The notes under the pieces were generated by a model. It saw only the letters and a program-made list of their open reading frames with translations. It was not told the origin of the DNA and did not search any database. 64,000 bases of DNA from Candidatus Nanosyncoccus alces. Lineage in GTDB: Bacteria > Patescibacteriota > Saccharimonadia > Saccharimonadales > Saccharimonadaceae. The stretch covers positions 124,001 to 188,000 of the forward strand of contig NZ_PRLM01000006.1 in NCBI RefSeq assembly GCF_004138395.1, in the 5' to 3' direction. Position numbers and translations under genes: made by a program. Numbering within the stretch: position 1 is the stretch's first letter; each line of letters opens with the position of its first letter. Below are positions 1 through 64,000 of the stretch, in pieces.

Positions 1-672
1 AAGGCCACCGAGAAGGGTTTAGCAGAATTCGACTTTGTGAATTTAAGAGATTTTGGCCTAGGACCGCATAAATCAGTAGACGACACACCTTATGGAGGCG
101 GAGATGGAATGTTGCTTCGATGTGAACCGGTATTTAATGCAATAGAACCAGTAAAAGCGAAGGATCCAGACGCGAAAGTGATTTTGCCTACCCCAGTAGG
201 AGTGATCTGGAGCCAGAAGCTAGCAAGAGAGTTTGCATTTAATTCGGGGCTGTGTCCGTCCGGCCTATCGCCATGGGCGGACGGCACTAATTCTCGCGCT
301 GCCGCGCTCCGAAATACCCCGAATCAAAACGCAAATTCTCATTTTATCATTCTGTGTCCTCACTACGAGGGGTACGACGAGCGGATTTTATCTATTGTAG
401 ACTATAAAATTTCTCTAGGAAAATATGTGCTAACTGGCGGAGAATTGCCGGCGCTAATTATTATTGATTCGGTAGTGCGACTAATTCCAGGGGTGCTAGG
501 GGGTGAAAAGTCGGCTGAGATTGAAAGTTTTTCGGATGGAGATAATCTAGAATACCCGCAATATACCAAACCCTATGATTTTCGTGGGATGACGGTGCCA
601 GACATTTTACTCTCTGGTAATCATGGTGAAGTCGCCAAATGGCGCGCGGAACATAGCGGTAAGGCCGGATAA
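1..672 (+). CDS. trmD: tRNA (guanine-N1-)-methyltransferase, 5' end outside window
   Basis: TrmD uses S-adenosylmethionine to methylate G37 next to the anticodon, which prevents +1 frameshifting. The frame is open from base 1 and already reads KATEKGLAEFDF before the conserved VNLRDF, so the start lies upstream of the window. Visible family motifs are VDDTPYGGGDGM, the knot-forming segment CPHYEGYDERI and TGGELPAL. Between AREFAF and HFIILC there are roughly 35 residues where the family normally has a short connection. That excess coincides with a GC-rich palindromic element listed separately. Identity is secure; whether the insert is tolerated as a surface loop is inference. Confidence 0.95.
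   Translation, partial: KATEKGLAEFDFVNLRDFGLGPHKSVDDTPYGGGDGMLLRCEPVFNAIEPVKAKDPDAKVILPTPVGVIWSQKLAREFAFNSGLCPSGLSPWADGTNSRAAALRNTPNQNANSHFIILCPHYEGYDERILSIVDYKISLGKYVLTGGELPALIIIDSVVRLIPGVLGGEKSAEIESFSDGDNLEYPQYTKPYDFRGMTVPDILLSGNHGEVAKWRAEHSGKAG
242..324. repeat. palindromic element inserted in frame in trmD
   Basis: A GC-rich block is bounded by perfect 8-bp inverted repeats, ATTCGGGG (242-249) and CCCCGAAT (317-324). It holds an internal hairpin CCGTCCG/CGGACGG. It shares three collinear blocks with a segment of uvrB (32763-32838): TTCGGGGC at the left, TCGCCA followed by N and GGG in the middle, and GCTCCGAA then CCCC at the right, with offsets equal within 1 nt. It adds a Ser/Pro/Ala-rich peptide to TrmD. 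It resembles in behaviour, not in sequence I can verify, the Rickettsia palindromic elements that insert within genes. Confidence 0.75.
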
Positions 673-693
673 AAATCGGTCGTAAGACTATTT

Positions 694-1236
694 TTACATT
701 GGACAACAAGGCACAAGAGTTCGTCTGCCGTTAATCTCTATATATTTGTCTTCACAATCACAATGATATTCCTGATGAAGTTCCTGGTAATTGTCTATTG
801 CGATTGGTAAACAGAATATAGATGTAGAAATTATCATAACGAAAAACGATATATAAAGAAATATTTTTTTCCTAAATAAAAATTTGTAAAAAAATGCTAG
901 CAACGTGGCGCTGGATATAATAAATACAAGTGAGACTGCAGAATACAAAATTGCGGCAACAGACCAATTATAAGAATCAAAATAGAAATTTATCAGGTCA
1001 AACAAACCCAGAAATATCGATATAAAGGAAGTTATAGTAATTAAGCCTCTTGTAAACTTACTCCTTTTGCTATATAGTGAATCTTTTTTAAGAGTAACAA
1101 AAGCTAATAAAACAATGGAGAGCAGAGCCAACATATAAAAGACTGTCATGAGTAGGTAGGTTCCACTCATTAGCATGTAGTAGCCACTATCTATCTCCCA
1201 TCTTGCTGCTTCGCCAAATATTTCAAACATATGCAT
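694..1236 (-). CDS. hypothetical four-helix membrane protein
   Basis: The family is not recognised. The 180-residue product has about four hydrophobic segments (near residues 17-45, 60-85, 95-120 and 125-150) and a short Cys-rich C-terminal tail containing CDCEDKY and VPCCPM that could bind metal or form disulfides. On the minus strand a promoter is visible: TTGACA, 18 bp, then TATACT preceded by TGT, ending only a few bases before ATG at 1236. An in-frame ATG further upstream would lie in or before the -10, so 1236 or the next ATG at 1230 is the likely start. The transcript would be leaderless or nearly so. The gene is convergent with trmD and divergent from recG. Confidence 0.6.
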   Translation of the reverse strand: MHMFEIFGEAARWEIDSGYYMLMSGTYLLMTVFYMLALLSIVLLAFVTLKKDSLYSKRSKFTRGLITITSFISIFLGLFDLINFYFDSYNWSVAAILYSAVSLVFIISSATLLAFFYKFLFRKKIFLYISFFVMIISTSIFCLPIAIDNYQELHQEYHCDCEDKYIEINGRRTLVPCCPM

Positions 1237-1319
1237 TTTTAGTATAACAGCCAATTGATTAACTTGTCAATCATAGATGTAGGCAAGGGCAGATTTAATA
1301 ACTATAGTATAATGGGATC

Positions 1320-3335
1320 ATGGATTTGTTTGCCGGAGTGGAGACTTTACCAGGGATAGGCCCGAAACGGGCAGAGATTTTGAAAAAAGCCGGCATCCGC
1401 ACGGTACGGGATTTTTTTTACAATTTACCGAGAGATTACAACAATTACGAAACGCCCACTTCTATTGCCGAAATGCGCCCCGGCAAGGTGGCGATAAAGG
1501 GAAAAATAGATAGCCTTTCCGTGCGGCAGGCGCGGAGGCGGCGGCTCTCTATAGTGGAAGGCGTGATTAGGGATGGTACCGGGGCAGTAAAAGTAGTGTG
1601 GTTTAACCAATCCTACCGGATGCGACAGTTCTCGCCAGAGAAGGAATATTTTTTTACCGGTAATTTTGAGCTCAAAAACGGGCGTTACAGCTTGATTTCG
1701 CCGTCGGCCGCCGAAGTAGCCGAGATAGATCCCAGGAACGGTCTTAGCCCCATCTACGTGGCTCACGGGGCGTTGAAATCGCATGATTTTAGGCGGCTCA
1801 TCGCAAATTCGCGTAGTAAATTCGCCAGCATCCCTGATCTTTTGCCTACGGTGAAGCCCGGCACGCGCAAAAACGCCCTGTTTTACGCCCATTTTCCCAA
1901 TTCCATTAAATCCGCCCAAAACGCCAGAGATTATCTGGCCTACGAAGAGCTATTCGAACTGATACTGGCGGCAAAGCTCAACCGCCAAGAGAACGACAAG
2001 CTAAAAGCTGAAAAAATTCCCTTTAATGCAGCAAAAATTAAGGATTTTGTGGCGAAATTGCCTTTTCAACTAACGGGAGCGCAGAGATTGGCGGCGTGGG
2101 AAATTTTCCAGAATATGGAAAAAGACACGCCAATGAATAGACTTTTACAGGGAGATGTAGGGGCAGGCAAAACGATGGTGGCAGCTCTGGCGGCCTATGC
2201 GGTCGCGCTAGAGTGCCGTCAGGTGGCCCTGCTCGCGCCCACCGCTATACTAGCCACTCAGCACTATGAAGGGCTCTCAAAGCTTCTAGGCGCGTTTGGA
2301 GTGAAGGTGGCACTGCTGACGGGTGCCACCAAGCAAAAATCTGAGCTAAAGAAACAAATCGCTACAGGGAGGATAGATGTGGTAATTGGTACACACGCGC
2401 TGCTCACAGACGATACGGAGTTCCAACGGTTATCTCTGGTAGTGATAGACGAACAGCACCGTTTTGGGGTGGGGCAGCGGCAAAAGTTGCTGTTAAAATC
2501 CCCTAGCGGCCTGGCGCCGCACCTACTTGCGATGACTGCCACCCCTATACCGCGGTCTTTGCAGCTGACCGTATTTGGAGATTTGGATGTATCTATTTTA
2601 AACGAGCTGCCTAAAGGGCGGCAACCAATCGCCACCAAAATTTTAACAGAGCTAGAAACTAGAGAGACTTTGTACCCGAAAATCCGCGAAACTTTGAGCG
2701 AAAAAAGCCAAGCATACTGGGTATGCAAGGCAATAGATGATGATCCGCGCACCGAGACTACTTCGGTAAAATCGCGTTGCGAAAAACTGAAAAAGGTCTT
2801 CCCGGGGGCGAAGATCGAGTTTTTGCACGGGCGGATGAAACCGGCCGAGAAAGATGATATAATGGAGCGATTTTCCAGGAATGAAATTCAGATACTGATA
2901 TCTACCACAGTAGTAGAAGTGGGGGTAGATGTACCAAATGCCACTTTGATGGTAATAGAGAACGCCGAAAGCTATGGCCTAGCTCAATTACATCAATTAA
3001 GGGGCCGGGTGGGGCGAGGAAGCAAAGCATCTTTTTGCTATCTGCTAACCCCTGGCGATAACCCGCCTTCACGGCGACTAAGAGAATTAGAGAAATCTAC
3101 CGACGGGTTCCATCTGGCGGAAGTAGATTTGAAGCTGCGCGGCCCAGGGGAGATTTATGGCGCCCTACAACATGGAGCGTTAGATTTGCGCATTGCTACA
3201 CTTTCCGATACTAAACTGATTCACCGCGTCCAAGCAGACGTTAAAGAGTTCTTGAAAAATCCTGAAAATATGGTAAAATACAAGGAATTAATGAGCGGTA
3301 TTACCAGATACCAACAAATAACCACCCTAAACTAA
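1320..3335 (+). CDS. recG: ATP-dependent DNA helicase RecG
   Basis: RecG remodels stalled replication forks and branch-migrates Holliday junctions. The 671-residue length fits the family. An N-terminal helix-hairpin-helix-like stretch (GVETLPGIGPKRAEIL) leads into the OB wedge domain. Walker A is LLQGDVGAGKT, the DEAD-box equivalent is DEQHRFG, and later motifs include MTATPIPR and QLRGRVGRG. A TATAAT at 1308-1313 lies 6 nt before ATG with no Shine-Dalgarno site, so the mRNA is probably leaderless. The stop codon overlaps the rsmD start (TAATG), implying translational coupling. Confidence 0.97.
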   Translation: MDLFAGVETLPGIGPKRAEILKKAGIRTVRDFFYNLPRDYNNYETPTSIAEMRPGKVAIKGKIDSLSVRQARRRRLSIVEGVIRDGTGAVKVVWFNQSYRMRQFSPEKEYFFTGNFELKNGRYSLISPSAAEVAEIDPRNGLSPIYVAHGALKSHDFRRLIANSRSKFASIPDLLPTVKPGTRKNALFYAHFPNSIKSAQNARDYLAYEELFELILAAKLNRQENDKLKAEKIPFNAAKIKDFVAKLPFQLTGAQRLAAWEIFQNMEKDTPMNRLLQGDVGAGKTMVAALAAYAVALECRQVALLAPTAILATQHYEGLSKLLGAFGVKVALLTGATKQKSELKKQIATGRIDVVIGTHALLTDDTEFQRLSLVVIDEQHRFGVGQRQKLLLKSPSGLAPHLLAMTATPIPRSLQLTVFGDLDVSILNELPKGRQPIATKILTELETRETLYPKIRETLSEKSQAYWVCKAIDDDPRTETTSVKSRCEKLKKVFPGAKIEFLHGRMKPAEKDDIMERFSRNEIQILISTTVVEVGVDVPNATLMVIENAESYGLAQLHQLRGRVGRGSKASFCYLLTPGDNPPSRRLRELEKSTDGFHLAEVDLKLRGPGEIYGALQHGALDLRIATLSDTKLIHRVQADVKEFLKNPENMVKYKELMSGITRYQQITTLN

Positions 3336-3859
3336 TGAGCAATATCAAAATTACATCTGGAAAATTTAGAGGACGGACGATCGAATCGCCCGATTCTAAG
3401 GCTACCCACCCGATGGGAGCAAGGGAAAAGTTGGCGCTATTTAACATGATTGCTGATTATTTACCTGGGGCAAATGTATTAGATGCTTATGCCGGCTCGG
3501 GAGCGCTAGGGATAGAAGCACTTTCACGCGGAGCGAGTTACGCGATGTTTGTAGAGAAAAATTCACGCGCCGCCGCGGTAATTCGTAAGAATTTGACAAA
3601 TTTAGAGCTTTTGAAAAGTGCTGGAGTGTCTGAGGGGGACGTGAAGAACTTCCTGGCACCTAACAGCTTTGATATTATCATCGCTGACCCACCATATGAT
3701 GATTTTGAAGTGCGAAGCACAGAGCTTTTGGTAAAGTTTTTGAAGAAGGGCGGGATTTTAGTACTATCTCATCCGACTGAGACCCCAGAGATTAATGGAT
3801 TGACTCTACAAAAAACGCGTACTTATGCCGCAGCGCATATTTCGGTTTACATAAAGTAG
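3335..3859 (+). CDS. rsmD: 16S rRNA (guanine966-N2)-methyltransferase RsmD
   Basis: RsmD methylates G966 of 16S rRNA in the assembled small subunit using S-adenosylmethionine. The 174-residue protein begins with the typical ITSGKFRGRTIESP segment and has ARGEKL-like MGAREKLALFNM, the SAM-binding VLDAYAGSGALGIEALSRGA and the catalytic ADPPYDDF (an N6/N2-type DPPY motif). Its ATG overlaps the recG stop by one base, so the two form an operon. Family assignment is secure; the base specificity follows from the family. Confidence 0.93.
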   Translation: MSNIKITSGKFRGRTIESPDSKATHPMGAREKLALFNMIADYLPGANVLDAYAGSGALGIEALSRGASYAMFVEKNSRAAAVIRKNLTNLELLKSAGVSEGDVKNFLAPNSFDIIIADPPYDDFEVRSTELLVKFLKKGGILVLSHPTETPEINGLTLQKTRTYAAAHISVYIK

Positions 3860-3881
3860 TCTGCTCTTACTTATTGGCGAC

Positions 3882-3910
3882 TTGCATTGTTGCATTAATT
3901 GTGATATTAT
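3882..3910 (+). promoter_or_regulatory. promoter of the 3964 gene
   Basis: TTGCAT (3882-3887), a 17-bp spacer, and TATTAT (3905-3910) preceded by TGTGA. It follows the same design as the other accessory promoters in the window. Confidence 0.7.
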
Positions 3911-3963
3911 TGCCGGACGGATCGAGCGTAATCTCGAAATTTAGTACTTTAGGAGAACAAAGA

Positions 3964-4386
3964 ATGAAAGATCAGCCTACCTATATATTGGGTATATCTT
4001 TGCAGAAAAAGACGCAATGGCGGAAATGTTGTATTGAAAAATACGAAATTCTACCAACTTCTACTGAGCAGTATTCTACAATGTCTAGAGAGATAATCCA
4101 CACGATAGATTATTTCGGCAACGAATTTATGCAACAACATTTTGGCAAGAATTTAATACATTTTGGTCCGAACGGTAGCGGAACTGGTTTCGTCTTAATT
4201 TTGAATGGACAGTATGACGATAAGGCTATTGCCAATACTATGCAAAAGTTTTATGCGTTCCTAGACACCGTTGACGGTTCGGACATAGATACAGCAGGTT
4301 TTGATTTGCCCGGGGCTCAGTGGATAATAATGTATTATGTCACCATGCTTAGTCAAGTACTGCGTCGACACTCGGCCAGCACATAG
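3964..4386 (+). CDS. hypothetical protein (140 aa)
   Basis: No family is recognised. The open frame extends upstream, but the promoter at 3882-3910 and an AGGAGA ribosome binding site 8 nt before ATG 3964 fix this start, giving MKDQPTYILGISL. The protein looks soluble, with no signal peptide or clear membrane segment, and a glycine-rich patch HFGPNGSGTGF in the middle. It is a monocistronic unit. Its TAG stop sits at the loop of its own terminator hairpin. It opens an island of four similar orphan units. Confidence 0.65.
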   Translation: MKDQPTYILGISLQKKTQWRKCCIEKYEILPTSTEQYSTMSREIIHTIDYFGNEFMQQHFGKNLIHFGPNGSGTGFVLILNGQYDDKAIANTMQKFYAFLDTVDGSDIDTAGFDLPGAQWIIMYYVTMLSQVLRRHSAST

Positions 4387-4398
4387 TGCTGGTTTTTT
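4376..4398 (+). terminator. intrinsic terminator overlapping the stop codon
   Basis: CCAGCAC, loop ATA, GTGCTGG, then six T. The stop codon of the 3964 gene lies at the loop/3' arm. A nearly identical stem ends the next gene at 5061-5086. Confidence 0.88.
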
Positions 4399-4431
4399 CT
4401 TGACGTAAAGCCAGTGAGTCATACGGCAACA

Positions 4432-4460
4432 TTGACATTTTTACATAAGTGTGATATAAT
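4432..4460 (+). promoter_or_regulatory. promoter of the 4531 gene
   Basis: TTGACA (4432-4437), 17 bp, TATAAT (4455-4460), with GTGTGA just before the -10. The ~63-nt leader holds a small hairpin CCAGG (4487-4491)/CCTGG (4498-4502). Confidence 0.88.
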
Positions 4461-4530
4461 TCAGGTGGTATTTTAATTATCCCGTACCAGGCGGAATCCT
4501 GGAATTTGCACCTTAAAAGGAGAATAAAAA

Positions 4531-5046
4531 ATGACAGATTTATGGATCGAAAATGGCACAAAGTCAAAGTCTACTGGGCTGATTATCGCTCCGGAGAGCT
4601 TCGAGCTGAGACGCGACGTCGTCCTCATTGACACGGGCGTGACCTTGCGCAAGGGAAAAGCTTTCTTCACTTATGCAGAGGTTGAAGCTCTGCGGAAACA
4701 GAACCAGCTCCCTAAGGGCTGGGAACTGCCCACTTACGAGGAGGCAGAGGCGCTACTCGAGGAATTCGTCGAGAAATCCGACAATACGAGCCACGGTTTC
4801 GTGAACAAGCTCAAGCTCGATTTCAGCGGCTACGTATACCCTAAGATGCAGAGATATAACGAGGATCCCTCTGCTGCTGCCTATGAGACTATCGACGGCA
4901 ACTATCTGGAGGGGCGCTTCTGGGTAGAAAATCCGGATAAGAATTCGCTGTATGCGATTCTTGTAAGGCGACATGGGCTGCCGAAGTTGCAAACTTTCTG
5001 CGCCGAAAGCGGAGCCAAGATTCGTCTGGTTCGTCAAATTTCGTAA
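4531..5046 (+). CDS. hypothetical protein resembling Fib_succ_major/DUF1566-type domains
   Basis: The 171-residue protein has the order of short motifs typical of the Fibrobacter succinogenes major paralogous domain: GWELPTYEEAEALLE (like GWRLPTDEEWEAL), then FSGYVYP, a G.FWVE segment, YAILVRR and a terminal IRLVRQI. No signal peptide is visible, unlike many family members, so its location is uncertain. AAAAGGAG precedes ATG by a normal distance. The gene favours CTC, GAG, AAG and GCC codons, unlike the TTA/CTA/AAA-rich housekeeping genes nearby. A perfect inverted repeat TAAAGGAG/CTCCTTTA starts at its stop codon. The domain call is by eye and moderate. Confidence 0.65.
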   Translation: MTDLWIENGTKSKSTGLIIAPESFELRRDVVLIDTGVTLRKGKAFFTYAEVEALRKQNQLPKGWELPTYEEAEALLEEFVEKSDNTSHGFVNKLKLDFSGYVYPKMQRYNEDPSAAAYETIDGNYLEGRFWVENPDKNSLYAILVRRHGLPKLQTFCAESGAKIRLVRQIS

Positions 5047-5060
5047 AGGAGTCTCCTTTA

Positions 5061-5086
5061 GCCAGCACGTAGTGCTGGCTTTTTTT
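5061..5086 (+). terminator. intrinsic terminator
   Basis: GCCAGCAC, loop GTA, GTGCTGGC, then seven T. Confidence 0.92.
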
Positions 5087-5100
5087 CTCGCTCCCTAATT

Positions 5101-5129
5101 TTGACATTTTTAATAAAGTGTGCTATAAT
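5101..5129 (+). promoter_or_regulatory. promoter of the 5150 gene
   Basis: TTGACA (5101-5106), 17 bp, TATAAT (5124-5129), with GTGTGC before the -10. It is very similar to the promoter at 4432-4460. Confidence 0.88.
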
Positions 5130-5149
5130 AGAAGGATAAGGAGTTTGTT

Positions 5150-5644
5150 ATGTATCAGCAACAAGAGGTGGAGAAAAAAGAACGTCGCAAAATTATCGCT
5201 GCCGCAACGGTGGCTGTTGCCTTGATTTTGATTTTGATTGTGGCAATCATCGTAGTTGCGACTAAAAAGTCTAGTCGTACCAGTATCAGCAAAGAAGAAA
5301 ATAGTTCTTTTGAGCTAAAGGACGAGTCGTCGGAAAATACCGAAGACGAGACCAAGGACCAGGCAGATCAGAAATCTGAGGAGGAAACCAATGAAAACTC
5401 CGAAGCGGGCCAGACTCCTGCGATTGGAACTATCTCAACGGAAAAGACTAAGGCTAAAGAAGATAACAAGAGCACAGAATCAACAAAAGCCGAGCAAAAG
5501 ACCGAAAACGCTACTGTAGTAGTTAGCGATAGCAGGGGAGACATGCCGAATACTGGACCAGAAGATTTCCTTCCTGTTGCTTTGATGGCTGGGATGTTGG
5601 CGACTTATTTAACTTCGGCGGTTCTTACTAAAAGAGAAGCTTAG
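5150..5644 (+). CDS. small surface protein with N-terminal anchor and MPNTG sorting-like signal
   Basis: The 164-residue protein starts with a charged segment and one membrane helix (about 15-37). A Glu/Lys/Ser/Thr-rich low-complexity linker follows (about 45-130). The C-terminus has MPNTG at 132-136, then a hydrophobic stretch (about 140-158) and the basic tail TKREA. This order matches a sortase substrate signal with Met in place of the usual Leu. If cleaved by a sortase the linker would be attached to the wall; otherwise it forms a two-helix loop. No sortase gene lies in the window. AAGGAG precedes ATG, and own promoter and terminator flank it. Confidence 0.78.
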   Translation: MYQQQEVEKKERRKIIAAATVAVALILILIVAIIVVATKKSSRTSISKEENSSFELKDESSENTEDETKDQADQKSEEETNENSEAGQTPAIGTISTEKTKAKEDNKSTESTKAEQKTENATVVVSDSRGDMPNTGPEDFLPVALMAGMLATYLTSAVLTKREA

Positions 5645-5656
5645 GATTAGTACTTC

Positions 5657-5686
5657 AAAAAAGCGAGCAAAAGAACTCGCTTTTTT
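5657..5686 (+). terminator. intrinsic terminator
   Basis: AAAAAAGCGAG (to 5667) pairs with CTCGCTTTT (from 5676) and runs into six T. Confidence 0.88.
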
Positions 5687-5712
5687 GGTAGTTTATGCTA
5701 TAATTGGAATAC

Positions 5713-5797
5713 GCCCGGATGGTGGAATTGGTAGACACGTATGCCTTAGGAGCATATGCCGCAAGGTGTGCAGGTTCAAATCCTGTTCCGGGCACCA
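5713..5797 (+). tRNA. tRNA-Leu (anticodon UAG)
   Basis: Acceptor arm GCCCGGA pairs with TCCGGGC, followed by A and an encoded CCA (5795-5797). The D-arm contains AATTGGTAGACA, the anticodon loop reads CTTAGGA, a long variable arm typical of tRNA-Leu follows, and the T-arm is CAGGTTCAAATCCTG. TATAAT at 5699-5704 places the transcript start at about the mature 5' end. Confidence 0.96.
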
Positions 5798-5832
5798 CAG
5801 CTGGCCCAGTCGGGCTATTTTTGTTGTGATAG

Positions 5833-5861
5833 TTGACTTTTAGGAAAAAGAATGCTATAGT
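5833..5861 (+). promoter_or_regulatory. promoter of the 5911 gene
   Basis: TTGACT (5833-5838), 17 bp, TATAGT (5856-5861). GGAGGT follows before ATG 5911 and sets the start. Confidence 0.75.
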
Positions 5862-5910
5862 AGGGAGGTTGTTATCTACGACAATTAATTTTTTGGAGGT
5901 GCTACGAAAA

Positions 5911-6816
5911 ATGGATAACAAAGTAATTTCAAAAGCAATCAATAAGAAGTTCAACGAAAAGACCGCGCGAGCTGCGTACAGCGATTTGAAGATACTGGCG
6001 GCAGAAGAAATTCTGCAGCTGACACGCTCAGAGTTTTGTAAGCCTTTGAAGCTTACTGTGTGCGAAAGCGAGAAAGACGGCAAAAAGCGAGTCACGGTCA
6101 CTGGTGATAAGGTCGGGACTCTGGCGACGCTCCAGTTTGAGGGCAAAAAATGGATTGCGCTGGAAGGTTCTAAAATGACTCTGGAGGAGTTCGAGACTTA
6201 CACCGATCCCGAGCTCGTGGCCGAGATTATGAGCAACGATACTACCGGCGCATACGAAGAAGATGCCATGATGCCGGATGGACTGGTGCCAATAGTCGAG
6301 GCGGTAGAAATTTATTCGAGAGACACTGATGTTCACAAGCTGGTTAAAGACTACATGACCAACAGTATCGGTAAGATATCTTCGAGCGTCAGCGGCATAG
6401 CTGAATTAATCAGTTCCATCGACAACGTCGACCAGACCAGAATGCTGACGGCGCTGATTGATGCTCTGGACAACCGACAGAACGAACCCAATACCTATCT
6501 GGAGTCCACTTATAAAGATTTTCTGAAGGCTAATCCTTTCGGCGCAGACAAGATAGTGCACGCGCTCTGTGTGGACTACTGGACAATCTCAGACGAGGAA
6601 TGGCGCCTGCTTGAATCGCCCAAGAGCAAAGTTACGAACAAAGGTAGGACTCCGTTGAGAGAGATTATTCTAAAGAAAGGTGCCCGCTACACCGAAGCGG
6701 TTAGAAAAATTGCCGGCAAGGCAGTAATCACCGGAACCATCTATCCAGCAATAACACTCAAGGTAGCGAAAATCCGTCTGGATATTCTCTTCCGGCCGAT
6801 GTTCTTCGCGGACTAA
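5911..6816 (+). CDS. hypothetical protein (301 aa)
   Basis: The family is not recognised. GGAGGT about 10 nt before ATG 5911 and the promoter upstream rule out the earlier in-frame ATG at 5833, which lies inside the -35. The product is soluble-looking, with a mixed N-terminal half (KWIALEGSKMTLEEFETY) and an acidic middle containing NDTTGAYEEDAMM. A C-terminal alpha-helical part has repeated acidic/aliphatic residues. Codon choice (CTG, GAG, AAG) resembles other accessory genes. It is a stand-alone unit between tRNA-Leu and a strong terminator. Confidence 0.65.
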   Translation: MDNKVISKAINKKFNEKTARAAYSDLKILAAEEILQLTRSEFCKPLKLTVCESEKDGKKRVTVTGDKVGTLATLQFEGKKWIALEGSKMTLEEFETYTDPELVAEIMSNDTTGAYEEDAMMPDGLVPIVEAVEIYSRDTDVHKLVKDYMTNSIGKISSSVSGIAELISSIDNVDQTRMLTALIDALDNRQNEPNTYLESTYKDFLKANPFGADKIVHALCVDYWTISDEEWRLLESPKSKVTNKGRTPLREIILKKGARYTEAVRKIAGKAVITGTIYPAITLKVAKIRLDILFRPMFFAD

Positions 6817-6830
6817 TCTTATTGACCTTT

Positions 6831-6860
6831 ATACCCCGACTTTTAGCCGGGGTATTTTTT
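6831..6860 (+). terminator. intrinsic terminator
   Basis: ATACCCCG (6831-6838) pairs with CGGGGTAT (6848-6855) and continues into a T run. Confidence 0.9.
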
Positions 6861-6924
6861 AGGTTTTTATTTTTAAATTCCGAAATTTTGATAAGGCATT
6901 TTATATGTTATAATCATAACCAAG

Positions 6925-8517
6925 ATGGGGAAAATTACGAAATACTTGAATCAGTTGATTGTTGGTAATGTTTTTGATACTCCAGAGATTTTAGAGGCTT
7001 ATTCTACTGACCGTTCAGTTTTAAAAATAAAGCCAAAATTTGTAGCTTTCCCAGAGTCTACTGAAGACATTCGCAAGCTAATGCGGTTTTTTAATCAAAT
7101 CGCCGCGAAAGAAATACCTGTATCAGTGACGGCCCGAGGAACAGGGTTAGATGAAGGTGGGGCAGACCTGTCGTCGGGTGGTTTGGTAATTTCCACCGAA
7201 AAATTAAACCGAATGCTAGAAATCGACCCGCGCGAGAGATTAGTACGCGTGCAAGCAGGAATTACTTTGAGAGAATTAAATACCGCATTATCGGTATCCG
7301 GGCTAACTATCCCGATTGGCGGTCATAACAATGACACGATTGGGGGATTGATTTCCAATACACCAGTAGATGACAGTGCAGGGAAATATGGTGGAATTGA
7401 AAGCTTTGTCGAGCGAGTAGAAGTGATACTGGCGAACGGTGAATGCCTGCAGACTAGCCGTTTAAAAAAATATAATATCGCCAAGAAAGCAACAGAAAAA
7501 TCTTTAGAAGGCGATATCTACCGCAAAATTTCAAAACTGCTCAAGACAAATGCCGAGTTAGTTAGCGAGATGAGCAAGAATCCCACACATGATTATAGTG
7601 GTTACCCAGCGATTGTAAAACTTCAATATAAAGACACGCTAGATTTGATGCCGTTGTTTTTCGGGGCTCAAGGCACGTTGGGCGTTATCTCTGAAGTGAT
7701 TTTGAAGGCAGTACCACTAAGCAAGCGCCCGTCGCGTGTCGTAGCCACGTTTAAAGAGCTGGACGCAGCTTTGGAGTTTGCCCATAAAGTAAAATCTTTA
7801 AGACCACGCAAAATCAATTTTTACGATCTAAAAATTATTCAGGAGGCGCGCGAATCCGGTAAAAACTTAGACGGCGTAATTCGTAAGCTAGAGGACGGTT
7901 TTGTAGTACTAGTGAGCTTTGACGGGCGAATAAATAGTTGCGTTAAAAAAGTTGCCAATATACAAAAAGAGTTTCCACGTAACACAAAGTTTATCTTTGA
8001 AACACCAGAGAATCGCCTAATTTTGAACGAATTTGAGAACGCTCTTGCGGCGTACTTAAACTCAGCTAAGAGTAGCGAGCGCGTGCCGATTCTGACAGAT
8101 TTCTATTTACCAGCCCGCAATGTTAGTGGTTTCCTCAAAGATCTAAAGGTATTGGAGCAGAAATTAGATTTGGACTTGGCTTTGTTTGGCTCGTATGCTA
8201 CTTCTATTTACAGCCTGCGACCAAAATTTAATCTGGAAGACAAAGATTTTAATAAAAAGGCGGCTACTTTTCTTCGCGCGGGGGCTTATATTATTGATCG
8301 GCAGGATGGTAAATTAGCCGGTGGTACGCCCGAAGGAAGGTTGAAAGCCGTAGTAACTAATACTAATATGAAGGATGCTGAACAGATTTTGTACAGCGAA
8401 GTTAAAAGGATTTTTGACCAAAACAACATTTTGAATCCAGACGTTAAGCTGGGCGCTAATTCTAAATTTACGTTGACACACTTTCGGAGTACGAGTCTGC
8501 CGAAAATTATGTTATAA
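6925..8517 (+). CDS. FAD-binding oxidoreductase (GlcD/lactate dehydrogenase type)
   Basis: This is a PCMH-type flavoprotein of the GlcD/D-lactate dehydrogenase class. FAD-binding signatures near the N-terminus are SVTARGTGLDEGGADLSSGG and PIGGHNNDTIGGLISN, and QGTLGVISEVILKA marks the end of the FAD domain. The C-terminal half matches the cap/substrate domain only broadly, so the substrate (a 2-hydroxy acid by family) is not known. TATAAT at 6909-6914 lies 10 nt before ATG, giving a leader of only a few bases. The stop codon lies inside the -10 hexamer of the next gene. Confidence 0.87.
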   Translation: MGKITKYLNQLIVGNVFDTPEILEAYSTDRSVLKIKPKFVAFPESTEDIRKLMRFFNQIAAKEIPVSVTARGTGLDEGGADLSSGGLVISTEKLNRMLEIDPRERLVRVQAGITLRELNTALSVSGLTIPIGGHNNDTIGGLISNTPVDDSAGKYGGIESFVERVEVILANGECLQTSRLKKYNIAKKATEKSLEGDIYRKISKLLKTNAELVSEMSKNPTHDYSGYPAIVKLQYKDTLDLMPLFFGAQGTLGVISEVILKAVPLSKRPSRVVATFKELDAALEFAHKVKSLRPRKINFYDLKIIQEARESGKNLDGVIRKLEDGFVVLVSFDGRINSCVKKVANIQKEFPRNTKFIFETPENRLILNEFENALAAYLNSAKSSERVPILTDFYLPARNVSGFLKDLKVLEQKLDLDLALFGSYATSIYSLRPKFNLEDKDFNKKAATFLRAGAYIIDRQDGKLAGGTPEGRLKAVVTNTNMKDAEQILYSEVKRIFDQNNILNPDVKLGANSKFTLTHFRSTSLPKIML

Positions 8518-8541
8518 TACATGTAACATATAGGAGTTATT

Positions 8542-9822
8542 ATGAAAACTACAGTCAAAAAACTGTCTGCTTCGCGCGTGGAGATTAAAGTCGTTTTGGA
8601 CGCAAAAGATTTGAAGCCAGCTAAAGAGAAGGCTTTGGAAAAATTAGCCAAAGAAATTCACGTTGAGGGGTTCCGCAAAGGCAAAGTGCCTGTAGATGTG
8701 GCAAAGAAGTTTATTCCAGAGAATGACCTGAATGCCGAAACGGTAGATGCTGCAGTGCGCGCTACAGTGATAGAGGCTTTTTCTAAGAATGAAAAATCGC
8801 CTTTAGTGCTGCCGAACGTCAATGTTACCAAATATGTACCAGATGAGGTCGTAGAGTATACCGCTACGGCAGATATTATCCCAGAAATCAAGCTCGGTGA
8901 TTTCAAGAAGCTTGGAGTAAAAAAAGAAGAAGCTAAGATATCAGATAAAGAAATTGGGGAAGTATTAGACAATATTGCAACATCTTTTGCCGAGAAAAAG
9001 ACGGTAAAACGTGCTGCGGCCGATGGCGACGAGGTAATCATTGATTTTGTAGGCAAAAAAGATGGCGAAGCTTTTAAGGGCGGCTCAGCAAAAGATTATC
9101 ATCTGACGCTAGGGTCCAAGACGTTTATCCCGGGTTTTGAAGACGGTATTGTCGGGCACGAGCCAGGCGATAAATTTGACCTTAAACTTACTTTCCCGAA
9201 AGATTACGGTGTAAAAGATTTGGCTGGCACCAAAACAGTGTTTGAAGTATTGGTAAAACAAATTAATGAGGTGACAAAGCCGGCCGTAAACGACGAAATG
9301 GCGAAAAAATGCGGTCCTTTCAAAAATCTGAAGGAGTTAAAAGCCGATATCGAGAAGAATTTGGCTGCACAGAATTCGCATAAGTTAGAGGAAAAATTTA
9401 AAGACGACCTTTTAAACGCACTAGTAAAGAAATCTAAGATTCCAGCGCCAGAGATTTTAATAGACGACCAGGTGCGGATGATTAAAGACGATATAACTCG
9501 TAATGCCGCTTCTCAAGGTATGAGCTTTGATGATTTTCTGAAGAACAATAACGAAACAATGGAAAATTGGGAGAAAGAAGCTCGCAAAATTGCCGAAGCA
9601 AGAGTGAAGGCTTCATTAGCCCTACAAACTTTGGCAGTAGAACAAAAAATTACCGTTTCTGATGATTTAGTGACGGCAAAAATCGCCGAACTAAAAGACG
9701 TATACAAGAAGTCGCCCGAAGCGCTCAAGAGCTTAAAAGATCCAAATGTAAAAATGGATATCAAAAATCGGATGATTATCGAAAAGACGTTAGAGTTTTT
9801 GGCCAAAGAAAACGAAAAATAG
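8542..9822 (+). CDS. tig: trigger factor, ribosome-associated chaperone and prolyl isomerase
   Basis: Trigger factor binds the exit tunnel and folds nascent chains. The 426-residue protein has the N-terminal ribosome-binding domain with VEGFRKGKVP (the GFRxGxxP signature), a FKBP-like domain (about 155-245) containing VIIDFVGKKDGEAFKGG and FIPGFEDGIVG, and a helical C-terminal chaperone domain. TATAAT (8513-8518) overlaps the stop of the upstream gene, and TAGGAG precedes ATG. Confidence 0.96.
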   Translation: MKTTVKKLSASRVEIKVVLDAKDLKPAKEKALEKLAKEIHVEGFRKGKVPVDVAKKFIPENDLNAETVDAAVRATVIEAFSKNEKSPLVLPNVNVTKYVPDEVVEYTATADIIPEIKLGDFKKLGVKKEEAKISDKEIGEVLDNIATSFAEKKTVKRAAADGDEVIIDFVGKKDGEAFKGGSAKDYHLTLGSKTFIPGFEDGIVGHEPGDKFDLKLTFPKDYGVKDLAGTKTVFEVLVKQINEVTKPAVNDEMAKKCGPFKNLKELKADIEKNLAAQNSHKLEEKFKDDLLNALVKKSKIPAPEILIDDQVRMIKDDITRNAASQGMSFDDFLKNNNETMENWEKEARKIAEARVKASLALQTLAVEQKITVSDDLVTAKIAELKDVYKKSPEALKSLKDPNVKMDIKNRMIIEKTLEFLAKENEK

Positions 9823-9845
9823 TGGAAAAATTAAGAGATTTGTGA

Positions 9846-10013
9846 TATAATAGGCGCAAGAGTTTCAGCCGGTTTTGTGATTGCTGTGAGCAGACTGGCA
9901 AATAGTGGACACTAGATGTAGGGTTTTATGGCGTGTTTTAGCCATTGGAACGCTATATGTAGCGTGTTGAAGTTCACTATATATTATATGTTAATCTAAA
10001 GAGGAAAGATTTA
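9846..10013 (+). promoter_or_regulatory. promoter and structured leader of rpsL-rpsG
   Basis: TATAAT (9846-9851), preceded by TTGTGA, starts a leader of about 155 nt. The leader can fold into a three-way junction: GTGGAC (9905-9910) with GTTCAC (9972-9977) closes two hairpins, ATGGC/GCCAT (9928-9932, 9941-9945) and ACGCT/AGCGT (9950-9954, 9961-9965). Length and branching suggest ribosomal-protein feedback; this is inference. Confidence 0.6.
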
Positions 10014-10427
10014 ATGCCAACTATTAATCAGTTGATTCGTAAGCCTCGTAAGAAAGCTGCGAAAAAATCCAAGTCCCCAGCGCTGGGTTCCATCGTGAAC
10101 ACTCTAAAAACCAAGCGCTACGAAAAGGCAGCGCCTTTGAAGCGTGGGGTATGTATCAAAGTAACAACTAAGACTCCGAAAAAACCAAACTCTGCGATGC
10201 GAAAAGTTGCTCGTGTCCGTCTTACCAATGGGCAAGAAGTTTGGGCCTACATTGGTGGCGAGGGCCACAACTTACAAGAGCACGCTGTGGTGTTGGTGCG
10301 TGGCGGTCGTGTGCCGGACCTTCCAGGTGTACGCTACCACATCGTACGCGGAACCTTAGATCTTCAAGGAGTACAAGGTCGCAAGCAAGGTCGTAGTAAA
10401 TACGGCGCAAAGAAGGAGGGTAAGTAA
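10014..10427 (+). CDS. rpsL: 30S ribosomal protein S12
   Basis: S12 lies at the decoding centre. Conserved segments are [30 protein letters not shown] and [13 protein letters not shown]. The usual Lys at the position of E. coli K88 is Pro101 here, while the K43 equivalent is retained. At 137 residues it carries about 13 extra residues near position 25-40 compared with E. coli. AGAGGAAAG precedes ATG. rpsG follows 2 nt after the stop, giving a two-gene unit separate from fusA and tuf. Confidence 0.98.
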
Positions 10428-10429
10428 TT

Positions 10430-10906
10430 ATGCCACGTAAGACTACCAAATCTTTGGTTCGTAAAGTTAACCCGGATCGTAAGTATCAATCCATGCTAGT
10501 ACAGAGGCTTATCAATAAGTCTATGTTGGATGGCAAAAAGCAAGTAGCTGAACGTGCAGTATATTCCGCAATCGAAGGTGCTGCCAAGAAACTAAAGTCC
10601 GAGAACCCAGTAGAAGTTTTGGAAAAAGCAATTGCTAATGTCTCTCCGGATTTTGAAGTAAAATCACGTCGGGTAGGCGGCGCTAACTACCAGATTCCGT
10701 TCCCGATTGCCGGACACCGACAACTCCACTTTGCGTTTTCTTGGCTAGTGCAGTCTGCACGCGCTCGCAGCGGCATGCCTTATGCTAAACGCCTAGAAGC
10801 AGAGATCGTAGACGCTTATAATGAAACCGGTGCTGCTTTCAAGAAGAAAGAAGATTGTCACCGCATGGCGGAGGCGAACCGCGCATTCGCACACTTTGCA
10901 AGATAA
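10430..10906 (+). CDS. rpsG: 30S ribosomal protein S7
   Basis: S7 nucleates the 30S head domain and contacts the E-site tRNA. The 158-residue protein shows the characteristic LINKSMLDGKKQVAERAVY and SRRVGGANYQIP segments and a C-terminal HRMAEANRAFAHF. AAGGAGGG overlaps the end of rpsL and serves as its ribosome binding site, so the two are probably co-translated. In many bacteria S7 represses its own operon, which fits the structured leader ahead of rpsL. Confidence 0.98.
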   Translation: MPRKTTKSLVRKVNPDRKYQSMLVQRLINKSMLDGKKQVAERAVYSAIEGAAKKLKSENPVEVLEKAIANVSPDFEVKSRRVGGANYQIPFPIAGHRQLHFAFSWLVQSARARSGMPYAKRLEAEIVDAYNETGAAFKKKEDCHRMAEANRAFAHFAR

Positions 10907-10917
10907 ATCTTGCAACC

Positions 10918-10947
10918 AAAAACAACCGTTTCGTACGGTTGTTTTTT
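10918..10947 (+). terminator. intrinsic terminator of rpsL-rpsG
   Basis: AACAACCGT (10921-10929), loop, ACGGTTGTT (10935-10943), then T6. Confidence 0.92.
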
Positions 10948-10991
10948 GTGTTTTCGTGATATAATAGACATAAGTAGAATTAGGAGGTAAC

Positions 10992-11996
10992 ATGGTAAAG
11001 GTGGCGATTAACGGCTTTGGGAGAATTGGCCGGAATGCGTTGAAAATATTATTAGAGCGTCGGGACGCGCAAGTGGTAGCGATTAATGACATCACTGATG
11101 CTAAAACTTTGGCACATCTTTTGAAACATGATTCTTCCTACGGAGCTTACGACAAAAAGATTTCCGCGGGCGAAAAATCGATTTTTATAAATTCACGCGA
11201 AATCCCAGTTTTTGCCGAAAAAGATCCGGCAGCCTTACCGTGGAAAAACTTGGGTGTAGATGTGGTAATAGAATCTACCGGATTTTTTACTAAACCAGAA
11301 GATGCTCGTGCGCATATTAAGGCTGGCGCGAAGAAGGTGGTGATTTCGGCCCCAGCTAAAGGTGGGGGCGCCAAAACCGTAGTACTAGGTGTAAATGAGG
11401 AAATCGTAAAAACGGATGATGAAATCATTTCCAACGCTTCTTGTACTACTAATTGCATAGCGCCAGTTATGAAAGTACTAGAGGATGAGTTCGGCATAGA
11501 TAAGGCCATGATGACTACTGTACATTCTTACACTGGTTCACAACGAATCCTAGATGCGCCAGCCAAAGACTTACGCGAGGCTAGAAGCGCAGCAGAAAAC
11601 ATAGTACCGACTTCTACTGGAGCGTCTAAGGCTGCGGCTTTGACTATTCCTAGCCTAAAGGATAGATTCAATGGACTGTCAATTCGCGTACCTACACCGG
11701 TAGTTTCGTTGTCCGATATTACCGCGATTTTAAAACGTGATACTACCAAAGAAGATCTAGTCCGCCTCTTTAAGAAGACTGCCAAAGAGCCATACTACGA
11801 GGGGATCATTGGGGTAACTGAAGAGGAGTTAGTATCATCTGATTTTATTGGTGATCCACATTCTTGCGTAGTAGATTTGCCATTAATTGATGTCGTTGGT
11901 GGCAATATGGTAAAAATCGTGGCTTGGTACGATAATGAGTGGGGGTATTCTAATCGCTTAGTAGAGCTAGCTGTAGACTTTGGAAAGGGCGCTTAA
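10992..11996 (+). CDS. gap: glyceraldehyde-3-phosphate dehydrogenase, type I
   Basis: It oxidises and phosphorylates glyceraldehyde-3-phosphate to 1,3-bisphosphoglycerate in lower glycolysis. The 334-residue protein has the Rossmann start VAINGFGRIGRNA and the catalytic SNASCTTNCIAP (Cys151). INDITDAKTLAHLLKHDS resembles NAD-specific enzymes. TATAAT (10960-10965) and AGGAGGT precede ATG. It leads an operon with rpiB, rpe, a PfkB kinase and a LOG-family gene. It would process the C3 product of the phosphoketolase encoded at 34380-36451. Confidence 0.97.
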   Translation: MVKVAINGFGRIGRNALKILLERRDAQVVAINDITDAKTLAHLLKHDSSYGAYDKKISAGEKSIFINSREIPVFAEKDPAALPWKNLGVDVVIESTGFFTKPEDARAHIKAGAKKVVISAPAKGGGAKTVVLGVNEEIVKTDDEIISNASCTTNCIAPVMKVLEDEFGIDKAMMTTVHSYTGSQRILDAPAKDLREARSAAENIVPTSTGASKAAALTIPSLKDRFNGLSIRVPTPVVSLSDITAILKRDTTKEDLVRLFKKTAKEPYYEGIIGVTEEELVSSDFIGDPHSCVVDLPLIDVVGGNMVKIVAWYDNEWGYSNRLVELAVDFGKGA

Positions 11997-12445
11997 TGAA
12001 GGTCTTTGTGGGTGCAGACTATCGCGGGTTGAAGCTAAAGGATAGTTTGGCAAAGTTTTTAGTAGAACAGGGTTGCGAGGTGGTCGATAAGGGCGCCTAT
12101 GAATACGTTGAGGGCGACGACTTTAACGATGCAGCAATAGCAGTAGCGAAGGAAGTACGTGAAAATCCTAATACTCTAGGAGTTTTGGTTTGTGATTCGG
12201 CACATGGTGTGACTATACAGGCCAACCGATTCAAGGGCGTCCGAGCGGCACACTGTGAGAATACAGAATCCGCAAGATTGGCTCGTGAGCACGATGATGC
12301 CAATGTGCTATGTTTATCTGCGCACTTCGTTGATGACGAAAAGGCAAACAAAATTGCATCTACTTTTATTGAAACAGGTTTTGAGAATTTGGAACGCCGA
12401 GTGCGGCGAATTAATCGTTTAGACGAAAGGGGAGATTATGATTAG
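11996..12445 (+). CDS. rpiB: ribose-5-phosphate isomerase B (RpiB/LacAB family)
   Basis: The family interconverts ribose-5-phosphate and ribulose-5-phosphate. The 149-residue protein shows the N-terminal VFVGADYRGLKLKDSL and C-terminal NVLCLSAHFVDDEKA. The catalytic cysteine region reads VLVCDSAHGVTIQANRFKG, with Cys66 kept but CDSAHG in place of the common CGTGIG, so substrate handling may differ. Its ATG overlaps the gap stop. With rpe it would supply xylulose-5-phosphate for phosphoketolase. Confidence 0.85.
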   Translation: MKVFVGADYRGLKLKDSLAKFLVEQGCEVVDKGAYEYVEGDDFNDAAIAVAKEVRENPNTLGVLVCDSAHGVTIQANRFKGVRAAHCENTESARLAREHDDANVLCLSAHFVDDEKANKIASTFIETGFENLERRVRRINRLDERGDYD

Positions 12446-13094
12446 AACTGTCTCGATAGTGCCGACGGTTTTGTCCGATAATAAACAAGAGTATCGCGAG
12501 CAAATAGAGAGGATTAATGCCTTTACGCGTCGTGTACAGATAGATGTTACGGATGGCGAATTTGCTCCTTCCGAAACGTTAGACATCACCAATATTTGGT
12601 GGCCGAAGAACTGGGAAGCTGATTTGCATCTTATGGTATCCAAACCTTCGGAATATGTCGACACTATTTTAAAACTCAGTCCAGCTTTATGTATTTTGCA
12701 TGCTGAGGCCAGCGAAGATTTATTGCCGACTTTCAATACTTTAAAAAATGCGGGTATTAGAGTGGGTGTGGCATTGCTGCCAACTACATACCCGGGTAAT
12801 GTAAAACAATATATCGAGGCAGCGGACCATGTATTAATCTTCGCTGGACATTTGGGGGTGCAAGGGGGACAAGCCGATATGATGCAAACAGAAAAAATCC
12901 CGCTAGTTCGCAATATGAAGCCAGAGGTAGAGATTGGCTGGGATGGCGGAGCTAATATCTCCAACGTGCGTGCCCTTGCGCATGCAGATCTGGATGTAAT
13001 TAATGTAGGTGCGGCGATAGCGCTGTCTCCTAATCCTGCTGAAACATTCCAAGAGTTAGTGGCCGAAATTGATAAAAATGGGGTAGTTTTGTGA
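12438..13094 (+). CDS. rpe: ribulose-phosphate 3-epimerase-like protein
   Basis: A TIM-barrel epimerase family member that interconverts ribulose-5-phosphate and xylulose-5-phosphate. Family marks are VQIDVTDGEFAPS, DLHLMVSKP, GVALLPTT, GVQGGQ and a late DGG (IGWDGGAN). The usual metal-binding pattern is partly altered: IFAGHLGVQGGQ replaces VxPGFGGQ and WDGG replaces VDGG, so the call is family-level. It overlaps rpiB by 8 nt inside the gap operon. Confidence 0.8.
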   Translation: MIRTVSIVPTVLSDNKQEYREQIERINAFTRRVQIDVTDGEFAPSETLDITNIWWPKNWEADLHLMVSKPSEYVDTILKLSPALCILHAEASEDLLPTFNTLKNAGIRVGVALLPTTYPGNVKQYIEAADHVLIFAGHLGVQGGQADMMQTEKIPLVRNMKPEVEIGWDGGANISNVRALAHADLDVINVGAAIALSPNPAETFQELVAEIDKNGVVL

Positions 13095-14056
13095 TGGCAA
13101 GAATTGTCTCGCTCGGAAGTGCTCTACAGGATATTTATCTAATAGACCACGATGACCTAGTGGCAACTAGCATTGGCGATGCGTCAATTTTTGGTAAAGT
13201 CTTAGTTGGGTCCAAGGTAGACATTGATAAGCTTTCTTACGAAGTGGGTGGTGGCGGAGTTAACTCGGCGATTACTTTTGCGCGGCATGGTCATGAAGCA
13301 ATCTTTTTAGGCAATGTTGCGCGCGACCCAGCTGGGGCAGCAATTATCAAAGCTTTGGACCGCGAGGGTGTAGATACGAGCTACATTAATTTTTTGGAGC
13401 GCAAGACTACTGGTACTTCTGTAGTATTACTAGATACCAAAAGTGGAGAGCGTACAATATTGACTTGTCGTGGAGCGAGCGAGCAGTTTGGGAATTTTTC
13501 AGAGGGAGATTTAGATTTGGCCCAACCAGATTGGCTTTATGTTACGACTTTGCGTGGCGATATGGATACTTTAACGCGATTCTTTAAAAAAGCTCATGCG
13601 ATGGGCGTAAAGATTATGTTCAATCCTGGAGTAAAGGAGTTAGAGAACGCCAAAGAGTTAATTGGTTTATTAAAGTATGTAGATGTATTGAACGTTAATA
13701 AATCTGAGGCAGCCAAAATCGTGCCAGGTGCGACGTTGGTTGAATTGTTGTATAGGTTGAGCAGCTACGTGGAAACAGTGATTATTACAGATGGTGCGAT
13801 GGGCGGTATTGCTGGAAATGGTGCGGAAGTTTATAGATTTGGCATCTACGAAGACCGCCAGGTAAAGGACGCAACCGGGGCTGGTGATGCGTTTGGTTCA
13901 GGACTCTTGGCACATTTGGCGGCCGGCAAATCATTCAAAAGCTCGTTAATATTCGCTTCAGCTAACTCTACTGCGGTAGTGTCCAAGCTTGGCGCGAACA
14001 AAGGGATTCTTACTGGCAGTGAACCGCTTCACCCAATGCCAATGCAAAAATTGTAA
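13094..14056 (+). CDS. PfkB-family (ribokinase-like) carbohydrate kinase
   Basis: The family phosphorylates sugars or nucleosides with ATP. The N-terminal GGGGVNSAITFARHG and C-terminal DATGAGDAFGSGLLAHLAAG are the two PfkB signatures, the second holding the catalytic Asp and anion hole. ATG 13094 overlaps the rpe TGA (TGATG); a GTG just before is an alternative start. The substrate is not evident. Position in a pentose/triose operon suggests a pentose or fructose phosphate, which is inference. Confidence 0.87.
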   Translation: MARIVSLGSALQDIYLIDHDDLVATSIGDASIFGKVLVGSKVDIDKLSYEVGGGGVNSAITFARHGHEAIFLGNVARDPAGAAIIKALDREGVDTSYINFLERKTTGTSVVLLDTKSGERTILTCRGASEQFGNFSEGDLDLAQPDWLYVTTLRGDMDTLTRFFKKAHAMGVKIMFNPGVKELENAKELIGLLKYVDVLNVNKSEAAKIVPGATLVELLYRLSSYVETVIITDGAMGGIAGNGAEVYRFGIYEDRQVKDATGAGDAFGSGLLAHLAAGKSFKSSLIFASANSTAVVSKLGANKGILTGSEPLHPMPMQKL

Positions 14057-14064
14057 GGAATTTT

Positions 14065-14775
14065 ATGTTAAAAACTGAAGAGGAATTATTAAAAAAATTA
14101 TCGATTGCCGATTTGGAACGTGCTAACGCTTATGCCAAAGATTTAGGGCGGGGATTACAGATAGTACGATCGTTTTCGCAAGGGGTGACCTTCTTTGGCT
14201 CGGCAAGGCTAGCACAGAATAATAAGTATTGTAAAATGGCCTATAAGTTAGGAGGGCTACTAGCAGAAAATGGGCACACCGTGATTACTGGTGGTGGGCC
14301 AGGAATCATGGAAGCAGCCAACCATGGCGCCTACGAATTAGGCGGCAGATCCATTGGTCTTAACATTACGCTTGCGCATGAACAATTTCCCAACCCATAC
14401 CTTACGGACTGCATAACTTTTGAGTATTTTTTTGCGCGTAAAGTTTCGCTCGCGATGTCGGCAAAGGTTTTTGTATTTTTTCCAGGCGGATTCGGAACAA
14501 TGGATGAGTTGTCCGAAATTTTGTGTTTGATGCAAGAAGCAAAAATGCCGAAAATGCCAGTATTTTTGATTGGAAAAGATTACTGGAAGGCATTTGATAA
14601 AATTATTGGTAAGATGATGATGCTGAAACTGATAAACGTAAAAGATGCAGGGATTTTTACGATTACAGATGATGTGCAAAAAGTAGTAGATGCTGCTAAT
14701 AAGATTGGGCATCCGAAGATTTCGGAGAATTTCTATGACGGGTTTAGGGAAGCATCATCATTAGCGACAAAATAA
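14065..14775 (+). CDS. LOG-family (TIGR00730) nucleotide phosphoribohydrolase-like protein
   Basis: The Rossmann-fold LOG family often hydrolyses nucleoside 5'-monophosphates to base and ribose-5-phosphate. Here GGGPGIMEAANHGAYELGG and the catalytic PGGFGTMDELSEIL are clear. The 236-residue length fits. A ribose-5-phosphate-releasing activity would suit the final gene of an operon with rpiB and rpe. The 3' end overlaps the 3' end of eno by 15 nt on the other strand. Confidence 0.85.
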   Translation: MLKTEEELLKKLSIADLERANAYAKDLGRGLQIVRSFSQGVTFFGSARLAQNNKYCKMAYKLGGLLAENGHTVITGGGPGIMEAANHGAYELGGRSIGLNITLAHEQFPNPYLTDCITFEYFFARKVSLAMSAKVFVFFPGGFGTMDELSEILCLMQEAKMPKMPVFLIGKDYWKAFDKIIGKMMMLKLINVKDAGIFTITDDVQKVVDAANKIGHPKISENFYDGFREASSLATK

Positions 14776-16047
14776 GTTCGTCAAACCAAGCCTAGAATTG
14801 CTCTCCGAGATGCGAATTAATTCATTATATTTGGCAATACGTTCAGAACGGGAAAGAGAACCGGTTTTGATTTGTCCAGTGCCAAGGCCGACTGCCAAGT
14901 GGGCGATAGAGACATCTTCGGTTTCGCCAGAACGGTGTGACATAATAGTTTTGTAACCAGATTTTTTAGCTAAAAGCACCGCGTCAATAGTTTCCGACAA
15001 AGTGCCAATCTGGTTTGGTTTGATCAATATGGCATTGGCCGCTTTTTCGGTAATACCGCGTTCTAGTAACTTAACATTAGTGACGAATAAATCGTCCCCT
15101 ACTAGTTGTACGCGATTACCGAGGCGTTCAGTCAGGATTTTCCAGTTGGCCCAATCGTTTTCAGCTAGGCCATCCTCAATAGACACTACTGGATAATTGT
15201 CAATGATCCACGTATACCAATTAATTAAATCGTCTGCTGATTTCCAGTCTCCATTAGTTTTAAGCACGTAATGATCCTTGTCGTAAAACTCGCTAGCAGC
15301 AATATCCATGGCAATAGCGATATCTTTGCCGAATTGATATCTTGTTTTGTCTACTGCATATTTAATGCATTCGAGTGGTTCGTTGTTACCTTCACGTACC
15401 CTAGGAGCGTAACCGCCTTCATCGCCTACCGTGGTCGGATAGTTACGTTCTTCCAGAACTTTTTTTAAGGCATGGAAGACTTCCGCTCCCATTTGCACGG
15501 CTTCAGCAATATTGCCGGCACCAACTGGCACAATCATGTATTCTTGAAAATCTGTAGCCCATGAAGCATGTTCACCACCATTCATAACGTTCATCATCGG
15601 CAAGGGAATAGACATTTCTCTTGTAGTACCAGCAAGTTCTGCAATATATTTATAGAATGGCATCTTCCGAGCACGCGCATTGGCTTTAGCGTTAGCCAGG
15701 GAAACAGCCAATATTGCATTGGCGCCAAGATTGGATTTATTCTCGGTGCCATCTAGTTCTAGCATCATCTCGTCCACCGCACGTAGATCGGCCGTATTGC
15801 CTACCAGCACGTCCCTAATCTTAGAATTCACATTCCAAACAGCTTTAAAAACACTTTTTCCATTATAGCGGCTCTCGTCGCCATCTCTGAGTTCCAGTGC
15901 TTCGAGAGTACCAGTGGAGGCTCCAGAAGGCACAATAGCCCGACCGAAGGTACCATTCTCTAGAAAGACTTCAGCTTCTACCGTTGGGTTGCCTCTAGAA
16001 TCTAAAACTTGTCTTGCTTTGATATCTGAAATCATAAAATTATCCAT
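14761..16047 (-). CDS. eno: enolase
   Basis: Enolase converts 2-phosphoglycerate to phosphoenolpyruvate. The sequence has ARQVLDSRGNPTVEAEV, GASTGTLEALELRDGD, the metal ligand region SIEDGLAENDW, LVGDDLFVTN and the signature LIKPNQIGTLSETIDA. SHRSGETED is the active-site loop. On the minus strand TATAAT (16055-16060) lies 7 nt before ATG 16047, so a leaderless start there (MDNFMISDIKAR) is preferred over ATG 16053, which abuts the -10. The promoter is back-to-back with that of the 16108 gene. Confidence 0.97.
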   Translation of the reverse strand: MDNFMISDIKARQVLDSRGNPTVEAEVFLENGTFGRAIVPSGASTGTLEALELRDGDESRYNGKSVFKAVWNVNSKIRDVLVGNTADLRAVDEMMLELDGTENKSNLGANAILAVSLANAKANARARKMPFYKYIAELAGTTREMSIPLPMMNVMNGGEHASWATDFQEYMIVPVGAGNIAEAVQMGAEVFHALKKVLEERNYPTTVGDEGGYAPRVREGNNEPLECIKYAVDKTRYQFGKDIAIAMDIAASEFYDKDHYVLKTNGDWKSADDLINWYTWIIDNYPVVSIEDGLAENDWANWKILTERLGNRVQLVGDDLFVTNVKLLERGITEKAANAILIKPNQIGTLSETIDAVLLAKKSGYKTIMSHRSGETEDVSIAHLAVGLGTGQIKTGSLSRSERIAKYNELIRISESNSRLGLTNLFCR

Positions 16048-16054
16048 AAACATT

Positions 16055-16072
16055 ATTATAACATGTTATAAT
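16055..16072. promoter_or_regulatory. overlapping divergent -10 elements of eno and the 16108 gene
   Basis: The palindrome TTATAACATGTTATAA (16056-16071) carries a minus-strand TATAAT (16055-16060) for eno and a plus-strand TATAAT (16067-16072) for the 16108 gene, each with an upstream TG. The two -10 hexamers are only 6 bp apart. Confidence 0.75.
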
Positions 16073-16107
16073 TAAACATAAGAATCGTTAAAACAAGGAG
16101 TTTTTTA

Positions 16108-17490
16108 ATGAATGAAAACCCAGGGGAAACGCCAAATCCTCTTAACCCAAACCCGGTCATGAGCCAGCCTAACCCGGTATCTGCGCCGGCGCAACAGGTA
16201 TCAGGAAACATGACCTCTACAGTGGCAGTAGGATCTCTAGCACCGACTGGCCGGCCGATGGAACAAGCTGCACCAGCAACGCTTCCGGTGAAAAAGAAGA
16301 AGACCGGGCTAATTGCTGGGATAATTGCCGCAGCAGCAGTGCTGCTAATAGGTGGCGTTGCAGCCGCTATAGTTCTTATTAATCTCAATAAGACCGACCC
16401 TGTCACTGCGGCTATGAATAAGATCATGAGCGGTAATGCTCCGGCTAACGTAGCAATTGATGGAGATATCAACATAGCAATAAATGATCAATTCTCGCCA
16501 ATTTCTAACGTGAAGATTACCCTGAATTCGGGTTTAATCACCAGTTCGATGATTAACAATTCTTCGGCAAAGGTGACGGCGACCATCCGCAATGTAGGGG
16601 ATTTATCGATTGATTTTGACGAAGTTTATGCAGGAAATGGCGACCTATACTTCAAGATCGATGGGGCACAAAGTGCTCTCGAAGAGTCTGGTTTGTTGTA
16701 TCTTTTGAACCTATCCGGACAGTTGCCGGCGGAGGTAGATTGTGGCGATGATGGTTATTGCCAGACAACGGAGCTCGAGGAAATACTTTGCACCGACGAA
16801 GAGTGCGAAGGCCTGGAAATTAATGACACAGAGCTGAATGTCTTGGGTGATGGCGCACAGAATATGCTGAACTCAGATACTATCGAGTATTTTGCTTCTA
16901 TGCTCGAAATCGTAGATGTGATTGATGGAGAATGGTTGAGAGTCTCGGTGGACGAATTAAATGTCCTGAATGAAGGGCTTGTAGCAGAGAGTGATATAAG
17001 CTGTATCACCAATTTAGTGAGCGACATCAATACTAATAGCAATAGTTCAGCGGAGTTATATAGCAAATATCCGTTCATAACCTCCACAAATGAGAACGTC
17101 TCGATCGAAAGCAAAGATTACCCTGTGTACCAGGTTGTAGTAGACAGCGAAAATTTTGCAAATTATGTCAATTCTATCCAAAATTCTGAAATGACAGCAA
17201 ATCTATATTCTTGTTTAAACTGGAGCGATAACGTTAGAATCAGTGGAGAAGACGTGGTAGAAATAGTGAATGACTTCCCGACAATTTACGCAGAAGTCGA
17301 CAATGATTATAATTTTACTCGTCTTTATCTTGCTTCCAGTCTTAATGACAACAAAGTCACCTTAACGATTGATTTAGGCTTTTCTTACCCGACTAATGTC
17401 AATGTGCCGGAACCGGTAGAATACACGGACTTTTCGGATGTATTGCAAGAGGTTTTCTCTAGTATGTATGATCTACCAGTTGACAATTAG
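16108..17490 (+). CDS. single-pass membrane protein with large extracytoplasmic domain
   Basis: No family is recognised. The 460-residue protein has a Pro/Asn-rich cytoplasmic N-terminus (1-60), a KKKK stop-transfer cluster, one membrane helix (about 67-92) and a ~365-residue acidic exterior domain. That domain contains beta-rich repeats such as DGDINIAINDQ and several Cys (DCGDDGYCQ, CTDEECEG) that could pair as disulfides. The architecture recalls lipoprotein-like LolA/LppX carriers but no motif proves it. AAGGAG precedes ATG 16108. The uvrC promoter starts inside its 3' end. Confidence 0.72.
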   Translation: MNENPGETPNPLNPNPVMSQPNPVSAPAQQVSGNMTSTVAVGSLAPTGRPMEQAAPATLPVKKKKTGLIAGIIAAAAVLLIGGVAAAIVLINLNKTDPVTAAMNKIMSGNAPANVAIDGDINIAINDQFSPISNVKITLNSGLITSSMINNSSAKVTATIRNVGDLSIDFDEVYAGNGDLYFKIDGAQSALEESGLLYLLNLSGQLPAEVDCGDDGYCQTTELEEILCTDEECEGLEINDTELNVLGDGAQNMLNSDTIEYFASMLEIVDVIDGEWLRVSVDELNVLNEGLVAESDISCITNLVSDINTNSNSSAELYSKYPFITSTNENVSIESKDYPVYQVVVDSENFANYVNSIQNSEMTANLYSCLNWSDNVRISGEDVVEIVNDFPTIYAEVDNDYNFTRLYLASSLNDNKVTLTIDLGFSYPTNVNVPEPVEYTDFSDVLQEVFSSMYDLPVDN

Positions 17491-17508
17491 ACATAAGTGT
17501 GATATAAT
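17480..17508 (+). promoter_or_regulatory. promoter of uvrC
   Basis: TTGACA (17480-17485), 17 bp, TATAAT (17503-17508), with GTGTGA before the -10. The -35 lies within the last codons of the preceding gene. ATG follows after 6 nt, so uvrC mRNA is probably leaderless. Confidence 0.88.
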
Positions 17509-17514
17509 TAGAAG

Positions 17515-18837
17515 ATGAATGAGGCTTTAAAACAAAAACTCAGTAAACTCCCGGTGGCTCCGGGGGTTTATTTTCATAAGAACACTGTAGGCGAAATAAT
17601 ATATGTAGGGAAGGCGGCAGTGTTAAAAAATCGCGTAAGACAATATTTCCAAAAAACACACAAGGATGTAAAAACTGAAGCTTTGGTGCGTGAGATTGCC
17701 GATACTGATTGGATTGTAGTGGATACCGAAATGGATGCACTATTTTTGGAATCCGAGATGATTAAACGCTACATGCCAAAGTGGAATATTTTGCTTCGCG
17801 ACGATAAAACCGTGAGCTATGTGAGGATCAACATGAAAGACGAGGTTCCTTATGTATCTTTCACACGTAATCCAATGGACGACAAGGCGACTTATATTGG
17901 ACCGTTTTACGGGAAGTCTGCAGTAGAAAAAGCCGTAAGAGTCTTGAGGCGAATTTTCCCATATTATACCCGCCCCTATAATGGTAAAAAGACTTTGGAT
18001 ACTGACCTAGGACTAACTCCAGGAATAGAAATTGGGAAAACCTCGGCCAAAGATTACAAACGGAATCTTAGGAAGTTAATTCGGTATTTAGAGGGTGACC
18101 GTGAAAAATTACTGAAAGAGTTAGAAAAAACTATGTTGAACGAGTCCAGCAAGGGGAATTACGAACTTGCCGCCGAGGCACGCAACCAGTTGTTTGGCTT
18201 AAGAGAGCTAAAGAAAAAAATTGTCTTTTCAGACAAAGAATTCTTGGATATTTCAAATGATCAGGCTTTGCGACAATTGCAAGAGTTACTAAACTTGTCC
18301 GAGCCACCGCGCCGTATAGAGGGTTACGATATTTCACACCAATCTGGGGTCAACACGGTAGGAAGTATGGTAGTATTTATTAATGGGGCGGCGGCGAGAA
18401 GCGAGTATCGTAAATTTAAGGTTCGCACTAGCACGAGTGATGATTTAAAGAGTTTGCGAGAGGTGATTTCGCGAAGACTAAAGCATAAGGAGTGGGAATA
18501 TCCGGATTTAATGATCTTAGACGGTGGGATTACGCAAGTAAAAGCGGTTCTGCCATTAGTGGAACAGTATAATATACCAGTGATCGGACGCAATAAGTCG
18601 GGCAATCACTCAAAAAGTGCGAGCGTGACTCTAGTGTTTCCAAAGCGTTCCGACCTTGAGGCGCGTCCAAAGTCCTCTTCTTCGGATTGCCAGCCTCCAG
18701 ATTCCCCCGGATTGGAACATCTGGAACTACCCAGTGGCTCGCATATTTCACGCCTGATTGCGCGGATAGATGAAGAGGCACATAGATTCGCTATCGCCTA
18801 CCACTCTTTACTCAAAAGAAAGAACATGCTAAAATAA
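17515..18837 (+). CDS. uvrC: excinuclease ABC subunit C, short form
   Basis: UvrC makes both incisions in nucleotide excision repair. The N-terminal GIY-YIG nuclease (APGVYFHKN, IIYVGKAAVLKNRV), a UVR motif around residues 200-225, and the RNase H-like endonuclease domain (IEGYDISHQSG, MILDGGITQV, DEEAHRFAI) are present. The C-terminal helix-hairpin-helix pair is absent, giving 440 instead of about 600 residues. The four cysteines of the Fe-S site are missing; the region reads TPGIEIGKTSAKDYKRN. About 30 extra residues (near 372-402) sit where most UvrCs have a short loop. Confidence 0.94.
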   Translation: MNEALKQKLSKLPVAPGVYFHKNTVGEIIYVGKAAVLKNRVRQYFQKTHKDVKTEALVREIADTDWIVVDTEMDALFLESEMIKRYMPKWNILLRDDKTVSYVRINMKDEVPYVSFTRNPMDDKATYIGPFYGKSAVEKAVRVLRRIFPYYTRPYNGKKTLDTDLGLTPGIEIGKTSAKDYKRNLRKLIRYLEGDREKLLKELEKTMLNESSKGNYELAAEARNQLFGLRELKKKIVFSDKEFLDISNDQALRQLQELLNLSEPPRRIEGYDISHQSGVNTVGSMVVFINGAAARSEYRKFKVRTSTSDDLKSLREVISRRLKHKEWEYPDLMILDGGITQVKAVLPLVEQYNIPVIGRNKSGNHSKSASVTLVFPKRSDLEARPKSSSSDCQPPDSPGLEHLELPSGSHISRLIARIDEEAHRFAIAYHSLLKRKNMLK

Positions 18838-18853
18838 TTCTAGGAGTTATTTT

Positions 18854-19081
18854 ATGCAAATAGGAAATTTTCTAGAAATTGTTACTTTTATTTCGGCGAT
18901 TTTGACTATTCTTCTGATATTATTGCAACAACGTGGAGCGTCTTTGGGGGCGGGGTTTGGTAGCTCTGGTGAGCTATATACGACTAGACGTGGCTTAGAA
19001 AAATCTCTTTTTATTGCAACAATCGTGTTTGCAATAGTGTTTGTATTATCTATCTTGGGGCTATTATTAATTCCGGCATAA
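18854..19081 (+). CDS. secG: preprotein translocase subunit SecG
   Basis: SecG is the small auxiliary subunit of SecYEG. The 75-residue protein has two membrane helices (about 5-25 and 50-73) joined by the typical LLQQRGASLGAGFGSSGELYTTRRGLEK loop region. TAGGAG precedes ATG. The peptide-binding protein gene begins 1 nt after its stop, so export machinery and an exported protein are co-expressed. Confidence 0.93.
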   Translation: MQIGNFLEIVTFISAILTILLILLQQRGASLGAGFGSSGELYTTRRGLEKSLFIATIVFAIVFVLSILGLLLIPA

Positions 19082-19082
19082 T

Positions 19083-20819
19083 ATGGAAAATTCTATCAAA
19101 AAGCGTGGGCAAAAGTTCTTGAGAAAGTTTTCGCGCGCCTCAATTAAGGCAAGCGAGGAAAGCAAAGAACATATCAAAGAAAACTTAATTGGTCGTTTCT
19201 CGCATATTGCAAATATTAGGTTGCTCATCTTGGAGTGGAGTTTGCTCATAGTGGCACTAATTATGTTGGCCATTACTCAGGCCCTGTGGTTTGGCGATTC
19301 CTATTCTGAAGACGTGTTTAGTAACGGTGGAACCTATACTGAAGCTACCGTTGGAGACGTTAACTCTCTGAACCCGCTTTTTGCTACTACTAATAGCGAA
19401 AAAGTGTTGAGCCGATTAATGTTTGCTACCCTTACTACAATAGATTATTCTGGGCATCCGGGAGTCGGGTTAGCAGAGTCGGTACTACCGAGCGAGAATG
19501 GCAAAGTCTGGACCTTGAAACTTCGCGAGGGGCTAAAGTGGTCTGACGGCATGCCGATTACGAACGAGGATGTCATTTTTACCTTGGATTTAATTAAAAA
19601 TCCAGCGGTAAACTCGGTTTACGATGCGAACCTTGCTAATGTAAAAATATCGGAAGGAGAGAATGGGGAGATTGTTTTTATTTTGCCGTCTATTTATGCT
19701 GATTTTCTTTCTGCACTTAACATACCAGTCGTGCCAAAACACGAGCTGGAAGATTCAGACCCTAGAACACTGTTAGAAGACAGTTTTTCCAATTCGCCAG
19801 TAACGTCGGGAGCATTTAGTTTTAATGCACTACAGTCTACTTCGGTCAGTGACGAAAAAGTATATTATCTATCTTCAAATCCGTATTATTATAAGGGACG
19901 CGGTTTGCTGAGCGGCTTTGCGGTACATACTTATAAGGATAAGTCTGCGGTAGCAAACGCTATAAATTCCGGTGCGGTCACAGCGACAGCGGAATTATCC
20001 GACGCGGATAGCCCTTTAGTAACTTCTGATCAATTTATACAGAAGGATTCTAGTTTGAATTCTGGAGCGTACATATTCTTTAATACTACGAGTAATGTTA
20101 TGAAAAATGTCGAAATGCGAGCAGCAATACGGCAGGGGATAGATATAGAAAAAGTTCGGGCGGCAGCACCAGGTACGACAGCGCTAGATTATCCATTATT
20201 GGCTTCTCAGATAAAATTGTCTAGCTATCCGACAATCCCGACTAGAGACTATGAAGCCGCCAAGGCTAAGATTACTGAACTCAAAGGGAATGATCCAGTG
20301 AATATAGAGATAGCCACAGTTAATTCTGGGTTTTTACCTGAGGTAGCGACCGCACTCGCAGATGAGTTGAATAACTTGGGGTTTGAGGTAAATGTCTCTA
20401 CACATGAAGAAAATCAAGATTTCGTGAATGGTGTTATATCAAAGCGGGCCTACGACATTTTAGTCTATGAAGTAGAGTTAGGGGCAGATCCGGACCCTCT
20501 GCCGTATTATCATTCATCGCAAGCATCGGGCACAGGATTGAACTTATCTAACTATCGTAATGCTTTGGTGGATGATTTATTGCTAGGTGCGCGCGATACT
20601 TTAGACGAAACTCTACGCGCTAGGAAGTATGAGACTTTCCTGGAATATTGGGTAAATGGCGTGCCGGCAATCGGTTTATACCAACCAAATTTGACGTATT
20701 TTTATAATCGCAATGTGCGAACATTTAGTAATAATGTACGGTTAGTTACGGCACTGGACCGATTTACCGATCTTACTGATTGGGCAGTGACAAAAGCCAT
20801 AAAAAACAAAACACCGTAA
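19083..20819 (+). CDS. ABC transporter substrate-binding protein, family 5 (peptide type)
   Basis: This solute-binding protein of the DppA/OppA class would capture peptides outside the cell. A basic N-terminal segment of about 45 residues precedes one membrane helix (about 47-68) that acts as an uncleaved anchor; there is no lipobox Cys. Family segments are LNPLFATTNSEKVLSRLMF, WTLKLREGLKWSDGMPITNEDVIFT and AIRQGIDIEKV. No permease or ATPase gene lies nearby. It is probably co-transcribed with secG. Peptide uptake suits a host-dependent lifestyle. Confidence 0.88.
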   Translation: MENSIKKRGQKFLRKFSRASIKASEESKEHIKENLIGRFSHIANIRLLILEWSLLIVALIMLAITQALWFGDSYSEDVFSNGGTYTEATVGDVNSLNPLFATTNSEKVLSRLMFATLTTIDYSGHPGVGLAESVLPSENGKVWTLKLREGLKWSDGMPITNEDVIFTLDLIKNPAVNSVYDANLANVKISEGENGEIVFILPSIYADFLSALNIPVVPKHELEDSDPRTLLEDSFSNSPVTSGAFSFNALQSTSVSDEKVYYLSSNPYYYKGRGLLSGFAVHTYKDKSAVANAINSGAVTATAELSDADSPLVTSDQFIQKDSSLNSGAYIFFNTTSNVMKNVEMRAAIRQGIDIEKVRAAAPGTTALDYPLLASQIKLSSYPTIPTRDYEAAKAKITELKGNDPVNIEIATVNSGFLPEVATALADELNNLGFEVNVSTHEENQDFVNGVISKRAYDILVYEVELGADPDPLPYYHSSQASGTGLNLSNYRNALVDDLLLGARDTLDETLRARKYETFLEYWVNGVPAIGLYQPNLTYFYNRNVRTFSNNVRLVTALDRFTDLTDWAVTKAIKNKTP

Positions 20820-20866
20820 AGAGTGATCCTAGCTGTTGATTTTTGTGGCAATATTGTTTTTTTGTA

Positions 20867-20895
20867 TTGACAAAAATAAGCATGTGTGTTATAAT
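20867..20895 (+). promoter_or_regulatory. promoter of the interrupted 20951 gene
   Basis: TTGACA (20867-20872), 17 bp, TATAAT (20890-20895), with GTGTGT before the -10. Confidence 0.85.
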
Positions 20896-20950
20896 TAGGG
20901 CAGAAGCTTTTCTTCAGGAGCTTTGAAATTTTAGAATTGGAGTGATATTC

Positions 20951-21614
20951 ATGAAAAGAACTGAAGATTATATTTCTCTGGAAAGAGAAGAGCTCTGCGA
21001 GGCGATTTACGCCAACGACAGTGCTTTTATCGCCGAGGTGATGGAGGGGTTCAATTTTGTAAAAGATGGCACCCCCCCCCCACTTCACAGAAGGCATGCA
21101 TAGCCTCGCCTTCGTCACGCTGGAGATTGCAGCAATAGCTGCGTCAAAAGATGCTCTGACCGATGAGATTATGCAGCTGATCATCAACCACACCGCGACC
21201 GTGGTCGACATTTTCGGCTTTATGCGCCCTGCCGCCAATGGCTGTTGTTGGGATCAGGGCAAGAACGATTATGAACAGATCCCTAAGAAGTTAAGAAAGG
21301 CTCTTCGTGAGAATAAGTTCAGCGAAAAAGCCGCGAAGACGATCGACGCGCTCTCTCAGGAAGAGTTTGTCGCTTTGATCAATTATGTCGTCAGTGGAGA
21401 AATAGAGGAGCTTAACATCGGCTTCTCGTTACCCATCATCAGAGGGTTCTATCAGCATAAGTTGCTGATCCCCTGCCTGATCTTCTCCTATATGGCGTCA
21501 GCCTTGAGAACTCCTATCCCCAATGCACTGATTGAGTTCGGCGATATGTTGTTCGGTAGCCTGTTTGATGACATTGAGTCTGAAGACGAAAACGACAATG
21601 AAGAAACCGAGTAA
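20951..21614 (+). pseudogene. hypothetical gene interrupted at a C10 tract (possible phase-off state)
   Basis: A strong promoter and TTGGAGTG lead to ATG 20951, encoding MKRTEDYISLEREELCEAIY. The frame runs into ten C (21072-21081) and stops at TAG 21101. The rest of the protein continues in another frame from the tract (HFTEGMHSLAFVTLEIAAIA) to 21614. Removing one C restores a single 220-residue protein. The family is not recognised; it is mostly helical, with no signal peptide, and ends in an acidic tail (SEDENDNEET). Phase variation or a sequencing error in the homopolymer are both possible. Confidence 0.75.
21072..21081 (+). repeat. C10 homopolymer in a coding region
   Basis: Ten consecutive C break the frame of the 20951 gene; nine would restore it. 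Codons around it would read Thr-Pro-Pro-His. Confidence 0.9.
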
Positions 21615-21633
21615 TCGCTCCAACTTCATACTT

Positions 21634-21653
21634 TGCCCCTCTTAGGAGGGGCA
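21634..21653 (+). terminator. hairpin after the interrupted gene
   Basis: GCCCCTC (21635-21641), loop TTAG, GAGGGGC (21646-21652). The following sequence is only moderately T-rich, so termination strength is uncertain. Confidence 0.6.
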
Positions 21654-21663
21654 ATTTCATGTT

Positions 21664-21691
21664 AAAAAAATAACACCGCGTTCGGTGTTAT
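21664..21691 (-). terminator. intrinsic terminator of tRNA-Leu(GAG)
   Basis: Read on the minus strand: ATAACACCG, loop AACG, CGGTGTTAT, then a T7 run. Confidence 0.9.
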
Positions 21692-21703
21692 CTATTAGGC
21701 AGT

Positions 21704-21794
21704 TGGTGCGCGCGACTGGACTCGAACCAGCACAGCCGTAAGTATAGCCACTACCACCTCAAGGTAGCGTGTCTACCAATTCCACCACGCGCGC
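21704..21794 (-). tRNA. tRNA-Leu (anticodon GAG)
   Basis: On the minus strand the acceptor GCGCGCG pairs with CGCGCGC, followed by A and encoded CCA. The anticodon stem CTACC/GGTAG encloses TTGAGGT (anticodon GAG). A long variable arm and the T-arm CTGGTTCGAGTCCAG support tRNA-Leu. The promoter is an extended -10, TGTTATAAT, at 21814-21822. Confidence 0.95.
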
Positions 21795-21863
21795 ATAACA
21801 ATGCGCTTTTTATATTATAACATATATCTAGGATTTAGGAGGTTTTTTATCAATATGACCCCA

Positions 21864-21892
21864 TTGACGATCATAATCATATAAACTATAAT
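21864..21892 (+). promoter_or_regulatory. promoter of the small membrane protein gene
   Basis: TTGACG (21864-21869), 17 bp, TATAAT (21887-21892). The spacer end lacks the TGTGN seen at most other sites. Confidence 0.7.
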
Positions 21893-21941
21893 GCTAATAA
21901 GAACCATAAGGAACATTACTCTATATAGTCAATGTGACCTT

Positions 21942-22139
21942 ATGAATAAAAATAAACATAAAAAGAAAGTAACTATGAAAGGAACGAAAAAGCAAATCTT
22001 CGGAATCTTAGGTCTGATTTTGGTGGCGGTGGTCACAGTTTTTGCGGCTCTTTTACCCGATGCGGGATCTTCAGCAATGGGCAGAGTAGCGCCGGATATG
22101 AGCTCTGACTCTTCTGCAGTACATCTACAGAAAAAATAG
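21942..22139 (+). CDS. small single-helix membrane protein
   Basis: The family is not recognised. The 65-residue peptide is a Lys-rich N-terminus, one hydrophobic helix (about residues 18-38: IFGILGLILVAVVTVFAAL) and a short polar tail. ATG 21942 and ATG 21975 are both possible; neither has a strong Shine-Dalgarno site, and the promoter at 21864-21892 lies upstream of both. It ends at a bidirectional terminator shared with convergent rpmE. Confidence 0.5.
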   Translation: MNKNKHKKKVTMKGTKKQIFGILGLILVAVVTVFAALLPDAGSSAMGRVAPDMSSDSSAVHLQKK

Positions 22140-22156
22140 CCTCGGAGAGGCTATTT
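22131..22156. terminator. bidirectional terminator
   Basis: AAAAATAGCCTC, loop GGA, GAGGCTATTTTTT. The A run and T run allow termination of both the 21942 gene and rpmE. Confidence 0.9.
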
Positions 22157-22157
22157 T

Positions 22158-22490
22158 TTATTTTTCTTCAGCCTTGGCTTTTTTCTCAGCCTCTTTGGCG
22201 GCCTTTTTGGCTTTGTTTTCGAGAGCCTCTTTCATCTTGGCAGCCTTGGCGGCACGAGCTTTAAAGCGGTCGACGCGACCTTCGGTATCGATAATCTTCT
22301 CTTCGCCAGTGAAGAACGGGTGGCTAGCAGAAGAGATCTGCACCTTAACCAACGGATACTCTTTACCATCTTCCCACTTGATAGTTTCTTCACTTTTTGC
22401 TGTAGATTTAGTCAAAAATGAAAAACCTGCAGCTTCGTCCGAAAAGACGACATCGCGATAATCCTTAGGATGTAACTCTTTTTTACTCAT
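22158..22490 (-). CDS. rpmE2: 50S ribosomal protein L31, type B
   Basis: bL31 bridges the subunits. [22 protein letters not shown] and [24 protein letters not shown] are type-B features, without the zinc-binding Cys of the type-A form. A Lys/Ala/Glu-rich helical tail (about 76-110) extends beyond the usual length. On the minus strand TATAAT lies 11 nt before ATG, so the leader is very short and no ribosome binding site is seen. Confidence 0.95.
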
Positions 22491-22534
22491 AATTGTTGGC
22501 TATTATATCAGAGATATTAAAAAAAGTAAAGTAA

Positions 22535-22558
22535 AAAGCGGGCAATAGCCCGCTTTAA
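22535..22558 (-). terminator. intrinsic terminator of the ClpP-like gene
   Basis: On the minus strand AAAGCGGGC and GCCCGCTTT form the stem, followed by a short T run. Confidence 0.85.
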
Positions 22559-22563
22559 GGTAC

Positions 22564-23205
22564 TTATAGGACAGCTTCGATATCCTCGATGATCTCATCG
22601 ATGAAATGGCGCTTGATAGCATCCTCGGGAAGCATGTAATACTCTACGCGAGCAAGAGCATCGTAGTCTGACCCCGTCATATTACTGTGCTTCAGGATAT
22701 GTTCTTTAACGATTTCTTGCTCAAAACGCTTATCGAATTCCACTCTGTCTTGCACCTTATTGGTGGAACCGCCGGCGAATAGTGACCCCTCATGAAGAAG
22801 GAACTTCGTGTACGGCAGTGCGAAACGTTTGTGTCCGGTGATACCGATCAAGAAGGCCATTGAGTTCCATTCTCCTATGTTGATAGTGTAGACGGGAGTC
22901 TTTGAAAGCTCAATTGCCGCTACAAGCGGAAAGCCTTCGGCGACGTCCCCACCAGGAGAATTGATAAAAAGTTTGATAGGGCGACGCTGGTCTGGTGGGA
23001 GCTCCCTATCCTCTGCGTTGAACTCGAAGATGAGTTGGACAATCTGCGCGGCCGTGGACAGATACTCATTGACGCTGTCCTCATCATCAAGAGAATAGAT
23101 TGCGCGAGAGAGGTAGAGTCTCCGTTCTTCCGTGGACCTAAGGTTTTGGTATTCTTCTATCGTGCAACCAATCCTGACGATTTCGTCTGGGATTTTGTGT
23201 AGCAT
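22564..23205 (-). CDS. ClpP-family serine protease homologue
   Basis: The fold of the Clp proteolytic subunit is clear: IKLFINSPGGDVAEG, then GEWNSMAFL with the nucleophile at Ser115, and TKFLLHEGS with His138. The third triad position, normally Asp, is Glu188 (VEYYMLPEDAIKRHFIDEII). The GxASM motif is altered to GEWNSM. It has an extended N-terminus (about 35 residues) before the core. ATG 23205 is chosen because AGGAGG lies 8 nt before it; a GTG at 23214 falls inside that site. Codon use follows the accessory class. It may be a specialised paralogue; no Clp ATPase is adjacent. Confidence 0.85.
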   Translation of the reverse strand: MLHKIPDEIVRIGCTIEEYQNLRSTEERRLYLSRAIYSLDDEDSVNEYLSTAAQIVQLIFEFNAEDRELPPDQRRPIKLFINSPGGDVAEGFPLVAAIELSKTPVYTINIGEWNSMAFLIGITGHKRFALPYTKFLLHEGSLFAGGSTNKVQDRVEFDKRFEQEIVKEHILKHSNMTGSDYDALARVEYYMLPEDAIKRHFIDEIIEDIEAVL

Positions 23206-23232
23206 TACTGCCACCTCCTTTTAAGATTGCTA

Positions 23233-23241
23233 CCCCCCCCC
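23233..23241 (-). repeat. C9/G9 homopolymer in the leader of the ClpP-like gene
   Basis: Nine C on the plus strand are G9 in the mRNA leader of the minus-strand ClpP-like gene, about 20 nt before its AGGAGG and downstream of its predicted transcript start. Confidence 0.85.
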
Positions 23242-23269
23242 ATGACATGAGGAGGGCAGTGCTGCGCCG

Positions 23270-23314
23270 ATTTTAACAAACAATCTTGCTTTTTGCAAGC
23301 ATGTGTGGTATAAT
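23270..23314. promoter_or_regulatory. interleaved divergent promoters of rpsB and the ClpP-like gene
   Basis: Plus strand for rpsB: TTGCTT (23286-23291), 17 bp, TATAAT (23309-23314). Minus strand for the ClpP-like gene: TTGCAA (23293-23298), 17 bp, TAAAAT (23270-23275). The -35 boxes are the two arms of CTTGC/GCAAG, so each spacer contains the other's -35 and both cannot be occupied at once. Confidence 0.75.
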
Positions 23315-23341
23315 TAGAAAGTATACTAATTTAACGAAACA

Positions 23342-23389
23342 GATTACGGGAGGTTTCCTGGGGTATCTTGGCTCTGAAAGTCCGTAATC
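23342..23389 (+). promoter_or_regulatory. structured rpsB leader
   Basis: GATTACGG (23342-23349) pairs perfectly with CCGTAATC (23382-23389), enclosing an inner TTTC/GAAA pairing. The helix ends about 20 nt before ATG. Autoregulation by S2 is known in other bacteria; its occurrence here is inference. Confidence 0.55.
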
Positions 23390-23409
23390 AAAGGGAAGGA
23401 AATCATATT

Positions 23410-24096
23410 ATGACAGTGAATGTCGATATGAAAGCTTTGCTCGAAGCTGGGGCCCATTTTGGTCACAAAACGAGTCGTTGGCACCCAAAAATGGCGCCAT
23501 ATATCCATTCTAAACGCCAAAACGCGCATATTATTAATCTAGAGAAGACCGTGGAAGGCCTAGAAGTGGCTTTGCCAAAAATCACCGAAATTGTAAAGAG
23601 CGGTAAGAAGGTATTGTTTGTCGGCACTAAAAAGCAGATGAAAGACGCCGTAAAGGAGGCGGCGGAATCTGTAGAGATGCCATATGTAACGGTACGCTGG
23701 GTTGGCGGCACGCTAACTAACGTGGCCACAGTAAATCGCCAGATTAAGAAACTCAAGGATTTGGAACGCCGGATGGCGAGTGGCGAACTAGAGAATCGTT
23801 ATTCTAAGCTAGAAGTTCAACGCTTCCAAGAAGAAATTGACATGCTAAACGAACGCTATGGCGGCATTAAGGATATGACCGAGCAGCCAGCGGCAGTGAT
23901 TGTAATTGATGCAATTGAAGACAAGAATGCCATCAAGGAAGCCAAGGTGCTAAATATCCCGGTATTTGCTATCACGGATACCAACGTAGACCCAAGCAAT
24001 ATTGATTATGTAATTCCGGCGAACGATGACGCGATCAAGGCAACTAAACTGATTCTTGATTACTTCGTAGAAGCAGTCAAGGAAGGCAAGAAATAA
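23410..24096 (+). CDS. rpsB: 30S ribosomal protein S2
   Basis: S2 is a late-assembling 30S protein. LLEAGAHFGHKTSRWHPKMAPYI is the family signature, and VRWVGGTLTN and the C-terminal ITDTNVDPSNIDYVIPANDDA are conserved. ATG 23410 is chosen because AAGGAA precedes it and because upstream in-frame codons fall in the structured leader. It forms an operon with tsf, 33 nt downstream. Confidence 0.97.
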   Translation: MTVNVDMKALLEAGAHFGHKTSRWHPKMAPYIHSKRQNAHIINLEKTVEGLEVALPKITEIVKSGKKVLFVGTKKQMKDAVKEAAESVEMPYVTVRWVGGTLTNVATVNRQIKKLKDLERRMASGELENRYSKLEVQRFQEEIDMLNERYGGIKDMTEQPAAVIVIDAIEDKNAIKEAKVLNIPVFAITDTNVDPSNIDYVIPANDDAIKATKLILDYFVEAVKEGKK

Positions 24097-24129
24097 CTTG
24101 CGTAAAATTAACTTAAGGAGGCAAAAACT

Positions 24130-24720
24130 ATGGCTGAAATTTCAGTTGAACAAATTAAAAAATTAAAGGAGCTCTCTGGCGCAGGATTAACTGATGCTAA
24201 AAAAGCATTAGTAGAAGCTGATGGCGATTTCGACAAAGCACTTGAGGCAATGCGCAAAAAAGGTCTAACCAAGGCCGAGAAGCGTGGCGACCGTGAGACC
24301 CGTGAAGGTTTGGTAGATTCTTATATTCACGATGGACGCCTTGGCGCAATCGTAGAAGTAAACTGCGAGACCTCTTTCGTGGCCAAGACTGACGAGTTCA
24401 AGACTTTGGCACATCAAATTGCAATGCAAGTAGCCTCGATGGCACCACTTTATGTATCAGAAGAAGATATCCCAGAAGAAGTGCGCGCTGCCAAGATTAA
24501 AGAGCTTGAAGCCAACTTCAAAGGCCCAGAGAATATGAAAGAGAAGATTTTGGAAGGCCAAATGAAGAAAGCTTTTGCTGACAAAGTCTTGATGAACCAA
24601 CCGTATATCTTGGATGATTCTAAAACTGTGGAACAATTCATTAAGGAAGCAATTGCTAAGACTGGTGAAAATATCACCGTAAGGCAGTTCAAACGCATTG
24701 AACTTGGTGTAACCGAATAA
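24130..24720 (+). CDS. tsf: elongation factor Ts
   Basis: EF-Ts exchanges GDP for GTP on EF-Tu. The 196-residue protein has the N-terminal UBA-like domain (IKKLKELSGAGLTDAKKAL), EGLVDSYIHDGRLGAIVEVNCETSFVAKTDEF and a shortened C-terminal dimerisation part, as in compact bacterial forms. AAGGAGG precedes ATG. A terminator separates it from frr; the usual pyrH between them is not present. Confidence 0.97.
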   Translation: MAEISVEQIKKLKELSGAGLTDAKKALVEADGDFDKALEAMRKKGLTKAEKRGDRETREGLVDSYIHDGRLGAIVEVNCETSFVAKTDEFKTLAHQIAMQVASMAPLYVSEEDIPEEVRAAKIKELEANFKGPENMKEKILEGQMKKAFADKVLMNQPYILDDSKTVEQFIKEAIAKTGENITVRQFKRIELGVTE

Positions 24721-24725
24721 GAAAA

Positions 24726-24750
24726 TAGCCCTGCGGGGCTGTTTTTGATA
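24726..24750 (+). terminator. intrinsic terminator of rpsB-tsf
   Basis: AGCCC, loop, GGGGCT, followed by a T5 run; the promoter of frr (TATAAT near 24754) follows at once. Confidence 0.7.
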
Positions 24751-24778
24751 TATAATAGAGTTATAAAAAGGAGTTATT

Positions 24779-25324
24779 ATGTTTGACGTAGCAGAAGATC
24801 GTAAAAAAATGGAGGCGGTGATTGAACGGTTCAAAGGTGAGATGAAGAAAGTACGTACCGGAAGGGCGCATCCGGATATGCTTTCTGGTGTGAAAGTAGA
24901 AGTTTATGGACAATTTATGCCCCTAAACCAAGTGGCAAATATCACTGCGGCCGATGCGACTTTACTAGTGATAACTCCGTTTGATCCGACTAATATTCAG
25001 GCAATTGCGGCGGCGATTCGGACTGATCAATCGTTGGGACTCAATCCGGCAGACGATGGCCGTATAATTCGTGTGCCAATTCCGGCGCTCACGGAGGAAC
25101 GTCGTAAAGAGATCGTTAAAAACGTTTCGGCTAAAGTGGAGGAAGCTAAAGTAGCACTTCGTAATGTGCGTGAAGATGCAAGAAAGGCCGTAAAAATTGC
25201 CACGGAAATGGGCGAAGATGTAAAGAAACGTGCTGAGAAAGAAATTGACGATCTTACTAAAGAGTTCAACGATAAAGTCGAGGCTGAATTTAAAGGCAAG
25301 TCAGAAGAAATAATGAAGCTATAG
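24779..25324 (+). CDS. frr: ribosome recycling factor
   Basis: RRF splits post-termination ribosomes with EF-G. The 181-residue tRNA-mimic shows MKKVRTGRAHPDML, DATLLVITPFDPTNIQAI and the domain I helix VRNVREDARKAVK pattern (here LRNVREDARKAVKIA). AAGGAG precedes ATG. It starts a run frr-uppS-rseP-CPBP in the same direction. Confidence 0.97.
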   Translation: MFDVAEDRKKMEAVIERFKGEMKKVRTGRAHPDMLSGVKVEVYGQFMPLNQVANITAADATLLVITPFDPTNIQAIAAAIRTDQSLGLNPADDGRIIRVPIPALTEERRKEIVKNVSAKVEEAKVALRNVREDARKAVKIATEMGEDVKKRAEKEIDDLTKEFNDKVEAEFKGKSEEIMKL

Positions 25325-25355
25325 TCTTGCTATATCATATTAGAGGAATTTTTCA

Positions 25356-26027
25356 ATGAATTTGAAGCATCTAGGCATTATTGCCGACGGAAATAGGCGG
25401 TGGGCGAAAGAAAATAATTTACCAAAGATAGAAGGCCACAAGAGGGGATTAAAGACTATCGAGACGTTGGTAGAGGCAGCGGCGAGGGCCGGCATACCAT
25501 ATGTAACTTTTTATGTTTTCAGCACTGAAAACTGGGGGCGTGAAAAGTCAGAAGTAGATTACATTATGAAGCTGGCCGAAACTAAAATTCTTAAAATGGC
25601 CGAAAAGATGGCAGCGAACAATGTAAAGTTGCTGATTTTGGGTTCGCGAGGCAAGGTAAACCCTACTTTGACCTCGTTAGCTGAAAAGGCCGAAAAAATT
25701 ACGGAAGATTGCACTGGCACCACGGCATGTTTTTGTTTTAATTATGGTGGTGAGCAAGAAATTGCTGATGCAGCGAACATCGCAATAGAGGCAGAAGGCG
25801 AAATTACGCCAGCCACCATCCGCAAACATCTCTACCACCCAGAAGTGCCAGATTTGGATATGGTGGTGCGAACTAGCGGTGAAGAGCGAATTAGCGGCTT
25901 TATGCTATGGCGAGCAGCATACGCTGAATTTATGTTTTTAGAAAAATATTTCCCAGAAATGGAGGCCGCGGACATCCAGATGATTCTAGAGGAATATGAA
26001 AGCCGCAATAGACGGTTTGGAAAATAA
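25356..26027 (+). CDS. uppS: isoprenyl (undecaprenyl) diphosphate synthase
   Basis: The cis-prenyltransferase makes the lipid carrier for cell-wall precursors. IIADGNRRWAKENNL holds the catalytic Asp-Gly-Asn, followed by GHKRGLKTIETLVE, YVFSTENWGRE and the C-terminal DMVVRTSGEERISGFMLWRAAYAEF. The 223-residue length is standard. AGAGGAA precedes ATG. It is followed after 15 nt by leaderless rseP. Confidence 0.95.
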   Translation: MNLKHLGIIADGNRRWAKENNLPKIEGHKRGLKTIETLVEAAARAGIPYVTFYVFSTENWGREKSEVDYIMKLAETKILKMAEKMAANNVKLLILGSRGKVNPTLTSLAEKAEKITEDCTGTTACFCFNYGGEQEIADAANIAIEAEGEITPATIRKHLYHPEVPDLDMVVRTSGEERISGFMLWRAAYAEFMFLEKYFPEMEAADIQMILEEYESRNRRFGK

Positions 26028-26042
26028 TGATATAATAGGGTT

Positions 26043-27353
26043 ATGGATATATTTATAGGTGTGGTTGTAGGATTGTTGGTGCTGATGTTTTTGGTGACAG
26101 CACATGAATTTGGGCATTTTATTGCAGCTAGGCGCAATGGGGTGAATGTATTAGAATTTGGGATTGGGTTCCCGCCGCGAGCGATTGCCTGGATAAAAGA
26201 TCCGAAGACCGGCAAATGGCGCCGGCTGCCGCGCAAAGAGTGGGAGAAAGAGAAAACTACAAAGGTGGTTTATTCCAATGGCGAGCGTAAAGCTTTTGCT
26301 CAAAAAGGGATGGTTTTTAGCTTAAACTGGTTACCGATTGGCGGTTTCTGCCAGATGGATGGCGAATCAGCAGCCGACACGCGGGCGGGAACCTTTGGCA
26401 AAGCTAGATTTTGGGCAAAGACCAAAATATTATTTGCCGGCGTAACGATGAACTGGTTGATTGCGATAATTGTTTTTACAGTTTTGGCCTGGACAGGAAT
26501 GCCAGAGTTCTTAGACGACCAGTTCAAGGTAGCAAGCGACACGAGAATAGAGTCTGTGCCGGTACAGATAACTTCGGTAGCGGAAGGTTCGCCAGCAGAT
26601 AAAGCCGGAATTAAAGTAGACGATTATATTTTAGCAGTAGACGGTAATGCTGTGGCTTATTCAAGTGATATTACGGATTATAATTCGGCGCGCGCTAATG
26701 AAGAAGTGAGATATACCATAATACGCGGAGTGAGCGAAGATTGTATTAAACTACCGGAGTGCAAAGATGAAACTTGTGATTGTAACAAAAACGCTGAAAT
26801 AGTCGAAACCGTGGTTACCCTTAACCCGGCTGATGCCGAATATTTGTTGGGTGTAACAATGTCGTCTTCACAATCATTGTCTTACGCCACTTGGTCGGCG
26901 CCGATTGTAGGAATTGGGCTTACTGCGCAACTTACTGGCGAGACATTTAAGGGTGTCGGGACCATGATTGGAAATTTGGTATCTGGCACTGCGCAGTTGT
27001 TTAGTTCTAACTCTGAAGTCAGAGAAGAAGGGCAGGAAGTATTAAATGAGGTGAAGGATTCGGTTTCTGGGCCAGTAGGGATTATCGGCGTGTTATTCCC
27101 CGCGTTTACTTCGGCTGGACCAACTAATTTAGCCTTTTTGGCAGCATTAATATCTGTTTCTTTGGCTTGTATGAACGTGCTGCCAATCCCTGCGCTAGAC
27201 GGTGGCCGATGGCTCCTTATTGCAATTTACAAATTACGCAAAAAAGAGCTTACCAAGGAAGTTGAAGAGAAGATTGTATCTCGTGCTTTTGTGGTGCTTC
27301 TAGCCATTATCTTTATCGTAACGATTCTGGATATCGTGAGGATAGTGCAGTAA
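26043..27353 (+). CDS. rseP: site-2 protease RseP-type intramembrane zinc metalloprotease
   Basis: An S2P protease cleaves membrane-anchored regulators or signal peptides in the bilayer. TAHEFGHF (His21, Glu22, His25) is the zinc site in helix 1. A PDZ domain (about 175-275) contains VAEGSPADKAGIKVDDYILAVDG, and the C-terminal NVLPIPALDGG is the second zinc motif. A loop of about 60 basic/Trp residues follows helix 1. TATAAT (26031-26036) lies 6 nt before ATG without a ribosome binding site, so the transcript is probably leaderless. The next gene overlaps by TAATG. Confidence 0.95.
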   Translation: MDIFIGVVVGLLVLMFLVTAHEFGHFIAARRNGVNVLEFGIGFPPRAIAWIKDPKTGKWRRLPRKEWEKEKTTKVVYSNGERKAFAQKGMVFSLNWLPIGGFCQMDGESAADTRAGTFGKARFWAKTKILFAGVTMNWLIAIIVFTVLAWTGMPEFLDDQFKVASDTRIESVPVQITSVAEGSPADKAGIKVDDYILAVDGNAVAYSSDITDYNSARANEEVRYTIIRGVSEDCIKLPECKDETCDCNKNAEIVETVVTLNPADAEYLLGVTMSSSQSLSYATWSAPIVGIGLTAQLTGETFKGVGTMIGNLVSGTAQLFSSNSEVREEGQEVLNEVKDSVSGPVGIIGVLFPAFTSAGPTNLAFLAALISVSLACMNVLPIPALDGGRWLLIAIYKLRKKELTKEVEEKIVSRAFVVLLAIIFIVTILDIVRIVQ

Positions 27354-28207
27354 TGATAAAAGACAAAAGCAGTATAGCAAAAAAGACATCCAATAAAACT
27401 TCGCGCCAAAAGTCCTTGCAAAAGCAGTGGCGGAGATTAGCCTTAAAGGTATTGGGGCTATTGATATGGGTAGCGGCTGCGGTGATTGTGGCACAACTGG
27501 TTGTAGGATATTTGATGCTGTGGACTCTGGGACGGGAAACTTTTTTGCAGCCGGTACCGACGGCGCTTTACTCGGCTTTGTCATATATTATAGCTTTGAT
27601 TTGGATTTTGTTTGCGACTCCAAGAATCATAACAAAATTAAAAATTACAAATCGCCGTAGAACCGGAGGCCATTATGACAAAACGGCTTCAGACGTAATG
27701 AGCCGAAATGACCTAGGATTAAGTGGTATGCCTACTTGGACGGATATCGGATTGGCTCCAGTCGGGTTTATTGTCGCTACATTACTTGCAGCTGGATTGG
27801 TGGCAATTTTTAATATTTTTCCGTGGTTTGATGCAGAGCAAGCCCAAGAAGTAGGGTTTAGCATCTACGTCACTGGATTTGACCGAATTATAGCATTTGT
27901 TATTTTGGTGCTGGTGGCACCGATAGCTGAGGAGCTAATTTTTCGTGGTTGGTTATATGGCAAACTTCGGCCAATGTTATCAGAAAGAATGTCCAACGCA
28001 GCATCAATAGCGATTTCGATATTCTTAGTATCGCTACTTTTCGGGATCATACATCTGCAATGGAATGTTGGCGTAAACGTATTTGCGATGTCTGTCGTGT
28101 TGTGTGGACTACGTGAGGCTACCGGTACAATATATGCTGGGATTTTGATGCATATGGTTAAAAACGGTGTGGCGTTTTATCTGCTGTATGTATTAGGGAT
28201 AGGGTAG
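27353..28207 (+). CDS. CPBP-family intramembrane protease (CAAX/Abi type)
   Basis: The 284-residue protein has a basic N-terminus and about seven hydrophobic helices. The family motifs are PIAEELIFRGWLYG (EExxxR) and FGIIHLQWNVGVNVFAM (HxxxN). Members cleave membrane peptides or process bacteriocins and surface proteins; the substrate here is unknown. Translation is probably coupled to rseP through the shared A of TAATG, which places two intramembrane proteases in one unit. Confidence 0.9.
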   Translation: MIKDKSSIAKKTSNKTSRQKSLQKQWRRLALKVLGLLIWVAAAVIVAQLVVGYLMLWTLGRETFLQPVPTALYSALSYIIALIWILFATPRIITKLKITNRRRTGGHYDKTASDVMSRNDLGLSGMPTWTDIGLAPVGFIVATLLAAGLVAIFNIFPWFDAEQAQEVGFSIYVTGFDRIIAFVILVLVAPIAEELIFRGWLYGKLRPMLSERMSNAASIAISIFLVSLLFGIIHLQWNVGVNVFAMSVVLCGLREATGTIYAGILMHMVKNGVAFYLLYVLGIG

Positions 28208-28225
28208 TATGGTATAATAAAGGGT

Positions 28226-29452
28226 ATGAGATTTTCGAAAACCTTTATAAAGACGCTAAGAGAAGCCCCAAAAGACGAGACGGCCAAAAATGGCGCGTTT
28301 TTGACTCGTGCGGGATACATCCATAAAGAAATGGCAGGAGTATACGACTACTTACCGTTAGGGCTTAGAGTAATTGAAAATATCAAGCGTATAATTCGTG
28401 AGGAATTAAACAAGCTTGGTTGTGAAGAGGTACAGATGTCTGCTTTGCAAAATCCAGAACCGTGGGAGATGACTGGCAGATTCTCAGATCAAGAAGTAGA
28501 TATTTGGTTCAAGACTGAGCTAGCTAGCGGCGGGGTACTAGGTTTAGCTCCGACGCACGAAGAACCGATTACTAGCATGCTAAAATCTTATATTTCTAGT
28601 TATAGAGATTTACCTCTCTACGTTTATCAGTTCCAAACTAAGTTTCGTAATGAATTAAGGGCCAAGTCCGGGATTTTACGTGGACGTGAGTTCTTGATGA
28701 AAGATTTGTATAGCTTCCACACTTCGGAAGAAGATTTAGATAAGTTTTATGCTGAAGTAGAACAGGCATATGGACGAATTTTTGCGCGGTTGGGCATTGG
28801 CGATGATACCTTTGAGACTTTTGCCAGTGGTGGGATTTTCGCAAGATACTCACATGAGTTCCAAACTATTTTGCCAGTAGGAGAGGACACAGTATATTAT
28901 AATGCTGATAAATCGACAGTATTAAATAAAGAAGTATTCAACGATGAAGTTTTAAGTGATCTAGGAGTAAAGGGCCAGAAGTTTGAGGAGACCACAGCAG
29001 CAGAAGTAGGGAATATTTTTAAGCTAAAATTTAAATATTCTGAACCGCTAGAGCTAAAATATATCGACGAAAAGAACAAACAGCAGACTGTGTATATGGG
29101 CTGCTACGGCATCGGCGTATCTCGGTTGATGGGGGTAGTAGCTGAGAAGTTTGCGGACGAAAAAGGCTTGGTCTGGCCAGAAGAGGTAGCGCCTTACAAA
29201 TACTATCTTGTGGGGATTGGCGAAAATGGCGTGGCAGAAGCCGAGAAGTTTTATCGAGGGCGAGAGGATCAGGTATTATTTGATAATCGTAACGTACGTC
29301 CGGGCGAAAAATTCGCTGATGCAGATTTAATTGGCTTGCCGTACCGTATTATAATATCTGACAAGACTTTGGCCAATGGCGCCGCGGAATTAGTTGACCG
29401 TTTCAGCGGTGAAAGTCAGATGATAGAGCTAGCAAATCTAAACAAACTTTGA
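28226..29452 (+). CDS. proS: prolyl-tRNA synthetase without editing domain
   Basis: This class II synthetase charges tRNA-Pro. Class II motifs are visible: motif 2 region KFRNELRAKSGILRGREFLMKDLYSFH and motif 3 GCYGIGVSRLMGVV. At 408 residues it lacks the ~180-residue INS editing domain that follows motif 2 in the E. coli type, so mischarged Ala-tRNA-Pro would need clearing in trans. TATAAT (28213-28218) lies 7 nt before ATG, consistent with a leaderless mRNA. Confidence 0.94.
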   Translation: MRFSKTFIKTLREAPKDETAKNGAFLTRAGYIHKEMAGVYDYLPLGLRVIENIKRIIREELNKLGCEEVQMSALQNPEPWEMTGRFSDQEVDIWFKTELASGGVLGLAPTHEEPITSMLKSYISSYRDLPLYVYQFQTKFRNELRAKSGILRGREFLMKDLYSFHTSEEDLDKFYAEVEQAYGRIFARLGIGDDTFETFASGGIFARYSHEFQTILPVGEDTVYYNADKSTVLNKEVFNDEVLSDLGVKGQKFEETTAAEVGNIFKLKFKYSEPLELKYIDEKNKQQTVYMGCYGIGVSRLMGVVAEKFADEKGLVWPEEVAPYKYYLVGIGENGVAEAEKFYRGREDQVLFDNRNVRPGEKFADADLIGLPYRIIISDKTLANGAAELVDRFSGESQMIELANLNKL

Positions 29453-29521
29453 AAGAGTATTGACGAATTAACTGTTTTCCGATAGACTGGATAGCAGATT
29501 ATAAGTGGGAGTAATTATATT

Positions 29522-29968
29522 ATGATAAAAAAGAGCGTGAGCTTGACTGCCGAGGGGAAAAAAGAGTTAGAAGAGGAGTTGGATGAGCTGATCAAAAATC
29601 GTCCTGCAGTTGCGGAGCGTATAGCTACAGCTCGTGCATTTGGCGATTTATCTGAAAACGAAGAATATAGTTCGGCCCGCAATGAACAGAAAGTGGCTGA
29701 GGGAAGGATTTTGGAAATTCAAGATATCTTAAAAAACGCCAAAGTTATTCGTAGCGGCAAGAAAGACAAAGTAAGTCTAGGCGTGACCGTGGTTTTGGAT
29801 ATGGGCGGACGTAAGGTAGAGTACATCTTAGTGGGGCCAACTGAGGCAAACCCTCTAGAGGGTAAAATTTCTAATGAATCACCTATCGGCAAAGCAATTT
29901 TTGGACGCAAGGCGGGGGAGAGCTTTGAGTTTAATAGCAAGAAGGTGAAGATTGTGGAAATCAAGTAA
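29522..29968 (+). CDS. greA: transcription elongation factor GreA
   Basis: GreA stimulates transcript cleavage by backtracked RNA polymerase. The N-terminal coiled coil carries the acidic tip (ARAFGDLSENEEYSSAR, with the DLSENEEY signature), and the C-terminal FKBP-like domain has NESPIGKAIFGRKAGE. A weak promoter, TTGACG, 17 bp, TAGACT, precedes it; GGGAG is the ribosome binding site. Confidence 0.95.
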   Translation: MIKKSVSLTAEGKKELEEELDELIKNRPAVAERIATARAFGDLSENEEYSSARNEQKVAEGRILEIQDILKNAKVIRSGKKDKVSLGVTVVLDMGGRKVEYILVGPTEANPLEGKISNESPIGKAIFGRKAGESFEFNSKKVKIVEIK

Positions 29969-29986
29969 TATGGTATAATATATACT

Positions 29987-31435
29987 ATGTTACTTGAAGA
30001 TTATCGCAACGAAAGATTACGTAAACTCGAAGAGATTCGTGCTCGCGGGGTGGATCCGTACCCAGCAAAAAGCACAAGAAATACTAAGATTTCTGACGTT
30101 ATTGACCATTTTGACGAGAAGGAAGGCCAAGAAGTAACGATTGCCGGGCGTGTTGTGGCAATTCGGTCATTTGGAAAGTTGGTGTTTATTAAGGTAAGGG
30201 ATTATTTTGGCGAGGTGCAAATTTTCATGAAAGCCGAGGGTCCCGCACCAGATGGCCTATTCGGAGCAAGAGATATCAAGCTACTAGATACTGGCGATTT
30301 TATTGAGGCTACCGGAAAAGTAGGGAAGTCACAAACTGGCGAAATTTCGGTATTTGCAAATTTCGTGCGACTTCTGACAAAATCTTTGCGGCCATTACCA
30401 GACAAATTCACCAACAAAGAAGAGCGCTATCGTAGACGTTATGTAGACATGAACGTAAATCCGGAGGTGCGCGAGCGACTAGTGCGGCGCAGTAAATTTT
30501 GGCAAGCGACGCGCGACTTTATGAATAAGCATGGATTTATTGAAGTAAATATACCAGTGTTGGAGCATACTACAGGAGGCGCGGATGCTACGCCGTTTAC
30601 TACCCATATGAATGCTTTGGATGAGGATTTCTATCTAAGGATCTCGCATGAGTTGCCTCTGAAGCGCTTGTTGGGTGGCGGGTTTGAAAAAGTATATGAT
30701 ATTGGGCCCAGGTTTCGTAATGAGGGTGTAGATGATGAACATCTGCCAGAGCATATTGCTTTTGAAAGTTACGCGGCATACGAAAATTATGAAGACGGTA
30801 TGAAACTTTATGAGGAAATGATAAAGTATGTGGCAATGGAGACTTGGGGTACGTTGAAGTTCCACGTGGGTGGATTTGACATTGATTTGGATTGTGAATG
30901 GCCGCGCGTAAAATATGCAGATTTATTAAAAGAGAAATTTGCTGTTGATGTGTTCAATCCAGACCGCGAGCAGTTGATTCGGATTTTAAAAGAGAACGAC
31001 GTAGAGACAAATTTTGACGTAAGCGAAGCAAGGTTGATAGATCACGTATGGAAACTGATTCGCAAGACATCAGCGGGACCATACTGGTTGATAGAAGAGC
31101 CCTTATCTTTGTCGCCGCTGGCGAAGAAATCCACCGAAAACCCACTAGTTACCGAACGGTTTCATCCGATTATTGCCGGCACCGAGATGGGAAATGGCTT
31201 TTCAGAGCTAAATGATCCACTAGACCAGCTGGGGCGGTTCGAAGAGCAACAGGCGGCGCGCGACGCGGGCGACGACGAGGCACAGATGCTAGATATGGAT
31301 TTTGTAGAAATGTTGGAGTATGGCATGCCGCCGGCGTGTGGGTGGGGCAACAGCGAACGTAATTTCTGGCTATTAGAGGGTGTGCCCGGTCGCGAAGCCG
31401 TGCCGTTTCCAACAATGAAATCTAAAGAAGACTAG
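29987..31435 (+). CDS. lysS: lysyl-tRNA synthetase, class II
   Basis: It charges tRNA-Lys. The N-terminal OB domain (about 50-140) has VTIAGRVVAIRSFGKLVF; the catalytic core has RYRRRYVDMNVNPE, EVNIPVLEHTTGGADATPF and the motif 3 GWGNSERNF region. TATAAT (29974-29979) is 7 nt before ATG, so the mRNA is probably leaderless although greA ends just 18 nt upstream. Its stop overlaps the end of the convergent DUF167 gene. Confidence 0.96.
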   Translation: MLLEDYRNERLRKLEEIRARGVDPYPAKSTRNTKISDVIDHFDEKEGQEVTIAGRVVAIRSFGKLVFIKVRDYFGEVQIFMKAEGPAPDGLFGARDIKLLDTGDFIEATGKVGKSQTGEISVFANFVRLLTKSLRPLPDKFTNKEERYRRRYVDMNVNPEVRERLVRRSKFWQATRDFMNKHGFIEVNIPVLEHTTGGADATPFTTHMNALDEDFYLRISHELPLKRLLGGGFEKVYDIGPRFRNEGVDDEHLPEHIAFESYAAYENYEDGMKLYEEMIKYVAMETWGTLKFHVGGFDIDLDCEWPRVKYADLLKEKFAVDVFNPDREQLIRILKENDVETNFDVSEARLIDHVWKLIRKTSAGPYWLIEEPLSLSPLAKKSTENPLVTERFHPIIAGTEMGNGFSELNDPLDQLGRFEEQQAARDAGDDEAQMLDMDFVEMLEYGMPPACGWGNSERNFWLLEGVPGREAVPFPTMKSKED

Positions 31436-31650
31436 AATTCGATGGTTTTGTGGCGAGACTTGGCGCCGCGAACAATTTGGATGCTGGTTTTAGGGACACT
31501 AAAATATTTAGCAAGTAATTTAATCAATGTGACATTAGCCTCGCCGTCGTGGGGTTTGGCGCGCAGATACACTGTAAGAGTATCGTCTGCACCGGGAATG
31601 ATTTTCTCTTGCGAGCTGCCGGGCTTGACGATGATTTCGTGACGGGCCAT
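31432..31650 (-). CDS. DUF167 (YggU-type) family protein
   Basis: A 72-residue member of the small DUF167 family, whose function is not known. VKPGSSQEKI, LTVYLRAKPHDGEANVTLIKLLAKYF and the terminal RGAKSRHKTIEF are the family pattern. It lies directly downstream of the flavodoxin gene on the minus strand (1 nt gap), so the two are co-transcribed. Confidence 0.9.
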   Translation of the reverse strand: MARHEIIVKPGSSQEKIIPGADDTLTVYLRAKPHDGEANVTLIKLLAKYFSVPKTSIQIVRGAKSRHKTIEF

Positions 31651-31651
31651 G

Positions 31652-32158
31652 TTATAAAGTTTTCAGCCAAGTATTAAGTTTGGCGATACCGTCAGGAGTG
31701 CGGGCTTCGTGGCCAGTCATTGCAAAACCATCACCTTTGAAAGTAGCGGTAGGAAACTTTTCTCGCAATTTGGCATAGGTGCCAGAATTGCCCGAACCTT
31801 CGTGAGTATTAAACGGAATGATAATTTTACCGGTGAGATCGTGTTTTTCTAGAAAAGTATAGCAAACCATTGGCAAGTCGCCCCACCAAATAGGGTAACC
31901 GAGGTAAATCGTATCGTAGTCTTTGAGGTCTATGTCTCCGCTATAAGCTGGACAAGCTTGGTTTTTGAGTTCTTCGGTGGCTTGGTTCACGCAGTCCATA
32001 TACTCTTTGGGATAAGGTTGCGTTGGTTCAATCTTGAATTCGTCAGCACCAGTTTGTTTGATGATTTCTTTGGCCAAGAGTTCGGTGTTGCCGATTTCTA
32101 TTTCGCCAACGCCGTAATTTTCGTCTGGACGAGAATAATACACAACTAAAGTCTTCAT
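31652..32158 (-). CDS. flavodoxin family protein
   Basis: An FMN-binding electron carrier or NAD(P)H oxidoreductase-like flavodoxin of 168 residues. LVVYYSRPDENYGVG carries the phosphate-binding loop, and YLGYPIWWGDLPM with PFNTHEGSGNSGT are typical of the flavodoxin_4 subgroup. ATG 32158 is chosen because AGGAGT precedes it by 3-4 nt; an earlier in-frame ATG lacks one. It is divergent from uvrB. Confidence 0.9.
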   Translation of the reverse strand: MKTLVVYYSRPDENYGVGEIEIGNTELLAKEIIKQTGADEFKIEPTQPYPKEYMDCVNQATEELKNQACPAYSGDIDLKDYDTIYLGYPIWWGDLPMVCYTFLEKHDLTGKIIIPFNTHEGSGNSGTYAKLREKFPTATFKGDGFAMTGHEARTPDGIAKLNTWLKTL

Positions 32159-32232
32159 TTTACTCCTTTTTGCTATTGTAATCAATTTAAGGAAACCGGT
32201 CAAGAAAAACGAATATGATATAATCTAGTTGT

Positions 32233-34344
32233 ATGTCAAGATTTAAGTTAGTGTCCAAATACCGGCCAACTGGAGATCAACCACAAGCGATTGAACAGCT
32301 GACTAATAGTATTTTGACGGGCACTAAAGAACAGACCTTGTTGGGAGTAACCGGTTCGGGTAAGACTTTTACAATGGCAAACGTCATTCAGAATGTACAG
32401 AAGCCAACACTAATCCTAGCCCATAATAAAACTTTGGCGGCACAGCTATATTCAGAGTTTCGTGAATTTTTCCCAAAAAATGAAGTACATTATTTCGTTT
32501 CTTATTTTGACTATTACCAGCCAGAAGCTTACATTGCTTCAACTGATACCTATATAGAAAAGGACTCCGCGATTAACGACGAGATCGATCGTCTGCGACA
32601 TGGTGCGACAGAAGCATTACTAACGCGACGAGATGTAATAGTGGTGTCTTCGGTGTCATGTATTTATGGTATTGGCTCGCCAATGCATTATCTAGAAATG
32701 TCACTGCCACTGTGGCGTGGAAAAGATGGATGGTTTATGGCAGAGATGCCGAAAGATTCTTCTTCGGGGCGCGTCGCTACCTCCCGTCGCCACGGGGGTG
32801 GCGCGCTACTTCCCGCCTTGCTAGGCTCCGAACCCCCTTCAGAAGAGCTTTCACGCATCTCTTTAAATCAGCTCGATTTTATCCGCGCGCTCGTGGCAAT
32901 GCAATATCACCGCAACGACCTGGCCTTTGAGCGAGGAAACTTCCGAGTAATGGGAGATACGATAGATTTATACCCAGCTAACGGGGAGTATGCCTATAGG
33001 TTCGAGTTTGGCTTTGATGCGCTGGAAGAAGTTAAAATTGTAGATCCTTTAACTTTTGACGTGTATGAAAAACCGAATAATATTCATATTTTCCCAAATA
33101 CTCACTATGCCACTCCTGAAGATCAATTGAACAAGGCACTTGTCACAATTCGCGCGGAATTTGATGAGCGCTTAAAATATTTTGAAAGACACCAAAAATA
33201 CCTGGAAGCACAGCGTTTGTCTCAACGTACTAAGTATGACCTAGAAATGTTGAAGGAGACTGGTTTCGTAAAAGGAGTCGAAAATTATTCGCGCCACTTG
33301 GACGGTAGACAAGCAGGTGAGCCGCCAGCTACATTATTAGATTTTTTCCCAGAAGATTGGCTGCTAATTGTAGATGAAAGTCACATGACATTGCCACAAG
33401 TGCGTGGAATGTATAACGGTGACCATGCGCGGAAACTAAATTTAGTGGACTACGGGTTTCGTTTGCCATCTGCTCTAGATAACCGTCCATTGACTTATGG
33501 TGAATTTCAGAAACACATTAATCAGGCAATTTACGTTTCGGCTACACCAGGAGAATACGAGCTAGAGCATTCGCCAAAACCGGCAGAACAAGTAATTCGT
33601 CCGACCGGTTTGTTGGATCCAGAAATAGAAGTGCGCGGTAGCGACGGCCAAATAGGTAATCTAATGGAAGAAATAGACCAGCGTATCGCTAAAGGACAGC
33701 GCACTCTAATTACCACACTTACTAAACGGATGGCAGAGGATTTAACGGATCATCTGAAAGAACGTGGTATCAAAACCGCTTACATTCATTCCGATATAGA
33801 CACCTTGGAGCGCGGTGATATTTTGCGGGATTTGCGTACCGGCGTATACGATGTTTTAGTGGGTATTAATCTTTTGCGTGAAGGATTGGACCTCCCAGAA
33901 GTCTCATTAGTCGCGATACTCGATGCCGACAAAGAGGGGTTTTTACGTTCAGAATCGGCCCTAGTGCAGACAATTGGCCGAGCAGCACGCCATGAAGAAG
34001 GTAAGGTGATAATGTACGCTAACTTCATCACTGAAAGTATGGAAAAAGCGATTTCGGAGACTAACCGGCGACGCGAAATTCAGAAAGAATATAATTCCAA
34101 GCATAATATCACACCGCATTCGGTACAGAAAGAAGTATCAGCGGGTTTGCGCGCAATTATTCCAGAAAAAGAGAAAGAGAACAAGTTGAACATTGAGCGT
34201 ATACCAAAAGATGAATTACCAGCTCTAGTTAAACAATTATCGTCAGAAATGCAGCTTGCTGCAGCAAACCTAGAATTTGAGCGTGCTGCTTTTATTAGAG
34301 ACGAAGTTGAGAAAATTAAAGATTATATTAACGGAAAAAAGTAA
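32233..34344 (+). CDS. uvrB: excinuclease ABC subunit B with insert
   Basis: UvrB is the damage-verifying helicase-like subunit of nucleotide excision repair. Walker A is [10 protein letters not shown]; the beta-hairpin region [16 protein letters not shown], motif DESHMTLPQ, and [12 protein letters not shown] are present, and the C-terminal UVR motif that binds UvrC is [21 protein letters not shown]. The length of 703 exceeds the usual ~660-670. The excess is a Ser/Arg/Gly/Pro-rich peptide around residues 177-202, encoded by a palindromic element, in the region of the UvrA-interacting domain. TATAAT is 8 nt before ATG. Confidence 0.96.
32763..32838. repeat. palindromic element inserted in frame in uvrB
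   Basis: Begins TTCGGGGC (32763-32770), has TCGCCACGGG (32787-32796) at the centre with a GCCAC/GTGGC hairpin, and ends GCTCCGAA (32825-32832) followed by CCCCC. These blocks are collinear with the trmD element at 242-324. The flanks TCTTCT and AGAAGA extend the inverted repeat imperfectly. Confidence 0.75.
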
Positions 34345-34379
34345 ATCTCCTGCTACAGTGGTTATGCTATAATTATGGC

Positions 34380-35315
34380 ATGAGTGGGCATGTTAGTATT
34401 GAGACAGTCGAAAAAGTCAGGCGGCGGATACGGCTTTGTGATTATCTATCCGTAGCGCAATTGTTTTTGAGGGATAATTTCTTATTAAAGCGACCTCTCG
34501 AGACAAAAGATATTAAACCCCGACTGCTTGGACATTGGGGCACTTGTCATGGCATTAACGTGGCATACGCGAATCTTAAGACTTATTTTAAAGACAATCC
34601 ACATTTCGCCTTTATACTGGGCCCTGGGCATGGGTTTCCGGCTCTACAGGCGAACTTGTTTGTGGATGGGGATTTAGAAAAAGTAGATCCTAAGGCCACA
34701 GTGGACGCGGACGGCATTGCTTATATTTGTAAGAACTTTTCGTGGCCAGATGGATTCCCAAGTCATGCCAGTCCATATACGCCAGGCATTATTGCTGAGG
34801 GCGGGGAACTAGGTTATGCATTAGCTAATGCTTACGGATTAAGTCTCGGCCATCCGGAAAAAACTACAGCTGTGCTGATAGGTGATGGTGAGCTAGAAAC
34901 TGCCACCGCAATAGACTCTTTAAATCTAAAAAACTTGCTAGCTAGCGCAAAAAATGGCAAGGTATTGCCCGTGCTGCACCTCAACGGTTACAAAATTTCT
35001 GCACCTTCGATTTATGCGCGTAAATCTGAGCGAGAATTAAATGAGTTGATCCGGGGTTTTGGTTTTACGCCGGTGTGGATAAAAGGCGAGGATACTGAAG
35101 AGTTCCAGCAAAGTCTAGCGAAAAACATAGAATCACCGTTTTATATATTAAAAACCGAAAAAGGTTATGGCGGACCCAACCGCCACCACGAAGCGCATCA
35201 AATTCCTTTAAAGAACCCAAAGACAGACAAAAGAGAACTGCACGCCTTAGAAGAATGGCTAAAGTCGTACGATTTTCCAGAATTATTTAGCGAACAAAAT
35301 GGAGCAATAATATGA
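34380..35315 (+). CDS. phosphoketolase, N-terminal half as a separate subunit
   Basis: Matches the XFP_N thiamine-diphosphate domain of xylulose-5-phosphate/fructose-6-phosphate phosphoketolase. Visible motifs: KPRLLGHWGTCHG, LGPGHGFPALQANLF, EGGELGYALANAYG, VLIGDGELETATA and LHLNGYKISAPSI. TATAAT (34368-34373) is 6 nt before ATG. The gene stops after 311 residues and its TGA overlaps the ATG of the next gene, which carries the rest of the enzyme. Single-chain phosphoketolases have about 790-830 residues; the two parts total 690. Confidence 0.92.
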   Translation: MSGHVSIETVEKVRRRIRLCDYLSVAQLFLRDNFLLKRPLETKDIKPRLLGHWGTCHGINVAYANLKTYFKDNPHFAFILGPGHGFPALQANLFVDGDLEKVDPKATVDADGIAYICKNFSWPDGFPSHASPYTPGIIAEGGELGYALANAYGLSLGHPEKTTAVLIGDGELETATAIDSLNLKNLLASAKNGKVLPVLHLNGYKISAPSIYARKSERELNELIRGFGFTPVWIKGEDTEEFQQSLAKNIESPFYILKTEKGYGGPNRHHEAHQIPLKNPKTDKRELHALEEWLKSYDFPELFSEQNGAII

Positions 35316-36451
35316 AACTATATTCACCCGCAAAAAAGATAGGGGAATTGCTAGCTGGAGAGTTAAAGAAGGACTCGCATTTTTACTTCTTTTCACCGGA
35401 CGAGACTACGTCTAATAAATTTGATCAAGTTTTTGAAGTAGAAAAACGCGCCTGGGGAATGCCAGTTAAGACTTGGGATTTACCTGAAAGCGATGATGGA
35501 CGAATAATAGAAATGTTATCCGAAAATGTACTTTTTAGCGTGATGACTGGCCACTTGATGAACGGCGAACCCGCAATGATGGGAAGCTATGAAGCATTTT
35601 TTCCGATTATCACCGCACAGCTCTTGCAGCAAATTAAATTTATAAAACAAGCAAAAGAAGTGGCGTGGAGGATGCCAATGCCGGCAGTAAACCTGCTCTC
35701 GACTTCAACCTGTTGGCGCCAAGACCATAATGGTTATACGCACCAATCGCCAGCACTAATTTCCACTTTATTAAACTTACCCAGCAATTTAGCTAATTGC
35801 ATTTTTCCAATAGATGATGTAGCGGCAGAAGTGGCATATAATTTCATGATTGGTTCTACTGATGTTGTAAATCTTACAACATTTAATAAAATTGACGAGC
35901 CAAGATATTTGAACATAGAACAGGCCGAAAGAGGGTTTGCAACCGGAGCGATGATTTATGAACCTGTTTCTGACGAGAATCCAGACGTCATCTTCGCGGC
36001 TGCAGGTGATATTGTAGCAAAAGAAATATTGGAAGCAATAAAGATAATTAGAGATGACTTGCCTGAAATAAAAATTCGTTTTGTGTACATAAACTCTCTT
36101 TCATATCGCGCGATAGGTACCACAAAAAACAAGTTGAGCGTTGAAGATTTCACAGAAATTTTTACTGTCGATAAGCCGATTGTTGCAAATTTCCACGGTT
36201 ATCCAGAAACTTTAGAGAACATCCTGGAAAACTATACGACAAGGGGACGTCTAAGAGTGCATGGATTCAACGAAGAAGGCTCTACCACTACTCCATTTGA
36301 GATGCTTAGACGTAATGCGGCTTCGCGCTACGATATCGCAACTGATGTAGCAAAAATATATGGCAGAGACAACTTAGTGCTAAAATACCAAGAAATCTTA
36401 GCCAAGAACCATGCCTATGCACTAGAGAATGGCGAAGATATGATAAAATAA
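35312..36451 (+). CDS. phosphoketolase, C-terminal half as a separate subunit
   Basis: Continues the phosphoketolase: FFSPDETTSNKFDQVFEVEKRAW, GRIIEMLSENV, MGSYEAFFPI, STCWRQDHNGYTHQSP and the C-terminal RLRVHGFNEEGSTTTPFEML. It starts with its own ATG in an ATGA overlap, so equal, coupled synthesis of two subunits is expected. The enzyme would cleave xylulose-5-phosphate with phosphate to acetyl phosphate and glyceraldehyde-3-phosphate, linking the rpiB/rpe genes to gap and eno. No internal repeat or frameshift-prone run is seen at the junction. Confidence 0.92.
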   Translation: MKLYSPAKKIGELLAGELKKDSHFYFFSPDETTSNKFDQVFEVEKRAWGMPVKTWDLPESDDGRIIEMLSENVLFSVMTGHLMNGEPAMMGSYEAFFPIITAQLLQQIKFIKQAKEVAWRMPMPAVNLLSTSTCWRQDHNGYTHQSPALISTLLNLPSNLANCIFPIDDVAAEVAYNFMIGSTDVVNLTTFNKIDEPRYLNIEQAERGFATGAMIYEPVSDENPDVIFAAAGDIVAKEILEAIKIIRDDLPEIKIRFVYINSLSYRAIGTTKNKLSVEDFTEIFTVDKPIVANFHGYPETLENILENYTTRGRLRVHGFNEEGSTTTPFEMLRRNAASRYDIATDVAKIYGRDNLVLKYQEILAKNHAYALENGEDMIK

Positions 36452-36458
36452 AGTTATT

Positions 36459-37142
36459 ATGGAATTATTTACCTTAGTTGTTATTTTGGCGGTTTTTGCT
36501 GAGACGAGTTTTTTGACGTTCGGCAAGCGTAAACCAACTAGAAGTGGGCGGAGAAGGATTTATGTTGATACTTCGGTTCTGATAGATGGACGTATATTAA
36601 ATATTGCGAGAACCGGATTTATTGATGGCGACTTGATTATCTTAAAAAGCGTTTTATTGGAGTTACAACTTTTAGCGGACGGCAAAGATTCAGAGAAACG
36701 TAGTCGGGCCCGGGCCGGATTGGAAGTAGCTGCAGAATTAGAACGCGTGATAAATGTAAATACCGTAATTCTGGATGAAAAAGCAAAACACAAAAAAGTG
36801 GACGAAGAGTTGCTAAGGTTAGCGAAAGAAAACCGTGGGGCGGTTTTAACTTTGGATTACAACTTAATAAAAGTGGCTGAGGCCGAAAAGATACCTACGT
36901 TAAATATCAACGATTTAGCTCTAGCAGTAAGGAGCGAATTCTTGCCAGGTGAAAAAATAAAACTGAAAATACTAGAAAAAGGTTCTAACCGTGGTCAGGG
37001 CTTAGGATATCTAGATGATGGTACTATGGTCGTAGTAGATAGGGCGGCCAACAAAATCGGAAAGGAATTAACTGTTGAATTTGTTAAATTCCACGAGACT
37101 TCGTCCGGAAAAATGATATTTGCAAAAGTAGCAAAAAGGTAA
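36459..37142 (+). CDS. PIN and TRAM domain protein (YacL-like)
   Basis: The 227-residue protein has a short N-terminal hydrophobic segment, then a PIN nuclease-like domain (about 33-150) with YVDTSVLIDGRI and VLTLDYNLIKVA carrying the acidic residues, and a C-terminal TRAM domain (about 165-225). The order equals the soluble part of YacL, without its usual four membrane helices. The family may cleave or bind RNA; the target is unknown. It lies 7 nt after the phosphoketolase genes. Confidence 0.9.
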   Translation: MELFTLVVILAVFAETSFLTFGKRKPTRSGRRRIYVDTSVLIDGRILNIARTGFIDGDLIILKSVLLELQLLADGKDSEKRSRARAGLEVAAELERVINVNTVILDEKAKHKKVDEELLRLAKENRGAVLTLDYNLIKVAEAEKIPTLNINDLALAVRSEFLPGEKIKLKILEKGSNRGQGLGYLDDGTMVVVDRAANKIGKELTVEFVKFHETSSGKMIFAKVAKR

Positions 37143-37170
37143 CCATTTTTCTTTAAAATAATGTAAAGCT

Positions 37171-37192
37171 AAGCGGGCTTTGAAGCCCGCTT
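37171..37192. terminator. bidirectional terminator
   Basis: AAGCGGGCT (37171-37179), loop, AGCCCGCTT (37184-37192), between convergent genes. Flanking T runs are weak on both sides. Confidence 0.65.
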
Positions 37193-37194
37193 AT

Positions 37195-39924
37195 TTAGTT
37201 GCCAGAGTTAGCTGAATTGTCGTCTACTTTTGTTTTGGGTGTTAGAGTCATGTCTCCAGAAGCGGAGTATCCGGCAGAGTCTGACACGGTGAACTTGATA
37301 GATGTTTCAGTGCCATTAAGTTTATAACCACTAATTACGCCGTCTACACCAAGCGAGATACCACTTTGTTCTACTCCATTAACGTACAGTGTATATCCAG
37401 CAATGTCGTTAGTTCCACGTTTGACGGTAGCAATAATACGATCTCCACTAGTCGAAAGAGCTATTTGCGGTGGAGTGTAGTCGCAGGGGTCGCTAGTGTT
37501 GCGATCATAAGGCTCTGGAACACTATAGACATCATTGCCGGTCATTGGATCGGTAGTCTTGGTGACTTCGATTTCTATTTTGTAATCCTCTGGTGTACAG
37601 CTGGAAGCAAGAAGGTGATTGTATTTGTTAAATATTAATTTTTCTTTAGCTACGCCAGAGTTTTTAGCTGAGTTGAACCAGCTCGGCCAAATATCGGTTT
37701 TTCCATTAACCGTTAAAGTCTGGATACCGGCTGGCTTTGCTGGCTGATCACCGTAATGCCAGCGGCCGTCTGGCTCATAAACTTCTTTGTGTACGCGTTC
37801 CATATAGGTACCGACTGTATTCCTAACGACGTCGTTAGCATTAGACGAAAGCCCAGCACCATCATGATTCCCGTTCCAAACAAAGGTGGATAACGCAGTA
37901 GAGTAGCTCTCGATAAGGGAATCCTTGGTGACGGCAGAGTTGGCCGTAGTAGTGGTACCAGTTTTTGTAGCAGTCCAAACGTTAGGGACAACGTAGCCAA
38001 AACTTTGGGAACCACCTGGAGCATAGATTCCGAAACGAGCACTACCATCACTTAGGATATTTGATATCATGTAGGCAACTTGCTCGTCTACAACTTGAGT
38101 AGCTTCTTTGTCTTCCCAACTTTCAATAGTTTCGCCAGAAGAATTTTTAACCTCAAGAACATAAGATAAATCTTTATATGCGCCTCCGCGAGCTAATGAA
38201 GCGTAGGCGTTGGCGTGTTCTACCATTTTAACCCCACAACCGGAACCGATTGCAATTGACAGGCCGTAGCCTTCGCGATTTTCACAGTACGAAGTATCTC
38301 CTAGTGCGTGAGCCACTTCTAGGGAATTATCTATACCATTAATATACAGCGCTTTAACCGCAGCAATATTAAGGGAGTGGCCCAAAGAAAAGCGAATTGT
38401 GACGTCACCATAGAACGTACCTGTGGCGTTAGTCAGAGCGCAACTGCCAGAATATCCAGCACAATAAAGTTTATTGATATTTTCATCTCGCAAGACAGAT
38501 CCTGGACCATAATTTACCCCATCTCTTTGCATAAAGAGTGGCGTGTAGTCCAAAATAGGCTTGATCGAGGAACCTGGTTCGATTAGTGAATCCGTAGTAA
38601 CGTTTAGCTCACCATATGTTGCGTTAAAGAAATCTTGTGAGCCAACCATGGCAACAACCTGAGAGGTTTCTACATCTACAGAAACAAGGGCGATGTTGTC
38701 GCTACGATTTTTATAAGTGTGTGTCATTCCTACGGCCACTGCGTCTTCGGCGATTTTTTGTGCACGGTAATCGAGCGTAGTCTTGATAGTCCACCCACCA
38801 GAGCGCATAGTCTGAATGCCGTATTTATCTTCTAATTGTTTGCGTACTTCTAGCACAAAATGTGGAGCTAGCATATCCGAGTACTGTGTAGATTCTGGTT
38901 TGATGGTGTCAAGAATAGCAACCTGTTTAGCTTCTTCGGCTTCGTCTTCGGTTATATAGCCCATCTCGGCCATTACGTCTAGAGTGTAGTGTTGGCGCCA
39001 GAGTAGTTGTTCGTGCCCATATTCATTGTACGGATTAAAGACGCCTGGGTTGTTTGGAATGGAAGCGAGCAGGGCAGACTCGGCAAGAGTCAGATCTTTG
39101 GCGTGCTTGCCAAAGTAGGTCTGCGCAGCGGATTCTACGCCATTACGACGGCCACCATAAGGAGACTGGTTAAGATACATCGTGAGAATCTGGTCTTTGG
39201 AATACATCCTCTCTAACTCTATGGCGAGAATTAATTCTTTGATTTTACGAGTGAGCCCACCACGGTTGGCACTGGCTGCCTCGTCAGAGAAATAAACCTG
39301 CTTAATGAGCTGTTGAGTGAGAGTGGACCCCCCTTGGACTCCGTGCCCGCTCAGAGTAGAAAAGGCAGCACGAACGAGGGCCCCAAAATCTACACCTACG
39401 TGATTGTAGAAGTTGCGGTCTTCAATGGCAACCGTAGCTTGATACATGTACTCGGAAATCTCGTCCGCTTCTACAACCAGACGATAGTCTTCGTTGCCAG
39501 TATCACGCCAGAGCACTTCACCGTTACGGTCTAGATAAGTGTTAACTGTTTCGGAAATTGACATTTCATCGAGACGAATTTCATCGAGATCTTTCTTATA
39601 ATAGAGGAATAGTCCACCAATGAAAATGATAAAAATTAGAATACAGGCAGCAATAGTCTTAAGGATGGTCTTTTGACCGCGCTTAGAAAACCACCATTTA
39701 AAAACGCGTTTCGGATGAAGTCTGGCAAAGAAGCGCTTGACCGGATCTTTTGGCAATTTAGCTAAATCTTCTGCGCGGCGCCTAGCATCAGCTTCTTTCT
39801 TGGCTTTGTGTTTATAACTCAAGCTAGAATATAGATTCATTTTCTTTTTCGCAGTTTTTTTAGGTTTTTTTGCGGTCTTTTTGGTTTGGGACGGCAAAAT
39901 TACCTCAGATTTTTTCTTATTCAT
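37195..39924 (-). CDS. class A penicillin-binding protein (transglycosylase/transpeptidase)
   Basis: A bifunctional peptidoglycan synthase. A long Lys-rich cytoplasmic N-terminus (1-85) and one membrane helix (about 88-108) are followed by the GT51 domain (EDRNFYNHVGVD, GGSTLTQQLIKQVYF, QSPYGGRRNGVESAAQTYFG). The transpeptidase domain has EPGSSIKP (SxxK), HSLN (SxN) and TKTGTTT (KTG). A C-terminal extension after about residue 780 resembles an Ig-like fold (ALSTSGDRIIATVKRGTNDI), which may contact the wall. The 909-residue length suits a PBP1a with an extra domain. Confidence 0.95.
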   Translation of the reverse strand: MNKKKSEVILPSQTKKTAKKPKKTAKKKMNLYSSLSYKHKAKKEADARRRAEDLAKLPKDPVKRFFARLHPKRVFKWWFSKRGQKTILKTIAACILIFIIFIGGLFLYYKKDLDEIRLDEMSISETVNTYLDRNGEVLWRDTGNEDYRLVVEADEISEYMYQATVAIEDRNFYNHVGVDFGALVRAAFSTLSGHGVQGGSTLTQQLIKQVYFSDEAASANRGGLTRKIKELILAIELERMYSKDQILTMYLNQSPYGGRRNGVESAAQTYFGKHAKDLTLAESALLASIPNNPGVFNPYNEYGHEQLLWRQHYTLDVMAEMGYITEDEAEEAKQVAILDTIKPESTQYSDMLAPHFVLEVRKQLEDKYGIQTMRSGGWTIKTTLDYRAQKIAEDAVAVGMTHTYKNRSDNIALVSVDVETSQVVAMVGSQDFFNATYGELNVTTDSLIEPGSSIKPILDYTPLFMQRDGVNYGPGSVLRDENINKLYCAGYSGSCALTNATGTFYGDVTIRFSLGHSLNIAAVKALYINGIDNSLEVAHALGDTSYCENREGYGLSIAIGSGCGVKMVEHANAYASLARGGAYKDLSYVLEVKNSSGETIESWEDKEATQVVDEQVAYMISNILSDGSARFGIYAPGGSQSFGYVVPNVWTATKTGTTTTANSAVTKDSLIESYSTALSTFVWNGNHDGAGLSSNANDVVRNTVGTYMERVHKEVYEPDGRWHYGDQPAKPAGIQTLTVNGKTDIWPSWFNSAKNSGVAKEKLIFNKYNHLLASSCTPEDYKIEIEVTKTTDPMTGNDVYSVPEPYDRNTSDPCDYTPPQIALSTSGDRIIATVKRGTNDIAGYTLYVNGVEQSGISLGVDGVISGYKLNGTETSIKFTVSDSAGYSASGDMTLTPKTKVDDNSANSGN

Positions 39925-40023
39925 GTAACGATTATAACATTAAAGTTTTATAAATAGAAATTAAACTTTATCGGCATAATTAACTTATTTAGGCCGTGCC
40001 GTATGTTACAATGTTAGTTAGGC

Positions 40024-41664
40024 ATGAAGCATTTTCGATTTAAGTCAGTTGTAAAATTGGCGAATATGAAGCTTTCGGTAAAATCGGCAGCCATAGTGCT
40101 GGCAAGTTCTACTTTAGTGTCCGCCTTGCTCGGGCTCTTCCGCGATCGGCTTTTAAACTCTTATTACCTAGGTACTTATCCTACTGGGATAGACGCCTAC
40201 ACTGCAGCATTTACAATACCAGACTTTATGTTTTTTATTTTAACGTCTGGGGCACTTTCGGTATCTTTTATACCTGTGTTTAACCAGAGGTTAGCTTCAG
40301 GGAACAAAAAATCTGCTTGGGAACTGTCATCTAGTCTACTAAACCTATTCGCGATTTTGACTTTCGTGACTAGTATATTAATTATGATATTTGCCGATCC
40401 TTTGATTCGTTATATTGTAAGCCCAGGGCTGGATGAGTCTGGCATGATACTCGCCATCAATATGACTCGTGTAATTGCAATCAACCCTTTCTTGTTTAGT
40501 ATTGCGACGGTTTTAACTTCTATCCAGCAGGCAGTTGGCAGATTCGTATTCTACGCTTTTGCACCAGCCATATACAACGTAGGTATCATAATAGGTATTA
40601 CTTGTTTTACCGGTGGAATTAATATTTTTGGCGTGCAAATTTTTGAGGGCGGCATCATGGGCGTGGCTCTTGGCGTGATACTAGGGGCAATTATGCAGCT
40701 AATTGTGTCACTAGTCGGATTGTTTGGTTTGGGAATGGACTACAACTTTAAGATAAATTGGAAAAACCAAGGTTTTAGGTCGATTTTAAGATTACTACCG
40801 GCGCGTTCGTTAGACCAGGGAATAGATTATGTGAATGGTATAGTTAATACAAACCTTTCTTCACGGATGGGGGCGGGTGCGGTGAGGTCATTTAACCAAG
40901 CCTCATCGTTACATCAGATGCCAGTCAACCTAATTGGCGTAGCAATCTCCACGGCTTTTTTTCCAAAATTAACTGAAGAACTCGGTAATGGCGACAAAAA
41001 AGAATTCAACAGTACTTTTCGTCAAGCGCTTAGAACGATTATCTGGATAGCTTTGCCGGTGTCGATAATCGCGTTTTTTGGGCGCGGGTACGTGACAAGT
41101 TTTATTTCCAACATTGGCAACAACGACAGCAACGGCACCATCGCGTCAATTTTGGGGACCTTGTGTATTGCGATCTTTGCAAGGTCGGTGTTCCATATTG
41201 CATCGCGGGGATTCTATGCCTATCAGGACACCAAAACGCCTTTTGTTGTGTCAATTTTCGCAATTGGGCTGACAATTCTGTTGTCGGTATGGTTCTATTT
41301 CTTAGGCTGGGGGGTAGATGGGCTAGGCATGGCGCAGTCACTCGGCGCGATTGTGGAAATTGTTGTCTTAATGTATATTCTTCAGCGTCGGTCAAAGGGG
41401 GAATTACTGGATAAAGCCTTCTGGAAGGCAACCTTTAGAATGCTGTTTGCTACTGCGATTACGGGATGCGTAGCGTTTTCGATGACAAAGTTTATTCCGC
41501 TGATGGCTACTGACAATTCACTAGTTATCACGATACCAAAATTTTTGGTAATTTCGGCAATCTCGATAATTGCGTACCTAGTGGCAAGTTATTTCTTGAA
41601 TTTAAAGGAAGCTAAACCGATTTTTGCCTACATCAAGAGAATCTTGTTTAGAAACGCAAAATAA
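40024..41664 (+). CDS. murJ: lipid II flippase MurJ
   Basis: MurJ (MVF family) moves lipid II across the membrane. The 546-residue protein has about 14 hydrophobic helices. It shows the N-terminal LLGLFRDRLLNSYYLG, TSGALSVSFIPVFNQ and RLLPARSLDQGIDYVNGIV. TACAAT with an upstream TG (40007-40012) precedes ATG 40024; an internal ATG at 40069 (MKLSVKSAA) is an alternative start. It is divergent from the PBP gene, placing two wall-synthesis genes side by side. Confidence 0.94.
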   Translation: MKHFRFKSVVKLANMKLSVKSAAIVLASSTLVSALLGLFRDRLLNSYYLGTYPTGIDAYTAAFTIPDFMFFILTSGALSVSFIPVFNQRLASGNKKSAWELSSSLLNLFAILTFVTSILIMIFADPLIRYIVSPGLDESGMILAINMTRVIAINPFLFSIATVLTSIQQAVGRFVFYAFAPAIYNVGIIIGITCFTGGINIFGVQIFEGGIMGVALGVILGAIMQLIVSLVGLFGLGMDYNFKINWKNQGFRSILRLLPARSLDQGIDYVNGIVNTNLSSRMGAGAVRSFNQASSLHQMPVNLIGVAISTAFFPKLTEELGNGDKKEFNSTFRQALRTIIWIALPVSIIAFFGRGYVTSFISNIGNNDSNGTIASILGTLCIAIFARSVFHIASRGFYAYQDTKTPFVVSIFAIGLTILLSVWFYFLGWGVDGLGMAQSLGAIVEIVVLMYILQRRSKGELLDKAFWKATFRMLFATAITGCVAFSMTKFIPLMATDNSLVITIPKFLVISAISIIAYLVASYFLNLKEAKPIFAYIKRILFRNAK

Positions 41665-41680
41665 TGATATAATTTAGGGT

Positions 41681-41968
41681 ATGGATATAAACCGCGAGGA
41701 TATTAAACACCTGGCAGATTTGTCGGATTTTGCTTTGCCGGAATCAGAAATTGATGTACTGGGTAGGAATCTACAAGACATTATTGGATATATTTCGCAG
41801 TTAGAGGAGTTGGACACCGATAATATCGAGCCAACTTATCAAGTGTTTGAGATGGAAAATGTGTGGCGCGAGGACGAGATTAAATCGCAGGATGCTAGCA
41901 GAGAGCAGCTTTTGGCGCTCACTAAAGAAGAAAAAGATCATCAAATTAAAGTTCCGAAGGTACTATAA
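41681..41968 (+). CDS. gatC: Asp/Glu-tRNA(Asn/Gln) amidotransferase subunit C
   Basis: GatC links GatA to GatB. The 95-residue protein has INREDIKHLADLSDFALPE, LQDIIGYISQLEELDTDNIEP and the end DHQIKVPKVL, all family-typical. TATAAT (41668-41673) is 7 nt before ATG, suggesting a leaderless operon mRNA. gatA starts with ATG overlapping its stop (TAATG). Confidence 0.94.
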   Translation: MDINREDIKHLADLSDFALPESEIDVLGRNLQDIIGYISQLEELDTDNIEPTYQVFEMENVWREDEIKSQDASREQLLALTKEEKDHQIKVPKVL

Positions 41969-43338
41969 TGAAAATCGCAAATAGAAAAGTGACGGCCGAG
42001 AGATTAGTAAGAGATGCCTTAGAAAAGGCGAGGCATTTTGCGGACTATAATATATTTACATTCCTGAATGAAGAAGGTGCGATAAAAAAGGCCCGCGAGA
42101 TTGATGCAAGAATTGCGAAAGGCGAAAAAGTAGGCCGTTTGGCTGGTGTGCCATATGCCTTGAAAGACAATTTTTTGAGCACAGAAGGGCAAACTACGGC
42201 CGCGGCACATATTTTAGAGGGATTTGTCTCACCAGTGACAGCGACTGCAGTAGAAAAGCTAGAGCGCGAAGGAGCAATTATGATTGGCCGCACCAACATG
42301 GACGCATTTGCCCATGGGTCTTCGACCGAAAGTTCTTATTACGGTCCAACCTTGAATGCACACGATCGCGAACGCGTAGCAGGCGGATCTTCGGGCGGTT
42401 CGGCCGTAGCGGTGGCCCTAGATATTGTAGAATTTGCAACTGGCACCGATACCGGTGGATCGATTCGCCAGCCGGCATCGTTTAACGGCGTATACGGGCT
42501 GAAACCAACTTACGGTACGATTAGCCGCTACGGGGTAGTAGCAATGGCCTCTTCCACAGATTGCATTGGATTTTTCACTAAAACCCCAGATGATATGAAT
42601 TTACTAATGGAAATTGCGAATGGACAAGATCCTAAGGATTTAACTACCTTACCAGATTATTACGATGAGTCTGAAGCTAAAAAGATAAAGAAGATTGGCA
42701 TCATTAAAGATTTTGATAATACCTCTGTCGATTCGGAAATTAGGAACGCGCTCGTTTCAAAAGTGGAGCTTGCCAGGTCTAAAGGTTATGAAGTGGTAGA
42801 AATTGAAATGCCAGCATTAAAGTATGCATTAGCGGCTTATTATATTATCGTACCCGCAGAAGTAGCTAGTAATCTTTCACGCTATGACGGAGTGCGTTAT
42901 GGATTCCGTGCAAAAGATACGAAAGATTTGGATGCACTGTACAAAAACACCCGTGGTGAGGGATTCATGCCAGAAAATAAACGTCGTATCATGGTAGGGA
43001 ATTTTGTATTATCTAGTGGTTTTTACGATGCCTACTTCTTGAAGGCAGCTAAGGCGCGTACTCTCATCGTAAAAGAATACGAGAAAGCTTTTGAGAAATG
43101 CGATGTCTTGCTGTCGCCAGTAACGCCAAACCCAGCTTTTAAATTAGGCGAGAAAACCAACGATCCGGTAGCGATGTACCTGGAAGACGCCATGACGGTA
43201 CCACTTAATTTGGCTGGTGTGCCAGGATTGACCATCCCTGCCGGTAAAACCAAAGACGGGGTGGCATTAGGATTACAGTTAATTGGCCCACGCCGTAGTG
43301 ACAAGAGCTTGATTGAGTTTTCTAAGGAGCTAGTATAA
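41968..43338 (+). CDS. gatA: Asp/Glu-tRNA(Asn/Gln) amidotransferase subunit A
   Basis: The amidase subunit releases ammonia from glutamine. The amidase signature region has GVPYALKDNF (catalytic Lys), GGSSGGSAVAVAL and GTDTGGSIRQPASFNG, which hold the cis- and nucleophilic Ser of the Ser-cisSer-Lys triad. The 456-residue length is normal. It overlaps the next gene by one base (TAATG). Confidence 0.96.
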   Translation: MKIANRKVTAERLVRDALEKARHFADYNIFTFLNEEGAIKKAREIDARIAKGEKVGRLAGVPYALKDNFLSTEGQTTAAAHILEGFVSPVTATAVEKLEREGAIMIGRTNMDAFAHGSSTESSYYGPTLNAHDRERVAGGSSGGSAVAVALDIVEFATGTDTGGSIRQPASFNGVYGLKPTYGTISRYGVVAMASSTDCIGFFTKTPDDMNLLMEIANGQDPKDLTTLPDYYDESEAKKIKKIGIIKDFDNTSVDSEIRNALVSKVELARSKGYEVVEIEMPALKYALAAYYIIVPAEVASNLSRYDGVRYGFRAKDTKDLDALYKNTRGEGFMPENKRRIMVGNFVLSSGFYDAYFLKAAKARTLIVKEYEKAFEKCDVLLSPVTPNPAFKLGEKTNDPVAMYLEDAMTVPLNLAGVPGLTIPAGKTKDGVALGLQLIGPRRSDKSLIEFSKELV

Positions 43339-43757
43339 TGGACGGTGGCGTAGTGATTTTTATTTTGGCAATCTTAATTGTCGCAGTTTTTATATTCGTA
43401 GCAATTTTACTAACTGGCAAACGTGGGCACCATTTTAATATGGAGGCTTACCAGGCAAGGTTTTTGGCGATTGAAAATAAATTAAACAAAGAGAATTCTG
43501 CGACTTTCATGACTACGATTATAGAGGCGGACAAATTACTGGATAAGGCATTAATGGAAATGGGTGTTCCGGGCAAGACTATGGGTGATAGACTGAAAAG
43601 GTCAGGAGATAAATTTACCGACGTTAATGCTGTATGGCGCGCACACAAATTGCGTAACGCTATAGCGCATGAAGCAGATTTAGAGATCGGGTACAAACAG
43701 GCGGCCAATGCCATTGCGATTTACAAACAAGCCTTAAAAGATTTAGGAGCAATTTAA
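43338..43757 (+). CDS. membrane-anchored HEPN-like protein inside the gatCAB operon
   Basis: The family is not recognised with certainty. One N-terminal helix (about 5-26) precedes a helical domain of about 105 residues. Near its end, RAHKLRNAIAHEADLEI contains R106-N-A-I-A-H111, an Rx4H pattern like that of HEPN RNases and nucleotide-binding HEPN proteins. ATG overlaps the gatA stop, and the stop overlaps the gatB ATG, so it is tightly embedded between two amidotransferase subunits. Catalytic activity is inference; many HEPN proteins are inactive binders. Confidence 0.6.
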   Translation: MDGGVVIFILAILIVAVFIFVAILLTGKRGHHFNMEAYQARFLAIENKLNKENSATFMTTIIEADKLLDKALMEMGVPGKTMGDRLKRSGDKFTDVNAVWRAHKLRNAIAHEADLEIGYKQAANAIAIYKQALKDLGAI

Positions 43758-45169
43758 TGAAATATATTCCAACGATCGGTATTGAGTGTCACGTGCAACT
43801 AGCAACAAAGACAAAGCTATTTTCGGAAGTGGACAACGACGCTAGGAATAAAGAGCCGAATTCTTGTGTATCTCCGGTAGATTACGCTCTGCCTGGGATG
43901 TTACCACGATTAAACGGTGAGGCGATAAAATTTGCAATCTTAGCAGGAAAGGCAATGAACTGCGAAATTAACGCTTCCTCTAGGTTCGACCGTAAGCATT
44001 ATTTTTACCCGGATTCACCTAAAGGTTATCAGATCACTCAATTCTATCATCCGATCATCGGTGCAGGGTACGTAGAACTCCCGTCGGGGACGAAAATTCG
44101 GATAGAGCACGCGCACCTGGAGGGTGACGCTGGGAAGCTGACGCATTTCGATACGTACTCTCTGGTAGATCTGAATCGTGTAGATACACCGCTAATTGAA
44201 ATCGTCTCCATGCCAGATATCCATTCTGCTAAGGATGCGCACGACTATTGCAAAGAGCTGTGGAGACTGATGACTTTTGCGGGGGTGTCCTATGGCGACC
44301 TCTATAACGGAAATATGCGTTTCGACGTAAATGTTTCGCTCGCGCCGGAAGGAAGTACAGAACTAGGGACCAGAGCCGAGATAAAGAACTTGAACTCTTT
44401 TAGATCAGTAGAGCGAGCTGCAGAGTACGAAATTGTGCGCCAGAGTAAGCTTTTGGATGCTGGCGAAAAAATAATCCAGGAAACTCGCGGTTGGAGCGAT
44501 GATACTGGCAAGACTACTGGGCAGCGTTCAAAAGAAGAGGCAAAAGATTATAGGTATATGCCAGAGCCGGATTTACCACCAGTTAATCTTTCAGCTGATT
44601 TTATACAAGAAGTAGCGGAAAAATTGCCGTTAATGCCCGCAGATTATCGTAGGAAGTTTGGCGATTCGCTTAAAACCGAAATTCTAGAAATTTTGTTAGA
44701 CTATCCGGAATTAATTAGAAAGCTATCTGAAGTCGACGAAAAATATGTAGTAACTGTTTCCAACCTGTTTACATCGGTACTGTTAGCAGAAGAAAAATCA
44801 GCAGAGTACCTGAATGATTTACCAACAGCAAAACAGCTAAACGATCTGGCTAAGATGAACGAAAAGAAAGAGCTCAGTTCTACTGCCACAAAAGAGGTAT
44901 TTTTGCATTTGTTTGATCCACAAATGAGGAGACGCGATACTGAAGTAATTGCCAAAGAGCTAGGCTTGATCCAAGAGAACGATTTAGGCGCGCTGGAAAC
45001 CATTGTGGACGCGGTGCTAGCAAAACCAGAGACCCAGGAGGCTCAGGCAGATTTTCGCGCTGGGGAAGAGAAGGTGATCGGATTTTTGGTGGGTCAAGTA
45101 ATGAAGGAGTCCCACGGTAAAGCCAACCCGTCCGCCGTGCAAGAAATTTTGCGAAAAAAGCTGGCTTAG
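43757..45169 (+). CDS. gatB: Asp/Glu-tRNA(Asn/Gln) amidotransferase subunit B
   Basis: GatB binds the mischarged tRNA and phosphorylates its Asp/Glu. IGIECHVQLATKTKLF, NSCVSPVDYALPGMLP, FDRKHYFYPDSPKGYQITQ and KDYRYMPEPDLPP are family hallmarks, and a C-terminal YqeY-like domain is present (about 400-470). With gatC and gatA it forms the transamidation route to Gln-tRNA and/or Asn-tRNA. No terminator is visible before the RNA promoter at 45174. Confidence 0.96.
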   Translation: MKYIPTIGIECHVQLATKTKLFSEVDNDARNKEPNSCVSPVDYALPGMLPRLNGEAIKFAILAGKAMNCEINASSRFDRKHYFYPDSPKGYQITQFYHPIIGAGYVELPSGTKIRIEHAHLEGDAGKLTHFDTYSLVDLNRVDTPLIEIVSMPDIHSAKDAHDYCKELWRLMTFAGVSYGDLYNGNMRFDVNVSLAPEGSTELGTRAEIKNLNSFRSVERAAEYEIVRQSKLLDAGEKIIQETRGWSDDTGKTTGQRSKEEAKDYRYMPEPDLPPVNLSADFIQEVAEKLPLMPADYRRKFGDSLKTEILEILLDYPELIRKLSEVDEKYVVTVSNLFTSVLLAEEKSAEYLNDLPTAKQLNDLAKMNEKKELSSTATKEVFLHLFDPQMRRRDTEVIAKELGLIQENDLGALETIVDAVLAKPETQEAQADFRAGEEKVIGFLVGQVMKESHGKANPSAVQEILRKKLA

Positions 45170-45173
45170 ACTA

Positions 45174-45202
45174 TTGACAGATAATACTAGATGCGATAAG
45201 AT
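45174..45202 (+). promoter_or_regulatory. promoter of the large non-coding transcript
   Basis: TTGACA (45174-45179), 17 bp, TAAGAT (45197-45202). Transcription would start near 45209, five bases after the gatB coding region plus the promoter, with no gene in front. Confidence 0.8.
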
Positions 45203-45208
45203 ATTCTG

Positions 45209-45825
45209 TACAGGGGCGTGATTCCGCCCCTTGTGCTGTTAAAAACGATTGTATTTCATCCGCCCGAAAAAAACTCGTGACATTGAGCCGTCGTTTGCGT
45301 GAGTACTCACGCCCTTAGCTCAGAAGGGAGGAGAAGGGATTGATCCGTATTTTCTTTCCGATAGTGATAGAAATGCCCACCTACACGGAGGCAATTTCTA
45401 CGTTCGGCAGAAATTTGGCGCCATTACCGGTAATTACTTCGATCTACGCGCCTCGTCCCAGAGTGGATCAATTTTACCGTAAGCTGGTTCCGAACTAGCT
45501 TTAGAGGTTACTGGATATTTTTCTGAATAATCACCTCTTTTTTCGGTAACCTCGGTGGTAATCCACAAGCATTTGTTTGCTCGATAAGCAGACAACCCAC
45601 ACAATTTCAAAACAATATATAGACAACTCGTTTAATACAGCACCTCGTACCTTAGCAGGCAGTTCGTCCGCGGCTAGAAGTCCGCCGCAAGACCGGCTGG
45701 AGAAACAATCGGGCATTTTGCCCATAGCATAAGATGTTAAAGTAAATAGCGTGAAGACGACTCCCCGGAAGAGGCTTTTATATGCCTGCTAACATTACCC
45801 CAGTACAGCCAGTACTGGGGTTTTT
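45209..45825 (+). ncRNA. candidate large structured non-coding RNA (~617 nt)
   Basis: No plausible coding frame fills this 780-bp gap, but many exact pairings do. Examples: AGGGGCG/CGCCCCT (45212-45218, 45225-45231), AAACGA/TCGTTT (45243-45248, 45291-45296), GCGTGAG/CTCACGC (45297-45312), CCCTT/AAGGG (45312-45328), and a long-range ATTGATCC/GGATCAAT (45339-45346, 45465-45472) enclosing TAGAAAT/ATTTCTA and ATTACCGGTAAT. Others are AAGCTGGTT/AACTAGCTT (45481-45501), GTTTGCT/AGCAGAC (45575-45593) and TTAGCAGGCA/TGCCTGCTAA (45652-45661, 45783-45792). It lacks the conserved motifs of tmRNA, RNase P RNA, SRP RNA and 6S RNA as I know them. It has its own promoter and terminator. Confidence 0.7.
45798..45825 (+). 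terminator. intrinsic terminator of the non-coding transcript
   Basis: CCCCAGTAC (45798-45806), 5-nt loop, GTACTGGGG (45812-45820), T5. Confidence 0.93.
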
Positions 45826-45862
45826 CTTGGTTCTGTGCCATGCAGGACGATCCTATTTAAGC

Positions 45863-45891
45863 TTGACAATTTTAAATATGTGTGGTATAAT
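45863..45891 (+). promoter_or_regulatory. promoter of the 45951 gene
   Basis: TTGACA (45863-45868), 17 bp, TATAAT (45886-45891), with GTGTGG before the -10. Confidence 0.88.
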
Positions 45892-45950
45892 GGTGTTAAG
45901 TTGGGAGGTTTTGCGCCCAGCAAATAAAACAGAAGCAGAGGTGCTTAATA

Positions 45951-46691
45951 ATGAAAGAAGAAAAGGCAAAAGGCATATTAAAAAGAATAGGGAAATTCTT
46001 TCACAAAATTTCCCAGATGAGAGAGAAGAGAAAGGCAAAGAAGCGATGCGGAGACTATCACTTCAGAAAAAAGTGGAGCAAAAGAGCAAAAAGTTTTGTC
46101 CTGCAACCATATGTGTACTTCGCTGCGCCCGTCTCGAAGGTGATGTTCTGTCAGCTATATGGCGTAGTAGAGTATTACGAGGCATATAGCGAGGAATACA
46201 CACTTCGTGCGGCAAACCTTGCAAAAGCTTTGATCAGAGACGTATATACACCAGATGTGCTCCCCGTGGTAACATGCGGTCGTGTTTTGAGCGATTGGGA
46301 GTCTATGAGTCTTATTAATGACGAGCTTTTCAATTTATTGTGCCAATACGGAGGGTATAATGTTGTGTTCCACAATCAAGACACTAAGCTGCCTCGTAAC
46401 GTGACGGCCGACATAGTACTCAACAAAAATCTTTTCTTGACGAGAAAGAGACACGGAATGCCCTTGAGAACATTTCTTCTTTGGGCCGAAGGCGGCGTAA
46501 AGATACCACCCGAAATCCTGACTGAGTGGTCTGGCATACCGGCGGGACGATTTGGCGTGGCTTATGATGAAATTGTTAACCTTTTTAGGCAGACAATCAG
46601 AGCTGAGCATCGCGCAGAAATCGCCAGAGGTACAACCGCCAGTGCACGGGCACGCAGTAGATTACGAAACCCGAACGTTATTTTCGTCTGA
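45951..46691 (+). CDS. hypothetical basic protein (246 aa)
   Basis: The family is not recognised. The first ~60 residues are very Lys/Arg-rich (KEEKAKGILKRIGKFFHKI), suggesting nucleic-acid or membrane-surface binding. The middle part (about 65-200) is globular with hydrophobic patches (YVYFAAPVSKVMF, VLPVVTCGRVL), and the C-terminus is Arg/Ala-rich. GAGGTG precedes ATG by about 8 nt. Codon use is of the accessory type. It follows the non-coding RNA with its own promoter and terminator, so a functional link is possible but not shown. Confidence 0.65.
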   Translation: MKEEKAKGILKRIGKFFHKISQMREKRKAKKRCGDYHFRKKWSKRAKSFVLQPYVYFAAPVSKVMFCQLYGVVEYYEAYSEEYTLRAANLAKALIRDVYTPDVLPVVTCGRVLSDWESMSLINDELFNLLCQYGGYNVVFHNQDTKLPRNVTADIVLNKNLFLTRKRHGMPLRTFLLWAEGGVKIPPEILTEWSGIPAGRFGVAYDEIVNLFRQTIRAEHRAEIARGTTASARARSRLRNPNVIFV

Positions 46692-46708
46692 TATTCTCTC
46701 GTGCTGGA

Positions 46709-46735
46709 GCCCCGGATTACACGTCGGGGCTTTTT
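46709..46735 (+). terminator. intrinsic terminator
   Basis: AGCCCCG, loop, CGGGGCT (46725-46731) and T5. Confidence 0.9.
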
Positions 46736-46870
46736 CTTGTGCTAAAAATATCTAAAAATTAGACAGTTTTCGTTTTATTTTTTGAATAGATATGGTATAA
46801 TTTGTGAAAGTGTGTCTTGTTTTTGAGTGTGGAGCTTAAAAAAGACTAAAATAATAATTAAAAGGAGCAT

Positions 46871-48970
46871 ATGGCTACTGAAGTTAAAGACCTCAAAAAT
46901 CTGCGGAATATCGGGATTATCGCTCATATCGACGCGGGCAAAACTACTACCTCGGAAGCGATTCTTTATCGTACGGGGCTAAAACATAAAATCGATCTAG
47001 TAAAAGGTGGGACTGGTGGTGCTGACACCGACTGGATGGAGCAGGAAAAGGAACGCGGCATTACAATTACTTCAGCCGCAGTAACCGTATACTGGAAAAA
47101 TCACCAGATTAACATCATTGATACCCCAGGACACATTGATTTTACCGCTGAGGTAGAACGTTCATTGCGCGTATTGGACGGCGCGGTGGTAGTATTTGAC
47201 GGCAAAATGGGGGTAGAAGCTCAGTCCGAGACAGTTTGGCGCCAGGCTACTAAGTATGGCATCCCACGGATTTGTTTTGTAAACAAGATTAATCAGATTG
47301 GTGGTGATTTTTATAAATCGCTTGATTCTATCCACAAACGTTTATCTAAGAATGCCGTGGCGATTCATTTGCCGATTGGCTTTGAGAAGGATATTTGCGG
47401 CGTAGTAGACCTGATTGATATGAAGGCCTACACTTACAAAGACTACGCCGATCACGAGCTGACTGTGGGAGAAATTCCAGCCGACATGGTAGAAAAAGCT
47501 AAAAATGCGCGTTCAATGCTAATCGAGGAGGCCGTACAAGCTGACGAAAACTTGATGAACAAATTCTTTGAAGAGGGCGAAGAAGCTATCACCGTAGACG
47601 AGCTAAAGGCTGCGCTACGTAAGCGCGTGCTCGATGGCGACTTCTTCCTAGTAACTGGTGGCGATGGTCGCGGCGTAATTGTAGAAAAAGTACTGGATTT
47701 GATGACCGATTATCTACCATCTCCGTTGGATCGCGATCAAGGTCAAACGGTGGGGACTGATCCAAAAACTGGCGACCAAATCGTGCGCAAAGCTGATAAC
47801 TCTGAGCCTTTGACCGCTTTGGCATTTAAGATTGCAACTGATCCATTTGTTGGTAAATTAATCTTTATCCGTGTGTACGCTGGCAAACTAAAGTCCGGCG
47901 ATACGGTTCTGAATGCTTCAACTGGCGACAAAGAACGTATCGGCCGCTTGGTACGGATGCATGCAAATGACCGTAAAGACATTTCAGAAATCGGCGCTGG
48001 CGATATCGCTGCGGTAGTAGGTTTGAAAAACGTGACTACCGGTACTACACTTTGTAGCCCAGCTCACCCGATTTTACTTGAGTCGATTGAATTCCCAGAT
48101 CCTCCGGTATCTATTGCTGTAGAGCCAAAGACTAAAGCCGACCAAGAGAAGATGGGTATTGGCCTTTCGAAGATGGCCGAAGAGGATCCAACTTTCCGCG
48201 TCCATACCGACGAGGAGACTGGGCAAACCATCATTTCTGGTATGGGAGAGTTACATCTAGAGATCATTATTGATCGTTTGAAACGTGAACATAATGTGGA
48301 AGCTAACACTGGTGCGCCGCAAGTGGCATACCGTGAAACTATCCGTGGGACTGCAGAAGCACAAGGTAAGCACATTAAGCAGTCTGGTGGTCGTGGACAA
48401 TATGGTGACGTATGGATTAAGTTTGAGCCGAACGAGCCAGGGAAGGGATTCGAATTTATCGATCAAATCAAAGGTGGCGTAGTCCCTCAGGAATACCGTA
48501 AGCCAGTACAAAAAGGCGTGGAAGACACTTTGGCTGGTGGCGTAATCGCGGGTTACCCGGTTGTGGATGTGAAAGCTACTCTATATGACGGCTCGTATCA
48601 CGACGTGGACTCCTCAGAGCTAGCCTTTACCTTGGCTGGTAGCTTAGCTACTCGCGAAGGTATCAAGAAGGCCAATCCAGTATTGCTAGAGCCAGTAATG
48701 AAGCTAGAAATTACCACTCCGGAAGAGTTCATGGGCGACGTAATCGGCGACATCAACTCGCGCCGTGGTCGGATTGACGAAATGGAAGACTTAAATGGTG
48801 GGGCCAAGTTAATTAAAGCATTTTGCCCATTGGCAAACCTCTTCGGTTACACCGGTGATCTACGTGGTATGACTCAAGGTCGTGCAGCTTCTTCAATGGA
48901 GCTTTACGGTTACGAGGAAGTTCCACCAAACGTGGCCCAAGAAATTATCGAAAAGAGAAATTCCAAATAA
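46871..48970 (+). CDS. fusA: elongation factor G
   Basis: EF-G drives translocation and, with RRF, ribosome recycling. G1 is IIAHIDAGKTTTSEAILY; DTPGHIDFTAEVERSL is G3 and FVNKINQIGGDF is the NKxD equivalent, here NKIN rather than NKMD. The domain III-V segments GMGELHLEIIIDRL and VPQEYRKPVQKGVEDTL are present. The 699-residue length is standard. TATAAT (46796-46801) gives a leader of about 60 nt ending in AAAAGGAG. It is not in an operon with rpsL-rpsG, unlike in the classical str operon. Confidence 0.98.
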   Translation: MATEVKDLKNLRNIGIIAHIDAGKTTTSEAILYRTGLKHKIDLVKGGTGGADTDWMEQEKERGITITSAAVTVYWKNHQINIIDTPGHIDFTAEVERSLRVLDGAVVVFDGKMGVEAQSETVWRQATKYGIPRICFVNKINQIGGDFYKSLDSIHKRLSKNAVAIHLPIGFEKDICGVVDLIDMKAYTYKDYADHELTVGEIPADMVEKAKNARSMLIEEAVQADENLMNKFFEEGEEAITVDELKAALRKRVLDGDFFLVTGGDGRGVIVEKVLDLMTDYLPSPLDRDQGQTVGTDPKTGDQIVRKADNSEPLTALAFKIATDPFVGKLIFIRVYAGKLKSGDTVLNASTGDKERIGRLVRMHANDRKDISEIGAGDIAAVVGLKNVTTGTTLCSPAHPILLESIEFPDPPVSIAVEPKTKADQEKMGIGLSKMAEEDPTFRVHTDEETGQTIISGMGELHLEIIIDRLKREHNVEANTGAPQVAYRETIRGTAEAQGKHIKQSGGRGQYGDVWIKFEPNEPGKGFEFIDQIKGGVVPQEYRKPVQKGVEDTLAGGVIAGYPVVDVKATLYDGSYHDVDSSELAFTLAGSLATREGIKKANPVLLEPVMKLEITTPEEFMGDVIGDINSRRGRIDEMEDLNGGAKLIKAFCPLANLFGYTGDLRGMTQGRAASSMELYGYEEVPPNVAQEIIEKRNSK

Positions 48971-48974
48971 ACAG

Positions 48975-49004
48975 AACGGCCGGGCAAAACCGGCCATTCT
49001 TTTG
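48975..49004 (+). terminator. intrinsic terminator of fusA
   Basis: GGCCGG (48978-48983), loop GCAAAA, CCGGCC (48990-48995), then a T-rich tail. Confidence 0.85.
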
Positions 49005-49049
49005 AATAAAACATATTATTTAAAAAGTCAAATTAACCGAAAAAACCTC

Positions 49050-49122
49050 TTTACAAGTAAGGGGAAATAGTCTAAAATAGTAGGGTAGAGTTTTGGAGCT
49101 GGTTTTTATTAGCGCTCCAAAC
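49050..49122 (+). promoter_or_regulatory. promoter and leader hairpin of tuf
   Basis: TTTACA (49050-49055), 17 bp, TAAAAT (49073-49078). The leader then has TTTGGAGC (49092-49099) pairing with GCTCCAAA (49114-49121) around a T-rich loop, ending 26 nt before ATG. It is not followed by a T run, so it is not a terminator. Confidence 0.65.
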
Positions 49123-49147
49123 ATAATAACAAATAAAAGGAGAAAGA

Positions 49148-50332
49148 ATGGCAAATTTTGACCGTTCCAAGCCGCACATCAACGTCGGCACCATGGGTCA
49201 CGTCGACCATGGTAAAACTACTTTAACTGCTGCGATTACCAACGTACTCGCAAAGCGTCTTCCTTCTGATGTCAACAAGGCAGTCGCTTATGATCAAATC
49301 GATAACGCTCCAGAAGAGAAAGCTCGTGGTATCACTATCGCTACTTCTCACCAAGAGTATGAGTCTGAGAACCGCCACTACGCACACGTAGATATGCCAG
49401 GCCACGCAGACTACATTAAGAACATGATTACCGGTGCCGCTCAGGTAGATGGTGCTATTCTCGTAGTTGCTGCGAACGATGGTCCATTGCCACAGACTCG
49501 TGAGCACGTACTTTTGGCTCACCAGGTGAACGTACCAAAGATCATCGTGTTCTTAAACAAGATGGACCTCGCTGATCCAGAATTGGTAGAACTAGTAGAG
49601 ATGGACGTACGTGATCTTTTGAACAAGTACGGCTTTGATGGTGACAACGCGCCAATCATCAAGGGTTCTGCAACCAAGGCCTTAGAGGGCGACAAAGAGA
49701 ACGAGGATGCCGTGATGGAGCTCGTCAAGGCGATGGATGAGTACTTTGATGTGCCAGAACATGATCTTGACAAACCATTCTTGATGCCAATTGAAGACGT
49801 ATTCTCGATCAAAGGCCGTGGGACTGTAGCTACTGGTCGTATCGAGCAGGGTGTTGTAAAGTTGAACGACGAAGTTGAAATCGTAGGACTCAAAGACACT
49901 CAGAAGTCAGTAGTAACCGGTATCGAAGCTTTCCACAAGACTTTGGATCAAGGTCAAGCTGGCGATAATGCAGGTTTGTTGCTTCGTGGTATTGAACGCG
50001 ATCAAATCGAACGCGGTCAGGTGATTGCCGCTCCTGGTTCAATCACTCCACACACCGAGTTTGAGGCACAAGTTTACATCCTTAAGAAAGAGGAAGGTGG
50101 TCGCCACACTCCATTTTCTAAGGGTTATAAGCCACAGTTCTACTTCCGTACCACTGATGTGACTGGCGAGGTTGAACTTCCTGCTGATAAGGAAATCGTA
50201 ATGCCTGGCGATCAGGTAACCTTCAAGGTTAAATTGCTCGCTCCAGTAGCTATGAACGAACAAGATCGTTTCGCTATCCGCGAAGGTGGTAAGACGGTTG
50301 GTTCTGGTGTAATCACCAAGGTTATCAAATAA
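49148..50332 (+). CDS. tuf: elongation factor Tu
   Basis: EF-Tu delivers aminoacyl-tRNA to the ribosome. G1 [11 protein letters not shown]2 [15 protein letters not shown]3 [18 protein letters not shown] and G4 NKMDLAD are canonical. Domain II has [18 protein letters not shown], and the C-terminus is [10 protein letters not shown]. The 394-residue length is standard. AAAGGAG precedes ATG. It is a single-gene unit with its own promoter, leader hairpin and terminator. Confidence 0.99.
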
Positions 50333-50348
50333 TCTAGTTTGATACAGA

Positions 50349-50374
50349 AAAATCCCCCGAAAGGGGGATTTTTT
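50349..50374 (+). terminator. intrinsic terminator of tuf
   Basis: ATCCCCC, GAAA tetraloop, GGGGGAT, then T6. The rpsJ terminator at 54112-54135 has the same stem. Confidence 0.95.
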
Positions 50375-50408
50375 GTGGTATAATTTTGCTATAAGCATAA
50401 GGAGTATG

Positions 50409-50693
50409 ATGAGTGAGAAAAAGAATATTTATGATTTAAGTGTAAAAGAAATGCGAAAGTTAATTAGGGGTTTTTCTAATACGCTCTATGGGCGGACAGT
50501 ATTTTTTTTGGCTTATTTCGTACCAATGATGGCATTTTTAGTGATGATAGGGCTAGTGGTAGCCGAAATGATTGACCCGACATATGATTTGTTCTGCCCA
50601 ATCGTGGGCACATTCTTCTTGTTTACCGGCTTGTTTATCTTGGGGAATATTTATTATTATCACGAAATTCGCGTATTCTCAGAAAAAAGATAA
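50409..50693 (+). CDS. small two-helix membrane protein
   Basis: The family is not recognised. The 94-residue protein has a charged N-terminus (SEKKNIYDLSVKEMRKLIRG) and two membrane helices (about 32-52 and 62-82), ending in a charged tail. AAGGAG lies before two adjacent ATG codons; the second (50409) has better spacing. TATAAT with TTGTGG just before it lies at about 50380-50385, directly after the tuf terminator. Confidence 0.65.
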   Translation: MSEKKNIYDLSVKEMRKLIRGFSNTLYGRTVFFLAYFVPMMAFLVMIGLVVAEMIDPTYDLFCPIVGTFFLFTGLFILGNIYYYHEIRVFSEKR

Positions 50694-50734
50694 TTGCCGA
50701 CTGCTTTAAACTGAGAGGTATATAACTAAGTTTA

Positions 50735-50748
50735 CCCATGATCATGGG
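50735..50748. promoter_or_regulatory. 14-bp perfect palindrome upstream of a promoter
   Basis: CCCATGATCATGGG lies 7 bp before the -35 of the 50821 gene. It could be an operator; it has no T run and no loop, so it is not a terminator. Confidence 0.4.
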
Positions 50749-50755
50749 ATCTTGC

Positions 50756-50784
50756 TTTACAGAAATGTTTTTTTATGTTAATAT
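50756..50784 (+). promoter_or_regulatory. promoter of the 50821 gene
   Basis: TTTACA (50756-50761), 17 bp, TAATAT (50779-50784) with TG upstream. Confidence 0.65.
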
Positions 50785-50820
50785 ATAGATAAGCACGTTA
50801 AGAGGATTGGGGGTGTTTTG

Positions 50821-51324
50821 ATGCCTTCTTATATACTTGGGATAGCATGCCTAGTATCGTCTGCTGCGGTGTTCGGCGTCTATATATCTTGTGAGAAGGG
50901 CAGTGTAGCCAAGAAGATTGGCTTAGCACTATTACTGCCAGTACTTGCGGCATCAATAATTTTGTTCGCGGGATTTGATGTTCTGGCTGATAGAATATAC
51001 GTCTCTTCGGAAGTTTTATCTTCAAAAACATCAGACCTAGTTGTCATAGAGAAACCGAACTATTATTTAGTCTGTAGCGACGAAGGATATGAATTTCTCT
51101 ATATAGGCGAGGCCGGAAAAGAAACGGGCACATTTATTGATATCAGATACATTCATAGCGATAACATAAGGTATGATACGAACGAAGTCCCTCAAGTCAT
51201 TGAGGAAGAAGTAGCAAAAGGATATTATAAAAAATGGCTATTTTTAGAAAGTGGCATACAAAATGAGAAATATACAGAGTATAAATTTATCATTCCTAGC
51301 GAAAAAGATATCTTGTACAAATAG
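50821..51324 (+). CDS. hypothetical membrane protein, paralogue of the 53094 gene
   Basis: Two N-terminal membrane helices (about 3-22 and 32-55) are followed by a ~110-residue soluble domain. This domain aligns by eye with that of the 53094 product: YYLV at the start, then F.YI.EA, a KKWLF motif (NQWLF in the partner) and Y.F.IP near the end. The function is unknown. ATG 50821 is preferred to the TTG just before it; the GGGGGTG stretch serves as ribosome binding site. It is monocistronic. Confidence 0.68.
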   Translation: MPSYILGIACLVSSAAVFGVYISCEKGSVAKKIGLALLLPVLAASIILFAGFDVLADRIYVSSEVLSSKTSDLVVIEKPNYYLVCSDEGYEFLYIGEAGKETGTFIDIRYIHSDNIRYDTNEVPQVIEEEVAKGYYKKWLFLESGIQNEKYTEYKFIIPSEKDILYK

Positions 51325-51341
51325 TGTAGATAACGTGCTGC

Positions 51342-51365
51342 GGCCGGGCGAAACGCCCGGCCTTT
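51342..51365 (+). terminator. intrinsic terminator
   Basis: GGCCGGGCG, loop AAA, CGCCCGGCC, then TTT. Confidence 0.85.
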
Positions 51366-51388
51366 CTCTGATTTTATTCCCGTTATTA

Positions 51389-51417
51389 TTGACTTTTTAG
51401 GTATTTTGTGCTATAAT
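51389..51417 (+). promoter_or_regulatory. promoter of the 51460 gene
   Basis: TTGACT (51389-51394), 17 bp, TATAAT (51412-51417), with TTGTGC before the -10. Confidence 0.85.
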
Positions 51418-51459
51418 TTTACTGTAGGCTTGAATTTTTGAAATCTTAGGAGGGAGCTT

Positions 51460-52140
51460 ATGTACAATACAATATTAGGACTGATGGATATTTATTCTGC
51501 CGATCCGGTTAAGAAATACTTGATGGTATTACTACTTTGGTTATTCTTCTGGCCTGGAGGTATGTTCTTGATTGGGCTGGTCGGTGAAAAACGATTGGTC
51601 CCGATTTGGAAGCATCAGGCCCGAGCATTCTTGCCAGGAGAAATGATGTTCAGCATAATAGTAGTAGCATTTGGCGGTGTCTTTTCTACAATCACTACCA
51701 GAACTGGCACGATTATGTTGGAAAAATCAGCCAATTCTGTTTGGTTGTTATTACCGGCTTTTATTGTCGCCTTAATAGTATATTTTTTTCTCCACAACAG
51801 AGAAAAAGGCTGCTACGAGATACGAGCTCTATATAGTCCAACAAAGATAGCGCACGACATTGTAGGATACATACTGATACCTCAAGTATTGATATCTTTT
51901 TTAACAATAGTCATTGATGTCGCTAGACGCTACTATTGCTTTGCAAAAGAGAGAATGCCAGAAGCAGCGTTGAAAAATCTTGCCGTCTTGTGGCAGGTCT
52001 CTTGGCCGTACTGGATTGTGATAGTCGCAGCGATAGTAGTCTATATTGGATGCCTAATTTATGACATTCGACATCCGGCCACACCGGAAGATATCATTGC
52101 CAGGCACCCGGCGGACTGGCAACCGCTCTGGCGCCGTTAA
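51460..52140 (+). CDS. hypothetical multi-pass membrane protein (226 aa)
   Basis: The family is not recognised. About five hydrophobic helices are visible (near 20-42, 60-80, 90-112, 130-150 and 170-190). A positively charged loop follows the third helix, and the cytoplasmic tail is HPATPEDIIARHPADWQPLW. TAGGAGGGAG precedes ATG. It is a single-gene unit with strong promoter and terminator. Confidence 0.66.
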   Translation: MYNTILGLMDIYSADPVKKYLMVLLLWLFFWPGGMFLIGLVGEKRLVPIWKHQARAFLPGEMMFSIIVVAFGGVFSTITTRTGTIMLEKSANSVWLLLPAFIVALIVYFFLHNREKGCYEIRALYSPTKIAHDIVGYILIPQVLISFLTIVIDVARRYYCFAKERMPEAALKNLAVLWQVSWPYWIVIVAAIVVYIGCLIYDIRHPATPEDIIARHPADWQPLWRR

Positions 52141-52153
52141 TCATCAGCCTACA

Positions 52154-52178
52154 GCCACCGCATGAGCGGTGGCTTTTT
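52154..52178 (+). terminator. intrinsic terminator
   Basis: GCCACCGC, loop ATGA, GCGGTGGC, T5. Confidence 0.93.
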
Positions 52179-52287
52179 CTACCAAAATAAACTTAAGCAT
52201 TTTACATATAATTGCGGTCGTGAAATAATAAAGTTGAGTGGGAAAAGTCCTTTAATAGTCTAGTCTGGCTCTTGAGGAGGTGAGAGA

Positions 52288-52965
52288 ATGGAAAATGTAC
52301 AAAGCTTACCAAACAAAGAGGTGACCGAGGAGCTGCGGCACCTTAAGGCAATGCTGGAGGAACCTGGTATTGGCAGACACCGACATGACCTTGCTGAGAA
52401 ATTTCGCGGTAAAACTGATGTGCCCTTATCGTGGATTCAAGAGTGGTTGAACACCGATGAGCTGCGCGTAGCGGGTTGCAAGTATCTCTGGCTGGCAGCC
52501 ATGAACGCTTGCATCGGCGACTCGGAGATTCCGGAATGGTTTATCGAGCAAGCGATAGAGAATGCCGATAGCTATGTGAAGCACGAGGCTTTGAAAGTCT
52601 TCGAGGAAAGGCGGCTAATCGTTCGTGATTTTGAACCGCCGATCCCAGTATACGTGAAGTGCGCGCTAGGGGCGGTTGCAGTCGCAGAAATACTGCCAAA
52701 TGCCCAAGTAAGAGGAGTTCCGGGAGAAAGATGTTTCACCAATATGGTCGAAGTAAAAGACATTCTACCAGGGCAATCGCTGAACAGAAAAATGGCGATA
52801 CCTGGTATCGGCGACTACGAGGGGATAATCTATCATCCTGGCGACCAAGTGCACATCCTTGGTTTTGAGCTCGAAAGGGGAATCGACAAGGAGACCAACC
52901 AATTCAACAGGGTTAGCTTTTACTGCACATTAGAGGAAGCCAAAGAGGCAAAGACTAGACTTTAA
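52288..52965 (+). CDS. hypothetical protein (225 aa)
   Basis: No certain family. The N-terminal half is helical and looks HEAT-like (RVAGCKYLWLAAMNACIG, SYVKHEALKVFEERRL). The C-terminal half, from about residue 145, has CFTNMVEVKDI, GIIYHPGDQVHI and a final FYCTLEEAKEAK. That order vaguely recalls DUF5758-type domains, but the match is weak. GAGGAGGTG precedes ATG. A TATAAT is present near 52205. Codon use is of the accessory type. Confidence 0.62.
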   Translation: MENVQSLPNKEVTEELRHLKAMLEEPGIGRHRHDLAEKFRGKTDVPLSWIQEWLNTDELRVAGCKYLWLAAMNACIGDSEIPEWFIEQAIENADSYVKHEALKVFEERRLIVRDFEPPIPVYVKCALGAVAVAEILPNAQVRGVPGERCFTNMVEVKDILPGQSLNRKMAIPGIGDYEGIIYHPGDQVHILGFELERGIDKETNQFNRVSFYCTLEEAKEAKTRL

Positions 52966-52971
52966 AATAAG

Positions 52972-52996
52972 GGTCCACCCCGCGCGGGCCCTTTAA
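52972..52996 (+). terminator. possible terminator
   Basis: AAGGGTCC and GGGCCCTT can pair imperfectly around a C/G-rich loop. The following tail is A-rich, so strength is doubtful. Confidence 0.45.
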
Positions 52997-53018
52997 AATG
53001 GCTCTGGAATGTTCTAAC

Positions 53019-53047
53019 TTGACAAAATGCTTGTGGTGTGATATAAT
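53019..53047 (+). promoter_or_regulatory. promoter of the 53094 gene
   Basis: TTGACA (53019-53024), 17 bp, TATAAT (53042-53047), with GTGTGA before the -10. Confidence 0.88.
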
Positions 53048-53093
53048 TAAGGAACGCACATTAACAAAATACTATTTTTCAGGAGGTGCTCTT

Positions 53094-53615
53094 ATGAGTA
53101 TTTGGATTTTTGTTGTGTTATTGTTTATATCCGCAGTTTTGTGTTATATTTCGATTATCGTTCTGGACGAAGATACCGAATTCGGCGGGTGCTTATTTAC
53201 TATAGTGGTCGTGGCCGTCTTCCTAATCAGCGCGGTTTCCACTGTGGGATTTTTCATCGGGAGGCAAGAAGTTGTAACTTCTGAGGAAACAGAATTACCC
53301 CCCCCCCATCAGCTGGTTCAGCTCACTACGGCGAAAGACGCCGAATACTATCTGGTTCAAAATGGAGGAAAATTCCAATTTTCTTACATTGATGAGGCTG
53401 ACGGTTTAGTCACGAGAGAGGCTGAAGTTGAAAACAGCAAAGTATACTACGGCACAAAGAAGGATAGCGACATCCGTGTTGTTATCCATGAAACCGTAAA
53501 GACCCACCATAACCAGTGGTTATTCATAAGAGACGGCGATGAAGAAGAAACTCTTTATGAATATGATTTTTATATCCCGAATCGGGATAATATCGCCAAT
53601 ACCTATGAAAAGTAA
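53094..53615 (+). CDS. hypothetical membrane protein with in-frame C10 tract, paralogue of the 50821 gene
   Basis: Two membrane helices (about 2-24 and 33-55) are followed by a short linker and a ~105-residue soluble domain like that of the 50821 product (EYYLVQ, FSYIDEAD, NQWLFIRDGDEEE, YDFYIPNRDNI). Ten C at 53298-53307 encode three prolines at residues 69-71, in the linker just after the helices. A gain or loss of one C would truncate the soluble domain. AGGAGGT precedes ATG 53094, which with the promoter excludes earlier in-frame starts. Confidence 0.72.
   Translation: MSIWIFVVLLFISAVLCYISIIVLDEDTEFGGCLFTIVVVAVFLISAVSTVGFFIGRQEVVTSEETELPPPHQLVQLTTAKDAEYYLVQNGGKFQFSYIDEADGLVTREAEVENSKVYYGTKKDSDIRVVIHETVKTHHNQWLFIRDGDEEETLYEYDFYIPNRDNIANTYEK
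53298..53307 (+). repeat. C10 homopolymer in a coding region
   Basis: Ten C lie within the linker of the 53094 protein and are in frame in this sequence. Confidence 0.9.
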
Positions 53616-53623
53616 TGTGCGCT

Positions 53624-53650
53624 GGCCGAGTTTTATGCTCGGCCTTTTTT
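53624..53650 (+). terminator. intrinsic terminator
   Basis: GGCCGAG, loop, CTCGGCC (53638-53644), T6. Confidence 0.92.
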
Positions 53651-53656
53651 CTACCC

Positions 53657-53777
53657 TTGATTTTTATAGTGAAGTGTGGCATAATGAAAGCGTACATTAA
53701 TTAATTATCTACCTCTAAAAAACTTATCGACAAACCATCTAAGCGTTTATCTAAGGTTATAGAGGTGAAAGGAAAAA
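53657..53777 (+). promoter_or_regulatory. promoter and leader of rpsJ
   Basis: TTGATT (53657-53662), 17 bp, CATAAT (53680-53685), with GTGTGG before the -10. In the leader, ACCTCTA (53711-53717) is complementary to TAGAGGT (53760-53766), which overlaps the purine-rich ribosome binding region before ATG 53778. Such pairing would hide part of the site. Confidence 0.6.
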
Positions 53778-54104
53778 ATGGCAGATAGCAAAAAAGACGA
53801 AGGTCTAAAAATCCGTATCCGCTTGAAGGCCTATGATCACCGCGTGATCGACCAAAGCGCGCGCCAAATCGTGGATACCGCAATTCGTACTGGCGCAAGC
53901 GTAAGCGGCCCAATCCCTCTACCGACTAAGCGCAGTACTTTTACCGTAGTGAAGTCACCACATGTATATAAAACTGGTGGTGAGGCTTTCGAGATGAAAG
54001 TCCACAAGCGTTTGATTGACATTTCTAACGCTACGCCAAAGACGATTGAAAGTTTGCAAAATCTCTCGCTCCCAGCAGGCGTAGACGCAGAGATAAAGAT
54101 GTAA
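53778..54104 (+). CDS. rpsJ: 30S ribosomal protein S10
   Basis: S10 is a 30S head protein and, as NusE, part of antitermination complexes. [38 protein letters not shown] and [12 protein letters not shown] are conserved. The 108-residue length is standard. It is monocistronic here, with promoter, leader and terminator, rather than heading a ribosomal-protein operon. Confidence 0.98.
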
Positions 54105-54111
54105 AATCTAT

Positions 54112-54135
54112 AAATCCCCCGAAAGGGGGATTTTT
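54112..54135 (+). terminator. intrinsic terminator of rpsJ
   Basis: ATCCCCC, GAAA tetraloop, GGGGGAT, T5. Confidence 0.94.
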
Positions 54136-54202
54136 GATGCGACACCTCTGCCCCGAGCCTTGCCCAGTGGCGATTTTGGCCTGAAAGTGCTATAATACCC
54201 GT

Positions 54203-55474
54203 ATGACAGTTGCTAAGCTTAAAAAGCGCTTTTATTTCGTCGCAGCGAAATATTTTCGGCATTTTGCGGATCGGGCTTTACAGAGGTGGAAACCGCGAGT
54301 GATTGCGATTACTGGCTCGGCTGGGAAGACCACAATGTTACACCTAATGGAGCACGAAATGGGGGAGAAAGCGCATTATTCGCACGATGCAAATTCGGCT
54401 TTTGGTGTAAGTTTCGATATTCTAGGGTTGAAGGGAGTACGGGGATCAAAATTGCGTTGGGTCCATCTATTTCTCGCTGCCCCCCTAAAGTCGTTATTTT
54501 ACCGCCATAAAGAGAAGTTTTACGTGGTAGAGATCGACGGAGAGCGCCCGCACGAGGCGGAGTTTTTGGCAAAATGGCTAAAGCCAGAGATAACAATCTG
54601 GGTATCAATTGGACGATCGCATGCGATACAGTTTGAAAAAGAGGTGGAAGAAGGCAAATTTAAGAGTTTAGATGAAGCAATCACAGCGGAATTTGCCACC
54701 CTGCCACAAAATACTACTAAATTAGTATACATTGATGCGACCTCCAGGTTGATGAAGACGGCTACGCGAGATATTAAGGCCAAAGTGGTACCAATCAAAA
54801 AGACCGAAATCAAAAAATATGTAGTCTACCCGGATTCGACGGATTTTACCTATGGGGATACCACTTTTCATTTTAATCACCCAGAGCCAAAGGATATTGC
54901 TTTTAATTTGTTAGTATTACAAGATTTGATGAAATACTTGAAAATGCCGTTTAAATCTGATTTTTCAGATATTACGATTGCACCGGGGCGATGCTCATAT
55001 TTTAAGGGTAAAAATGGCTTGGAAATCGTAGATAGCAGTTATAATGCACACATGATATCGATGGCATCCATCTTGGATATGGCGCGGCGGATGCACGCAG
55101 ATCATAAATGGTTAGTAATTGGTGATATTGTAGACCAAGGTTCTACCGAAAGTGAAGAACATAAAAAATTGGCACAGCTGATTGCCGATGTGGAACCGGA
55201 GAAAGTAATACTGGTAGGACGTCGCACTAAAAAATACACTGCACCAGAGCTGAAGAAACTAGGCGTGTCAGCGGTAGCAACATTAGACCCACGCAAAGCT
55301 TTAGAATATATAGAGAAGCGCGCTAAGGGCAGAGAAACACTGATATTCAAAGGCAGTCAATACTTAGAATGGATTATTGAGAAATTATTAGCCGATCCGA
55401 AAGACGCTAAAAAATTATGTCGGCGCGAAAAAGCTGCCGTACAGCGGCGCAAAAGTTGGGGGCTGGATTCGTGA
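54203..55474 (+). CDS. Mur ligase family protein (MurF-like)
   Basis: An ATP-dependent amide ligase of the Mur type. The P-loop VIAITGSAGKTTMLHLM is at residues 38-44, the central domain has a conserved histidine region (WVSIGRSHAIQFE), and EIVDSSYNAH resembles the MurF DxYNANP motif. At 423 residues it is slightly shorter than MurF, with a reduced N-terminal domain. It could be MurF or a side-branch ligase. TATAAT (54191-54196) is 6 nt before ATG. It opens a five-gene run of wall-related genes. Confidence 0.82.
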   Translation: MTVAKLKKRFYFVAAKYFRHFADRALQRWKPRVIAITGSAGKTTMLHLMEHEMGEKAHYSHDANSAFGVSFDILGLKGVRGSKLRWVHLFLAAPLKSLFYRHKEKFYVVEIDGERPHEAEFLAKWLKPEITIWVSIGRSHAIQFEKEVEEGKFKSLDEAITAEFATLPQNTTKLVYIDATSRLMKTATRDIKAKVVPIKKTEIKKYVVYPDSTDFTYGDTTFHFNHPEPKDIAFNLLVLQDLMKYLKMPFKSDFSDITIAPGRCSYFKGKNGLEIVDSSYNAHMISMASILDMARRMHADHKWLVIGDIVDQGSTESEEHKKLAQLIADVEPEKVILVGRRTKKYTAPELKKLGVSAVATLDPRKALEYIEKRAKGRETLIFKGSQYLEWIIEKLLADPKDAKKLCRREKAAVQRRKSWGLDS

Positions 55475-55516
55475 TTTTAGGATTTAGGTGCGAAAAAATA
55501 ACTAGAGGAGAGCAAA

Positions 55517-56197
55517 ATGGCTGACCTATATATCATCCACGGGTGGACTTATACCGTAGAACCTTGGCGAAGCACCCTGAAGATATTGCGTGATAACGGA
55601 ATTAGCGTGAAGATGTTGCATGTGCCGGGCCTAACCGAAAAGTCCGACAAAGTCTTTACAATTGAAGATTATATGGGGTGGGCGGACGAGAATATTCCGG
55701 ATGGCGCGCTAGCTTTGGGACACTCTAATGGAGGGCGGATTCTATTGAACCTATGTGCTAAAAAGCCAGAAAAATTGAAATATCTAATCCTGCTAGATGC
55801 AGCGGGTGTATACGAACCTTCCGCACGAAAAAAAATCGTAGAAAAGGTAGCAAAGCTTGGCAAGCCGCTAAAAAAGGTGCCGATTATCGACAAAGCATTC
55901 CATAAACTTACCGGCTCGACGGATTATTCGCGCGCGCCAGAGAATATGAAGCAGACGCTTACTAATATGTTAGAATCTGACAAAGATTTGGATTTTAGTA
56001 AGATCCAAACTAAGACATTTATTTTGTGGGGGAAGAAAGACACCACTACGCCGCCACGCCAAGCCACCACAATGTATGAGAAACTACCGAACGCAGAGCT
56101 TAAATTTTATGCTAACTGGACACATGCTCCATACATTTCTAGCCCGGATGAATTAGCACGTGCACTGACTGCTTTAATTACGAGGATTAAAAAGTGA
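55517..56197 (+). CDS. alpha/beta hydrolase
   Basis: The 226-residue protein has the oxyanion region IIHGWTY, the nucleophile elbow LGHSNGG with Ser70, an Asp in LWGKKDTTTPPR and a His in NWTHAPYIS, in the order of the alpha/beta-hydrolase fold. A cap of about 35 residues (KIVEKVAKLGKPLKKVP) is present. The substrate is unknown. GGAGAG precedes ATG. It overlaps the next gene by 4 nt, so an ester or amide step in envelope metabolism is plausible but not shown. Confidence 0.87.
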   Translation: MADLYIIHGWTYTVEPWRSTLKILRDNGISVKMLHVPGLTEKSDKVFTIEDYMGWADENIPDGALALGHSNGGRILLNLCAKKPEKLKYLILLDAAGVYEPSARKKIVEKVAKLGKPLKKVPIIDKAFHKLTGSTDYSRAPENMKQTLTNMLESDKDLDFSKIQTKTFILWGKKDTTTPPRQATTMYEKLPNAELKFYANWTHAPYISSPDELARALTALITRIKK

Positions 56198-57297
56198 GAA
56201 AACACTACTTTTTAGGTTTGGCGGCGAATTATTCCAGGAAGCGGTGCTTGGCACACACTTTTGCGATAGGACGAAAAAAAGACCGCGGTGCTTTGCAACG
56301 ATTTTTGACGCAAAAATACGGTGGCGAAACGATTTTAACGAAGAATGGACGCTCGGCCTTAGCGCTGGCACTAAAAGCATATTTTGATCCAGGGGATGCA
56401 GTGATTGTGAACGGGTTTACCTGCTATGCTGTATACGAAGCTGTGAAAGCCGCTGGGCTAACGCCGGTGTGGGCAGACATTTCGCAAGAAGACTTAAATT
56501 TTAACACCAAAACTCTTGAAAAAGTAGCTAATGAAGATGTGAAGGGGGTTATTGTCCAAAACTCGCTAGGCAATCCGGTGGATATTGTGGCAGTAGAGAA
56601 ATTTGCCAAAAAATATAATTTGGTAATTATTGAAGATTTGGCGCACTGTGCGGGAATAAAATACGCGGGCGGACGTGAAGTTGGCACAGTAGGATCAGCA
56701 GCGGTACTGTCCTTCGGTAAAGATAAAGCAATTGATACGATTTCTGGTGGGGCGGTGATTTTGCGCCACCCACATAAAAATAAGGTTGAAGCGCCCTCCA
56801 AACTTCCGAGAATCTCGGATAATTTGCGGGCTAGGTTTTATCCGCTACTGGGCGCGATTTCGCGTGGGTTATCTTATGTACATCTAAGCGGTATATGGAT
56901 GCGGTGTTTGGTAAAAATCCACTGGGTAGAAAAATCTGCAGACAATAAGCTAGACTTGGAACGCAAAATTGCTAAATTTGAAGCAAAACTAGCCTTGAGA
57001 CAACTGCAGAATTTGAAAGAATCTAGTAAACACCCATTGCGAGAGTTTCGTTTAGTACGAAATAGGGAAGAGCTATTGAAGAAGTTGGCCGCGGCGGGAT
57101 ATTATTTTGGCGGGTTTTGGTATGAGAGACCGGTGTCACCAGAGCGGTATTATAAAAAAGTGCATTTTCCAGAGGACAAATGTCCGGTAGCAGTAGAGGT
57201 GGCCAAAAAAATCATCAATTTGCCAACTTGCTATAGCAAAAAAGACTTAGCATTAGCATGCGAGATTATCGCGGAATATGTGGAGGAAACGAAATGA
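56194..57297 (+). CDS. DegT/DnrJ/EryC1-type PLP aminotransferase
   Basis: Family I-fold aminotransferases of this class act on nucleotide-linked or free sugars. TKNGRSALALALKAY is the cofactor phosphate region, VIIEDLAHCAGI carries the PLP-binding Asp, and LSFGKDKAIDTISGGAVI contains the Schiff-base Lys (Lys176 or Lys178). The 367-residue length is normal. The N-terminus (HYFLGLAANYSRKR) is basic and unusual. The gene overlaps both neighbours, linking it to the hydrolase and the Fem transferases. Confidence 0.87.
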   Translation: MRKHYFLGLAANYSRKRCLAHTFAIGRKKDRGALQRFLTQKYGGETILTKNGRSALALALKAYFDPGDAVIVNGFTCYAVYEAVKAAGLTPVWADISQEDLNFNTKTLEKVANEDVKGVIVQNSLGNPVDIVAVEKFAKKYNLVIIEDLAHCAGIKYAGGREVGTVGSAAVLSFGKDKAIDTISGGAVILRHPHKNKVEAPSKLPRISDNLRARFYPLLGAISRGLSYVHLSGIWMRCLVKIHWVEKSADNKLDLERKIAKFEAKLALRQLQNLKESSKHPLREFRLVRNREELLKKLAAAGYYFGGFWYERPVSPERYYKKVHFPEDKCPVAVEVAKKIINLPTCYSKKDLALACEIIAEYVEETK

Positions 57298-58268
57298 ATT
57301 GGGGAGAAGTAGTAAAAAGATATCCGGAAGCAAATTTTTTACAGTCGCCGAACTATGGCAAAATGAACGAAATCTTGGGCGACAAAGTAATCACAGAAGA
57401 TTTCGATAGCAAGGGCCATGCCCTAATGATAGTACGGGATGCCAAACGCGGCAGATATTTAGAGATACCTTGCGGACCACTACTAGATTGGCGAGACAAA
57501 GAGGCTGCGAAGGGAGTTTTTACAAAGATTTCCGAGATTGCTAAACAAGAAAAGTGCGCATTCGTGCGGGTGCGGCCGCAACTAAAGCGAAGTGCTGAAA
57601 ACATAAAACTGTTGACAGATTTGGGACTTAAAAAGGCGCCAATGCATCTGGCAGCAGAGCACACCGTGATGATAGATCTTACAAAACCTGAAGACAACTT
57701 ATTGGCCAGTATGCGACGACAGACTCGCTATGAAGTACGGCGCGCCAGCAAACTAGGGATTATGGTGGAGAAAGACAATAATGAAACGATTTTTAGAGAA
57801 TTTCGTAAAGTGCAAGCCGAGACTGCCAAGCGCCAAGGATTCATCCCACCAAATCTCAAAACCCTGTTAGCCGAAAAGGAAGCGTTTGGTAATAATATTG
57901 TGATTTATGTGGCAAAAACTGCTGAAGGTGGACCAATTGCTTACGGTATGATTATAAAAGATGGTGAGGAAGGAGACTACTACGAGGCAGCTTCCACGCC
58001 ACTGAATCGCAAACTGCCGGGGGCATACGCGTTATTGTGGCAGGCGATGAAAGATTTAAAAACTGAAGGTTACAAGAGATTCAATCTATGGGGAATCGCC
58101 CCAGCCGGGCAGCCTAACCACCGCTACGCTGGCGTCACCACCTTCAAAACTGGTTTTGGGGGTGAGGTAGTAGAGTATGTACCGGCACACGATCTGGTGA
58201 TTTCGCGAACGCGATATCTGGCGGATTTTACGTTTGAAACTTTGCGAAAAAAGAGGAGGCACTTGTGA
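57294..58268 (+). CDS. FemAB-family peptidyltransferase 1
   Basis: Fem proteins add amino acids from aminoacyl-tRNA to the peptidoglycan peptide. The 324-residue protein starts EANFLQSPNYGKM, has the paired GNAT-like domains with ASMRRQTRYEVRRASKLGI, and contains YEAASTPLNRKLPGAYALLWQ and FNLWGIAPAG. ATG 57294 overlaps the previous stop (ATGA). It is paralogous to the next gene. It lacks the long helical arm that some FemX proteins carry. Confidence 0.88.
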   Translation: MNWGEVVKRYPEANFLQSPNYGKMNEILGDKVITEDFDSKGHALMIVRDAKRGRYLEIPCGPLLDWRDKEAAKGVFTKISEIAKQEKCAFVRVRPQLKRSAENIKLLTDLGLKKAPMHLAAEHTVMIDLTKPEDNLLASMRRQTRYEVRRASKLGIMVEKDNNETIFREFRKVQAETAKRQGFIPPNLKTLLAEKEAFGNNIVIYVAKTAEGGPIAYGMIIKDGEEGDYYEAASTPLNRKLPGAYALLWQAMKDLKTEGYKRFNLWGIAPAGQPNHRYAGVTTFKTGFGGEVVEYVPAHDLVISRTRYLADFTFETLRKKRRHL

Positions 58269-59284
58269 AAATAATTGAGGTTGCGGAACAACAAAGATGG
58301 GACGATTTTGTCACATCGCACCTAGAGGCGAATTTTTTGCAGTCATGGGATTTTTACGAGTTCCATAAGAATCGTGGCAAAAAGATTGTGCGACGTGCAG
58401 TGGTAGACGACAAAAACGAAATTATAGCAGCCTATGCCGGCGTAGTAGAGACTGCTAAACGAGGCACCTATATGGCGATTGCCGGGGGCCCGATTATAGA
58501 TTATAACGATAAAAAGTTAGTGCGTGAAATTTTTGCAGATATCTATAGGGCAGGAAAAGAAGCTGGGTGCGTGTTTGTGCGAATACGACCACAGCTACCT
58601 TTGTCTGATAGATCTTTAAGATTAATGCAAGAACTAGGTTTGAAGAAGGCGCCAATGTATTTATCCGTAGAATATGCAGGGATTTTGGACCTTGGAAAAT
58701 CCGAAGAGGAGATTTTGGCTGGAGCATCGCAAGGATTCCGCCGGAAGTTGCGCAAAGCAGAAAAGAATAATATCGAAATAGTAGCTAATGCTGAAAAATG
58801 GGCTATTGAAGAATTTTGCAAATTAGAAAAAAAGCATGCTGAAAGACAGAAATACGTAGCATTTTCTAGCAGCTTTCTTACCAAACAATTTGAGGCGTTC
58901 GCAAAAAACAATGAAGTACTGATATATACCGCTAAGAAGGATGGCGAGATTTTAGCACAGAACTTTATGATTTTTTATGGGGCGGAGGCGAGTTATCATT
59001 ATGGAGTGTCCTCGCAGCTAGGCACCAAATACTCCGCAGCGCCACTACTACATATGGCGGCGATGCGTGAGGCCAGGAAGCGCGGCTGCAGACGCTATAA
59101 CTTGTGGGGGATTGTAGGGTTAGAAGAAAAGTCGCATCGGTTTTATGGCGTAAGCGAGTTTAAACGTTCGTTTGGTTGCGAAGAATTAAAATATACACCG
59201 GCGCACGATATGATTTTGAGCCCAGTAAAATATCAGATTACTAAAATAATAGAAACCGCTCGCAAGAGGAAACGTCACGTATAA
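58265..59284 (+). CDS. FemAB-family peptidyltransferase 2
   Basis: A tandem paralogue of the preceding gene: EANFLQSWDFYEF, KRGTYMAIAGGPIIDYNDK, VFVRIRPQLPLSDRS, GASQGFRRKLRKAEKNNIE and YNLWGIVGLEEKSHRFYG. Two successive Fem enzymes commonly add successive residues of an interpeptide bridge, which would be a wall cross-link in this organism; that role is inference. It overlaps the first copy by 4 nt. Confidence 0.88.
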   Translation: MKIIEVAEQQRWDDFVTSHLEANFLQSWDFYEFHKNRGKKIVRRAVVDDKNEIIAAYAGVVETAKRGTYMAIAGGPIIDYNDKKLVREIFADIYRAGKEAGCVFVRIRPQLPLSDRSLRLMQELGLKKAPMYLSVEYAGILDLGKSEEEILAGASQGFRRKLRKAEKNNIEIVANAEKWAIEEFCKLEKKHAERQKYVAFSSSFLTKQFEAFAKNNEVLIYTAKKDGEILAQNFMIFYGAEASYHYGVSSQLGTKYSAAPLLHMAAMREARKRGCRRYNLWGIVGLEEKSHRFYGVSEFKRSFGCEELKYTPAHDMILSPVKYQITKIIETARKRKRHV

Positions 59285-59333
59285 GATTGCCGCGTATTTG
59301 TGGTATAATAAGCATAAGTAATAAAGGATTTTT

Positions 59334-59930
59334 ATGGCGAAAATAAATCGCAAATATATAGATAAGCATTGGTTGGTATTCATTATCAGAGGTGCGCTGG
59401 CGGGAGCGTTTGGGTTTATTGCTTTATTCGGCGGAATGACAAATATAGAAAACATGACGGCGGTAATTAGCGTTCTTCTGTTGTTGATAGGCGTAGTAGA
59501 TTCAGTCGGAGCGTTATATAACTCTACCAAAAAGCACGGCTGGATAAATTCGGTAATAGACGCCGGAGTAGACGTAGTTGCGGCAGTAGTACTGCTCTTC
59601 TTTGCAAGAAACGACTTAGTAACCAGCGTGATTGTGTTATCTGCATACACGATACTATCTGGCGTAATTGATGTATTTCATGGCTTTTTGTCTACGGTTG
59701 ATCCGACAGATCGATTTATACGGATACTAGCCGGAGCATGTGGATGTATTATTGGCACAGTGATATTAAATGCAGGTAATTTTGAGATAACGACATTTAT
59801 ACGATTCTTTGGTGCGTATATGCTGATTGTGAGCGTAACGAGCATGATATATGGCGTGCATAACCGCGCACAGAACATTGAAGACAAAATAGCCAGAAAA
59901 CAAGCCAAAAAGAAGAATAAAAAGAAATAG
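59334..59930 (+). CDS. DUF308/HdeD-family membrane protein
   Basis: The 198-residue protein has six membrane helices in pairs and the family pattern IRGALAGAFGFIALFGG followed by LLLIGVVDSVGALYN. A Lys-rich tail (KIARKQAKKKNKK) follows. HdeD relatives are linked to acid stress, but that function is not established here. A TATAAT preceded by TGTGG lies near 59305, and AAAGGA precedes ATG. Confidence 0.8.
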   Translation: MAKINRKYIDKHWLVFIIRGALAGAFGFIALFGGMTNIENMTAVISVLLLLIGVVDSVGALYNSTKKHGWINSVIDAGVDVVAAVVLLFFARNDLVTSVIVLSAYTILSGVIDVFHGFLSTVDPTDRFIRILAGACGCIIGTVILNAGNFEITTFIRFFGAYMLIVSVTSMIYGVHNRAQNIEDKIARKQAKKKNKKK

Positions 59931-59965
59931 TATCTATGTTATAATCAGGTCTTAAGGAGGCCTTA

Positions 59966-60844
59966 ATGTCAGCTATTAAAAAAGCTATTATTACAGACGC
60001 TGGGTTTGCCAGTCGTTATTTACCGATTACCAAAACCATACCGAAGGCAATGATCCCAATAGGCGCAAAGCCGGTCATGCAGTTGTGTGTGGAAGAATGT
60101 GTGGAGGCCGGCATTGAAGAAATTATCATTGTGGCCACGCCAAATACTAAGTCTAAAGAAATTTACGACGACTACTTTCATAATAGAGCCAACAATGTAA
60201 AAATCCTGCTGGATAAACAGGGAAAGTCTGGCAGATTTGAAGCGGTAGAGAAGGTATTGAATTTCCCGAAAATTACCGTGATAGAACAGGATGCGAACCT
60301 ACCTTATGGGAATGGTTCGCCAATTGTTTCTGCGAAGCAATATGTAGAAAACGAAGAAGCCTTTGTGGTACTATATAGTGACGACTTAATTTTGGGTGAG
60401 GGCGACGTAAAAACTTTGATCGAAGACTACGAAAAAGCACCTGGAGCCAAGGCCGTAATTGCGGCGCAAGAAATGCCAGAAGAAGTATGGCACAAATATG
60501 GCATGGTAGCGCTGAAAGCAAACGGCACCTTGAGCCACATTGTAGAAAAACCAAAAACTCCAGATTTGGCGCCGAGCAACTTGACTAGTTATGGACGCTA
60601 TCTGCTGACTCCGGAAGTTTTTGAATATTTAGTCCCCTCCAATACTGGACTAGATGGAGAGCTGTGGACAGTGGACGCAATCACCAAGCTAGCCGAACAT
60701 GGCGACGTGGTGGTAGCGAAAAGTAAAGGTAAGTGGATCACTACTGGCGATCCGAAAAATTATTTCTTGGCACACTTAGAGTACGTATTAAACTACAGTG
60801 ACTACGGTGATGACGTGCGCAAAATCGTAGAAGCCTCCAAATAA
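59966..60844 (+). CDS. galU: UTP-glucose-1-phosphate uridylyltransferase
   Basis: GalU makes UDP-glucose for glycan synthesis. The nucleotide-binding start is AIITDAGFASRYLPITKTIPKAM; the typical G-x-G-T-R of many members is replaced by DAGFASR. Later signatures are VILPIGAKP-like MIPIGAKPVMQ, EQDANLPYGNGSPIV, VVLYSDDLI and GLDGELWTVDAI. The 292-residue length fits. AAGGAGG precedes ATG. Confidence 0.93.
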   Translation: MSAIKKAIITDAGFASRYLPITKTIPKAMIPIGAKPVMQLCVEECVEAGIEEIIIVATPNTKSKEIYDDYFHNRANNVKILLDKQGKSGRFEAVEKVLNFPKITVIEQDANLPYGNGSPIVSAKQYVENEEAFVVLYSDDLILGEGDVKTLIEDYEKAPGAKAVIAAQEMPEEVWHKYGMVALKANGTLSHIVEKPKTPDLAPSNLTSYGRYLLTPEVFEYLVPSNTGLDGELWTVDAITKLAEHGDVVVAKSKGKWITTGDPKNYFLAHLEYVLNYSDYGDDVRKIVEASK

Positions 60845-60875
60845 TTAGTGTTATAATGGTTACAAGGAGAAAAAT

Positions 60876-61169
60876 ATGAATACAGCTGAATGGATATTGG
60901 TCGTAATATTAAGCATAACTCTTTTGATGTTTTTGATTTTAGGAATTGTGCTAATAGTCCGATTGATAGATTTGAGTAAGGAAGTTAAAAAAGTAGTGAT
61001 TGAAGGGCAAGACATTGCCAAAAATACTAATGGCATAGTGTCTAACGTAAAAGGTATGACATCTATCGGTGGCACAATGGAAATGTTTGTAGATAAATAT
61101 ATCACGCCGAAATTGAAAGAAAAAATTAAGGAAAGGAAAAAAGATGACGGAAGAAAAACAGAAGAATAA
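60876..61169 (+). CDS. small membrane protein with helical tail
   Basis: One N-terminal helix (about 5-30) and a helical, charged tail with KEVKKVVIEGQDIAKNTNGIVSNVKG. The design resembles DUF948-type proteins of monoderms, but no motif is decisive. AAGGAG precedes ATG. The last 26 nt overlap the next gene. Confidence 0.72.
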   Translation: MNTAEWILVVILSITLLMFLILGIVLIVRLIDLSKEVKKVVIEGQDIAKNTNGIVSNVKGMTSIGGTMEMFVDKYITPKLKEKIKERKKDDGRKTEE

Positions 61170-61395
61170 GAGTGGCGCCGGAAAGTTCTTTTTAGGGGCA
61201 TTGCTTGGTGGTGTAGCCGGAGCAATTGCCGGAAAGTTTATCCGTACAAAAACCGATGAGGAAGAGCCGGAAGGCTGTGAATGTGGTAATGAATGCAGCT
61301 GCCACGAAGAAAACAAGGAAAATACAATTAAGAGTGCTCCCGTAAGCAAGAAAGAACCTGAGGGCAAAACCAAGAAAACTGGCGAAAAGAAATGA
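61144..61395 (+). CDS. small YtxH-like protein with Cys/His cluster
   Basis: An 83-residue protein with a glycine-rich hydrophobic stretch (GKFFLGALLGGVAGAIAGKF) followed by CECGNECSCHEE, which could bind a metal, and a Lys-rich tail. It overlaps the previous gene by 26 nt and dnaE by 4 nt (ATGA). The function is unknown; location just ahead of the replicative polymerase gene is notable but may be only operon packing. Confidence 0.7.
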   Translation: MTEEKQKNKSGAGKFFLGALLGGVAGAIAGKFIRTKTDEEEPEGCECGNECSCHEENKENTIKSAPVSKKEPEGKTKKTGEKK

Positions 61396-64000
61396 ACCTA
61401 AAACCGAGTGATTTTGTACACTTGCATAATCACACGCACTACTCGCTGTTGGATGGTTTGACGAAGGTACCTGAGCTGGTAGAGTTCGTAAAAGGTGAGG
61501 GGATGGAAGCGGTAGCGGTCACAGACCATGGTACAATGTCAGGTTTAGTTGAGTTGTACAAAGAATGCAATGCGGCCGGAGTTAAGCCCTTGTTGGGACT
61601 GGAGGCTTATGTTGCTGCTCGGAAAATGACCGATAAAGATCCTGCGCACGATAAACAACGATTCCATATTACGCTAATTGCTATGAACAATAAAGGTTTT
61701 GAAAACCTTTGCCGAATCATGAGTAATGCCGAAGAGCACGGTAAGTACTATAAGCCACGCACAGACCATGATGAACTAGAAAAATATAACGAAGGCATCA
61801 TTTGCTTGTCTGGTTGTATGGGATCGGAAATCAGCGAGGCAATACGCGCTGGCGACGACAAACGTGCCTATGAGTTAATAGACTGGTATCGAAACGTGTT
61901 CAAGGATAGGTTTTATCTAGAAATGCAGGATCACGGCCATCCAAAATCTACTACACATTCAGCTGAACAGAAAAAAGTAAATGACTGGCACATGGCGCAT
62001 GCTAAGGAGCTAGACTTACCGCTAGTGGTTACCTGTGATGCCCATTACCTTACCAAAAAAGACCAAGATGCTCATGAAATACTATTATGTATCGGGACTG
62101 CAGCCAATTTGTCCGACACTAACAGAATGACACTAAAGGATTATGATTTACATGTCATACCGGCAACCGAAATAATTGAGCACTGGCAAGATACTTGTCC
62201 AGAAGCGGTGTTAAATACCAAGAGGATAGCTGACAGGTGCAACGTAGATTTGCAATTGGGCCGAATTTTGATTCCGAAATTTCCCGTACCAGACGGAGAA
62301 GACGAAAAAACTTATCTGGATAAACTGGTGTTTCGGGGCTTAGTTTATAGATATGGCGGGAAGAAACTGGATGAGACTTTGGACTTAAGCGTAGGAGACT
62401 GCCGCAAAATTATCGAGGAAGTAGACAAAAAGCGCGACGAAGCGCACAAAATTCTACCTCGTATCGATTACGAGTTATCTGTGGTGGATAAAATGGGATA
62501 CAATGGATATTTCTTAATCGTACAAGACTTTATTAACTGGGGAAAATCACAGCGCATAGTGTATGGACCTGGGCGCGGTAGCGCAGCTGGTTCTATTTTA
62601 GCCTACGCCTTACGCATCACTGAGCTGGATCCGTTGAAATACGATTTGCTTTTCGAACGTTTTTTGAACCCTGATCGCATTAGCATGCCGGATATTGATA
62701 CGGACATCCAGGATACACGTCGCGACGAGGTAATTGAGTACTGTTCTAATAAGTACGGGTTCGATAGAGTTTCCAATATCGCAACCTTTGGTAAAATGAT
62801 GGCGAAGAACGCAGTGCGCGATGTGGCCCGCGTGCTAGAAGTGCCCTATGCAGAGGCTGATAAGCTTGCGAAGATGGTACCTGACCCAGTAATGGGCCAT
62901 CATGTGCATTTAGCAGACGCGATCCGTGATGTGCCAGACTTAAAACAAGAGTATGAAACGAATCCAACAGCCAAGGAGGTGATAGATTTTGCCTCCCGGC
63001 TTGAGGGAACTATTCGTAACCATGGCGTACATGCGTGTGGTGTAATTATTGCGCCAGATGATTTGGTAAAATTTTTGCCATTGGAAGTATCTGCTAAGGG
63101 GCCGATTGCTGCGCAATTCCCGATGGGCCAAGTGGAAGAGTTAGGGTTGCTCAAGATGGACTTCTTAGGATTATCTAACTTATCCGTAATCAATAACGCA
63201 CTAAGGATGATTCGTAAAGTCTATAATAATGACATCGACTTATCTACATTGCCTTTAGACGATCCGGAAACTTACGCCTTATTGCAAAGAGCTGAAACTA
63301 CTGGCGTATTTCAGTTAGAATCCGCCGGCATGAAACGATATTTACGCGTTCTGAAAGCTTCTACTTTTGAAGATATCATCGCTATGGTGGCGTTATATCG
63401 CCCGGGTCCAATGCAGTTTATTGATTCATTTATTAAGCGTAAACACGGCGAAGAGCCAATCACCTATTTGCATCCAGGGCTAGAGAATTCGCTCAAAAAT
63501 ACCTACGGAATTATGATCTACCAAGAGCAGTTCATGCAGATTTCGCGTGAATGGTGTGGGTTTACCGGAGGTGAGTCTGACACCCTGCGTAAAGCAGTGG
63601 GGAAGAAAAAGGTGGATTTGATGAACAAGTTGAAACCTAAGTTCATCAAAGGTGCAGTAGAAAAGGGTGGAGCTACAAAAGAGATTGCAGAAACTTTTTG
63701 GGAACAATTGCTTGAGTTTGCTAATTATTGCTTTAATAAGTCTCATGCAGCGTGTTATGCTTTAATTGCTTATTGGACGGCGTATCTTAAGGCCCATTAT
63801 CCGGATGCATTTATGGCGGCGTTAATGACAGCAGATATGCGTTGGACAGATCGTTTAGCGATTGAAATCACAGAGTGTAAACGCATGGGACTAAAAGTGC
63901 TTGGTCCAGATATTAACCAATCATACGGAGACTTTGGTATTGTGGGGGGCAAAAAAACGATTCGTTTTGGACTTTCAGGGATTAAGAGCATGGGCAAATC
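61392..64000 (+). CDS. dnaE: DNA polymerase III subunit alpha, 3' end outside window
   Basis: DnaE is the replicative polymerase subunit. The N-terminal PHP domain starts with FVHLHNHTHYSLLDGL and has AVTDHGTMSG. The palm follows with GRGSAAGS and PDIDTD (residues 433-438), whose Asp pair is catalytic. FANYCFNKSHAACYA is the fingers region near the window end. About 869 codons are present and the frame is still open at 64000. Its ATG overlaps the preceding stop (ATGA). Confidence 0.96.
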   Translation, partial: MNLKPSDFVHLHNHTHYSLLDGLTKVPELVEFVKGEGMEAVAVTDHGTMSGLVELYKECNAAGVKPLLGLEAYVAARKMTDKDPAHDKQRFHITLIAMNNKGFENLCRIMSNAEEHGKYYKPRTDHDELEKYNEGIICLSGCMGSEISEAIRAGDDKRAYELIDWYRNVFKDRFYLEMQDHGHPKSTTHSAEQKKVNDWHMAHAKELDLPLVVTCDAHYLTKKDQDAHEILLCIGTAANLSDTNRMTLKDYDLHVIPATEIIEHWQDTCPEAVLNTKRIADRCNVDLQLGRILIPKFPVPDGEDEKTYLDKLVFRGLVYRYGGKKLDETLDLSVGDCRKIIEEVDKKRDEAHKILPRIDYELSVVDKMGYNGYFLIVQDFINWGKSQRIVYGPGRGSAAGSILAYALRITELDPLKYDLLFERFLNPDRISMPDIDTDIQDTRRDEVIEYCSNKYGFDRVSNIATFGKMMAKNAVRDVARVLEVPYAEADKLAKMVPDPVMGHHVHLADAIRDVPDLKQEYETNPTAKEVIDFASRLEGTIRNHGVHACGVIIAPDDLVKFLPLEVSAKGPIAAQFPMGQVEELGLLKMDFLGLSNLSVINNALRMIRKVYNNDIDLSTLPLDDPETYALLQRAETTGVFQLESAGMKRYLRVLKASTFEDIIAMVALYRPGPMQFIDSFIKRKHGEEPITYLHPGLENSLKNTYGIMIYQEQFMQISREWCGFTGGESDTLRKAVGKKKVDLMNKLKPKFIKGAVEKGGATKEIAETFWEQLLEFANYCFNKSHAACYALIAYWTAYLKAHYPDAFMAALMTADMRWTDRLAIEITECKRMGLKVLGPDINQSYGDFGIVGGKKTIRFGLSGIKSMGK

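Follow-up and report, generated by a model that had tools for sequence, protein, structure and literature searches.

The window analysed here is a 64,000-nucleotide stretch of contig C6 in the 727-kb genome of Candidatus Nanosyncoccus alces (G000, 98% complete). Within it lies a gene whose 5′ and 3′ parts are in different reading frames, the two meeting at a run of ten consecutive C residues, the C10 tract (Table 1). An earlier, sequence-only reading had placed this run at 21072–21081, and a read-out of the sequence finds it at exactly these positions. The gene had been described as being split precisely at the run, with a promoter, ribosome-binding site and terminator of its own, and this description holds: the ATG frame ends just after the tract and the other frame continues to 21614, the promoter matches the consensus throughout, a GGAG precedes the start codon and a stem-loop with a weak T tail follows the stop. 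Reading through the tract yields a 220 amino acid product, in agreement with the earlier prediction that removal of one C would restore a 220-residue protein. The tract is so placed that a one-base change joins or unjoins the downstream frame and the ATG frame, as expected of a phase-variable locus. At the current tract length an internal ATG at 21066 shares its frame with the 3′ part.

Table 1 Features of the C10 gene and of two sibling tracts in the window
Feature	Position	Strand	Details
Sigma-70 type promoter, TTGACA-17-TATAAT	20867..20895	+	12/12 consensus match, TG before -10
Shine–Dalgarno-like GGAG	20938..20941	+	9 nt 5′ of ATG 20951
5′ part of C10 gene	20951..21115	+	ATG frame, 40 codons to tract, TAG 21113-21115
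3′ part of C10 gene	21066..21614	+	182 codons, from tract to stop
C10 homopolymer tract, proposed switch	21072..21081	+	codon 41 of 220
Terminator-like stem-loop	21633..21654	+	9 pairs, short weak T tail
Sibling G9 in 5′ leader of clpP-like gene (22564-23214, -)	23233..23241	-	nine G
Sibling C10 in small membrane protein gene (53094-53615)	53298..53307	+	frame open at C10

That the two parts constitute a single gene, off at C10, is indicated by the comparison with relatives that the sequence-only reading had suggested. Four syntenic orthologues (in G164, G200, G055 and G102) adjoin the same gene encoding an SBP_bac_5 peptide-binding protein and all four are intact, reading straight through the codons at the tract, and in around 20 further family members a single protein runs unbroken past the break point. 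The 5′ part can be aligned to the N-terminal end of intact relatives and on its own scores 34.4 bits against the family profile; the 3′ part scores 202.7 bits, on a par with intact members. Promoters of the same TTGACA/TATAAT type are found upstream of most members of the family, and relatives have AGGAG(G) at the position matching the GGAG of the C10 gene. At the tract, the syntenic orthologues carry the codons ACC CCC ACC CAT, ACC CCC TCC CAT or ACC CCA CCC CAT, each of which is one substitution away from an unbroken, in-frame C9. The tract probably arose by a single substitution in an interrupted C run of this kind.

The sequence-only reading could not assign the protein to a family, and the family is indeed new: the 220-residue protein has no above-cut-off profile match in Pfam, NCBIfam, PADLOC, PHROGs or PDB, and a profile search with the orphan family against solved structures gave no credible match. 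The family is present in 24 of the 174 genus genomes and, within the same taxonomic family, in a single other genus; some genomes have several copies. The named relatives with the gene belong to Candidatus Saccharibacteria, and several of these genomes come from ruminant gut. G099 has several consecutive tandem copies (C2:127510-130012), and G044 and G442 each have two neighbouring ones. The C10-gene protein is 32–42% identical to its syntenic orthologues, compared with 74–78% for the neighbouring gene product, and therefore evolves fast. No signal peptide was seen by eye in family members and a surface location is not obvious. An all-helical AlphaFold model of the family, made from five rows, was discarded (pLDDT 41.7). 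The patchiness of the family, its recurring copies and its rapid change hint that the protein might have a role in host or phage contact.

Of the 26 family genes from the genus that were examined, only two carry a run of more than six C, hence the C10 tract is not ancestral to the family. One is the C10 gene itself. The other is a homologue in the sheep ileum genome RGIG5750 (G008, locus L002), which has C10 at the matching codons (K-D-x-T-P-P-H-F-T) and is also in the off state; it belongs to a different species, lies at a different chromosomal place and encodes a protein 39% identical to that of G000. Both known tract alleles are therefore C10 and off, in different species, with no C9 allele seen and interrupted runs in the other orthologues. 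A profile scan of the genome contigs with a four-row alignment returned five loci, none of them a second allele from the C10 gene's own species.

The C10 tract is not an isolated run. Nine-C matches number five in the window against 0.15 expected, and none of 100 dinucleotide-preserving shuffles reached five. Runs of C or G in the window fall steeply in number up to length six (four runs), are absent at lengths seven and eight and then reappear at nine to ten as three long runs, those starting at 21072, 23233 and 53298; A/T runs never exceed eight. Pattern searches across the 727 kb of G000 found 84 C/G runs of at least six bases, 17 of at least eight and 15 of at least nine, including one of 19. 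At shorter lengths each added base lowers the count four- to sixfold, and geometric extrapolation from this predicts around 0.5 runs of at least nine. Both the C10 run and the genome-wide excess thus lie well above chance, as they should at a phase-variable locus. Other tracts in G000 lie inside the genes encoding a PP2C phosphatase, a Band-7 protein and PhoH; further ones occupy promoters, including that of a papain-family protease gene. The C19 run (L060:2513-2531; C6:197712-197730 in G000) lies upstream of a gene for a secreted 583-aa protein. A C9 at C6:27184 sits in a terminator-like hairpin and may not be a switch.

Further clues come from where such tracts are found. The pattern GGGGGGGTATAAT, a G run abutting a -10 box, has 32 matches in the 174 genus genomes and none for the reversed control, and 36 matches against one for the control in 392 genomes of the class, spread over 11 genera. 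Of 75 tracts collected irrespective of promoters, 35 have a -10-like box immediately on the 3′ side of the G run, compared with two on the opposite strand, and 19 tracts have both -35 and -10 boxes, compared with none on the opposite strand. The spacers holding poly-G range from 12 to 22. Almost half of the genes behind promoter G runs (16/33) encode proteins with a strongly hydrophobic N-terminus, signal-like or membrane, and some encode leucine-rich-repeat and Listeria-Bacteroides-repeat (InlB-like) proteins. A leader resembling TATAAGCATAAAGGTTATA recurs after poly-G in G132, G034, G058 and G100, where the runs measure 11 to 16, and G156 has another clpP-like gene with a poly-G promoter spacer (L136).

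Tract lengths at sibling loci change between genomes and between paralogues, the two levels compared. One promoter has G9 and a spacer of 15 in G000, as against G11 and a spacer of 17 in G196, and paralogous promoters with matching flanks have G15 versus G10 in G027 and C11 versus C10 in G029. A coding tract of G8 at C5:32210 in G000 (L052) breaks the gene for a large membrane-anchored surface protein; in G044 (L214:1542) the tract is G9 and the frame is open, the surrounding DNA of the two genomes being 98% identical over 650 bp. This near-identical stretch terminates in divergent repeats, a pattern that suggests exchange of surface-protein modules between species. For the sibling C10 in the small membrane protein gene, the homologues are without a tract and hence allow no length comparison at that locus. 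The product of this gene and that of 50818-51324 are paralogous small membrane proteins encoded two kb apart, with C10 only in the gene at 53094-53615. In the predicted fold of the clpP-like leader (23192-23268, minus strand; z -2.3), the G9 pairs with CCCUCCUC and AGGAGG is free; CCCUCCU, from the pairing partner of the G9, could alternatively pair with AGGAGGUGGCAG, and the leader could possibly act as a tract-length-dependent RNA switch. There is no clpP-like gene between L31 and rpsB in G200.

The genetic background is one in which long runs should be prone to slippage. In a published survey, Saccharibacteria showed no MutS and no MutL (PMC8406219). In agreement with this, our search for the mismatch-recognition domain MutS_I was negative in all 60 genus genomes tested, the same search being positive in 11 of 14 control genomes. 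Loss of repair alone should lengthen all homopolymers, yet only G/C runs are long and these favour promoter spacers, and selection for switching is therefore the better reading.

Taken together, these results make it very probable that the C10 tract works as a phase-variation switch of the slipped-strand (homopolymer) type and belongs to a genus-wide contingency set. The sequence-only reading had proposed a phase-variable locus, and the intact orthologues, the second C10, the tract excess, the length differences at sibling loci and the lack of MutS all support it. On this model the tract would gain or lose one C during replication and, without MutS and MutL, length variants should arise often, so that we infer a high rate of length change within a population. 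With nine C, or another length in that frame, the gene would be on and encode one 220-residue protein. With ten, as in the assembly, ribosomes initiating at the true start would stop just past the tract and the gene would be off, the product then being at most an N-truncated protein from the internal ATG at 21066, where the Shine–Dalgarno sequence is poorly spaced. The C10 gene would thus be stochastically on or off, as one of about 15–17 G/C-tract loci in G000, many of them in promoter spacers or within genes.

The comparative evidence favours phase variation over both a dead gene and an error of assembly. That a single slippage became fixed, leaving a young pseudogene with no reversible role, would fit the off state of the assembled allele, the lack of the tract in most family members and the patchiness of the family, the presence of which in only 24 of 174 genomes implies that loss is tolerated. 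A gene drifting in this way should, however, show further lesions and relaxed sequence, and no second break is found in either half: both score as high as intact genes, and promoter and terminator have been kept. With the two halves undamaged and a second species in the same C10 state, elsewhere in the chromosome, a dead gene is unlikely; the genome-wide tract excess and its promoter placement also speak against one, and a run so long is slip-prone and should revert without MutS. Less probable again is an assembly or sequencing error, with nine C in reality and a gene that is simply on. Ten-base homopolymers are where assemblies err, and in G132 (L191, L192 and L193) several poly-C tracts have stretches of N immediately beside them, as might be expected had assembly failed at tracts that are long or of mixed length. 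Yet the rest of the window is intact, with 53 long ORFs making up 87% of it and 20 A/T runs of seven to eight inside them causing no breaks, and C10 is present in an independently assembled genome too. Nine C would, moreover, itself be an unusual and slip-prone run here.

The finding of exactly C10 in two species, both requiring the same shift, could also be accommodated if C10 were the working state, with ribosomal +1 frameshifting on CCC-C, or slippage by RNA polymerase, yielding a constant fraction of full-length protein. Recoding of this type should leave an out-of-frame layout conserved in the family, whereas just two of the 26 members examined are split and most of the family, including all four syntenic orthologues, is plainly in frame. 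Since most members read straight through, programmed recoding is not a family trait and, as it also leaves the promoter-spacer tracts unexplained, we regard it as the least probable of the explanations considered.

Phase variation through promoter spacers is known from porA and opc in Neisseria. The sibling loci resemble these and Haemophilus hif in having poly-G between -35 and -10, with the spacer range given above and orthologues one to two G apart, but differ in that many have the G run immediately next to the -10 box; the C10 gene itself is not of this type. Coding-frame phase variation by poly-G or poly-C is found in Neisseria and Campylobacter, for example in the meningococcal haemoglobin receptors (PMC3786947, PMC5084427, PMC3025981), and here the likeness to the C10 gene is close: a G/C homopolymer of around 9–10 within an ORF, the length of which sets the frame, and many loci per genome. 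The C10 gene differs in its phylum, in its unrelated protein family and in the absence of MutS and MutL throughout its lineage, and switching within the population is here deduced from comparison. Tracts between alternative start codons are also known in meningococci (PMC5084427). The sole hypervariable locus in the CPR found in the literature searched is a repeat gene in a Gracilibacterium (PMC6851277) but, unlike the C10 gene, this has nine-base repeats with synonymous variation and switches neither frame nor promoter. The slipped-strand mechanism is textbook, whilst its use in this phylum seems to be undescribed: no account of homopolymer phase variation in Saccharibacteria was found in the literature searched, most subscription papers being outside its reach.

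Saccharibacteria, which are very small and live on other bacteria, have few regulators for adjusting to their hosts. The chances are about even that G/C homopolymers form a genus- to class-wide regulatory layer in these MutS/MutL-less organisms, consisting for the most part of poly-G spacers in the promoters of genes for leucine-rich-repeat, InlB-like and other exported proteins, together with frame switches like that of the C10 gene, and that this layer diversifies cells in how they find and hold their hosts or evade phages. If so, a phylum for which the literature searched describes no phase-variable loci would have a full set of them. A set of slip-prone switches, many of them on surface proteins, would provide clonal diversity at no genetic cost and could explain differences in host range between sister cells.

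What the first reader, a model, noticed from the sequence alone, without database searches (positions are those of the whole stretch)
45209..45825. A ~617-nt stand-alone structured RNA of no recognised class
A 780-bp gap between gatB and the next gene has a TTGACA-17-TAAGAT promoter at its start and a 9-bp intrinsic terminator at its end. Between them lie at least ten exact complementary pairings, including long-range ones (45339-45346 with 45465-45472; 45652-45661 with 45783-45792). No plausible coding frame is present. I do not find the conserved motifs of tmRNA, RNase P RNA, SRP RNA or 6S RNA. The size and multi-domain layout recall the class of large ornate bacterial RNAs (OLE, ROOL, GOLLD), but I cannot match a specific one.
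Basis: partly seen in the sequence, partly recalled or inferred. Interest (0 to 1): 0.85.

Follow-up and report, generated by a model that had tools for sequence, protein, structure and literature searches.

The report
Structured RNA that encodes a peptide
Next to two protein-synthesis genes, gut Saccharibacteria carry an undescribed RNA of about 620 letters whose folded shape is kept by evolution and which, in most relatives, also encodes a very short, fast-changing protein, so it looks like a two-job RNA and not the purely non-coding one first reported.

Summary
The transcription unit looks real: promoter at 45174-45202, terminator at 45797-45825, no Rfam match; tmRNA and RNase P RNA lie elsewhere in this genome. 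The claim 'no coding frame' is wrong. A TTG-start ORF with a good ribosome-binding site (45340-45498, 52 aa) has relatives in at least 14 other genomes of the genus, always between gatB and fusA. dN/dS is 0.18-0.41 in six of seven pairs (0.92 in the seventh), and every clear member ends in Pro-x-stop. The structure is also real. Three relatives keep H1, P2, linker, P3 and terminator (about 250 nt) without the ORF, so the scaffold probably has a role of its own. Best reading: a new family of dual-function RNA (scaffold plus peptide mRNA), so far found only in one largely ruminant-gut Saccharibacteria genus. The molecular function is inferred, not shown. It is not tmRNA or RNase P RNA, has no detectable match to OLE, ROOL or GOLLD, and is not a typical type I toxin locus.

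The parts
45174..45202 (+). promoter: TTGACA, 17 nt, TAAGAT; transcription start inferred near 45209
   Evidence: promoter also present at the same place in homologues
45212..45231 (+). H1, 5' hairpin (GGGGCG/CGCCCC)
   Evidence: arm-swap tests
45233..45248 (+). P2 closing helix, 5' arm (GTGCTGTTAAAAACGA)
   Evidence: pairs 4-6 covary
45324..45333 (+). ribosome-binding site (AAGGGAGGAG)
   Evidence: sequence; conserved in homologues
45340..45498 (+). 52-aa ORF, TTG start, TAG stop: MIRIFFPIVIEMPTYTEAISTFGRNLAPLPVITSIYAPRPRVDQFYRKLVPN
   Evidence: profile hits and dN/dS
45504..45553 (+). hairpin just after the stop (GAGGTTACTG/CGGTAACCTC)
   Evidence: similar post-stop hairpin in most homologues
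45628..45643 (+). P2 closing helix, 3' arm (TCGTTTAATACAGCAC)
45644..45654 (+). conserved linker between P2 and P3 (CTCGTACCTTA here; about nTCCGCACnTTA in relatives)
45652..45661 (+). P3, 5' arm (TTAGCAGGCA)
45783..45792 (+). P3, 3' arm (TGCCTGCTAA)
45797..45825 (+). intrinsic terminator
   Evidence: present in all homologues

Best explanation
Positions about 45209-45825 form one short, self-contained transcript with two conserved products. The first is a folded scaffold: H1, closing helix P2, a conserved linker, P3, terminator. The second, in most members, is a peptide (52-68 aa in the well-aligned members) encoded inside the P2-closed domain. The most likely working is a dual-function RNA: P2 ties the 5' and 3' parts together and, with P3, gives a stable RNA that acts through its exposed linker or loops, by base-pairing or by binding a protein; the same RNA can be translated into a peptide whose conserved start and Y-x-K-x-x-P-x-stop tail are its functional parts. 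Shown here by sequence: conserved position, selection on the protein, helix covariation, scaffold kept without the ORF. Inferred: transcription and translation in vivo, a separate scaffold function, and all molecular targets.
For: Peptide profile finds new members at E 1e-16 to 1e-25, all in the gatB-fusA gap. dN/dS 0.18-0.41 in six of seven pairs; pooled pN/pS 0.17 / 0.56 / 0.17 for start / middle / end of the ORF. P2 probability 0.80-0.98 in seven of eight A-type members, P3 0.67-0.99 in eight of eight. Arm-swap tests: 0 of 200,000 re-pairings as stable as the true ones for H1, P2 and P3 (for eight members). Three ORF-less members (G022, G053, G034) keep H1, P2, linker, P3 and terminator and fall in one supported GatB set.
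Against: No expression data. The ORF-less set is one small group, so the ORF may have been lost recently and the scaffold may still be decaying. In L116 P2 is not favoured in the full-length fold (0.01). The B-type members share peptide and place, but their helices could not be shown to be the same. Many genus members lack the whole element, so it is dispensable. The arm-swap tests treat related sequences as independent, and I chose the arms by eye.
Confidence: 0.5

Rival explanations
1. A small-protein gene whose structured leader and 3' UTR only control stability or translation of its own mRNA. The peptide is the only product that matters, and the ORF-less copies are decaying relics.
For: Both ends of the peptide are under purifying selection; the ORF is present in most members; the start region is largely paired in the folds (TIR unpaired 0.11-0.51).
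Against: Three ORF-less members, 71% identical at best, keep P2 and P3 by compensatory change. The peptide middle is poorly constrained and no fold is predicted.
Confidence: 0.3
2. A nascent-peptide (arrest or leader-peptide) switch: the ribosome stalls at Pro-x-stop, opens the hairpin after the stop and changes transcription of the downstream gene, usually fusA.
For: Pro-x-stop in every clear member, lengths from 15 to 68 aa, a hairpin a few nucleotides after the stop; fusA is usually next. TnaC stalls through a C-terminal proline (PMC10941005), and attenuators are predicted before fusA in streptococci (PMC2965389).
Against: 286-406 nt separate the stop from the end of the terminator in full-length members; fusA, or here the 45951 gene, has its own promoter after the terminator; the N-terminus is conserved too; the TnaC proline is the last residue, here it is the last but one.
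Confidence: 0.12
3. A type I toxin-antitoxin locus: a toxic peptide mRNA kept silent by 5'-3' pairing and an antisense RNA.
For: 5'-3' closing helix, short ORF, largely paired start region.
Against: No membrane helix (19-residue hydropathy at most 1.54) and no antisense promoter in the window RNA or consistently in relatives.
Confidence: 0.04
4. A purely non-coding RNA; the ORF is chance.
For: Three relatives lack the ORF.
Against: Low dN/dS, synonymous changes at conserved residues, conserved ribosome-binding sites, in-frame stops directly before the start in some members, profile E-values to 1e-25.
Confidence: 0.03

Closest known systems
Dual-function RNAs, e.g. Staphylococcus aureus RNAIII (with the delta-hemolysin ORF) and SgrS/SgrT
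   Same: A structured, stand-alone RNA of similar size (RNAIII is 514 nt, from memory) that also encodes a short peptide
   Different: No sequence relation seen; no trans target known here; the peptide is unrelated; a scaffold that survives loss of the ORF was seen here
Type I toxin mRNAs (hok, AapA1)
   Same: Short ORF inside an mRNA closed by 5'-3' pairing, start region partly hidden
   Different: Peptide is not a membrane helix; no antisense RNA signal; scaffold occurs without the ORF
Arrest-peptide leaders (TnaC, SecM)
   Same: Conserved C-terminal residues with a proline next to the stop, structure right after it
   Different: Own terminator and a long 3' UTR; downstream gene has its own promoter; conserved N-terminus; stalling untested
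Large ornate RNAs (OLE, ROOL, GOLLD; PMC12286853)
   Same: Large, structured, of unknown role; ROOL was named for its rumen origin
   Different: No covariance-model match; most members of this family carry a conserved ORF

Membership tests
tmRNA (RF00023) | tRNA-like ends and tag ORF; single copy | tested here: not met
   No hit in the region; the genome's tmRNA is at C4:41327-41680, 77.5 bits
RNase P RNA (RF00010) | Conserved catalytic core | tested here: not met
   No hit in the region; the genome's copy is at C4:36524-36861, 237 bits
OLE, ROOL, GOLLD | Match to the Rfam covariance model | tested here: not met
   cmscan of the region at E up to 5 and of nine homologous loci at gathering score lists none
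Dual-function RNA | Conserved short ORF | tested here: met
   Profile hits and dN/dS
Dual-function RNA | Regulatory action of the RNA apart from the peptide | tested here: inconclusive
   Scaffold kept with compensatory change without the ORF in three genomes; action itself not testable here
Type I toxin-antitoxin | Hydrophobic membrane peptide | tested here: not met
   Highest 19-residue hydropathy 1.54, GRAVY -0.63 to 0.33
Type I toxin-antitoxin | Antisense RNA promoter | tested here: not met
   None in the window RNA; weak, scattered sites in some relatives; sigma-70 consensus only
Arrest-peptide attenuator | Conserved C-terminus at the stop | tested here: met
   Pro-x-stop in every clear member; pN/pS 0.17 in the last 12 codons
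Arrest-peptide attenuator | Terminator controls a gene without its own promoter | tested here: not met
   Consensus promoter 45863-45891 after the terminator
Arrest-peptide attenuator | Ribosome stalling | not testable with these tools
   Needs toeprinting

The most novel reading that the evidence does not exclude
A previously undescribed family of large dual-function RNA in an ultra-small (CPR) bacterial genus: a covarying scaffold with its own role, carrying an optional, fast-evolving peptide gene whose conserved C-terminal tail acts on the ribosome or another conserved partner, kept beside the EF-G gene.
Probability: 0.35. Interest if true: 0.75.

Novelty: new variant of a known kind. Interest (0 to 1): 0.55.

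Why it matters
My searches of open-licence papers on Saccharibacteria, CPR and large bacterial RNAs returned no structured RNA of this kind from this phylum. Within one genus the scaffold of this RNA is held by compensatory change while the peptide gene inside it is kept, rewritten or lost, which gives a natural test of how dual-function RNAs arise and decay. It also shows that a hypervariable short ORF can hide inside what reads as a non-coding RNA.

Tried and rejected
Rfam at gathering and relaxed thresholds: best hits (NsiR1, betaproteobacterial toxic sRNA) rejected as matches to the terminator hairpin. tmRNA and RNase P RNA found elsewhere. MAFFT alignment of the whole A-type RNA too poor for pair counting, and a short arm alignment was misaligned; replaced by arm-swap tests. 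AlphaFold2 model of the peptide (mean pLDDT 55.7) too poor for a fold search. Pfam, NCBIfam, PHROG and PDB sequence searches gave nothing. No DNA match in phage or plasmid records. Start-codon/C-terminal pairing as a conserved translation lock: rejected; 0.46 in the window, 0.20 in L187, 0 in the others. A C/U-rich anti-Shine-Dalgarno tract as a general feature: stands out only in a few members (G022 2 of 300 shuffles, L122 6, L115 7), so not general. A generic scan for closing helices in all gaps was too noisy to call further members.

Full report
OBSERVATION. The gap between gatB (43757-45169) and the next ORF (45951) has a promoter-like site at 45174-45202 and a strong terminator at 45797-45825. 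A second, perfect promoter at 45863-45891 follows the terminator, so the unit appears to stand alone. The region folds better than dinucleotide shuffles on both strands (z -5.2 and -5.3), so the z-score alone says little. Rfam gives nothing at gathering score and only weak hits, the best two on the terminator, when relaxed. The genome's own tmRNA and RNase P RNA are elsewhere.

HOMOLOGUES. The window is part of a 727-kb genome whose relatives are Saccharibacteria. A DNA search of relatives found short matches downstream of gatB in the same genus. Locating gatB in 142 of 147 genus genomes and reading the gatB-fusA gap of many of them showed the element in a minority. The named records are metagenome-assembled Saccharibacteria, many of them from ruminant guts.

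CODING. Every clear homologue has a Shine-Dalgarno-like site followed by a short ORF, mostly with a TTG start. In the window it is 45340-45498, 52 aa. In some homologues an in-frame stop codon lies directly before the start. Profiles of seven and nine members find further members at E 1e-16 to 1e-25, all at the same locus. At least 14 other genomes carry it: eight A-type (G140, G143, G055, G103, G164, G044, G100, G133) and six B-type (G046, G050, G205, G192, G203, G019). dN/dS is 0.18, 0.20, 0.21, 0.32, 0.33 and 0.41 in six pairs and 0.92 in a seventh, L121/L125. Pooled pN/pS is 0.17 for the first 12 codons, 0.56 for the middle and 0.17 for the last 12. The C-terminus follows roughly [FY]-x-Y-[RH]-K-x-x-P-x-stop, with synonymous proline codons CCG, CCA, CCT and CCC all in use. 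More divergent candidates (L152, L169, L056, and the 15-aa ORF of L117) keep Pro-x-stop; one possible member (L183) does not. The peptide matches no Pfam, PHROG or PDB entry and no NCBIfam family at a meaningful score, is not a membrane helix and gets no confident fold (mean pLDDT 55.7).

STRUCTURE. In eight full-length ORF-bearing A-type members folded one by one, the closing helix P2 has probability 0.80-0.98 in seven (0.01 in L116), and P3 has 0.67-0.99 in all eight. P2 pairs 4, 5 and 6 change on both sides between members. If 5' and 3' arms are exchanged between species, only 4 (H1), 12 (P2) and 4 (P3) of 40,320 arrangements are as stable as the true one. With ten members, including three ORF-less ones, none of 200,000 random re-pairings is. 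These counts treat sequences as independent, which overstates significance, and I chose the arms by eye; but P3 has largely different sequences in different members while staying paired. The pair 45339-45346/45465-45472 exists here but is not conserved. The B-type group shares peptide and place. Its consensus fold has 25 of 151 pairs with changes on both sides, but I cannot show that its long-range helices correspond to P2 and P3.

SCAFFOLD WITHOUT ORF. A covariance model of the 5' end found the nine known A-type genomes, one copy each, and a weak hit in G022 (E 0.03), also right after gatB. Reading it and its relatives G053 and G034 showed promoter, H1, a P2 duplex of -20 to -26 kcal/mol, a linker like CGCACCTTA, P3 (GGCGAC/GTCGCC, GGTGG/CCACC, GTAGCAAC/GTTGCTAC) and a terminator, in about 250-290 nt and without a recognisable member of the ORF family. 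A GatB tree puts these three in one supported set of seven. The scaffold thus stayed paired, through compensatory change, in genomes that lack the ORF. That is the best sign that the RNA has a role beyond carrying the peptide. The direction of change (ORF lost or gained) is not settled by the tree.

RANGE. A profile search of 345 genomes of the order found solid matches only in this genus. The same search missed the window's own ORF at its first-look stage, so absence elsewhere is provisional. There is no match in phage or plasmid records and no Rfam hit in nine homologous loci.

MECHANISM. I favour a dual-function RNA (0.5). An ordinary small-protein mRNA with structured untranslated regions is next (0.3). 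An arrest-peptide leader acting on fusA (0.12) fits the C-terminal conservation and the hairpin after the stop, but not the own terminator, the distance or the conserved N-terminus. A type I toxin (0.04) fails on hydrophobicity and antisense RNA. No step of the mechanism beyond conservation of sequence and structure is shown.

LITERATURE. TnaC stalls through conserved residues including P24 (PMC10941005). Attenuators have been predicted before fusA in streptococci (PMC2965389). RNAIII as a dual-function RNA: PMC11237564. GOLLD, ROOL and OLE: PMC12286853. Searches for Saccharibacteria or CPR structured RNAs returned nothing relevant.

Noticed in passing
window 45951-46691 (+): A 246-aa ORF of no Pfam family, with a perfect TTGACA-17-TATAAT promoter (45863-45891). 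Similar proteins (a basic N-terminus, then a W-S-x-x-A-K-like stretch) sit in the same gatB-fusA gap in several other genomes (e.g. L158, L161, L177).
   Followed up: partly
gatB-fusA gap across the genus (L047, L051, L052, L054, L068, L137): Many genomes without the element still have a consensus-like promoter after gatB and a terminator before fusA with 40 to 400 nt between, as if the unit had shrunk or been replaced. The gap also holds varied unrelated genes.
   Followed up: partly
L159 and L190 (gatB-fusA gap): ORF-less RNAs in which a Shine-Dalgarno-like purine run (AAAAGAGGAGAAC; AAAGAGGGGAACA) pairs with a C/U run just before the terminator (-22.7 kcal/mol each).
   Followed up: no
5' leader of fusA in many loci (e.g. 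L140, L141, L121): A conserved stretch like GTCTTGTTTTTGAGTGTGGAGCT lies between the fusA promoter and its start codon; possibly a leader element of its own.
   Followed up: no
L121, L118, L125: 3' UTR of the B-type RNA: Several CTCCTTTC or ACCTCC stretches (complement of the Shine-Dalgarno site); the consensus fold pairs one of them with the ORF's own ribosome-binding site.
   Followed up: partly
L117 (G008), gatB-fusA gap: A 15-aa ORF, MKFTRFYYRRIMAPG, at the same place, made of little more than the conserved C-terminal motif; only one genome seen.
   Followed up: no
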